Made by a program: the position numbers and the translations under genes
Shown here: positions 1 through 27,165 of the stretch, in pieces
How positions within the stretch are numbered: the stretch's first letter is position 1
Layout: the number at the start of each line of letters is the position of its first letter
Virus record (IMG/VR): IMGVR_UViG_3300047089_000122
Location: 1 to 27,165 of that record
DNA from: a virus
Length of the DNA stretch: 27,165 nucleotides
Reading direction: 5' to 3' (one strand)
The notes under the pieces: generated by a model
The model's input: the letters and a program-made list of their open reading frames with translations, nothing else
Databases searched by the model: none
Told to the model about the DNA's origin: nothing

Positions 1-287
1 AGCCATCCGGCTTGCTGGCTGTTCGCCGCCGGTGGCACGGTGTAGCCATCGATGATCAAGGCGCTGAAGGCCACGATCGGCTGATCGGGCAGGACGAGGC
101 TCGTCCCGCCAAGCCCGTTCAGCGTGAGCGTGGTGGATTGTGCGAGGAAGATCCGGCTGCAATAGTTTTGAATCAGGCGGCTCGTGGAGGTGAGCAGGCG
201 GCTCAGCAAGGGATCGGAGGCTTGGGTCTCAAGGGTGAGCCAGGCCTTGAGGCTCGCCAGGGTGCAGAGATCGGTGGGTTGCGACAC
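1..287 (-). CDS. Head-tail connector protein, gp6-like (3' end outside window)
   Basis: Reading leftward from a GTG at 287, the frame stays open to the window edge (95 codons). A GGAG lies about 9 bases before the GTG, inside the end of the preceding gene. The N-terminus has the form MSQPTDLCTLASLKAWL, then an alpha-helical stretch containing LLTSTSRLIQNYCSRIF. This resembles the HK97 gp6 / phage DNA-packaging connector family, whose helices form the ring under the portal. Its place two genes after the capsid gene fits. The family call rests on pattern and position. The C-terminus is not visible. Confidence 0.6.
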   Translation of the reverse strand, partial: MSQPTDLCTLASLKAWLTLETQASDPLLSRLLTSTSRLIQNYCSRIFLAQSTTLTLNGLGGTSLVLPDQPIVAFSALIIDGYTVPPAANSQQAGW

Positions 288-294
288 AATCGTC

Positions 295-486
295 TTACTC
301 CGTCAAATCCTGATGCCCCATCGAGACCAAGGCCGCGACGTGCTCCGGACGACAATAGAAGATCCCGTTCTTGCCCACCTTGAGTTCCATCCCGTCATGG
401 CCGATACAGGTCGCATCCTTGATCTGGCAGCGCATGCGGACATCACCCAACTGCTTGACCGGCTCTTTGTCTTTCTCATCAGCCAT
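295..486 (-). CDS. Small Cys-containing phage protein (63 aa), unknown function
   Basis: The ATG at 486 follows GAGG with 7 bases of spacing. The protein has an acidic and basic N-terminus, then Cys residues in RMRCQIKDATC and again in FYCRPEHV near the C-terminus, an arrangement that could bind a metal. It sits between the major capsid gene and the connector gene, so it is probably expressed with the head genes. Small capsid-associated proteins often occur at this place, but I do not recognise a family. Confidence 0.7.
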   Translation of the reverse strand: MADEKDKEPVKQLGDVRMRCQIKDATCIGHDGMELKVGKNGIFYCRPEHVAALVSMGHQDLTE

Positions 487-563
487 CGTGCATCCTCGTA
501 ATCATCAGTGAAGGAAGAGGGGGCGGCACGCCCGCGCGCGCCGCCTGGGCGACTCGGTTGCTG

Positions 564-2102
564 TTATCCGTTCGTGATGTTCGTGATCACCCCGAAGGCA
601 AACGGGGCAAAACACTGGAGCACTTCGTCGGCATAGACGCCGTACTCATAGCGCCGCTTCACGACCGGCCATTCGATCTGGTAATAGTCACGCCGCGTCC
701 GCACCTGCAGGACGTTCCCGACGTTCGAGATCGGGTAGGGCAAGGCGCTTGAATAGAACGCCATCGTGCCCGGCGGCATCGTCGGATGGATCTCGATCTT
801 CACCTGATAGTTGGTGATCTTATTCAAGTAGGAGCCGAGCACGGCCCCGGCATCGAACGTGGTCACGCCCTTCTTCTCCGCATCGATGTTGAAGCGGAAG
901 AGGGGGGCGGATCCGCCCGCGATGATCTTTTTATTGACGTTCAGCAGCTCTTGCGCGTTCATGAAGATCGTATCCGGCGAGAGCCGGTACAAGTTCCAGA
1001 ACTGCGCAAAGGCCGCATCGATTTCGGTGATCCCGCCGGCACCGTCTGCGGTGAGCGCGGTCCCGGTTCCAGGAGTGCCGGTGGCCAGGGCCTTCACATA
1101 GGCACCGGATGAGCCTTTATTGATCTGCGTGAGCAGACCGTCGAACACCAGGGCGTTCGTGCTCTGATCGGTCGCCGGCATCGACGCGGCGGTCTGCGCA
1201 CCGGCGGCGTTCGCAATGATCGACACGCTGTTGATCGTGGTGATCGCGCCGAGCACTTCGGCTCCGGCGGTCGCCCAGTACCAGGCATAGCCCACGGCGT
1301 TCGCCACGGCGGGCACGGTCGCGCCACAGGATCCGTTCGGGCCGGTGATGGAAGCGGTTTGTGCGGCAGACTTCCGCGCGGCGCCCCCGCCATACACATC
1401 CACGGTGCCGTCGGTATTCGTGCGGGATATCGAGGCCGGGACGACTGCCGAGGCAATGTTCACCGACTGCCCGACGAATCCGTTGTTCGCACCGGCGACG
1501 GCCCAATAGGCGTCGTAGCCCAACGCAATACAGATCACGCTCAGGGTTTGGGTCGCGAGCGTCCCGCCCGAGGCCGAGGCGACCATGGTTGGGGTGGGTG
1601 TGGTGCCCAGCAGCACGCTGGTATTCCCACCCAGGATCACGTTCTCCTCCGCGATCATCGTGGAGCGCAGGAGACCTTCCACGGCGATGCTCTTGATGTC
1701 TTCAAAATTCTCCGCCGCATAGTCGGCTTCGAATGTCACGTAGTCTTCCAGCCCGATCCCGCGATAGGCGGCGAAATAATCGGCGGTTGTGCTCACGATC
1801 GCGCCGCCTCGGTTGCCGCCGGAGACGCCAGGGGAGAGCATCCCGGTGTTCACACCGGTCACGGCTTTCCAGTTCGCTTGAATGCCGCCCTTGCCGCTCA
1901 CACGCGGGATCCGGTTCCGCAGCGGGGTGAGGACCGGATAGAGCTTCTTGCTGGGCGCCTCAAGGTCGTAGGCGGTGATCCCGGTCGTAGCCGAGCCCGA
2001 CTGGGTCCAGGCCTTCGCCAGATCCTGTGCCTTGTTCAGGTCGAGGTTGGGATTGATCGACCGGAGCAGCTCGACGGTTTGCTGGATCATCGCTGCGTTC
2101 AT
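564..2102 (-). CDS. Major capsid protein (HK97-fold type, with tandem Ig-like insertion)
   Basis: 512 aa, from an ATG preceded by AAGGAGAG. The protein would form the icosahedral head shell. The call rests on its place directly after protease/scaffold, portal and terminase genes, on its length, and on C-terminal features usual for such proteins (IFMNAQELLNVNKKI around 400, then RTRRDYYQIEWPVVKRRYEYG near the end, given here only as a location cue). Residues about 165-315 look inserted and contain two similar segments, ALGYDAYWAVAGA (193-205) and AVGYAWYWATAGA (269-281), each followed by a strand-rich tail, suggesting two Ig-like surface domains. There is a long stem-loop directly upstream. 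The family assignment is firm in role; the insertion's function is inferred. Confidence 0.88.
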   Translation of the reverse strand: MNAAMIQQTVELLRSINPNLDLNKAQDLAKAWTQSGSATTGITAYDLEAPSKKLYPVLTPLRNRIPRVSGKGGIQANWKAVTGVNTGMLSPGVSGGNRGGAIVSTTADYFAAYRGIGLEDYVTFEADYAAENFEDIKSIAVEGLLRSTMIAEENVILGGNTSVLLGTTPTPTMVASASGGTLATQTLSVICIALGYDAYWAVAGANNGFVGQSVNIASAVVPASISRTNTDGTVDVYGGGAARKSAAQTASITGPNGSCGATVPAVANAVGYAWYWATAGAEVLGAITTINSVSIIANAAGAQTAASMPATDQSTNALVFDGLLTQINKGSSGAYVKALATGTPGTGTALTADGAGGITEIDAAFAQFWNLYRLSPDTIFMNAQELLNVNKKIIAGGSAPLFRFNIDAEKKGVTTFDAGAVLGSYLNKITNYQVKIEIHPTMPPGTMAFYSSALPYPISNVGNVLQVRTRRDYYQIEWPVVKRRYEYGVYADEVLQCFAPFAFGVITNITNG

Positions 2103-2126
2103 GGGGGCTCTCCTTGGTTAAAAACA

Positions 2127-2167
2127 AAAGGCCACGCCAGGGAGCGGTCTCCCCACGCGTGGCCTTT
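2127..2167 (-). terminator. Long stem-loop with U-rich tail before the capsid gene
   Basis: Arms at 2127-2137 and 2157-2167 pair perfectly over 11 bp (AAAGGCCACGC with GCGTGGCCTTT). Inside, GGGAG (2140-2144) pairs with CTCCC (2149-2153) around a four-base loop. Reading leftward, the stem is followed by TTTTGTTTTT, as in an intrinsic terminator. It lies between the protease/tiny-ORF pair and the capsid gene, where a leaky terminator or RNA-stability element could adjust transcript levels. A near copy is at 25225-25269. Confidence 0.75.
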
Positions 2168-2188
2168 GTCCGTGTGATCGGTGTAGGC

Positions 2189-2284
2189 TTATTTCTTCAA
2201 CAGCTCGTGGATCTTCTTCTTGAACCCCTCCAGAATCTTCAGCATCTCGATGAGCAATGCGCGCTCATCAGGGGAGAACGCCAT
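2189..2284 (-). CDS. Tiny helical protein (31 aa) before the capsid stem-loop
   Basis: The ATG at 2284 directly follows the TAG stop of the protease gene, so translation would be by coupling. The product is one predicted amphipathic, lysine-rich helix ending KKKIHELLKK. Its second half, KILEGFKKKIHELL, matches the tiny ORF at 25288-25344 (TILEGLKRKIETLL). Both ORFs sit immediately before the same type of stem-loop. Function unknown. It could be a small scaffold-like or regulatory peptide, or a leader whose translation affects the hairpin. Expression is not proven. Confidence 0.55.
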   Translation of the reverse strand: MAFSPDERALLIEMLKILEGFKKKIHELLKK

Positions 2285-2881
2285 CTAGGCCGCCGGCTGC
2301 ATGTACGGGATGGGCTTGCTGTGCGCGGCCTTGATCAAATCATTCGCGGTCGCAGTCGCCGGATCGAGTGCTTTCTTGTCCACGCCTCCGCCGTCCTCTT
2401 CCTTCGTCACCGCGCGGGTGTTGCCTTTGCCTGCCGCCGGCTGCTTCTCCAAGGTCTCGATGCGTTTCGCGAGCGCGGTGTTGGCGTTCGCGAGCTTCGT
2501 GATCTCGCCGGTCAAGGTGGTCAACAGATCATTCGTCTTTTTCTGCAGCTCGCCCGACTTCTGGGCCATCGCCATGGCGTCATCCTTCTGCGCGGTCGCA
2601 TCGGCATCGGTCGCCGCTGCGCCTGTATCACTGGCCCCGGTATCGCCGCCGGCAGTCGTGGCGTTGCTTGCATCGCCATCCGCCAGGGTCTTCATCTCGC
2701 CGAGGCTCATGCTGTTCAGGGCATCCAGAAGGGCCATCATGGGTTTCTTGACATTCTTCGGCACCCCGCCGTCTTCGCTCATTTCCTCGAGCGTAGACAT
2801 CAGCGTATGGACGTCATCCGGGGAGACCTTCGCGAGTACGCTCACCTTAAGTAACGCAGGGCCCAGGGTTGTCTTGGACAT
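2285..2881 (-). CDS. Nested scaffold protein from internal start (putative)
   Basis: Inside the protease gene and in the same frame, an ATG at 2881 (residue 168 of the long form) is preceded by GGGAGAG with 5 bases of spacing. That is much better than any signal at the outer start. It falls at the border between protease and scaffold parts and would give a 198-aa scaffold alone, starting MSKTTLGPALLKV. The arrangement is like lambda C/Nu3, where the scaffold is the C-terminal part of the protease gene made from an internal start. Initiation here is inferred from sequence only. Confidence 0.6.
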   Translation of the reverse strand: MSKTTLGPALLKVSVLAKVSPDDVHTLMSTLEEMSEDGGVPKNVKKPMMALLDALNSMSLGEMKTLADGDASNATTAGGDTGASDTGAAATDADATAQKDDAMAMAQKSGELQKKTNDLLTTLTGEITKLANANTALAKRIETLEKQPAAGKGNTRAVTKEEDGGGVDKKALDPATATANDLIKAAHSKPIPYMQPAA

Positions 2882-3382
2882 GGCAGCTCTCCCTTGTGTT
2901 TGGAATTTTCTGAACTCGACGGCGCCGCCGTCCTTGATCATTTGAAAGAGCGCGGTCGGGATGCAGGGCGCATCGACGAGCGAGCCTTCGGAGGGATTCG
3001 CCACATAGCGCGTGAGGTCTCCGTCCGGCCACTGCTTCACATATTTGCCGCCGATCGAGAAGCCGGTATAGACGCCCTCGGTGACCTTCTTCCATTCGGC
3101 GGGATCGACGACCTTCGCGCCGACGTGAATCATTTTGTTGGCATCGTCATACTGGAAATCGATGAACTTGCCAGCGGCCACGGAGCCGTGCATCGCGCGC
3201 AGGTTGCCCAGGCTCTTGCCGTCGGTGACCTTCTCGAAGTGCTCGTTCCATTTTTCAAAATAGGGTTTGCTCAGCGCGTAGTCGAAGATCTCGTTCGAGC
3301 TGTCGGGGATTTCTGCGGCGAGGACGCCCCACACTTCTTGCTTGGTGGCGTCCACTTTCGTGAGCGGGACAATCAGCTGCAT
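2285..3382 (-). CDS. Prohead serine protease fused to scaffold (XkdF-like)
   Basis: 365 aa from the ATG at 3382. GTG codons at 3391 and 3403 are alternatives and none has a clear ribosome binding site. Residues 1 to about 160 resemble the XkdF-type phage protease: EVWGVLAAEIPDSSNEIFDY, then a His in RAMHGS (about residue 65) and a Ser in TGFSIGG (about 109), which are the likely catalytic pair. The rest is scaffold-like: an acidic, Ala/Thr/Asp-rich linker and a coiled-coil segment with LQKKTNDLLTTL and LANANTALAKRIETLEKQ. Such proteins guide capsid assembly and then cleave the scaffold and themselves. The gene lies between MuF and the capsid gene as expected. Confidence 0.82.
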   Translation of the reverse strand: MQLIVPLTKVDATKQEVWGVLAAEIPDSSNEIFDYALSKPYFEKWNEHFEKVTDGKSLGNLRAMHGSVAAGKFIDFQYDDANKMIHVGAKVVDPAEWKKVTEGVYTGFSIGGKYVKQWPDGDLTRYVANPSEGSLVDAPCIPTALFQMIKDGGAVEFRKFQTQGRAAMSKTTLGPALLKVSVLAKVSPDDVHTLMSTLEEMSEDGGVPKNVKKPMMALLDALNSMSLGEMKTLADGDASNATTAGGDTGASDTGAAATDADATAQKDDAMAMAQKSGELQKKTNDLLTTLTGEITKLANANTALAKRIETLEKQPAAGKGNTRAVTKEEDGGGVDKKALDPATATANDLIKAAHSKPIPYMQPAA

Positions 3383-3440
3383 GGTCGGCACGGTACAGCG
3401 CACCGCAGGCCGAGGCTAGGACGAACGAATACCAACGGGA

Positions 3441-4244
3441 CTAGACGAGCGATTCCTCGGAGCGGTCGGCGACATCCGCCTCGTCGTCTAATACCGGCAG
3501 GACATCACACTCGCAGTTCGGGTGATAGGGCGGCCCGTCATCTCCACTCGGAAACTCATCGTCGATCGGGATGGGGCCGGCATCGGCATTGTCTGGACAG
3601 TCGCAGGTGTCGGCGTCATCGTGGAGGTCGCTCAAGATGCTTTCCTTCTGCTCGACGCCCATCGTTTTGTAGCCTTCGAGATTGCCCTGCACGTCGGCCT
3701 TGGCGGTTTCGGTGCGCGCGATCATCTCCGATCGGTGTGAGCCAAACGCCTCGCTCAGATCGAGCCGTTCTGCGAGGGTGTCGTTGCTCCATCCCTCATC
3801 GATCGCCTCCTGCACGAGCTCACGGATTGCATCCCGCGTGCTCTCGGTGATCGCCCACTTCGGGTCTGGGTTCTGCATCAGGTGGCCGGCGACGATCTTC
3901 ATGCCCACCATCTCGGCCGCACGCGCTTCGGCCCAGTCTTCTGCGCGGGTGTTGGCGAGGGTGGTGATGGCATCGAGGGGCTGCTCCGCCTTGCGGGCCC
4001 GGTAGCGACGGATCTGTGCGATCGCTTGCTGCGCCCCGTCCTGCGCCACGCGCACGAGGATGGGGGTGACCTGTGGGATCAACGCCTGCCAATCGATCCG
4101 GATATGGTCGACGCCCGCGAGCAGATGCGCGCCCGGTCCGATCGGGATCATGTAGGACTTCAGTTGATGGAGAATGGACGGGATCTGCGCGTGTAGGAAT
4201 TCAGACAGGACCACGGTGAGCGCACGCCGGGCGGTCGTGAGCAC
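3441..4244 (-). CDS. Minor head protein, Mu F / SPP1 gp7-like
   Basis: The C-terminal part carries the MuF signature: RTETAKADVQGNLEGYK, a region with DTCDCPDNADAG, and PYHPNCECDVLPVL, probably binding a metal through its Cys and His residues. Members sit inside or at the base of the capsid and help DNA ejection or head assembly, and follow the portal gene as here. The start is uncertain. The open frame runs back to 4589 within the portal gene, but no ATG lies near the portal stop. A GTG at 4244 preceded by AGGAAG is the best independent start (267 aa). A frameshift from the portal at the A9 tract is an alternative. Confidence 0.85.
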   Translation of the reverse strand: MLTTARRALTVVLSEFLHAQIPSILHQLKSYMIPIGPGAHLLAGVDHIRIDWQALIPQVTPILVRVAQDGAQQAIAQIRRYRARKAEQPLDAITTLANTRAEDWAEARAAEMVGMKIVAGHLMQNPDPKWAITESTRDAIRELVQEAIDEGWSNDTLAERLDLSEAFGSHRSEMIARTETAKADVQGNLEGYKTMGVEQKESILSDLHDDADTCDCPDNADAGPIPIDDEFPSGDDGPPYHPNCECDVLPVLDDEADVADRSEESLV

Positions 4245-4269
4245 CCGGCGCTTCCTGCTGATCGGGACG

Positions 4270-4308
4270 AAGCCCGCCGCTCTCAGTACCGATGCGGGCT
4301 TTTTTTTT
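4270..4308 (-). promoter_or_regulatory. A9 tract plus hairpin at portal/MuF overlap (frameshift signal or terminator)
   Basis: On the minus strand nine consecutive A (4308 to 4300) are followed at once by an 8-bp stem, 4294-4301 with 4270-4277 (AAGCCCGC with GCGGGCTT, 16-base loop). The A run lies seven codons before the portal stop. A -1 slip on A AAA AAA would move ribosomes into the MuF frame. On the plus strand the same bases read as a textbook intrinsic terminator (GC stem then T9), which could stop antisense transcription. Which role is real cannot be settled from sequence. Confidence 0.45.
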
Positions 4309-5689
4309 GAGCCTTGGCGAGTTTCGCCGTGTCGGTGGGTTGTGGGATTGTCGCGCCGACCGGCACGTAGCCTTGCGCCGTGAGCACCATCGGCGTTGTA
4401 TGTCCGGTGGGGGCCCAGCCGCGGTCCGCACGCACTTCGTCGATCGAGCGAATGCCGGACTCCACATAGGCCTGGTCGACCTTGGCTTGCTCGCCGGGGT
4501 CCATTGATTCGGCGTCCTTCATGACGAAGCAATACTCCGTCTTGCCCAGGTATTTGTTGAGCAGCAACGTCATCAGGTTCTCGGTCCACTTGATCAGCGG
4601 CACCAATCCTTCGGCCTTCGCTTCTTCAGCTTGCGACTGCGCCGTCGCACGGTTCTGCTGTTTCACGAGGAAGCTGGGCGACACGCTGAAGGCGTAGCAG
4701 ATCACGCGCGCGAGCCACTCGTCGTATTCATCCTTGAGGGTTTCGGCTTTGGTCGGCGTGTAGTTCTTGCTGATATCGCCCGGGATGAAGCGCGCATGCC
4801 GACGCATCGCGGTGTTCCCTTCCATGAGCGAGTCCCAGTAGACCTGAAACGATTTGATCTGGTCGGTGGTCCACGTGGCCGGCATCCCGATCAATGCCTC
4901 GGGCACGTTGCCCTCGGTGTAATACTGCATCTGGTGAATCTGCCGGCGGATCGCGATGTTCACCGTCATGATCACTTGCTCCACCGGCGAGTAGCCGTAG
5001 AGCTTCCACGTCCGGAGATTGCGCGGGACATAGATCAACTCGTCCGCGCTGTAGTCGTGCGCAGGGAGGCCTTTCAGGATCTGCTGGTAGGCCACGTCCG
5101 GCGGCAGCGGGGTCCGTCCGCTGTCGTCGATCTTCCGCACAATCGTGCCGCCATCGATCGGTTCGAATCCGTAGAGCGCGCCGCCCTTGTTCAATCGCGC
5201 ATAGAGGCATGGCGCATCGATCACGAGCATGTCCTCGAGGATCATCCGATACCACGTCTCCCAGCTATGCTCCTGATCGGGATAGGCGAAGAAGTCGGAG
5301 AGCTGCTGAATTTCTTGCTTCTGTTCCGGTGTGGGGCGCGCCTGGTCCTGTTTGAGCTGGATCACCCAATTGAGTTTGACCAGCTGATCCTTGCGCGTTT
5401 CGATCACGATCCGGATGAGATCATAGCTATCGGCGAGCGTGCGCAGCATCGAGAAGGAGATCGCTTCGCCGGCGCGCGGCGACGTCTGCAAGTTGTAATA
5501 GACCGGGTAGTCGAGCTGCCGGCCTTCGGTCTGATCCTGTGCAATCGGCGCGAGAGGTTGGCCGGAGCCGAACCAGGAGGGTTCTTTCCCGGTGACCACA
5601 TAGCGCACGCCTTCGACGACGCGCGCGATCAGGCTCGTCGGCACCGGCGCGCCCATCGTGTCACGGACGGTTTTCTTGAGGTCGCTCAT
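4283..5689 (-). CDS. Portal protein
   Basis: 468 aa, started at the ATG at 5689 because GAGGAG lies 8-9 bases before it; an in-frame extension to 5740 lacks such a signal. The portal is the dodecameric ring at one capsid vertex through which DNA enters and leaves and to which terminase docks. Typical portions are seen: SMLRTLADSYDLIRIVIETR near the N-terminus, TWYRMILEDMLVIDAPCLY, GYSPVEQVI, and AFSVSPSFLVKQQNRATAQ near the C-terminal third, as in lambda/HK97-type portals. It lies between TerL and MuF. The last codons span the A9 tract described separately. Confidence 0.9.
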   Translation of the reverse strand: MSDLKKTVRDTMGAPVPTSLIARVVEGVRYVVTGKEPSWFGSGQPLAPIAQDQTEGRQLDYPVYYNLQTSPRAGEAISFSMLRTLADSYDLIRIVIETRKDQLVKLNWVIQLKQDQARPTPEQKQEIQQLSDFFAYPDQEHSWETWYRMILEDMLVIDAPCLYARLNKGGALYGFEPIDGGTIVRKIDDSGRTPLPPDVAYQQILKGLPAHDYSADELIYVPRNLRTWKLYGYSPVEQVIMTVNIAIRRQIHQMQYYTEGNVPEALIGMPATWTTDQIKSFQVYWDSLMEGNTAMRRHARFIPGDISKNYTPTKAETLKDEYDEWLARVICYAFSVSPSFLVKQQNRATAQSQAEEAKAEGLVPLIKWTENLMTLLLNKYLGKTEYCFVMKDAESMDPGEQAKVDQAYVESGIRSIDEVRADRGWAPTGHTTPMVLTAQGYVPVGATIPQPTDTAKLAKAQKKSPHRY

Positions 5690-5708
5690 GGACGGATCTC
5701 CTCGAACG

Positions 5709-6146
5709 TTAGAATTGCTCTTGATTCCGCAAGTCGGCATAGGCCTGCGCTTCCGGGGCGCGGAGCAGCAGCAGATGCACGCCGTCAGGCCGCTCGTCGG
5801 CGACCAGCACTTTCAAGTCGCGCGCTGGCAGATCCTCGAATGTCTTGAGCCAGTCACGCTCGAGTATGATTTCTGTCTGACGGAACTTCTCCATGATCAG
5901 GCCCACGATCTTTTGCCATTCCATGTTCTGCGCTTGTGTCTCGGTCAGGTCCGGAGGCGCGCTGCTCTCGAGGGCCACGGCCATCCGCTGAATGATCTCG
6001 ATCGCGGCGGTCATCCCCGAGCCCCAGGCGAGCGACTTGTCTTGCTGCGCGAGGTAGTGCTGCCGGAGCATGCGTTCGATCGTGCGCGTCATGTGGGCAT
6101 GGAGACGCGCGAGCTGTTGCTCTTGGGCGGTCAGGGGGACGCTCAT
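5709..6146 (-). CDS. Phage protein between TerL and portal (145 aa), unknown function
   Basis: The ATG at 6146 overlaps the TerL stop (ATGA) and AAAGGA lies just upstream, inside the TerL gene, so expression is tied to the terminase. The sequence begins MSVPLTAQEQQLARLHAHM and is helical and charged, with an Arg/Asp-rich second half and the ending YADLRNQEQF. No catalytic motif or membrane segment is apparent. Packaging accessory proteins or small head proteins occur in this place in other phages. I do not recognise the family. Confidence 0.75.
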   Translation of the reverse strand: MSVPLTAQEQQLARLHAHMTRTIERMLRQHYLAQQDKSLAWGSGMTAAIEIIQRMAVALESSAPPDLTETQAQNMEWQKIVGLIMEKFRQTEIILERDWLKTFEDLPARDLKVLVADERPDGVHLLLLRAPEAQAYADLRNQEQF

Positions 6147-7513
6147 GTCGATCCTTTCGGTTGCTTCGCCTGTTGCTGCTCCGCATAGAGCCCGGCGTAG
6201 TAGTCGAGGAGCCCTGTCGTTTGCTCTCCTAACATCAATTCGGTGAAGGCCCACACGAGCGCGTCCATTCGGTCCGGAGAATCGGCGCCGGGGATCCAGT
6301 TGCACATCTGGTCTTCGAGCTCGGCGAAGGTGCCGACGTGGTGACAGCGGCCCTGCTCGTAGAGTGCCCCAATCGGTTCGGCCCTGGTCAGCTTCCCTCG
6401 GCTCGCATGCACCGGAACAAAGCGGACGGTCTCCTTCGCGGCCTCGGCAGCGGTCTTCACGGTATAGCCCACCATCTCGCCGCCGTTGTTCGTCTCCCCC
6501 ACGATCGCATCGGCCTTCCAGTCCTTGTACAGTTCGACGGCCTTGGCGCCCCACTGTCCTGGCGTATAGTGCCCGGTCGCGTCCTGCAGCACATAGCCGT
6601 GTGCGTCCTGCCCCAGGCCGGCCACGACGATCCCGGTCTCGTCGTTCTCCTCATCGCTCGAGGCCGCCGGGTCGATCGCGATCACGATCCGTCGAAAGAG
6701 CGGCGGCACATCGACGCGATGCTGATCGAGCAGCGGATAGGTCCACAGCGCGCCGATGAGATCGTCGAGCAGATCGCCGTCGATCTCCTGTCGGCCCAGC
6801 CGGGTGCCTTGATACTTCTTCAGAATCTTCGAGAGGAACGTGGGCGCCAAGTTCGCGGCGTTGAGGTAGGTGCTGCCGTGCGTCACGATCGTGCTGGGAT
6901 CGCTCAGGATCTCTCGCATCGTGGGTGTCGGCCTGGGCGTCGTGGTGACGCAGGCGCGCGGGTCTTCCCCGAGGCGCAGGCCGAACATGAAGTTGTCCCA
7001 GGTCTTCTGCGGATATTTAAACTTGGCGAGCTCATCGACCCAGCCGGCGTGATGCTGCGGGCCACGGAGCGCGTCCGGGACTTCGCCGGAGAACGACGTG
7101 GCGATCGAGCCGTTCTTCCAACTCAGCCGGCGCTTCGTGGGTTCGTAACGGGGACGCTCGGTGATCGAAGCGACGGTGAGGATCCCTGAATCACCTTCGA
7201 TCATCGTGTCGCGCACGTCTGCCGGCGTCTTCCCGATCAGGCAGAGCCGGCGTCGTGGTGTGCGTGCATGCCTCAAGATGAACTCAGCCCCCATGCGCGT
7301 CTTCCCATAGCCTCGGCCGGCTTTGACCATCCATGTGACCCAGTCGCCCCCCGGCTCCTGCTGATCCGTGCGACACCAGAAATCCCACTCATGTTCCATC
7401 GCCTCGAGTTCCGCCTCGCTCAGGCTCTTGAAGAACCGCAGGCGCTCCATTTCGTTGAGCGAGGCGAGCCAGCTTGCCATGTATCGAGGAGAGCAATTCT
7501 TCGCGGGTGGCAT
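6143..7513 (-). CDS. terL: Terminase large subunit (ATPase and nuclease)
   Basis: 456 aa, the motor that pumps and cuts phage DNA at the portal. The ATPase part has Walker A AGRGYGKT (65-72), Walker B GWVDE (157-161) and a TTPRP coupling motif (191-195). The RNase H-like nuclease part has Asp281 in IAIDPA, Glu340 in GETNNGG and Asp417 in SPDRMDALVWA. The N-terminal LSEAELEAMEHEWDFW fits the Terminase_6 type. The ATG at 7513 has GGAGGA 10 bases upstream, so the gene overlaps the end of terS by 125 bases. A later ATG at 7480 has no such signal. Confidence 0.95.
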   Translation of the reverse strand: MPPAKNCSPRYMASWLASLNEMERLRFFKSLSEAELEAMEHEWDFWCRTDQQEPGGDWVTWMVKAGRGYGKTRMGAEFILRHARTPRRRLCLIGKTPADVRDTMIEGDSGILTVASITERPRYEPTKRRLSWKNGSIATSFSGEVPDALRGPQHHAGWVDELAKFKYPQKTWDNFMFGLRLGEDPRACVTTTPRPTPTMREILSDPSTIVTHGSTYLNAANLAPTFLSKILKKYQGTRLGRQEIDGDLLDDLIGALWTYPLLDQHRVDVPPLFRRIVIAIDPAASSDEENDETGIVVAGLGQDAHGYVLQDATGHYTPGQWGAKAVELYKDWKADAIVGETNNGGEMVGYTVKTAAEAAKETVRFVPVHASRGKLTRAEPIGALYEQGRCHHVGTFAELEDQMCNWIPGADSPDRMDALVWAFTELMLGEQTTGLLDYYAGLYAEQQQAKQPKGST

Positions 7514-7874
7514 GCGGGGCGTGTCCTCCTTGGTCGTAATAGAAGTCGCGGTACTTCTCCGGCTTCGCGGCCTTGAGCAGGAAGATCAGCATGGTGTCGC
7601 TGTATTTCCGGATCGCGCCCACGGCCTTGCCGGCGAAGTAGACCGGCTCGAGTGTGCCCTCCACGCCGCGCCGGTGGGCTTCTTCTTCCATGCATTCGAT
7701 CGCGACGACCTGGGCGTCGTCATAGCCCGCTTGGAACGTGCGGTCTTTGCGGAGCCAAAACTTCACGCTGTTGCGTGAGATGTTGATTTCCCGACAGGTC
7801 TTCGAGGCGTTGCCGGTCTTGGCGAAATGCTCGAGGAACTTCTGTTTCTTGAGCGTCGTAGCGGTGGCGCCCAT
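7389..7874 (-). CDS. terS: Terminase small subunit
   Basis: 161 aa, start ATG at 7874 overlapping the preceding stop by one base (TGATG). Residues about 10-45 form a helix-turn-helix (FAKTGNASKTCREINISR, then SVKFWLRKDRTFQAGYDDA) typical of small terminase subunits that recognise the packaging site. The C-terminal HATREELLSSIHGKLARLAQ region is probably the part facing TerL. The gene lies directly before terL and overlaps it. The role call is strong from the HTH form and position; the DNA site it binds is not identified. Confidence 0.85.
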   Translation of the reverse strand: MGATATTLKKQKFLEHFAKTGNASKTCREINISRNSVKFWLRKDRTFQAGYDDAQVVAIECMEEEAHRRGVEGTLEPVYFAGKAVGAIRKYSDTMLIFLLKAAKPEKYRDFYYDQGGHAPHATREELLSSIHGKLARLAQRNGAPAVLQEPERGGTRGDGT

Positions 7875-8140
7875 CAGCGCGACTCCTGCTTGCGCGTGAT
7901 CACTCGTCTCCCCTTTTTGTATTCGGGGGCGAGAGGATCAGGCTCGAGGATCATCCGCTTCCATCCTGTGCCGATTTGATGCTCCGATGCCACGCCATCG
8001 ATCACTGTTCGCAGCGAGTGCGTCCCGTTTTGATGAATGCCGAACCGTTCCACGCCAGAAAATTCCACCACTTCATCGGCATATTCGTAAATGAATATAT
8101 ACTTAGGTATGCCCTTGAGTCTGGCCTTATGCTTCCCCAT
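7874..8140 (-). CDS. Small phage protein (88 aa), unknown
   Basis: Two adjacent ATG codons (8143 and 8140) follow GGGAGG. The second has the better spacing of 7 bases and is used here; the first would overlap the methyltransferase stop by ATGA. The protein has a basic start (MGKHKARLKGIPKYIF), a central GVERFGIHQNGTHSLRTVI segment and a basic end. It looks like a small beta-rich domain. It is set between the methyltransferase and terS, so it may belong to the packaging group. No family is recognised. Confidence 0.75.
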   Translation of the reverse strand: MGKHKARLKGIPKYIFIYEYADEVVEFSGVERFGIHQNGTHSLRTVIDGVASEHQIGTGWKRMILEPDPLAPEYKKGRRVITRKQESR

Positions 8141-9408
8141 CATCGTGCCTCCCGCGTGGCGATATCGTGCGTCTGATTCCAGCGCTCGACGATCACGTCG
8201 CAGTAATGCGGGTCGATCTCCATCGCATAGCAGCGCCGCTCGAGGGGCTCGCAGGCGAGGAGCGTCTGTCCGGATCCGGCGAAGCCATCGAACACGACGT
8301 CATGGCGCCGGCTGCTGTTCCTGATCGCTTTGGCGACGAGGCCGAGCGGTTTCATCGTGGGGTGCGCGCGGCTCGCCGAGGGCCGGTCCTCCTCCCATGT
8401 CGAGGTCCGTTCGCGGCGCCGGTATTCTTTCACAATCGCGAGCAGCTCGGCCTTGTTCATCGAACCCACATCGGCCCGATCGTCGAGCACGGTGTCCTGC
8501 GTGAAGTCAGGGAGGAAGTAGTGCGCGGCGCCGGCCTGCCAGCCGTACAAGATCGATTCATGCCGCCAGTGGTAGTCCTGCCGGCCCATCACGAACTGCT
8601 GCTTGACCCAGACGAGACACTGTCGGAGTTGCTGGCCGGCGTCCTGGAGGCCGAGCCTGAAGGCGGTCTCGGTGTTGCCGGGTGGACTGCACACATACCA
8701 GGCGCCTCCGGGTTTCAACGGCCAGCAGCGCGTAGCGCGAGCGATAAGCTCGCGCGTCCCTTCATCGCCGAGGTCGTCGTTCTCGATCGTGAGTTGCTCC
8801 TCGGTCTTCCCGACGTAGTCGACTCCATAGGGTGGATCGGTAAAGACCAGCGAGGCCTCGGCACCGTCCATCAACGTCCGCACGTTGGTGAGGTCAGTGG
8901 AATCGCCGCAGAGCAAACGGTGCGGACCGAGGATCCAGATGTCGCCGGGGTTCGTGATCGTCGGTCCGGTGGGGAGCGCCGGCGCGCTGTCTTCGGTGAT
9001 CGCCTCGGTCACGAGGAACTCGTCGAGCTCGTGGCTCTCGAAGCCGGTCTGCGCGAGATCGAATCCGGCGGCCTGCAAACCTTGCAACTCGAGGGCGAGG
9101 AGATCGTGGTCCCAATCGGCCCACGTCACCGAGCGGTTCGCCATCAGTCGGAATGCCTTGACCTGCTCGTCGCTCCAATCGTCGCACAGGATCGCCGGCA
9201 CGTCGGCCAGGCCGAGCTGTATCGCAGCCTTGAGCCGCAGGTGTCCGTCGACGACGAGCCCATCGCTCATGCAGAGGATCTGGACTTTGAATCCGAACTC
9301 CCGGATGCTCGCGACCATACGGTCGACGGCCTGGTCGTTCTTCCGTGGGTTGTGGGCGTAGGGGGTGAAGTCTCGTGTCGCGCGCTGAACGATCGTCGTG
9401 GTGGTCAT
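8140..9408 (-). CDS. DNA methyltransferase with N-terminal ParB-like domain
   Basis: 422 aa from the ATG at 9408; a GTG at 9426 is an alternative, and GGTGGAG lies 12 bases before the ATG. The N-terminal ~130 residues are ParB/sulfiredoxin-like (TPYAHNPRKNDQAVDRMV, LVVDGHLRLKAAIQLGL). The second part is a class beta amino-methyltransferase: TDPPYGVDY (catalytic DPPY about 191-194) comes before FDGFAGSGQT (SAM binding, from about 373). It probably makes N6-adenine or N4-cytosine marks on phage DNA, using SAM. No restriction enzyme gene is next to it, so it is most likely an orphan that protects against host restriction or marks packaging sites. Confidence 0.92.
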   Translation of the reverse strand: MTTTTIVQRATRDFTPYAHNPRKNDQAVDRMVASIREFGFKVQILCMSDGLVVDGHLRLKAAIQLGLADVPAILCDDWSDEQVKAFRLMANRSVTWADWDHDLLALELQGLQAAGFDLAQTGFESHELDEFLVTEAITEDSAPALPTGPTITNPGDIWILGPHRLLCGDSTDLTNVRTLMDGAEASLVFTDPPYGVDYVGKTEEQLTIENDDLGDEGTRELIARATRCWPLKPGGAWYVCSPPGNTETAFRLGLQDAGQQLRQCLVWVKQQFVMGRQDYHWRHESILYGWQAGAAHYFLPDFTQDTVLDDRADVGSMNKAELLAIVKEYRRRERTSTWEEDRPSASRAHPTMKPLGLVAKAIRNSSRRHDVVFDGFAGSGQTLLACEPLERRCYAMEIDPHYCDVIVERWNQTHDIATREAR

Positions 9409-9462
9409 CGTGCGCGGATACTCCACCGTCTACCGTCGTGCTGTCCAGGACAAACGGGACTG

Positions 9463-9684
9463 TTAGAGAGTTTTCGCCGCATCGCGCCTCCACTGCATCA
9501 GCGCCACGCTATAGCGCCACGTGAGGACGACGGTCAAGAGCGCCAATCCCCACAGCTGCTGTTGGTAGACGATGAGGTAGCACCACAGCGCCTGGTTCAC
9601 GAGCCCCACCGCCCATCCTTGCCACTTTTTTCTCGCGATGAGCTCCATCGACAGCAGTGTCATACACCCGACGATCCAGTCCAT
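9463..9684 (-). CDS. Small integral membrane protein (73 aa), PnuC-like or holin-like
   Basis: The ATG at 9684 has AAGGAGAGAG immediately upstream, so it is preferred over the in-frame start at 9729. Two or three hydrophobic segments are visible: WIVGCMTLLSMEL, WAVGLVNQALWCYLIV and LWGLALLTVVLTW. A basic loop (ARKKWQGW) lies between the first two. The ARKKWQGWAVGLVNQ pattern resembles parts of PnuC-type transporters, as in several short phage membrane proteins. A holin role is also possible, though no endolysin is nearby. Only the membrane location is well supported. Confidence 0.7.
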   Translation of the reverse strand: MDWIVGCMTLLSMELIARKKWQGWAVGLVNQALWCYLIVYQQQLWGLALLTVVLTWRYSVALMQWRRDAAKTL

Positions 9685-9715
9685 CTCTCTCCTTCGATCA
9701 CTGATCCAGTTGGTG

Positions 9716-10165
9716 TCAAGTTGTGCCACTCAATAATCGATCGACCTCTACTTTTGGAATGCGGATTGCTCCGTTAATCCTGACGGACTTAATCTTGCCT
9801 TCTTGTTCATGGCGGTAGAACGTTGTACGACTGATTTGCAACGCTGCCATCACTTCGCGAGGTTTGAACAACCATTCGTTTAACGGCATCTCGCTAACGC
9901 TGATTGGCTGGATCTCCTCCTGATGTTCTCGTCCCTTCGTTGGCATGACATCGACCTGAAGTTTGCGTATGACATCGGTATACTTCGCTTCCCTGTGTTG
10001 CGCTCTCGCCTCATAGGCTCGGCCTTCACGCTCGGCGAGCATCTTTTCGACGGACAATGGTGTCTCGACTCCTTCACGCCTGATGCCTGTTGATTCACGC
10101 CTCTTGTGTCCTAGAAAATAATAGCCAATCCAAAATATGTCGTGACGTATGTAAATCCACCCCAT
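9716..10165 (-). CDS. HTH protein, excisionase/MerR-type DNA-binding domain at C-terminus
   Basis: 149 aa; the ATG at 10165 follows AGGAGGAGAAGG. The C-terminal ~55 residues form a winged HTH of the excisionase (HTH_17) type: WLFKPREVMAALQISRTTFY, then KIKSVRING and IRIPKVEVDRLL. The N-terminal 90 residues are charged and helical and not recognised. The next gene upstream encodes a shorter protein with the same domain (FHLLKPREVMLYL...), so these look like paralogues. Roles could be Xis, control of the late operon or DNA packaging. Neither lies close to the integrase. Confidence 0.75.
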   Translation of the reverse strand: MGWIYIRHDIFWIGYYFLGHKRRESTGIRREGVETPLSVEKMLAEREGRAYEARAQHREAKYTDVIRKLQVDVMPTKGREHQEEIQPISVSEMPLNEWLFKPREVMAALQISRTTFYRHEQEGKIKSVRINGAIRIPKVEVDRLLSGTT

Positions 10166-10186
10166 CCTTCTCCTCCTGATGTTCTC

Positions 10187-10390
10187 CTACTCGAAATAAT
10201 CACGCTGCACGCGGAGCACTTCTTCTCGTGGAATCCGGAGATCAGATTTCACGCGTTTGGCCTTGATCGTGCCGTCCTCTACCATGCGGTAGAATAGTGA
10301 CTTACTGATCCGCAGGTAGAGCATCACTTCCCTCGGCTTGAGGAGATGAAACGCCGGCAACGCCGACGGATGTTCAGGGACGCTCGTCAT
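10187..10390 (-). CDS. Small excisionase-type HTH protein (67 aa)
   Basis: The ATG at 10390 has GGGAG 6 bases upstream. After a 15-residue lead the protein is one HTH_17 domain: LLKPREVMLYLRISKSLFYR, TIKAKRVKSDLRIPREEVLR. This matches the C-terminal domain of the next gene almost position by position, with the same KPREVM...IS..FYR...IK..R....RIP..EV frame. Members are often Xis proteins or transcription regulators. Its distance from the integrase (11 kb) weakens the Xis idea but does not exclude it. Confidence 0.75.
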   Translation of the reverse strand: MTSVPEHPSALPAFHLLKPREVMLYLRISKSLFYRMVEDGTIKAKRVKSDLRIPREEVLRVQRDYFE

Positions 10391-10466
10391 GTCGGACTCC
10401 CTTCGTGCATGCCTACGACTAGGCCCGACAGGCTTTTTAGCGTGCACAACGTGGGTGGTGGGCGAA

Positions 10467-11063
10467 TCATCCGCTCCCCGCCTTCCCGGTGGCTTCCAGG
10501 GCCTTCTGCTCGAAGAATGCCTGGAGTCCTCCGGTGATCAAGGTGAGCCCATCGCCGTCGGTGTGCCGGTCTCCGGTCGGGTCTCTCGACTTATCCCCAG
10601 TTGTGGATAAACAATCTTCTTCTTTGGTTGGTCGGTCGGTCGGTCGGTCCTGCGTTTTTGAACGGTTCTTTGGGGGGTTCTTTGTCGGTTGTGGATTGTG
10701 TGACTGATACGAGGCTTGGACAGCTTTCCATTTCGCGGGGTTATGCTTATATTTAATCTGGAGGAACCGTCCAAAATAGTCCCACCAGTCGTGAACGCGA
10801 AAGTGCGGCTTCCGGTCGATCCAACACGATGCGACCATCGACTGCACAAAGAACTCCGATCGGTCTGGAACGAGGCCAACGCTCCCCGCCAGCACCTGAT
10901 CGTTGAATCGACGCAAGTCGCCGTCCGGTGCGTAGTCAACACACCACCACCAGAAGCGATGCAACTTGCCCAGCGTTTCGTCGAGAGTCCATGTCATACG
11001 TCCAGCTAAATCGAGCACCTTGGGGTGCGTGCTCAGGGCTTGATGCGATTCAATCCAGGCCAC
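10467..11063 (-). CDS. Replication-initiator-like protein (198 aa)
   Basis: GTG start at 11063 with GGGGAGAGGA directly before it. Residues 1 to about 105 (MAWIESHQALSTHPKVLDLA, YAPDGDLRRF, HDWWDYFGRFLQIKY) match the N-terminal type common in phage replication or replisome-organiser proteins that bind the origin. The second part is polar and probably disordered, and includes DRPTDRPT coded by a four-base repeat. DnaA-box-like sites lie inside the gene at 10591-10698, which fits an origin within the initiator gene, as in lambdoid O genes. No phage helicase or polymerase is seen, so host enzymes would be recruited. Confidence 0.6.
   Translation of the reverse strand: MAWIESHQALSTHPKVLDLAGRMTWTLDETLGKLHRFWWWCVDYAPDGDLRRFNDQVLAGSVGLVPDRSEFFVQSMVASCWIDRKPHFRVHDWWDYFGRFLQIKYKHNPAKWKAVQASYQSHNPQPTKNPPKNRSKTQDRPTDRPTKEEDCLSTTGDKSRDPTGDRHTDGDGLTLITGGLQAFFEQKALEATGKAGSG
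10591..10698. other. DnaA-box-like sites, candidate replication origin
   Basis: TTATCCCCA (10591-10599) and TGTGGATAA (10602-10610) face each other across 2 bases. The second is the perfect reverse of the TTATCCACA box and the first differs from it by one base. A third, weaker copy, TGTGGATTG, is at 10690-10698. All lie inside the initiator-like gene. No clear AT-rich unwinding stretch is next to them, so the origin role is tentative. Confidence 0.4.
10630..10649. repeat. Tetranucleotide repeat (GGTC)5 inside a gene
   Basis: Five perfect copies of GGTC, coding DRPTDRPT on the minus strand in the polar part of the initiator-like protein. The unit is not a multiple of three, so gain or loss of a unit would change the frame of the C-terminal part. 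Confidence 0.8.
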
Positions 11064-11182
11064 TCCTCTCCCCTTTCCTATCTGCTCATGCCTCTTCGAT
11101 CATGGATGTGACTCGGAAATCCTCATGGCATTGTCATGACTCATCCTCCTTTCTCCCCGCGACCGGCGGCGTGGCGGGCGGA
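11064..11182 (-). other. Gap with ribosome binding site and remnant 14-codon ORF
   Basis: A strong AAAGGAGG touches an ATG at 11144, but the frame closes after 14 codons (TGA at 11100-11102). Other ATGs here close sooner. The stretch at 11142-11182 shares GGCGGCGTGGCGGGCGG with the gene junction at 11351-11389. This looks like the remains of a small accessory gene whose junction sequence survived, or a short leader peptide. No other feature is seen. Confidence 0.4.
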
Positions 11183-11353
11183 TTATTTGTCGCCATAATC
11201 TTCACCTTCAGGCAGGCCCATCTCTCTGTCTGCATCATCCGACAACGCCTGATCGTCCTCTTCATTGCGGATCGATTGGTTGGGATGATAGCCAGGTTTC
11301 AATTTCTTGTTCGTGCTGCTCGCTGGTGTTTGTCCATGTCCAAATCTACTCAT
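11183..11353 (-). CDS. Small acidic protein (56 aa), unknown
   Basis: The ATG at 11353 overlaps the stop of the gene before it (ATGA) and has AAGGAGAG 5 bases upstream, within that gene's last codons. The product starts MSRFGHGQTPASSTNKKLKP and ends with an acidic stretch containing EEDDQALSDDADREM. It is too short and polar to assign. Good ribosome binding site and coupling support expression. Confidence 0.65.
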   Translation of the reverse strand: MSRFGHGQTPASSTNKKLKPGYHPNQSIRNEEDDQALSDDADREMGLPEGEDYGDK

Positions 11354-11589
11354 CTCGCCTCTCCTTCCCTCGGCGGCGTGGCGGGCGGCTTAATCAACTT
11401 CTCTTTCATCGGGGCCATCAGATCAATTAATTGCTTGAACCGCTTCCGTTCGTACCAGTGTGCGCGTTCATCCTCATTCATCGGTTTAACGATGGCCAAT
11501 TCCTCATCTGTCAAAAGGAAATATCGACTCTTCTCGCTATCCAGCAATTCATCCCAAGAACGTAAGTCATGCGGTCGTTCACTATTCAT
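11350..11589 (-). CDS. Small helical phage protein (79 aa), unknown
   Basis: The ATG at 11589 overlaps the preceding stop (ATGA), with GGGAGAG upstream. The open frame extends further but only as overlap with the upstream gene. The protein is charged and helical (MNSERPHDLRSWDELLDSEK, YERKRFKQLIDLM) and ends PPREGEAR. That ending is identical to the end of the next gene upstream, because both genes share a junction sequence that also contains the next ribosome binding site. Function unknown. Confidence 0.7.
   Translation of the reverse strand: MNSERPHDLRSWDELLDSEKSRYFLLTDEELAIVKPMNEDERAHWYERKRFKQLIDLMAPMKEKLIKPPATPPREGEAR
11351..11389. repeat. Repeated gene-junction sequence, copy 1
   Basis: Bases 11351-11378 match 11587-11614 closely (CATCTCGCCTCTCC, one T/C difference, then CCCTCGGCGGCG). 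Bases 11372-11388 match 11164-11180 exactly (GGCGGCGTGGCGGGCGG). On the coding strand it holds the end of one gene (PPREGEAR), the ribosome binding site and the ATGA overlap of the next. Confidence 0.8.
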
Positions 11590-11942
11590 CTCGCCTCTCC
11601 CTCCCTCGGCGGCGCGATGGCCTGCGAGGACCATTCGCCCGGCAGTTCATCTATAAATAACGCGACGGTTCCAATGTTGTGCGTCTCCATCGTGAACACC
11701 TCTGATTTCTGTATGTGCGACTGGGAAATGTTCAAGACCGTTGCCTTCCTGTCTTTACTGAAGCGCCACCAGTACCATCCAGGAACCGTGGGTTTGTTAG
11801 TGGTCCAGGTCATGGGAGGCTCGCCCTTTAGGTAAAGTTCGCTACAGTGTGCTCCCTGATGATTCAACGGAAGTGCACAGAACCATTCCTCTTGGCCGTT
11901 CGCCGGATCAGCATATTCAATATAAGGACATTGCTTGTTCAC
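11586..11942 (-). CDS. Phage protein (118 aa) with PGWYWWR motif, unknown
   Basis: The GTG at 11942 follows AGGGGA that includes the stop of the preceding gene. The first 40 residues contain CPYIEY, WFCALPLNHQGAHC, a Cys/His set that may bind zinc. The second half has PTVPGWYWWRFSKDRKATVL and VALFIDELPGEW, a form seen in small phage proteins of unknown function. The C-terminus is the shared PPREGEAR. An ATG at residue 43 could start a separate shorter product, but it has only a weak signal. Confidence 0.7.
   Translation of the reverse strand: MNKQCPYIEYADPANGQEEWFCALPLNHQGAHCSELYLKGEPPMTWTTNKPTVPGWYWWRFSKDRKATVLNISQSHIQKSEVFTMETHNIGTVALFIDELPGEWSSQAIAPPREGEAR
11587..11614. repeat. Repeated gene-junction sequence, copy 2
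   Basis: This copy of the 28-base junction differs from 11351-11378 at one position. It codes the end of the 118-aa gene and carries the ribosome binding site and overlapping ATGA start of the 79-aa gene. Confidence 0.8.
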
Positions 11943-11950
11943 GGCTTCCC

Positions 11951-12256
11951 CTACCGCAGAGCGGCGGCGCGGGCGCGGCACCATGTCAATGCTTTTTGCC
12001 TATATTCATAACCACTCACGCCGAAATCTTGGCGATTATCCAGATAGTCCGCCGCCTCCTCCACCCCCTGCGCCATGGCCTCCCGCAAAAGTGGAAGCAT
12101 CGCGTACATAAAATGCTCTTTGAATTGCCGTGCAGGCTGCTGGCCTTCCTCGTCACCATAGAGGAAATTGTAGAGAGCCTGCTCAACGGCTTTCTCTAGT
12201 TCCACCGCCCGCGCCAGGTCAATGTCCGAGGGGATCGAGGTGTCGTGCGTGCTCAT
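11951..12256 (-). CDS. Helical phage protein (101 aa), unknown
   Basis: The ATG at 12256 has AGGGAG 6 bases before it, inside the previous gene, which it overlaps by 38 bases. The product is mainly alpha-helical: DIDLARAVELEKAVEQALYN, FKEHFMYAMLPLLREAMAQG, and a terminal YEYRQKALTWCRARAAAL. It may bind another phage protein, but no motif points to a reaction. It lies in the run of short accessory genes between the J-domain gene and the replication gene. Confidence 0.7.
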   Translation of the reverse strand: MSTHDTSIPSDIDLARAVELEKAVEQALYNFLYGDEEGQQPARQFKEHFMYAMLPLLREAMAQGVEEAADYLDNRQDFGVSGYEYRQKALTWCRARAAALR

Positions 12257-12407
12257 CAGCGACTCCCTTCTCGTAGGCTTCGCGCAAGGCGGCGGCGATG
12301 ATCTCAATAGCCTGATCTTCGATGACCGGCAGCATGGTGTGCCACCCGTCAGATTTGCGGGTGAGTCGTTCATACACCGCCCGCGCCGTCTGCTGGTGGT
12401 CTGTCAT
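12219..12407 (-). CDS. Small phage protein (62 aa), unknown
   Basis: The ATG at 12407 has GGGAG 5 bases upstream and overlaps the J-domain gene's stop (ATGA). Sequence MTDHQQTARAVYERLTRKSD leads to a helical EIIAAALREAYEKGVADEHA and ends DPLGH. The segment AALREAYEKG resembles ends of other small phage proteins made for host take-over, but nothing specific can be assigned. Confidence 0.7.
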   Translation of the reverse strand: MTDHQQTARAVYERLTRKSDGWHTMLPVIEDQAIEIIAAALREAYEKGVADEHARHLDPLGH

Positions 12408-13003
12408 GATAGCTCCCGCTGCGCCGAGTCCCACGCGCCGTTGAGTTCAGCCATGCGCGCATCCGATCCGCCGAGATCAGGGTGCTGCGTCGCGGCGAGT
12501 TTGCGGTAGCGATCGCGCGCCTCGGGGAGCGTCGGCGTATGTTCAAACCCGAGCACATGCCGCCAATCGTTCGGCGAAGGCAGAGCCGTGAACCCGAGAA
12601 AGGCTCGTTCCAAAATCATTGCGCCGCCGTGCCGCTCGATGGCTCTCATGGCTTCGAGTGTGGCCGCGATCGCCGCCAGGTTGTCGGCCACTTGGGTGTA
12701 CTGATCGACGGCCATGACCTTATGCTGGGGATCTTTCGCGTGCTTCCAATACACAGCCACGCCGGGATCGATCGGCGGCGTCTGATTGCTTCTGGGGAGT
12801 CCGTCGAGACGCGGCTGCAAGTTGGTAGAAATGATGATGTACTCGGTATCCCAATATCCGAACAGTCGCAGCTGTTCGAGCACCCGCCCGACACCATCCG
12901 CAATCGAGAGGCGATCGTGGTAACGCTTGAAGTTCGCGTCACGTCGGCTGCCGCTCTTGGCACGACGCCAGCCAGCCGGCCACAATAACGGAAAATTCGT
13001 CAC
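12404..13003 (-). CDS. Phage protein with C-terminal DnaJ (J) domain
   Basis: 199 aa, GTG start at 13003 overlapping the preceding stop (GTGA). Residues about 146-199 look like a short J domain: DWRHVLGF, EARDRYRKLAATQHPDLGG with the key HPD at 174-176, then AELNGAWDSAQREL. J domains stimulate the ATPase of Hsp70 (DnaK). The N-terminal 140 residues have RRDANFKRYHDRLSIADGV and a strand-rich middle (TEYIIISTNLQPRLDGLP). It may pull host DnaK to phage replication or assembly complexes; that partner is inferred. Confidence 0.75.
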   Translation of the reverse strand: MTNFPLLWPAGWRRAKSGSRRDANFKRYHDRLSIADGVGRVLEQLRLFGYWDTEYIIISTNLQPRLDGLPRSNQTPPIDPGVAVYWKHAKDPQHKVMAVDQYTQVADNLAAIAATLEAMRAIERHGGAMILERAFLGFTALPSPNDWRHVLGFEHTPTLPEARDRYRKLAATQHPDLGGSDARMAELNGAWDSAQRELS

Positions 13004-13338
13004 ATCACGCCCCCTTTTGCCTTAAAGAATGTGCAGGCCTGGTCTTTCTTTCGAATATCGGTGCCCGGCCCGCGCGTGATCTGAAACTCCCCACACTTGA
13101 AATATGTGCCGGCGCGCCTGATCGTGACGAGGGAGGCGCAGTCTCCGCAGGTCTTGCCATCGGGCCCTCGACCGGCGATCTCCCACCAGGGCCGATGGCG
13201 CATGGTGCGCAGGACCGGCTTGGCTCCGCCGGACAGCTTGCGGATCGTCGAGCCGATGCCATGGCCGTCGGCGATCGCGCGTTCATGCCGCAGCTGAATC
13301 TCCTCCATCGTCAGGGGTTGGCCGTCGAACAATCCCAT
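13000..13338 (-). CDS. Cys-motif phage protein (112 aa), unknown
   Basis: The ATG at 13338 has GAGGTGA upstream; the GTG at 13347 overlapping the thyX stop is an alternative. The second half holds CGDCASLVTI, KCGEFQI, GPGTDIRKKDQACTFF, four Cys in a C-x2-C...C...C form that probably binds zinc. This ending (GTDIR...AC..F) recurs in small siphophage proteins. Function is not known. It is set between thyX and the J-domain gene with overlaps on both sides, or nearly so. Confidence 0.75.
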   Translation of the reverse strand: MGLFDGQPLTMEEIQLRHERAIADGHGIGSTIRKLSGGAKPVLRTMRHRPWWEIAGRGPDGKTCGDCASLVTIRRAGTYFKCGEFQITRGPGTDIRKKDQACTFFKAKGGVM

Positions 13339-13343
13339 TGCCG

Positions 13344-14000
13344 TCACCTCATCTTCTTCAGGTTGTCAGCCTGCGTACCTTCCGGCTCGATATCCTCAAA
13401 CAGCACCGGGATCTTGGCTTGGAACTCGGCGAGCAGCGGGATCGTGATCTGGCGCATCTGCGGGTGCGCTTCTCGCGTGGTTCTCATAAGCAGGAAGTGA
13501 CGCCAGTTCCGGAGGTTGCAGGTCGTGACAATGCGAGAGGCGAGTGCATTGGGAAAGACTGAGCGGGCAATCTGCGGAGTTGCACCCGACCTGATCATCC
13601 GCTGGTATTCCACCTCAGAGAACCTGATCGCGTCGGCCCAAATCCCTTTGCTCAATTCATTCATCCCTTGCGGCTGAATAAACGACGCGGGCATTTTCTT
13701 TTCATAGTTCACGAACCGCGTGCTCTCCTGCGTGAACGAGGCGAGCCGGTGCCGCACCCATTCGTGCGTGATGCCACGATCGACCACGGCATCCACCGTC
13801 ACCACCGCATGCTCGACGATAGACCAATCACCTTTGCCGAGGACCACGGCTCTCAGAAACCGCTCCCAGCTGCCCTCAGTTTGCGCATCTTCCGATCGGT
13901 GCGAGATCCGCCCACACCATTCGATCTTCTTCAGCAGCGCAACGCCGGCGGCCTGATCTGGCACGTCCATCAGCTGGGCATAGGGTTCCACAATGTTCAT
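13344..14000 (-). CDS. thyX: Flavin-dependent thymidylate synthase
   Basis: 218 aa. It makes dTMP from dUMP using methylenetetrahydrofolate, FAD and NADPH, supplying thymidine for phage DNA. The ThyX motif RHR-x7-S is complete at 83-93 (RHRLASFTQES), followed by TRFVNY. The region ISHRSEDAQT and HAVVTVDAVVDRGITHEWV also fit. Start ATG 14000 has AAAGGAG upstream and overlaps the DUF3310 stop (ATGA), so the two are co-translated. Length is near the family norm and no key residue is missing. Confidence 0.95.
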   Translation of the reverse strand: MNIVEPYAQLMDVPDQAAGVALLKKIEWCGRISHRSEDAQTEGSWERFLRAVVLGKGDWSIVEHAVVTVDAVVDRGITHEWVRHRLASFTQESTRFVNYEKKMPASFIQPQGMNELSKGIWADAIRFSEVEYQRMIRSGATPQIARSVFPNALASRIVTTCNLRNWRHFLLMRTTREAHPQMRQITIPLLAEFQAKIPVLFEDIEPEGTQADNLKKMR

Positions 14001-14242
14001 GGCTGCGCTCCTTTGCGTTGTTGGATGTAATGGTCGAGATACCAGCGGGCCTTTTCGAGATCCTGGATTTCTGTGGTGGCAGGCTTTTTGCCGGCCCGCG
14101 CGATGTACTTCACGGTGTTGCCCAAGCAGAACCCCAACTCCCAGGCGTCAATGACTTTGATCGCCTCATAGGGGTCGTCCTTGCCACCGTAGTGAGCAGG
14201 ATGGTTGACGGCTTCCATCTTGTTCGGTTCCATGTCAGTCAT
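13997..14242 (-). CDS. DUF3310 domain protein
   Basis: 81 aa. The segment NHPAHYGGKDDPYEAIKVID, then LGFCLGNTVKYIARAGKK and DLEKARWYLDHYIQ is the DUF3310 pattern found in many phages and often called a nucleotide-kinase-like protein. Its true reaction is unknown. It is next to and overlaps thyX, consistent with a nucleotide-metabolism link. ATG 14242 overlaps the upstream gene by 8 bases; ATG 14233 is an alternative. Neither has a clear ribosome binding site. Confidence 0.88.
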   Translation of the reverse strand: MTDMEPNKMEAVNHPAHYGGKDDPYEAIKVIDAWELGFCLGNTVKYIARAGKKPATTEIQDLEKARWYLDHYIQQRKGAQP

Positions 14243-14504
14243 CCCGGTACGGCAGACTCGCCGGGTGCTGCGGGGCCATGGCGTGCTTCTCGGCCCACCC
14301 CGCGAGGGTCTTGTGCACCGATTCGATCGCTCTCTTCATGGCCGCCATGTGCGTCGGGCCTCCGCGCCGCTTCCGAAATGTGGCATAGACGTCTTGCGCG
14401 ATCGGCTTCGGCACGAGGCGCCAGTGCCCCCTGCACATCAGCTGCGAGAACGGAACATCGAACGGGCAACCCTCGATGGGGCACCTGTGAGTCACAACGG
14501 TCAT
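14235..14504 (-). CDS. Small zinc-motif phage protein (89 aa)
   Basis: The ATG at 14504 overlaps the stop of the preceding gene (ATGA) with GGAG upstream. N-terminal HRCPIEGCPFDVPFSQLMCRGHW puts C-x4-C and C-x2-H about 12 residues apart, a likely zinc site given here by its key residues Cys8, Cys13, Cys24 and His27. The rest is a basic helix (MKRAIESVHKTLAGW). Similar short proteins with a Cys/His head and an LxCxxHW core occur in siphophage early regions. No function is known. Confidence 0.75.
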   Translation of the reverse strand: MTVVTHRCPIEGCPFDVPFSQLMCRGHWRLVPKPIAQDVYATFRKRRGGPTHMAAMKRAIESVHKTLAGWAEKHAMAPQHPASLPYRDD

Positions 14505-15073
14505 GCGTGCCGCTCCAGAATGTCTTTGGCGCCGCGCAGGGTGGCCAGGTCGGCTTCCAATTGCGTGATCAGGTCGTAGATCGCCGGCAGCGCGACGTTG
14601 TGCCCGTTCGTTGGAGGATTCACAATCGTCGGCTCGGCCAGCACGATGGGGGCATGCGCTCGTTTGGCCGGAAGTGGCGCCGGAGTGGTGACAAGCTGGG
14701 TCGATGGGCGCTTGGTATATGTGCGTGTCGTCTTCCCATCCTCTGGCAAGGCACGGCCTTGAGACTTCGCATTCGAGAGGCGTTGCATGTCTCGATGCTT
14801 GGGACAGCGCACACTATCTTCAGCCGCCTCCTCTGGACATAATCCTTTGCTACATCGCGCCATGGGCTTCTCCTTCTTTTGCACCGCCGAATGATTCCGC
14901 ACCACATTCATCACGCTCGACACCAGATCCTCTTCGGTCGGTCGGCGAGGTTCGGGTTCTGTCACAGCTTCAATCTCCTCGACGTCCTCGTCGTCCACGT
15001 CCGTGTGCTCGTCGCAGAACGGGAGAATCGTGACCGCCTTGCACTTCGGATATTCGCAGACCTGGAGCGCCAT
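14501..15073 (-). CDS. Phage protein with two Cys/His motifs (190 aa)
   Basis: Two similar possible zinc sites are visible: CEYPKCKAVTILPFCDEH near the N-terminus and CSKGLCPEEAAEDSVRCPKH around 74-93, each C-x4/5-C-x8/9-C-x2-H. Between them is an acidic run (DVDDEDVEEIEAVTEPEP). The C-terminal 40 residues form a helix (YDLITQLEADLATLRGAKDI). The doubled site suggests domain duplication. Likely nucleic-acid or protein binding; no family recognised. The ATG at 15073 follows a weak AAAGG. Confidence 0.7.
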   Translation of the reverse strand: MALQVCEYPKCKAVTILPFCDEHTDVDDEDVEEIEAVTEPEPRRPTEEDLVSSVMNVVRNHSAVQKKEKPMARCSKGLCPEEAAEDSVRCPKHRDMQRLSNAKSQGRALPEDGKTTRTYTKRPSTQLVTTPAPLPAKRAHAPIVLAEPTIVNPPTNGHNVALPAIYDLITQLEADLATLRGAKDILERHA

Positions 15074-15076
15074 CGG

Positions 15077-15622
15077 TTAGACTGCCTTTCGTCGCTGATA
15101 GAGTTCAGCCCAATAACGGTCAGCACAGGCTGGATGAAAAAACAGGCTTCTCCCGCACTCCCTCATCTCGATCTCAGGCGCCCACACCTTGCAGTCGCGG
15201 CACTGTCTGGCGTTGGCATTCCCGCATGCCCGATAGGCCCTAGCTCGACGGTGAAGCAAGAAGTGATAGAGCTGATTTTCACAAATCACAAGATTGCCAT
15301 TGCGATTGTCGGACCTTCGCTCATTGAAGTGATGCACTTGAACGCCCGGTGGGAGGAAGTAGCCAAGAATAGCTTCGGCGATAAGATTGTGCTCCTCAAC
15401 ATATCCACCACTCGCCCTTGGATGGTCAGGTCGCAATAGATGAACATACCCATCACGAACGACGCGTCCACCTTTCCATCCGTTGGCATCCTCGCCGAAA
15501 CGAATGCGTGCGTGATGTCCCTTGATAAACCTCATGGGCTGGCCTTTTATCACTCCATCCCGTGCATCGCTTTGTCTCGCGATATTGGTCAATCCTCCGC
15601 ATCCGCACTCACATGCGTTCAT
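15077..15622 (-). CDS. HNH endonuclease (homing-type), first of two
   Basis: 181 aa. The core has EEHNLIAEAILGYFLPPG (His78), VQVHHFNERRSDNRNGNLV (His97, His98, Asn107/110) and LYHFLLHRR (His120), the HNH pattern of phage homing nucleases. The N-terminal CECGCGGLTN and C-terminal CRDCKVW plus CADRYW may bind zinc. The ATG at 15622 has GGAAGGA about 8 bases upstream and overlaps the previous gene by 14 bases; an ATG at 15631 is also possible. Free-standing homing enzymes cut related phage DNA lacking the gene and so spread themselves. Confidence 0.85.
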   Translation of the reverse strand: MNACECGCGGLTNIARQSDARDGVIKGQPMRFIKGHHARIRFGEDANGWKGGRVVRDGYVHLLRPDHPRASGGYVEEHNLIAEAILGYFLPPGVQVHHFNERRSDNRNGNLVICENQLYHFLLHRRARAYRACGNANARQCRDCKVWAPEIEMRECGRSLFFHPACADRYWAELYQRRKAV

Positions 15623-15998
15623 TGGTCTCATCCTTCCCTTTAGGAGAAGGTTTGCTCTCCTGTTCACGCTCATGGGCATTGAGCGGACGATCTTCGACCG
15701 TCTCTCCAGTGTCTTCGCGAATGACGCGCACTTTGTTGGCTCTCAAATCAATCTCCTGCCTGCATATAACAGCGGCCATCTCAAAGCCGTTGTGAATGGC
15801 ATGCGCGGCGTCCGCCTGCTTCTTGTAGGAGGTTTTGATCATGCCCTTGATGCTATCGGTCACGTTCTTGAGATGCACGGCGAGCCGCTCCTGCTCGATA
15901 AATTCCGCGTTCTCCACATCGTGCAGGGCCTGCTTGCGGTAGACGTCCAGTTTGACCGGCAAGTGTCGGGTGATCGTGAGGGCCTTCGAGTCGCTCAT
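15609..15998 (-). CDS. Phage protein near RusA (129 aa), unknown
   Basis: The ATG at 15998 overlaps the rusA-like stop (ATGA). It is a helical, charged protein starting MSDSKALTITRHLPVKLDVY, with an AHAIHNGFEMAAVICRQEID middle and a VIREDTGETVEDRPLNAHER segment, a phrase that recurs in phage proteins of unknown role. The last residues are lysine-rich. It is set in the recombination block, so a role in DNA handling is possible but unproven. Confidence 0.75.
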   Translation of the reverse strand: MSDSKALTITRHLPVKLDVYRKQALHDVENAEFIEQERLAVHLKNVTDSIKGMIKTSYKKQADAAHAIHNGFEMAAVICRQEIDLRANKVRVIREDTGETVEDRPLNAHEREQESKPSPKGKDETNERM

Positions 15999-16420
15999 AG
16001 CAGCCAGTCTCCATTCGGGTGTTCTTCGAGGCCCACGCGAATCTCCACGCCGGGCGCATCGTCGTAGTATTTGCAGGCCTTCATCCAGACGACTTGCGCG
16101 TCGTCGAGATACATGACGCCTTTCAATGCATCTTTAATCGAGCGGACCATCTTGTCCAAATCGGGGCGCTTGGTGGCAAAGAGCGTTTTCGTTTTGGGAT
16201 AGCTCTTCGGCTTGGGCATGAAGAACCGCAGCTCGAGACACACCGGACCTGTCAACGGTGCGGGAGGCCGGTTCCGCTGCGCCTCCCCGCTCACCGTCTG
16301 CGCCCAGCCCTTGTTCTTGGGATTGTCATTCGTCACGATCGGGAACCGCATCCCTGGCCGCATGAACGATTTTGTGGAGCCCTTCGTCTGAGGGATGCCA
16401 TAGATGCGGAAGGTGATCAT
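15995..16420 (-). CDS. RusA-like Holliday junction resolvase
   Basis: 141 aa from the ATG at 16420, which shares one base with the previous stop (TGATG). RusA resolves four-way DNA junctions by paired cuts near CC sites, with Asp residues holding Mg. The Asp motif RPDLDKMVRSIKDALKGVMY has D87 and D89, D97 follows, and YLDDAQVV adds D106/D107. The N-terminal IYGIPQTKGSTKSF fits too. It would clear recombination or replication branches before packaging. Length is near the family norm of ~120-140 aa. Confidence 0.9.
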   Translation of the reverse strand: MITFRIYGIPQTKGSTKSFMRPGMRFPIVTNDNPKNKGWAQTVSGEAQRNRPPAPLTGPVCLELRFFMPKPKSYPKTKTLFATKRPDLDKMVRSIKDALKGVMYLDDAQVVWMKACKYYDDAPGVEIRVGLEEHPNGDWLL

Positions 16421-16677
16421 CAATCCGCCTGCCGCCGGTTCGGCCAGGCTCGCATCTGCGCCGCGATCGCACGCGCGCCGACGATCTTCGGATGGTCCAC
16501 CCCCATCGTATGCTCGTTGAACTCGATCCAGGCGTCGATCGTGGCCGGCGCAGAGAAATCCTGCGCCCGCAAGGTGAACGTCGGCTCGTGTTTGTCCTTC
16601 GCCTTCACGAAACAGGCATAGTCGCTGTCCATGTCCTTCACTGCGATCGGGGTGCTCGAGTCGGTCTGTGGTTCCAT
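16420..16677 (-). CDS. Small phage protein (85 aa), unknown
   Basis: The ATG at 16677 has GGAGG 5 bases before it, so it is preferred over the TTG at 16689. The sequence (ACFVKAKDKHEPTFTLRAQD, APATIDAWIEFNEHTMG, GARAIAAQMRAW) has the form of small phage proteins placed next to recombination genes, with a short alpha/beta fold likely. The stop overlaps the start of the resolvase gene by one base. No function is known. Confidence 0.75.
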   Translation of the reverse strand: MEPQTDSSTPIAVKDMDSDYACFVKAKDKHEPTFTLRAQDFSAPATIDAWIEFNEHTMGVDHPKIVGARAIAAQMRAWPNRRQAD

Positions 16678-16692
16678 GCCATCCTCCAATGA

Positions 16693-17874
16693 TTAGTACG
16701 GGAACGCGGCGCCGGCCCGCGTCCGCATGAACTCCAAAAACTTCTGCTTGCCGCCCTCCGTCAAGCGGACCACGTTGTCGACTTTATTCTCGGTCTTCCA
16801 ATCATGCTTGAGCGTGCCGAGATCCAGGCTGCCGTCGATAAACTGAATGACGTCTGACCACTGGGCGGCACTGATCGTGCCGGCAGGGAGGCGCTTCGGC
16901 GTCGGGAGTTCGAGCGATTCCTGCTTCGCTGGAGGTGCGGGCTGAGATGGCGGGGCGGCTGGTACTGGAGCCTGTGCCGGCTGGCTCGTCTCAGCCGGCT
17001 TGCTCGGTTCCGGCCGCTTGCCGGTCTCGATCTGGTTCTTCTTCTGCAATGCCTCGCGCACCCCGGCCAGTTCTGCCTCGTCCATGTCCGCGAGCCGGGA
17101 TGCGTCGATGCCGCTCTCCAGATCCTCATCGGTCTCCACTACGTCGACCGGGTCGAGCGTCTTGTTCTCATCGATCGGGCCTTCGATCTGATACCGACCG
17201 GGAATGAGGACGCCCTCGATGTCGGAGCGAAGTTCACGAATCATCTTGAGATCGCCGTCGAGAATCAGCTCGAGGGTGTGGTGGGTCTGTGGCTTGCCGC
17301 CGTTATGCGTGACGCGCGGCACCCGGCGCAGACGCATCGGGATCAGCGCCAGCCGACCGGCGAGCCCTCGGATATAGTCCAGCGCGCTGTTCAGTGTTCT
17401 GGTGGAATGGAAAGAGCCCGTCGTGATCTGGTAGCACCCGCCCATCGAGACTTTGGGTAGCAGGACCATGAGGCTCGACTGCTCGGTGCAGGCGCCCCTG
17501 GGATTCGCGTCCGTCTTGAGGAAGTCACAGGGACACTTCTGATCGTGCCATTCGCCGGCCTCGTCGATCCGGCGCGCGGTCTCACCGTTGCCGTGACATT
17601 TCAGCCCGGTGCCCGATCCGTACATCGCGAGCTTCTGTGGGAAGAACACCTCGGGATCTTCGTGCGGGAGCATGATGTCGAGTTCGATCGGCTCCTTGCC
17701 GTAGACGTCCTCGACTTCCTGTGGCACGACGAACCACGGTGTCTCGCTGGGATATTCAACGCCCTTCGCGCTTTTCTTCTTGATCCCGAGCCGGATCTTG
17801 CCCAGCCTCGGTAGCTGCCGCGCCTCCGAGAACGAGCCCTTGATCCGGGTAAACTGCCCTTTCAATGTGGTCAT
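16693..17874 (-). CDS. Gp3-like ('recombination directionality factor-like') metal-binding protein
   Basis: 393 aa from the ATG at 17874, preceded by a run of eight G. The N-terminal half (LPRLGKIRLGIKKKS, ELDIMLPHEDPEVFFPQKL, YGSGTGLKCHGNGETARR, KCPCDFLK with Cys93, 114, 116 and 129) looks like the Gp3-like/RDF-like phage family, also labelled 'hydrolase or metal-binding protein'. Residues ~285-320 are a Pro/Ala-rich linker, then a small terminal domain. Classical members help serine integrases excise; this phage has a tyrosine integrase. It sits by the PD-(D/E)XK nuclease, so a recombination or single-strand-DNA role is more likely here. Confidence 0.6.
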   Translation of the reverse strand: MTTLKGQFTRIKGSFSEARQLPRLGKIRLGIKKKSAKGVEYPSETPWFVVPQEVEDVYGKEPIELDIMLPHEDPEVFFPQKLAMYGSGTGLKCHGNGETARRIDEAGEWHDQKCPCDFLKTDANPRGACTEQSSLMVLLPKVSMGGCYQITTGSFHSTRTLNSALDYIRGLAGRLALIPMRLRRVPRVTHNGGKPQTHHTLELILDGDLKMIRELRSDIEGVLIPGRYQIEGPIDENKTLDPVDVVETDEDLESGIDASRLADMDEAELAGVREALQKKNQIETGKRPEPSKPAETSQPAQAPVPAAPPSQPAPPAKQESLELPTPKRLPAGTISAAQWSDVIQFIDGSLDLGTLKHDWKTENKVDNVVRLTEGGKQKFLEFMRTRAGAAFPY

Positions 17875-17891
17875 GCCGCCCCCCCCTGTTG

Positions 17892-18485
17892 TTAGGATGT
17901 GATGCCGTGATTCACACGGCTCTGCAGCACGCCCAGTGCCGCAAGAAACCAGGCCCACTCCACCGCCTTCATCCCCGACGTCACCCGCGCCTCCTTGGCA
18001 CGCGAGCCGTCCCGCTGCACATACACATCGACCAAATAGCCCGCATCCTCATACCCGTCCATCTTCGAATAGGCGACCAGCTGCATCGGGTCGGTCGCCG
18101 TCGGTGCGCCGGTCTTGAGGTCGATGATCGCCTTGAATCCTTTGGGACCAATCTTGACCAGCGCGTCCGGTGTGCCGGCGAATCCGAACTTGATGGAACA
18201 ACTTGTCTCCTCTAGCTTGAGCGGATGGACCTGATTGCGCGTGATCCAGTCATCCATGCTGGCGCACCAACCTTCAAGGCCTAGAATAGGTTTCGGAGGT
18301 GGACAGAGATTCAAGGTAGAGCCGAGCATGAGTGCGAACCGCCGATGAAGGACCGTGCCTCTCAGTCGTGCAGCCTCTAAGACATCAGAAGGCAGCCCCG
18401 CATAAGGGTCGTAAGCCACTCTCCGAATCTGGCTGACGGAAAATAGATCGATCCCTTGATCCATGTCTCGATATTCGTATGTCAT
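17892..18485 (-). CDS. PD-(D/E)XK family nuclease (RecB-like exonuclease)
   Basis: 197 aa from the ATG at 18485; the frame is open to an ATG at 18521 within the HNH gene, but the N-terminus GIDLFSVSQI fits the usual start of the family better. Motifs: RGTVLH (His47), GFAGTPDAL (Asp107), AIIDLKTG (Asp122, Lys124) and QLVAYS (Gln135, Tyr139), the full RecB-nuclease set for a Mg-dependent cut. With the Gp3-like partner it may form a phage recombination pair that resects DNA ends. Confidence 0.88.
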   Translation of the reverse strand: MTYEYRDMDQGIDLFSVSQIRRVAYDPYAGLPSDVLEAARLRGTVLHRRFALMLGSTLNLCPPPKPILGLEGWCASMDDWITRNQVHPLKLEETSCSIKFGFAGTPDALVKIGPKGFKAIIDLKTGAPTATDPMQLVAYSKMDGYEDAGYLVDVYVQRDGSRAKEARVTSGMKAVEWAWFLAALGVLQSRVNHGITS

Positions 18486-18498
18486 CCCGCGCTGACAC

Positions 18499-18957
18499 TT
18501 AAGACGCACTGAGAGCCTCATGTTGACGAATACGTCGTTTATGTTCCCGCGTCGTCACCTTCCGGCATTCCCGACACTGCCTGCCGCCGTTCCTATCGAA
18601 ATAGGTGTTCTTGTCGTCATATGCGTGGCCTGATGGACAGATCGTTTTCATTCGGTTTAGATTAGACGGTGCCAAACTTTCATGGTGTAGGGTATTCTGG
18701 GTCGCCAAGACAGCCTCTAAATGCGCCGCGTTCACACAGGCACGGTTTCTACAAATATGATTGAGCACGAGTCCTTGCCCAATGGGACCGTTGGCTAATT
18801 CATAGGCAAAGCGATGAGCGCGAACCATCTTGCCGTTCACTTTGAATAGCCCATATCCGTCATGGACAAATGCCGCCGTCCAGACGATGCAATCACCCGC
18901 ATACATCGTGTGCGACCAAAACCGAATGTCGTTTGGACCGCCACGCTTCAGCTGCAT
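18499..18957 (-). CDS. HNH endonuclease (homing-type), second of two
   Basis: 152 aa from the ATG at 18957, with AAAGG upstream. HNH core: RAHRFAYELANGPI, then LVLNHICRNRACVNAAHLE (His67, Asn76, His79). C-terminal Cys site CPSGHAYDD and CRECRK (Cys107, Cys128, Cys131) follows. This is the HNH_3-like phage homing form. It stands between the coiled-coil gene and the nuclease gene with little spacing, and probably inserted there. It is a different subtype from the HNH at 15077, so the two are not recent copies. Confidence 0.88.
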   Translation of the reverse strand: MQLKRGGPNDIRFWSHTMYAGDCIVWTAAFVHDGYGLFKVNGKMVRAHRFAYELANGPIGQGLVLNHICRNRACVNAAHLEAVLATQNTLHHESLAPSNLNRMKTICPSGHAYDDKNTYFDRNGGRQCRECRKVTTREHKRRIRQHEALSAS

Positions 18958-18961
18958 CGGT

Positions 18962-19849
18962 CTACCCTTTCGTTCGTACTGAACTCCCGCTGAAATCGTC
19001 TATCTCGGCAAAGGGCGCAGGGAATTTGATCACGCCAAAACTCTTGTTTAAGAGGACGGGGCTGAGTTCCGAATGTTGAATGAGAAATTTCAGACCATCC
19101 GGCAACGTGTCGATGTCACCCACCAGCGCCGCGAGTTTGGGATCCGTGAGCCTCAGTGGTTTGGCTCGATCCCACCCGGCCAACATGTACGTTTTCTTCG
19201 GCGCCTTCGTGGACAACGAACTGGTGCCGAGATCGAGCGTCTTCGCCTGCATCGGGGCCACCGTGGTCACGACCTGCGAGGCCTTGAGTTCATGCGTGTC
19301 AGCCTTCTTCTCCAGCGTGTCGGCTTGCCGGTGGAGGGCTTCCGCCTCATCGATCGTCGTGGCCTTGTCGGCTTCCGCCCGAATCCGTTCAGCCTCTTCA
19401 CGTTCCCTCTGCGCCTTCTCATCGAGTTCCCGTTGCTTGGTATTGGCCTCATCGATCAGGCGCTGCTGTTCGCGCTCTGCGGCCTTGCGCTCGTCATCGA
19501 CCCACTTGGCCACCGCCATCTTCGCAGTCCGGCCCAACTCGTCGAACCCTTTGACGATCGGTTGCCAGATCAGATTCGCCTCCTTCACTTGCTTGTTCAG
19601 CGGCTCCGTAATGGTCGTCCGTTGCGACTCAGCATGATTCGATGCGAGCGTACACACCACCGCCAGCGCCGCGCATCGCTTCGCCGAGAGCACGTCGGTT
19701 GGCTTGAGCACCACGAAGCGCTCTCTGACCACTTCGAGCTGCTGCTTCAGCGCGTCAGGTTCTTTGAGTGCATAGATCTGGTCCTCAGTGAGCACCTCGA
19801 CGATCGGGTCCTCGGTCACATCCTCTGCGAGTTCAAGACTGGCATTCAT
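18962..19849 (-). CDS. Coiled-coil phage protein of the recombination block (295 aa)
   Basis: The ATG at 19849 overlaps the preceding stop (ATGA), with AAGGGGGT upstream. Residues ~105-190 form a long charged coiled coil (ERKAAEREQQRLIDEANTKQ, REREEAERIRAEADKATT). The C-terminal part (TYMLAGWDRAKPLRLTDPKL, FLIQHSELSPVLLNKSFGV) is globular. Proteins of this shape, lying next to phage single-strand annealing or exonuclease genes, are common and not understood. A structural or partner role in recombination is the most that can be said. Confidence 0.75.
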   Translation of the reverse strand: MNASLELAEDVTEDPIVEVLTEDQIYALKEPDALKQQLEVVRERFVVLKPTDVLSAKRCAALAVVCTLASNHAESQRTTITEPLNKQVKEANLIWQPIVKGFDELGRTAKMAVAKWVDDERKAAEREQQRLIDEANTKQRELDEKAQREREEAERIRAEADKATTIDEAEALHRQADTLEKKADTHELKASQVVTTVAPMQAKTLDLGTSSLSTKAPKKTYMLAGWDRAKPLRLTDPKLAALVGDIDTLPDGLKFLIQHSELSPVLLNKSFGVIKFPAPFAEIDDFSGSSVRTKG

Positions 19850-20031
19850 ACGCCCACCCCCTTGTTAAAAGTTCCTGGTTCCTCCTTCGCACAATCGATG
19901 CAGGTCGTTCTCCCGTCCCGATTTCTCCACCACCAGGCGAGCCGCTGACAGCAGGGACAGACCTTCGCGGTGTCGGCCATGATGTCCATGCCGTGCCGGA
20001 TGGGTGAAATCGTGATGAACGGCGTGGTCAT
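19846..20031 (-). CDS. Zinc-ribbon small protein (61 aa)
   Basis: ATG at 20031 overlaps the previous stop (ATGA). Two CxxC pairs, CPCC and CIDC about 18 residues apart, form a zinc-ribbon-like site: VCPCCQRLAWWWRNRDGR then TTCIDC. ATG at 19980 would drop the first 17 residues while keeping the site. Such proteins are usually nucleic-acid or protein contact modules. Function unknown. Confidence 0.7.
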   Translation of the reverse strand: MTTPFITISPIRHGMDIMADTAKVCPCCQRLAWWWRNRDGRTTCIDCAKEEPGTFNKGVGV

Positions 20032-20207
20032 AGTCCCAACTTTCGCAGGAGATTCTTCGCCCGATGGTAGGATTGCGTTTTGGCCTTGGACCGCTGACGG
20101 TTCGCCGACAACATGCCCGGTTTCATTTCGAACTGATTGAGCGGCCTCGCATCCAGGCGCGCTTGTCGAATGGCGCTCAGGTTCGGCAGCTCTTTGTACG
20201 GCCTCAT
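20028..20207 (-). CDS. Small basic phage protein (59 aa), unknown
   Basis: ATG 20207 overlaps the stop of the membrane-protein gene (ATGA), which fixes the start; the frame is open upstream only as antisense or overlap. Sequence MRPYKELPNLSAIRQARLDA and a strongly basic end (KAKTQSYHRAKNLLRKLGL) suggest nucleic-acid binding. No known family recognised. Confidence 0.65.
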   Translation of the reverse strand: MRPYKELPNLSAIRQARLDARPLNQFEMKPGMLSANRQRSKAKTQSYHRAKNLLRKLGL

Positions 20208-20392
20208 GGACGCACCAGGCGGATGTTCGGGCGTGGCGGGGTCGAGGCGTCGTACTGCGATCCGTAATGCGGTTTCACCTGCTTCCACTTCCGGCGATCG
20301 TCCCACCAGGCCTTCCCCACGAGGAGCAGGATCCAGGCGAAGGACACGATGGCGATCCAGGCAAACACTTCGAGTTCCCAGCCCTTGGTCAT
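20204..20392 (-). CDS. Small single-span membrane protein (62 aa)
   Basis: The ATG at 20392 has GGAGG 5 bases upstream, so it is preferred over the in-frame ATG at 20404. One hydrophobic span is visible (VFAWIAIVSFAWILLLVG), then a basic tail (WWDDRRKWKQVKPHY) that should stay in the cytoplasm. It lies second in the leftward early operon, after the XRE gene. Small early membrane proteins sometimes act in superinfection exclusion, but nothing here proves it. Confidence 0.7.
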   Translation of the reverse strand: MTKGWELEVFAWIAIVSFAWILLLVGKAWWDDRRKWKQVKPHYGSQYDASTPPRPNIRLVRP

Positions 20393-20409
20393 GACGGCCT
20401 CCATGGTGG

Positions 20410-20682
20410 TTAGGCGGCGCGCTTCTTGCCGCGACCTGTGCGCGTTTTCTTGATCGGCTCAAATAGCTTGGCCTTTTCTAGGCCGAGGATGCGCCCCAGT
20501 TCGAGAAAGCGTGGATCGTTCGCGCGCACTTTCCGTCGTCGGTTGATGACGAGTGACAGGGTGGACGTATCCACTCCGACAGCAGCAGCCAGTTCGCATG
20601 CCGTTCTCCCGCTCAGCTTCACGGTCTCGTAGAAGCGGCGACTGATATAGGTTTGCGGGGCCATGAGATCATCGTAACGCAT
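20410..20682 (-). CDS. XRE-family HTH regulator, repressor candidate
   Basis: 90 aa from the ATG at 20682, with GGAGG 8 bases before it. The HTH spans about residues 19-48 (GRTACELAAAVGVDTSTLSL, VINRRRKVRANDPRF). The protein is short for a CI repressor and lacks the LexA-type cleavage domain, so it is a Cro-like or short repressor. It heads the long leftward transcript and is divergent from the RHH gene, with an inverted repeat over both promoters as likely operator. It may decide lysogeny by binding there. Binding is inferred. Confidence 0.8.
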   Translation of the reverse strand: MRYDDLMAPQTYISRRFYETVKLSGRTACELAAAVGVDTSTLSLVINRRRKVRANDPRFLELGRILGLEKAKLFEPIKKTRTGRGKKRAA

Positions 20683-20706
20683 AATACACACCTCCGATGG
20701 CCTACT

Positions 20707-20734
20707 TATATACCGCCAAGGTAGGGCCTGTCAA
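20707..20734 (-). promoter_or_regulatory. Leftward sigma70-type promoter before the XRE gene
   Basis: On the minus strand TTGACA (20734-20729) is followed after 16 bases by TATATA (20712-20707). The XRE start is 25 bases beyond, with a ribosome binding site between. The -35 box is consensus and the -10 box is good. It would drive the long leftward operon. Confidence 0.75.
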
Positions 20735-20762
20735 TACTTTTATGCATGTAAATTTATTGACA
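20729..20762. promoter_or_regulatory. Inverted repeat spanning both -35 boxes (operator candidate)
   Basis: TGTCAATA (20729-20736) and TATTGACA (20755-20762) are perfect inverted 8-mers with an AT-rich 18-base centre. They contain the -35 boxes of the leftward and rightward promoters. One dimeric or tetrameric regulator bound here could control both. XRE or the RHH protein is the likely binder. Confidence 0.6.
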
Positions 20763-20786
20763 TTGGAAATCTCGCGGGGGTATGCT
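20757..20786 (+). promoter_or_regulatory. Rightward sigma70-type promoter before the RHH gene
   Basis: TTGACA (20757-20762) and TATGCT (20781-20786) with 18-base spacing. Next come AAGGAGGTGACAG and the ATG at 20831. Both elements are close to consensus. Confidence 0.75.
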
Positions 20787-20830
20787 GGGATCCAGCGGGA
20801 GTGCGCTATACCGCTAGAAGGAGGTGACAG

Positions 20831-21058
20831 ATGCACATGGCTCTAAAGAAAGGCAGGCCAATCATCGGAAGTGACCGGATGAAGAAGACGAGCATCGCGC
20901 TGCCGGAAATTCTCATTGAGCGCTTAGGTGAGGGCGCGAAGAAGTCCGGCTTTCGGCACTGGTCAGAACAGGCCAGGTATGAGTTGATGCAGCCACGCGG
21001 CATGTGGAAGGCTGTGCAGCCCTATCTGCCGACTCAGGCAGCTCCTGAAAAAGCTTGA
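20831..21058 (+). CDS. Ribbon-helix-helix regulator candidate (75 aa)
   Basis: ATG at 20831 after a near-perfect AAGGAGGTG. Residues ~17-52 (MKKTSIALPEILIERLGEGA then KKSGFRHWSEQARYELM) have the beta-helix-helix form of RHH/Arc-type DNA-binding proteins, which work as dimers. Divergent from XRE, as in phage immunity switches, it may be the Cro-type opponent. The RHH call is from pattern; its target and effect are unknown. The att-like site and integrase follow on the same strand. Confidence 0.6.
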   Translation: MHMALKKGRPIIGSDRMKKTSIALPEILIERLGEGAKKSGFRHWSEQARYELMQPRGMWKAVQPYLPTQAAPEKA

Positions 21059-21112
21059 GTCGGGTGAATTGTGGGGCGTAGACAGTTCGGGAATGTGACT
21101 GATTTGTGGGAG

Positions 21113-21165
<53 letters not shown>

Positions 21166-21246
21166 GCCACCACTACGTAAGCGATTCGATGACAGAGACT
21201 TGGCCTCATACGAATGGGGGCTAGTCTCGACATTATACCACTGCCT

Positions 21247-22083
21247 ATGATGACGCGCATGGATTTTCACGAATTGAGCCAGTCCTATTTAGACAATCAT
21301 CTGCGACAGCAAGTGACATATCGGGCCTACTGCCGGATCCACCGTCAATTCTTTTCCAGCTGGACCGAGCATCCGACCCGTCCTGAAATCAAAGCCTGGC
21401 ATGTCACGCAGGCCGCACACGCCGCCCATGCGAACAAAGGATTAGGATACCTCAAGGCGCTGTACAATTGGGCGATGAACGATGGCACCTGGACGGCGGC
21501 CAATCCCGCACTCGGCATTCGACGCCACAAAACCTACAGCCGCGAGAGGGTGATGGATCACCGAGAACTCGCCGCTCTCCTCAATGGCCTGCCGATGCTC
21601 AATCAAAAATATCAGGCCTGGTTCACCTGTCGACTGTTGGTCCCCTGCCGGATTAAAGAACTGTGTCAGATGCGCCGTGATGACGTGAGCCCCTATGGGA
21701 AGTGGACGAAGCGCACGACCAAGAATGGCCGACCTCACACGGTCCACGTTCCGCAGCAAGCGTTGGAGCGATTGCAGTCGCTCCCCGATGAAGGGCCCTA
21801 TTTCTTCATGGGACAATATGGACATCCATTGACGGAAGGGGCTGTGCGAAAAATCTGGACTCGATGGCGGGCGGAATTGGGATTACAGGATCTGTGGCTC
21901 TTAGATTATCGGCGCACACTCGCTACCTATCTCTACCGCGTCATGAAGGTGGATGATCTCACGGCTAAGGCGATCCTCAATCACTACGACAGCCGGCCGG
22001 TGGCGATCTATACACGGCTCGACTATGAATACCTCGCCACCATCATTCAGGGTTATGCGGATTGGATCATGAAACGTCTCTAA
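21247..22083 (+). CDS. int: Tyrosine recombinase (integrase)
   Basis: 278 aa from ATG 21247; ATGs at 21214, 21250 and 21259 are alternatives and none has a clear ribosome binding site. N-terminal SAM-like core-binding domain (residues ~5-95), then catalytic domain. Arg135 (VPCRIKELC), Lys159 (TTKNGRPH), Arg222 (LLDYRRTLAT), His246 (ILNHYD) and Tyr255 (VAIYTR) give the active set. Box II normally reads HxxR; here Leu219 is in place of His. It would integrate the phage at the host tRNA-Pro gene next to the att site at 21116-21165. Confidence 0.92.
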   Translation: MMTRMDFHELSQSYLDNHLRQQVTYRAYCRIHRQFFSSWTEHPTRPEIKAWHVTQAAHAAHANKGLGYLKALYNWAMNDGTWTAANPALGIRRHKTYSRERVMDHRELAALLNGLPMLNQKYQAWFTCRLLVPCRIKELCQMRRDDVSPYGKWTKRTTKNGRPHTVHVPQQALERLQSLPDEGPYFFMGQYGHPLTEGAVRKIWTRWRAELGLQDLWLLDYRRTLATYLYRVMKVDDLTAKAILNHYDSRPVAIYTRLDYEYLATIIQGYADWIMKRL

Positions 22084-22108
22084 CCGTTCGATCGAACAGG
22101 AGGTTGCT

Positions 22109-22438
22109 ATGCGATCGCTTCTTCTCGGTGCCGTGCTCGTCATCCTGCTTTCAGGATGCTCGGTGTTTTCGTATGATCTGACGCCGCCTCTAGTCGCGCC
22201 GCTCACGGTCCCACCCGCCGGTCCAATCCATACGGGAAGGGACTGCGGCGTGACGCTGTTCGGCATTGGGTTTGGCACCTTGCGGATCGCGGACGCGATG
22301 CAGGATGGTGGGATTCTTCAGCCGACGAAGATCATGCTCGATCAAAATGCCGTGCTGCTCGTGGGATGGAATTGTCTGACCGTTGAAGGGCCCGGCCCCG
22401 GTCCTGTGGCGCCGGTCTTTCACAAGCCTCGCCGCTGA
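22109..22438 (+). CDS. Lipoprotein, TRL-like
   Basis: 109 aa, ATG after AGGAGG with 5-base spacing. Signal peptide MRSLLLGAVLVILLSG with lipobox LLSGC: Cys17 would carry the lipid. The mature part has GRDCGVTLFGIGFG, RIADAMQDGGI and LLVGWNCLTVEGPG, the pattern of the TRL-like (tRNA-associated locus) family: a C in the first strand, a G-x-G loop, and a terminal C before V-x-G. It is anchored in the cell envelope. Next to the integrase, it may be expressed in lysogens and block other phages, but no such function is shown here. Confidence 0.75.
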   Translation: MRSLLLGAVLVILLSGCSVFSYDLTPPLVAPLTVPPAGPIHTGRDCGVTLFGIGFGTLRIADAMQDGGILQPTKIMLDQNAVLLVGWNCLTVEGPGPGPVAPVFHKPRR

Positions 22439-22439
22439 G

Positions 22440-22940
22440 ATGACGACGATCACCGTGCGGTTTCTAGCATCGCGCTCCAGTCTCTTGCCGTGGATGCTGG
22501 AGCGGGCCAGGCTAGGACGCTATGAGGCGATCCTGATCGAGGGCCGTGCGGCACATCAGACGGTGTTCGTCCTGCCCTGTGAGGACGCGGTGCGCGCGGC
22601 TGCCATCGAACTGGCCCAGCTGCTCAAACACCACAAAGGCTTTGCCTGGGTGAATGGTCAGGCGATCGATCCGCTCAGGCTGGCGGCGGTGCTGCGCTGC
22701 TACGGGCAGAGCCTACTCGTCTCGGATGTGCGCGGGCACTGCTGGATCCCGCGCGGGATGCTACTCTTTCCCTGTCGAGAGGCTAGTGGATGGGCGATGC
22801 ATCTCCGGGCCTCTCATCCGGCCTCGCTCCGTGCCCAAACCGAAGCCGTGCTGGTCCAGCGATCGTGTCACTGGTGTCCCTCGCTGCGGCTCGATCAATG
22901 GGAACTCGAATGCGGAGAGGGCGATATCTCAGAGCCCTAG
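22440..22940 (+). CDS. Phage protein (166 aa), unknown
   Basis: The ATG at 22440 lies one base after the TGA of the lipoprotein gene, and no separate ribosome binding site is seen, so coupling is likely. Residues show an alpha/beta part (ARLGRYEAILIEGRAAHQTV), GHCWIPRGMLLFPCREASGW, and a C-terminal CHWCPSLRLDQWELECG with Cys clusters. Unknown family. Its TAG shares CTAG with the stop of the convergent tail gene, so no terminator separates them. Confidence 0.75.
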   Translation: MTTITVRFLASRSSLLPWMLERARLGRYEAILIEGRAAHQTVFVLPCEDAVRAAAIELAQLLKHHKGFAWVNGQAIDPLRLAAVLRCYGQSLLVSDVRGHCWIPRGMLLFPCREASGWAMHLRASHPASLRAQTEAVLVQRSCHWCPSLRLDQWELECGEGDISEP

Positions 22941-23269
22941 ACCAGCGGGCTCGGGCGCACTTCCCAAATGAACGGCACGAGCTGACTCACCCGATTGCCG
23001 CCTCCATCCGTCACATACCCGGCCACTTCCATCATGCCTGGCGTCAGATCGGTCGGCTGAAACTGATAGGTCGCCTTGCCTTTGTTCGTCACCTGATCAG
23101 GATCGTTCGTCATCACCTTGGTCTGCACCGGCCCATTGCCCACCTTGTAGGCCAGGGAGGCGGTGAGCCCGGTGAGCGAGAACGGCAGATTACTGTTGCC
23201 AGCATCCACAAAGACAAAGGCCACGATCGTGCCGTCGCCGGCCACGAGTGAATAGTTCGGGAAGGCCAT
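22937..23269 (-). CDS. Baseplate/tail protein, BppU N-terminal-like Ig-type domain
   Basis: 110 aa from the ATG at 23269, with AAGGAGA upstream. It reads NYSLVAGDGTIVAFVFVDAG, LTGLTASLAYKV, KGKATYQFQPTDLTPGMMEV, YVTDGGGNRVSQLVPFIWEV: a seven-strand sandwich of the type placed at the N-terminus of BppU (baseplate upper protein), where it anchors to the baseplate. Here it stands alone without the receptor-binding part. It closes the late tail operon. Confidence 0.7.
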   Translation of the reverse strand: MAFPNYSLVAGDGTIVAFVFVDAGNSNLPFSLTGLTASLAYKVGNGPVQTKVMTNDPDQVTNKGKATYQFQPTDLTPGMMEVAGYVTDGGGNRVSQLVPFIWEVRPSPLV

Positions 23270-23281
23270 ATTGGAATCTCC

Positions 23282-24421
23282 TTAGAGGATCGAGGTCTGG
23301 TTGATCGTCATGGTCGCACGTACCGTCTGCGGTTTGGTCTGCGCGCAGCGCACGGTCAGGGGCAGGGTCTTCGCACAGCGCACGGTGAAGACGTCGACCA
23401 GGCCGAGCCGTGCCGGACTCGCATAGGCCATCTCGGCATCGATGATGAGCGGGGGCACCGTCGTGCCGTGATAACTCGGCACCCACCAGAGATCCTCGTC
23501 GAGAAAGAAATTCTTGGCCCCAGGGAGCGCGTCGTCCTCGGTCTGTGGCAGGCGCAGCGCCCAGGTTTGGACCATCGGGCCCAACACTGCCCAGAACTCC
23601 ACATCGACAATACTGGACGCTGGCGGGGCCAGGTCGTCGCTGTCCATGATCGCTTGCCGCACCATCGACTGACTGAAGGCCAGAGAGGCGAGCGCGACAT
23701 CTTCATCCAGCGCGAAGTTGGCCGCATTCGGCAGCACCTCATCGTCGGTGAAGGCTGGGAACGGCGGCAGCATCGGCCAGATTGTGACGCGCAGCCAGAG
23801 CTCGTCTTCACCGGAGAATCCTGAAGATGGTGTGGGCCAGACATCCTCATCGGTCGTGCTGGGAACCAATGGGAGCCGCCCGAGGGCCATCCCACTAACG
23901 GACCAGAGATCCTCATCGAGAAAGAAGTTCGCGGCCCCTGGCAGTATCTCGTCATCGGTGATGGCTTGGAGCGGGAGGAGGTAGCCGCGATACGATGGCA
24001 GCCACCAGAGATCCTCATCCACAAAGAAGTTCTTGGCGTTCGGCAGCGTTTCATCGTCAAGGATCGCAGGGGCCGGAGGACTGACCGGCCAGGTGACCAG
24101 CCGCAGCCAGAGGTCGTCCTCCATCTGCGCCGGCGCGACGAACGGCACGCGCTCATCGGTATCGAGGAACGGCGGACGATTGGTCAGGAAGACCTGCTGT
24201 GGATTCACCCACCAGGCTTCATGCTCGAGCGCGAAGTTCTTGGCGTTGGGGAGCACATTCTCATCGGAGAGGAAGGCTTGCGGAGGGATCGGAGGCGTGA
24301 GCAGCAGCGGGTTAATCCACCACTGTTCATATTCGAGAAAGAAGTTCTTGGCGTTCGGGAGGGATTCGTCGTCGAGGAAGGGACCGAGCCGAGGGGGACG
24401 TGGCACCAGAATCAGAATCAC
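23282..24421 (-). CDS. Nine-repeat acidic virion-region protein (379 aa)
   Basis: GTG start at 24421, preceded by GAGGAGGGG with 6-base spacing. Residues 15 to about 325 are nine copies of a ~35-residue unit of the form F-x-DDE-x-LPNAKNFFLDEDLWW; some copies are worn (e.g. DTDERVP, SDDLAPPASS). The unit has a conserved acidic head, NAxNF and DEDLWW. The C-terminus has two TVRCA-type units (FTVRCAKTLPL, TVRCAQTKPQ) and a third without Cys (TVRATMT). Such periodicity suggests a rod or solenoid that binds a metal or a partner. Not recognised as a named family. It is in the tail part of the late operon, so a tail-fibre-associated role is the best guess. Confidence 0.7.
   Translation of the reverse strand: MILILVPRPPRLGPFLDDESLPNAKNFFLEYEQWWINPLLLTPPIPPQAFLSDENVLPNAKNFALEHEAWWVNPQQVFLTNRPPFLDTDERVPFVAPAQMEDDLWLRLVTWPVSPPAPAILDDETLPNAKNFFVDEDLWWLPSYRGYLLPLQAITDDEILPGAANFFLDEDLWSVSGMALGRLPLVPSTTDEDVWPTPSSGFSGEDELWLRVTIWPMLPPFPAFTDDEVLPNAANFALDEDVALASLAFSQSMVRQAIMDSDDLAPPASSIVDVEFWAVLGPMVQTWALRLPQTEDDALPGAKNFFLDEDLWWVPSYHGTTVPPLIIDAEMAYASPARLGLVDVFTVRCAKTLPLTVRCAQTKPQTVRATMTINQTSIL
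23447..24379 (-). repeat. Tandem coding repeats, period ~105 bases
   Basis: Nine copies of about 35 codons. The best-kept copies (1, 2, 4, 5, 7 and 9) share LPNAKNFF- or LPGAKNFF-like cores. At the DNA level ATCCTCGTC(or A)...AAGAAGTTCTTGGC blocks recur near 23501, 23921, 24021, 24221 and 24341. Drift in copies 3, 6 and 8 indicates an old expansion. Confidence 0.85.
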
Positions 24422-24449
24422 GTCACGCCCCTCCTCGTCTTAGGCTCGC

Positions 24450-24626
24450 TTAGGTGAGCGGGAGATGCTGCTCGCCGCCCTTGTCAATGCGGACGTCCGC
24501 CGAGGCCAGGGTATGTCCTGCTGCCACGAGTGCGCTGACCGCCGCTTGGGCCGTCGCCACTTCACTGCCAGGCTCACCTTCTGCCGCAGGGCCGGATCCA
24601 CGGATCACGATGGTGTAGGTGTTCAT
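24450..24626 (-). CDS. Small phage protein (58 aa), unknown
   Basis: The ATG at 24626 has AAGGAGA 7 bases upstream. It starts MNTYTIVIRGSGPAAEGEPG, then an alanine-rich helix (AQAAVSALVAAGHTLASADV) and ends RIDKGGEQHLPLT. A short alpha/beta fold is likely. It lies between the putative structural protein and the repeat protein and is probably a small virion or assembly protein. Confidence 0.65.
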   Translation of the reverse strand: MNTYTIVIRGSGPAAEGEPGSEVATAQAAVSALVAAGHTLASADVRIDKGGEQHLPLT

Positions 24627-24706
24627 GATGGACTCTCCTTGGATAAATATAGGTACAAGGCACGGCAGCCGCCCCACTGTGAGACGGCTGCCAGCATCCG
24701 TTCGGA

Positions 24707-25201
24707 TTACTCTTGGAATTCCAGGTTGGCCTCGTAATTCATCGAGACCGTGCCGCTCGCCACGAACAGATCGAGCGACTGTGTCGCCGAGCCTTCCAGC
24801 ACTTTCATCGAGTCGGGATTGGCCGCGACCCATCCACCCGGTCCTGCGGCGCCTGAAACGCAACCGCATTGCAGTGTCGGTCCGCCGGTGCCGGGGGTGA
24901 TCGCCGCGGCGAGTGTCGCGGACCATCCTGCGGTGGCTTTGCAGGCTTGTGCGCCGGGATCGGATGGCGCAGGCGTGGCAGCGGTGCCCCCTGATCCTGC
25001 CGTGGTCGTCCATTTCTTAATGCGATAGGCGATCCCGGAGAGCGCGGTCAAGCCCGCCCCTTTGCCTCCGACGATCAGGGCCTGGAGCGCAATGTTGCGC
25101 GTGCCTGGCTTGAGAAACGCCTGCTCGGTTTCGGTGTTCGCCGTGCCGTTCGTCTGATAGTTTTCCAGCGTGGACTTCGACATCAATGTATAGACAAACA
25201 T
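24707..25201 (-). CDS. Putative structural (tail or decoration) protein (164 aa)
   Basis: ATG at 25201 with AAGGAGGG. Sequence MFVYTLMSKSTLENYQTNGT, then a beta-rich body with a Gly/Ala/Pro-rich insert (AGSGGTAATPAPSDPG) and the end SMNYEANLEFQE. A stem-loop and tiny ORF like those before the capsid gene stand upstream, which suggests a product needed in quantity, perhaps a tube, decoration or fibre-base protein. Family not recognised. Confidence 0.65.
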   Translation of the reverse strand: MFVYTLMSKSTLENYQTNGTANTETEQAFLKPGTRNIALQALIVGGKGAGLTALSGIAYRIKKWTTTAGSGGTAATPAPSDPGAQACKATAGWSATLAAAITPGTGGPTLQCGCVSGAAGPGGWVAANPDSMKVLEGSATQSLDLFVASGTVSMNYEANLEFQE

Positions 25202-25224
25202 AAGACCCTCCTTGATGAGAAAAT

Positions 25225-25269
25225 GACAAGGCCACGCCAGGAGCTGCTCTCCCCTGCGTGGCCTTTGTC
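25225..25269 (-). terminator. Stem-loop, near copy of the one before the capsid gene
   Basis: Arms 25225-25237 and 25256-25269 pair (GACAAGGCCACGC with GCGTGGCCTTTGTC, one bulged A), with an inner GGAG/CTCC pairing. It shares GGCCACGCCAG and GCGTGGCCTTTGTCC with 2131-2171. On the minus strand the tail is only modestly T-rich, so it may act as a weak terminator or an RNA-stability element. Confidence 0.7.
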
Positions 25270-25287
25270 CGGTGTAACTGGGTTAGG

Positions 25288-25344
25288 CTATCGTGTCAGT
25301 AAGGTTTCAATCTTCCGTTTCAGTCCCTCCAGAATGGTGCGCAC
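25288..25344 (-). CDS. Tiny ORF (18 aa), homologue of the 2189-2284 ORF
   Basis: GTG at 25344 with GGAG 5 bases upstream. Product MRTILEGLKRKIETLLTR matches the C-terminal half of the 31-aa ORF. The bases after its stop also match. It has lost, or never had, the N-terminal part present in the other copy. Possibly a degenerate copy or a leader peptide. Confidence 0.4.
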   Translation of the reverse strand: MRTILEGLKRKIETLLTR

Positions 25345-25354
25345 GTCAGCTCCG

Positions 25355-25738
25355 TCATGATCGAATCGGCGACTCCTTCAAGAGTGTCGCGATGGGATTG
25401 CACGACGCCTCGCCCAGCGTCTGCATCTCCGCCGTCGTGAGAAACCGGCCGTAGCGTTCCATCTGCTCCTGCTGCACTTTCTGCCAGAACACTTCATCCG
25501 GCATGGCGCCGAGTCCATATTGCGGCCCCCACTGTTCGGCACAGGGAGAATCACAGAGCCAAATCGCAAAAGTGCAATTCTCCTCCGGCACATAGGCGCC
25601 GAGCTTCCCGCAGTTCGCGCAGAAGAGGGGGACCATGTTGAGGAATCCCCAGGTGGCGAACTGCATACGGATCGCGCCCTTGGAATCCTTCAGCCGGCTA
25701 TCCGGCAAGATGTCAAATGTCGAGTCGTTGAGATCCAT
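25355..25738 (-). CDS. Cys-rich tail-region protein (127 aa), unknown
   Basis: The ATG at 25738 follows directly on the TAA of the fibre-like gene (TAAATG), so coupling is likely. FCANCGKLGAYVPEENC and then CDSPCAEQW suggest a zinc site (CxxC ... CxxxC). The rest is helical (PDEVFWQKVQQEQMERYGRF). Function unknown; its place within tail genes suggests a tail assembly or fibre-chaperone part. Confidence 0.7.
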   Translation of the reverse strand: MDLNDSTFDILPDSRLKDSKGAIRMQFATWGFLNMVPLFCANCGKLGAYVPEENCTFAIWLCDSPCAEQWGPQYGLGAMPDEVFWQKVQQEQMERYGRFLTTAEMQTLGEASCNPIATLLKESPIRS

Positions 25739-27151
25739 TTAGGCCTGTTGCACCGTGAGAAAATATTTGGCGTCTTCCTCGAGCGTAGGACCAGCCGCTG
25801 GAGCTTTGAATGCGGAACTACAGGCGGCCCAGTGCTGGATGCCGGTATGCGTGCCGACCGTGGTTTCGGCGTAAATAAACGTGATCTGTGTAGTGTCGGC
25901 ATTGTAGAGAAAGGCGCAGCCATCGTCCTCGCACAGATGCGACGGCCCTGTGCCTCCCCCACCACTATCGTTGCTCAACCAATCGGCTATCAGCGGTAGG
26001 ATGGTCGGCGTATGCCCGTTCGCATCGGTGACGGTCGCTTTGCTGGTTTTGAACTCCTGCGTCATCATGCTGACCACAAGTTCATTGGCGGCGGATGGCG
26101 TGATGGTGTCGCTCGTGATATTGCCGGCAGTCGTCTGTAGACCACTCGATCCCGTCCCATCCACATCATGCGGAGAGGTCGCGGCTCCCACCACGTCAAG
26201 AATACGAAGCATCTGATCCGTTGATAAAGTTGATCCACTATAGGTCGCCGTGAGCGTCATCGTGGGGCTGGCCGTCAAATTCGGCGCGTAACAAATTTGC
26301 GCGAGGCTGCTGGTGCCGTTCGTCTTGGTCGTCCCCGCGTTCCAGGTATTGCTATTGGAATCGGTCACCGTGATTGACACATCCGGCGCGGACCACATGC
26401 CGACCAGCAGGTTCCCGAAGCATGGCACTTGATGGACTTGTGATGTGGTGCCGTAATAGAGGAACTGGACCGTCTGCACCTTGATGCCAGCAGGCAACGC
26501 GTTGCCTGCTGACGCGGAGTGCAGCACGAACAAGACCGAGTTCCAGCTATCAGTTCCTGGAACCGAGAGCGTACAGGCCCCACTACCCGATTGCGTCACA
26601 GAGGTCTGAACAAAGCGACCTTGTTTTCGATCTGCACAATACAGACTGAAATTCGTGCCTGCCGCAATCGAGCCCGTCAAGGATGGCGTCAGTGTCGTGA
26701 TATCGGTCCCGAACATCCACACGAGATCGCCTGCCGTGATCGCGCCTGACGGTGTGATGCTTGGGCTCGTAGAACTATCTGAACCAGTGGGGCCAATCGC
26801 GCCGATTGTTTGTACGTTTCGCCATTCCTGCAGCGAAAAGGATGCGGAATCGACGGCCCCCACGGTAAATGTCACGGTGATGACTTGCGTGCCTGCAATC
26901 GTGTTGAGCGTATACCAGCCTTCTATTTGCTGTCCACCAGTGGTCACCGTTTTCGGATTCACCCAGGTATTACCTTTGTCATCAGCGACCGCCGAGACAC
27001 AGCCGCCTCCAAAGCCAAATTCCATGCCGAGGCACAAGGCATTGCCACCAGGGCTCGGATTGGGCAGCGTGATTTTCAGCGTAGCCGTGGGCGATCCACC
27101 ATTGCCTTCCCGCCCGCTATGCACGCCTTGTACGTAAGTCGGAGTGGCCAT
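25739..27151 (-). CDS. Fibre-like protein with duplicated beta-sandwich domain (470 aa)
   Basis: ATG at 27151; upstream is outside the window by 14 bases and no ribosome binding site is seen. Two halves align: DDKGNTWVNPKTVTTGG (58-74) followed by QVITVTFT, and TDSNSNTWNAGTTKTNG (263-279) followed by MTLTATYS. Each half also ends with a GDL/NEL...V strand. The Ser/Thr/Gly-rich, beta-rich make-up is like adhesin and tail-fibre domains found on phage and bacterial surfaces. It ends with a shorter helical tail (TLEEDAKYFLTVQQA). A receptor-contact role is likely from position but not proven. Confidence 0.7.
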   Translation of the reverse strand: MATPTYVQGVHSGREGNGGSPTATLKITLPNPSPGGNALCLGMEFGFGGGCVSAVADDKGNTWVNPKTVTTGGQQIEGWYTLNTIAGTQVITVTFTVGAVDSASFSLQEWRNVQTIGAIGPTGSDSSTSPSITPSGAITAGDLVWMFGTDITTLTPSLTGSIAAGTNFSLYCADRKQGRFVQTSVTQSGSGACTLSVPGTDSWNSVLFVLHSASAGNALPAGIKVQTVQFLYYGTTSQVHQVPCFGNLLVGMWSAPDVSITVTDSNSNTWNAGTTKTNGTSSLAQICYAPNLTASPTMTLTATYSGSTLSTDQMLRILDVVGAATSPHDVDGTGSSGLQTTAGNITSDTITPSAANELVVSMMTQEFKTSKATVTDANGHTPTILPLIADWLSNDSGGGGTGPSHLCEDDGCAFLYNADTTQITFIYAETTVGTHTGIQHWAACSSAFKAPAAGPTLEEDAKYFLTVQQA

Positions 27152-27165
27152 TACTGACAGATCAA

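Follow-up and report, generated by a model that had tools for sequence, protein, structure and literature searches.

This phage carries the same small unit in front of two of its genes, the major capsid protein (MCP) gene and a gene that we call P0004: a tiny ORF, followed by a stable hairpin and, directly after it, the downstream gene's ribosome site. Our preferred reading, to which we give a probability of roughly 0.55, is that each copy is a hairpin of the intrinsic-terminator type joined to the next gene's ribosome site, and that it segments the late operon. Hairpins recur at the boundaries before the MCP, post-MCP, presumed MTP and TMP genes of relatives, and the arrangement looks like a recurrent, little-described mode of late-operon splitting.

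Two copies of one unit

The window, that is, the whole 27,165-base stretch of DNA analysed, is a linear IMG/VR record whose late genes lie on the minus strand in the order terminase, portal, Mu-F-like, protease/scaffold, copy A unit and MCP. The features that concern the two units are as follows.

2285-3403, minus strand: head maturation protease/scaffold-like gene, 372 aa, upstream of copy A; weak XkdF-type match
2189-2284, minus strand: copy A tiny ORF, 31 aa, MAFSPDERALLIEMLKILEGFKKKIHELLKK; ATG directly after the protease stop
2127-2167, minus strand: copy A hairpin, 41 nt, two stacked stems, predicted at -30.5 kcal/mol
2110-2126, minus strand: copy A U-tract (about 2126-2120) and Shine-Dalgarno (SD) sequence AAGGAG (2115-2110)
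564-2102, minus strand: MCP gene, 512 aa, phrog_13692; 27% identity to annotated Arthrobacter phage MCPs
522-545, minus strand: hairpin behind the MCP gene, GGCGGCGCGC/GCGUGCCGCC, lacking a good U-tract
25355-25738, minus strand: 127-aa gene before copy B; close relatives were looked for and none found
25288-25344, minus strand: copy B short frame, 18 aa from GTG, MRTILEGLKRKIETLLTR; SD GGAG 5 nt ahead of the GTG
25225-25269, minus strand: copy B hairpin, with the outer arms of copy A and a stem lengthened by GACAA/UUGUC
25208-25213, minus strand: copy B SD AAGGAG
24707-25201, minus strand: P0004, 164 aa, gene after copy B; no known family
24664-24692, minus strand: hairpin behind P0004, GGCAGCCG/CGGCUGCC, then a further AAGGAGAG ribosome site

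The 512-aa product matches phrog_13692 over its full length in a profile search (E 8e-157, residues 4-510) and, judged from its sequence, is the MCP. The protease stop codon at 2285-2287 abuts the start of the copy A ORF, which is separated by a 21 nt spacer from a hairpin with outer stem AAAGGCCACGC/GCGUGGCCUUU and inner stem GGGGAG/CUCCCU. The U-tract UUUUGUUUUU follows the stem directly, as an intrinsic terminator requires, and the MCP ATG, at 2102, lies 24 nt from the hairpin. The earlier note had described just such a unit before the capsid gene (a 31-aa ORF, a spacer, a two-part stem-loop and the MCP start), and the coordinates and the predicted fold on the minus strand bear it out. A search for sigma-70-like sites gave none on the minus strand between positions 1 and 19999; because of this, and because only 24 nt separate the hairpin from the ATG, the MCP gene is probably reached by read-through.

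Copy B repeats the order of copy A, with a short frame (GTG at 25344, stop at 25288), hairpin, SD and start codon, the last being the P0004 ATG at 25201. Using copy A as the query against the whole record recovered copy B (E 1.9e-10, with 79% of the hairpin part identical), so that the recurrence of the unit at 25225-25344, as first proposed, stands. The copy B hairpin is predicted at -26.5 kcal/mol and its U-tract is weaker and displaced (UUGUCAUUUUCUC); a stable GC-rich stem-loop, as in an intrinsic terminator, is found in both copies, and both leaders are more stable than their dinucleotide shuffles (z -3.4 and -3.6). With the additional hairpins behind both genes, MCP and P0004 are each flanked by hairpins on both sides.

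The outer arms of the two hairpins are identical at 16/16 and 13/13 bases (29/29, with the CGGAC before the stem counted in), and this identity makes covariation between A and B uninformative. A chance resemblance between terminators, which the earlier note had named as a possible refutation, is excluded by the identical arms together with the spacer and peptide end that both copies have in common. The match between the peptides is more limited than had been thought: they do share a C-terminal end, but the copy B peptide has 18 residues, not 31, and matches only from 'ILEG' onwards. Within that end 9 of 15 residues are kept, most of the remaining changes are mild, and 19 of 45 bases differ. 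Its BLOSUM score of 43 is matched by an equal number of random substitutions with P 5e-5, or, with the first 9 bases (identical in both copies) excluded, with P 4e-5 to 6e-4 according to the substitution model (transition bias varied), values that are somewhat flattering in that the segment and frame were picked for their match. The remaining two frames of the segment contain stop codons in at least one copy. Since the amino acids are kept despite so many base changes and the other frames are interrupted, the peptide end is probably translated at both sites.

Beside the hairpin, 19 of the 36 bases that make up codons 4-15 have changed, against none of 29 in the outer arms, which suggests either that the hairpin has been held more tightly than the peptide end or that recombination has made its copies equal again. 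Such arm identity exceeds the need of a generic terminator, and with two copies in one genome it may reflect either recent homogenisation or a requirement for the sequence itself. The hairpin and the tiny-ORF end are duplicated at the two boundaries; the direction in which they were copied we infer. Elsewhere in the window, two neighbouring reading frames share a similar 44-nt end encoding ...PPREGEAR (11346-11389 and 11582-11625), a pair that, to go by this likeness, is another copied gene end.

The earlier note had taken the genes behind both copies to be structural. For P0004 this was not upheld: it has no Pfam family and only a sub-threshold PHROG match, no relative was found and it is absent from the 45 relative records searched, and its AlphaFold model, made with no alignment, is too poor for use (mean pLDDT 33). 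Also on the minus strand lies a gene (23282-24421) for a 379-aa protein with repeated units like LPNAKNFFLDEDLWW, which matches no known family. On the plus strand an integrase-like reading frame, judged by eye, occupies 21214-22083, with the rightmost genes on one side of it and the early genes on the other, and the window breaks off just past the MCP gene; this order suggests a circular or concatemeric phage genome whose tail module is missing here, and not an integrated prophage.

Hairpins before late genes in relatives

The tiny ORF has no homologue in phage records or in the 45 relative records, and scanning 2.9 million viral contigs for sequence patterns recovered no ORF-hairpin pair. 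The exact hairpin arms gave 16 matches in those contigs, none with the peptide; a back-translated peptide pattern gave six, all rejected as a different protein. No Rfam family reached its curated threshold at the unit, the top sub-threshold score being 20.9 against 44.2 bits. Among the viruses searched, the tiny ORF, the exact unit and P0004 are peculiar to this virus, while the architecture is shared with relatives. Conservation, which the earlier note had put forward as a check, thus holds for one part of the unit only: the peptide is absent from the relatives and from the contigs scanned, and a hairpin stands at the same place in many relatives, with unrelated stems. Because relatives carry the hairpin without the peptide, the position of the hairpin is a recurrent trait of the family, to which the tiny ORF has been added locally.

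This distribution also bears on attenuation, which the earlier note had suggested and in which translation of the tiny ORF would decide whether the terminator forms. The order of short ORF, spacer, terminator and downstream gene, with a conserved peptide end, is what a leader-peptide attenuator would present. Against it, the best competing upstream duplex reaches only -14.2 (A) and -12.1 (B) kcal/mol, far from the stability of either hairpin, the ORF stops about 20 nt ahead of the stem, which is therefore left free, a run of regulatory codons is absent, and relatives have the hairpin without the peptide; we consider attenuation extremely improbable. Setting expression through RNA processing or partial termination would be the most sensible role.

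For a count by gene class we used the loci that encode MCP relatives, 80 viral and 63 from bacterial genomes (143 in all). Profiles were made for nine neighbouring gene classes, start codons were assigned, and the 130-nt upstream regions were searched for a hairpin with a U/T-tract ending 10-40 nt ahead of the start codon. With classes named from PHROG and Pfam matches, this element precedes the MCP gene in 22/117 cases, the post-MCP gene in 20/66, the presumed MTP gene in 16/83 (named from its place between tail terminator and tape measure, phrog_8234 being without assigned function) and the TMP gene in 6/21. It is found before none of 103 gp6-like (head-tail adaptor) genes and before few gp10-like (neck; 2/84), tail terminator (1/88) and portal (2/48) genes, the protease class being intermediate (11/98). 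The paucity in the connector classes is explained in part by the overlap of most connector genes, which leaves no gap. Dinucleotide-shuffled leaders contained the element in 1.4-3.2% of cases, against 18-30% observed, and for MCP, post-MCP and MTP the sense strand is richer in it than the opposite strand. After MCPs were collapsed at 70% identity the counts were 13/32 (MCP), 10/21 and 10/26 (MTP), against 0/30 (gp6-like). Hairpins before MCP and MTP co-occur (8, 3, 2, 13; p 0.004 after clustering), and about 80% of relatives have no detectable hairpin before MCP. A Chromobacterium haemolyticum prophage (L099) is one relative that carries both. A broader comparison made earlier, of MCP-upstream regions with all gaps, had given 29% against 17%, a contrast that is small because the control gaps took in those before MTP, post-MCP and TMP; the class-by-class count replaces it.

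Stem sequences differ between lineages, but the leaders share a strikingly similar form: they run from stem to U-run, often CATTT or ATTTT, then GGAG and ATG. The stem lies about 22 nt (median) from the ATG, T accounts on average for 6 of the first 10 nt, and 36 of 38 MCP and MTP cases have an SD. Nine loci (L006, L012, L016, L017, L023, L034, L045, L052 and L074) have terminator-like hairpins about 20 nt from the ATG of the presumed MTP gene (phrog_8234), and several of these have one before the tape measure gene as well. In several MCP leaders the hairpins are in tandem, one lying 20-30 nt past the protease stop and the other 18-23 nt ahead of the ATG. In L007, L009, L061, L068, L117, L130, L142 and L157, self-BLAST shows that the pre-MCP gap also contains repeats, either dispersed and REP-like or in tandem. 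In the literature searched, from which subscription journals were mostly absent, no paper was found that describes hairpins set before MCP and MTP.

Hairpins in relatives also lie close to the upstream stop (medians of 21-30 nt after it, in gaps of 60-100 nt), and since this distance too is short, distance to the ATG fails to separate the models cleanly. The unit could be a moron-like cassette, a small gene copied with its own ordinary terminator, whose closeness to the next ribosome site would reflect compaction and have no downstream role. The position of the hairpins, some 20 nt past the upstream stop, fits this, as do the strong U-tract of copy A, the coding constraint on the peptide and the apparent terminators at these spots in Bergeriella phage L034, which we take to be of DUS type. 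We nevertheless regard such a cassette as rather unlikely, given that relatives carry the hairpin without any tiny gene, that some have tandem hairpins with one near each end of the gap, and that hairpins are concentrated at certain genes.

The uniform order hairpin-UUUUU-GGAG-ATG seen among relatives, and the copy A tail UUUUGUUUUUAACCAAGGAG, would equally suit a hairpin and U-rich tail acting mainly as a translation element for the downstream gene. The layout of the unit, with hairpin, U-rich stretch and strong SD before a capsid gene, is presumably like that of the T7 gene 10 leader, a resemblance of layout only. The T7 gene 10 ribosome site is described as an SD boosted by an upstream enhancer element (PMC8748333). 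In both copies here the SD is predicted to be partly paired, and a U-tract behind a GC stem is just as much a requirement of a terminator; that translation is the main function seems to us unlikely.

Invariant-loop hairpins in alphaproteobacterial relatives

The MCP leaders of alphaproteobacterial and some other relatives hold, instead, the motif CCGGRGACGG, a CCG-GRGA-CGG hairpin, which was not found in the 27,165-base window. It occurs in 52 sense and 2 antisense copies in 1.89 Mb, up to three in tandem and most of them 25-320 nt upstream of MCP (loci L026, L036, L065, L116, L053, L064, L067, L131, L015, L031, L044, L061 and others). Bases flanking the invariant GRGA loop, which is of GNRA type, pair in 82% of cells against 68% in shuffles, and the outer stem has a covariation score of 0.324 against 0.111 when shuffled (0/500 as high; slid controls at most 0.178), with extension pairs at background level beyond four. 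In host genomes the motif is only slightly commoner than its reversed control. The hairpin has no match in Rfam, and these tandem pre-capsid hairpins matter as a candidate new RNA element.

Covarying hairpins with an invariant loop at the same place in another branch of the family give some substance to the idea that in our phage, too, the hairpin is a sequence-specific RNA site read by a protein of the phage, perhaps even the tiny peptide, which is cationic, and that the site serves two late genes as an antiterminator or an operator of translation. The outer arms, unchanged beside half-diverged codons, and the joint travel of peptide and hairpin are in keeping with it. With two copies in one genome, however, recent gene conversion would look alike, and the charge of the peptide is modest; we judge a protein-read site to be very unlikely.

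Proposed segmentation of the late operon

Late-operon boundaries of a comparable kind have been described in other phages. The late gene clusters of SPP1 are delimited by predicted stem-loop terminators, one of them right after the capsid gene (PMC6316719), and in the T7-like phage LUZ100 control of the MCP gene lies with a local promoter and with a terminator downstream of it (PMC10134795); this kind of device is thus already known. The hairpins described here resemble the intrinsic (Rho-independent) terminators of SPP1 in having a GC-rich stem and then a U-tract at late-gene boundaries, but differ in standing directly before the capsid ribosome site, in being tied to particular genes across the family and, in this phage, in having been copied along with a tiny ORF. 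As in LUZ100, the capsid gene would be separated from the remaining late transcript, whereas here there is neither room for a promoter nor a match to one between hairpin and gene. Leader-peptide attenuators likewise have a short ORF ahead of a terminator-like hairpin; unlike them, the unit has no antiterminator alternative and no regulatory codons, and its ORF is not conserved with the hairpin.

Under segmentation, the small ORF ahead of each hairpin would be translated, and the hairpin would mark a gene boundary within the late polycistronic RNA. The boundary would be leaky, with a fraction of polymerases stopping or pausing there. In processed or read-through transcripts the hairpin would protect the 3' end of the upstream message, and it would also provide the capsid message with a structured border at its 5' end, next to a U-rich landing site that stays open to ribosomes. 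MCP and P0004 could in this way be set apart from their neighbours and each expressed at its own level, and in this phage the hairpin and the tiny-ORF end were copied between boundaries. Several points weigh against segmentation. A terminator before the most-needed protein seems counter-productive unless it is leaky or bypassed; the U-tract of copy B is weak; some four-fifths of relatives lack a detectable hairpin, and the protease class is not clearly hairpin-poor (11/98); and full identity of the outer arms beside half-diverged codons surpasses what a generic terminator requires.

A broader proposal is that hairpins and ribosome sites together form tags by which, across the family, the genes of the most abundant virion proteins are individually expressed, and which here would be sequence-specific and act with the co-travelling tiny peptide and which, in the alphaproteobacterial branch, would take the form of a tandem GNRA-type hairpin that is likely read by a protein; we hold this to be quite unlikely.

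In summary, tailed phages have to produce capsid and tail-tube proteins from one long operon in hundreds of copies per portal or connector, and the way in which siphophages set such ratios without local promoters is poorly described. Since an element of hairpin, U-tract and SD recurs at capsid and tail genes and is hardly ever seen at connector genes, this question of ratios can be tested in cultured relatives.
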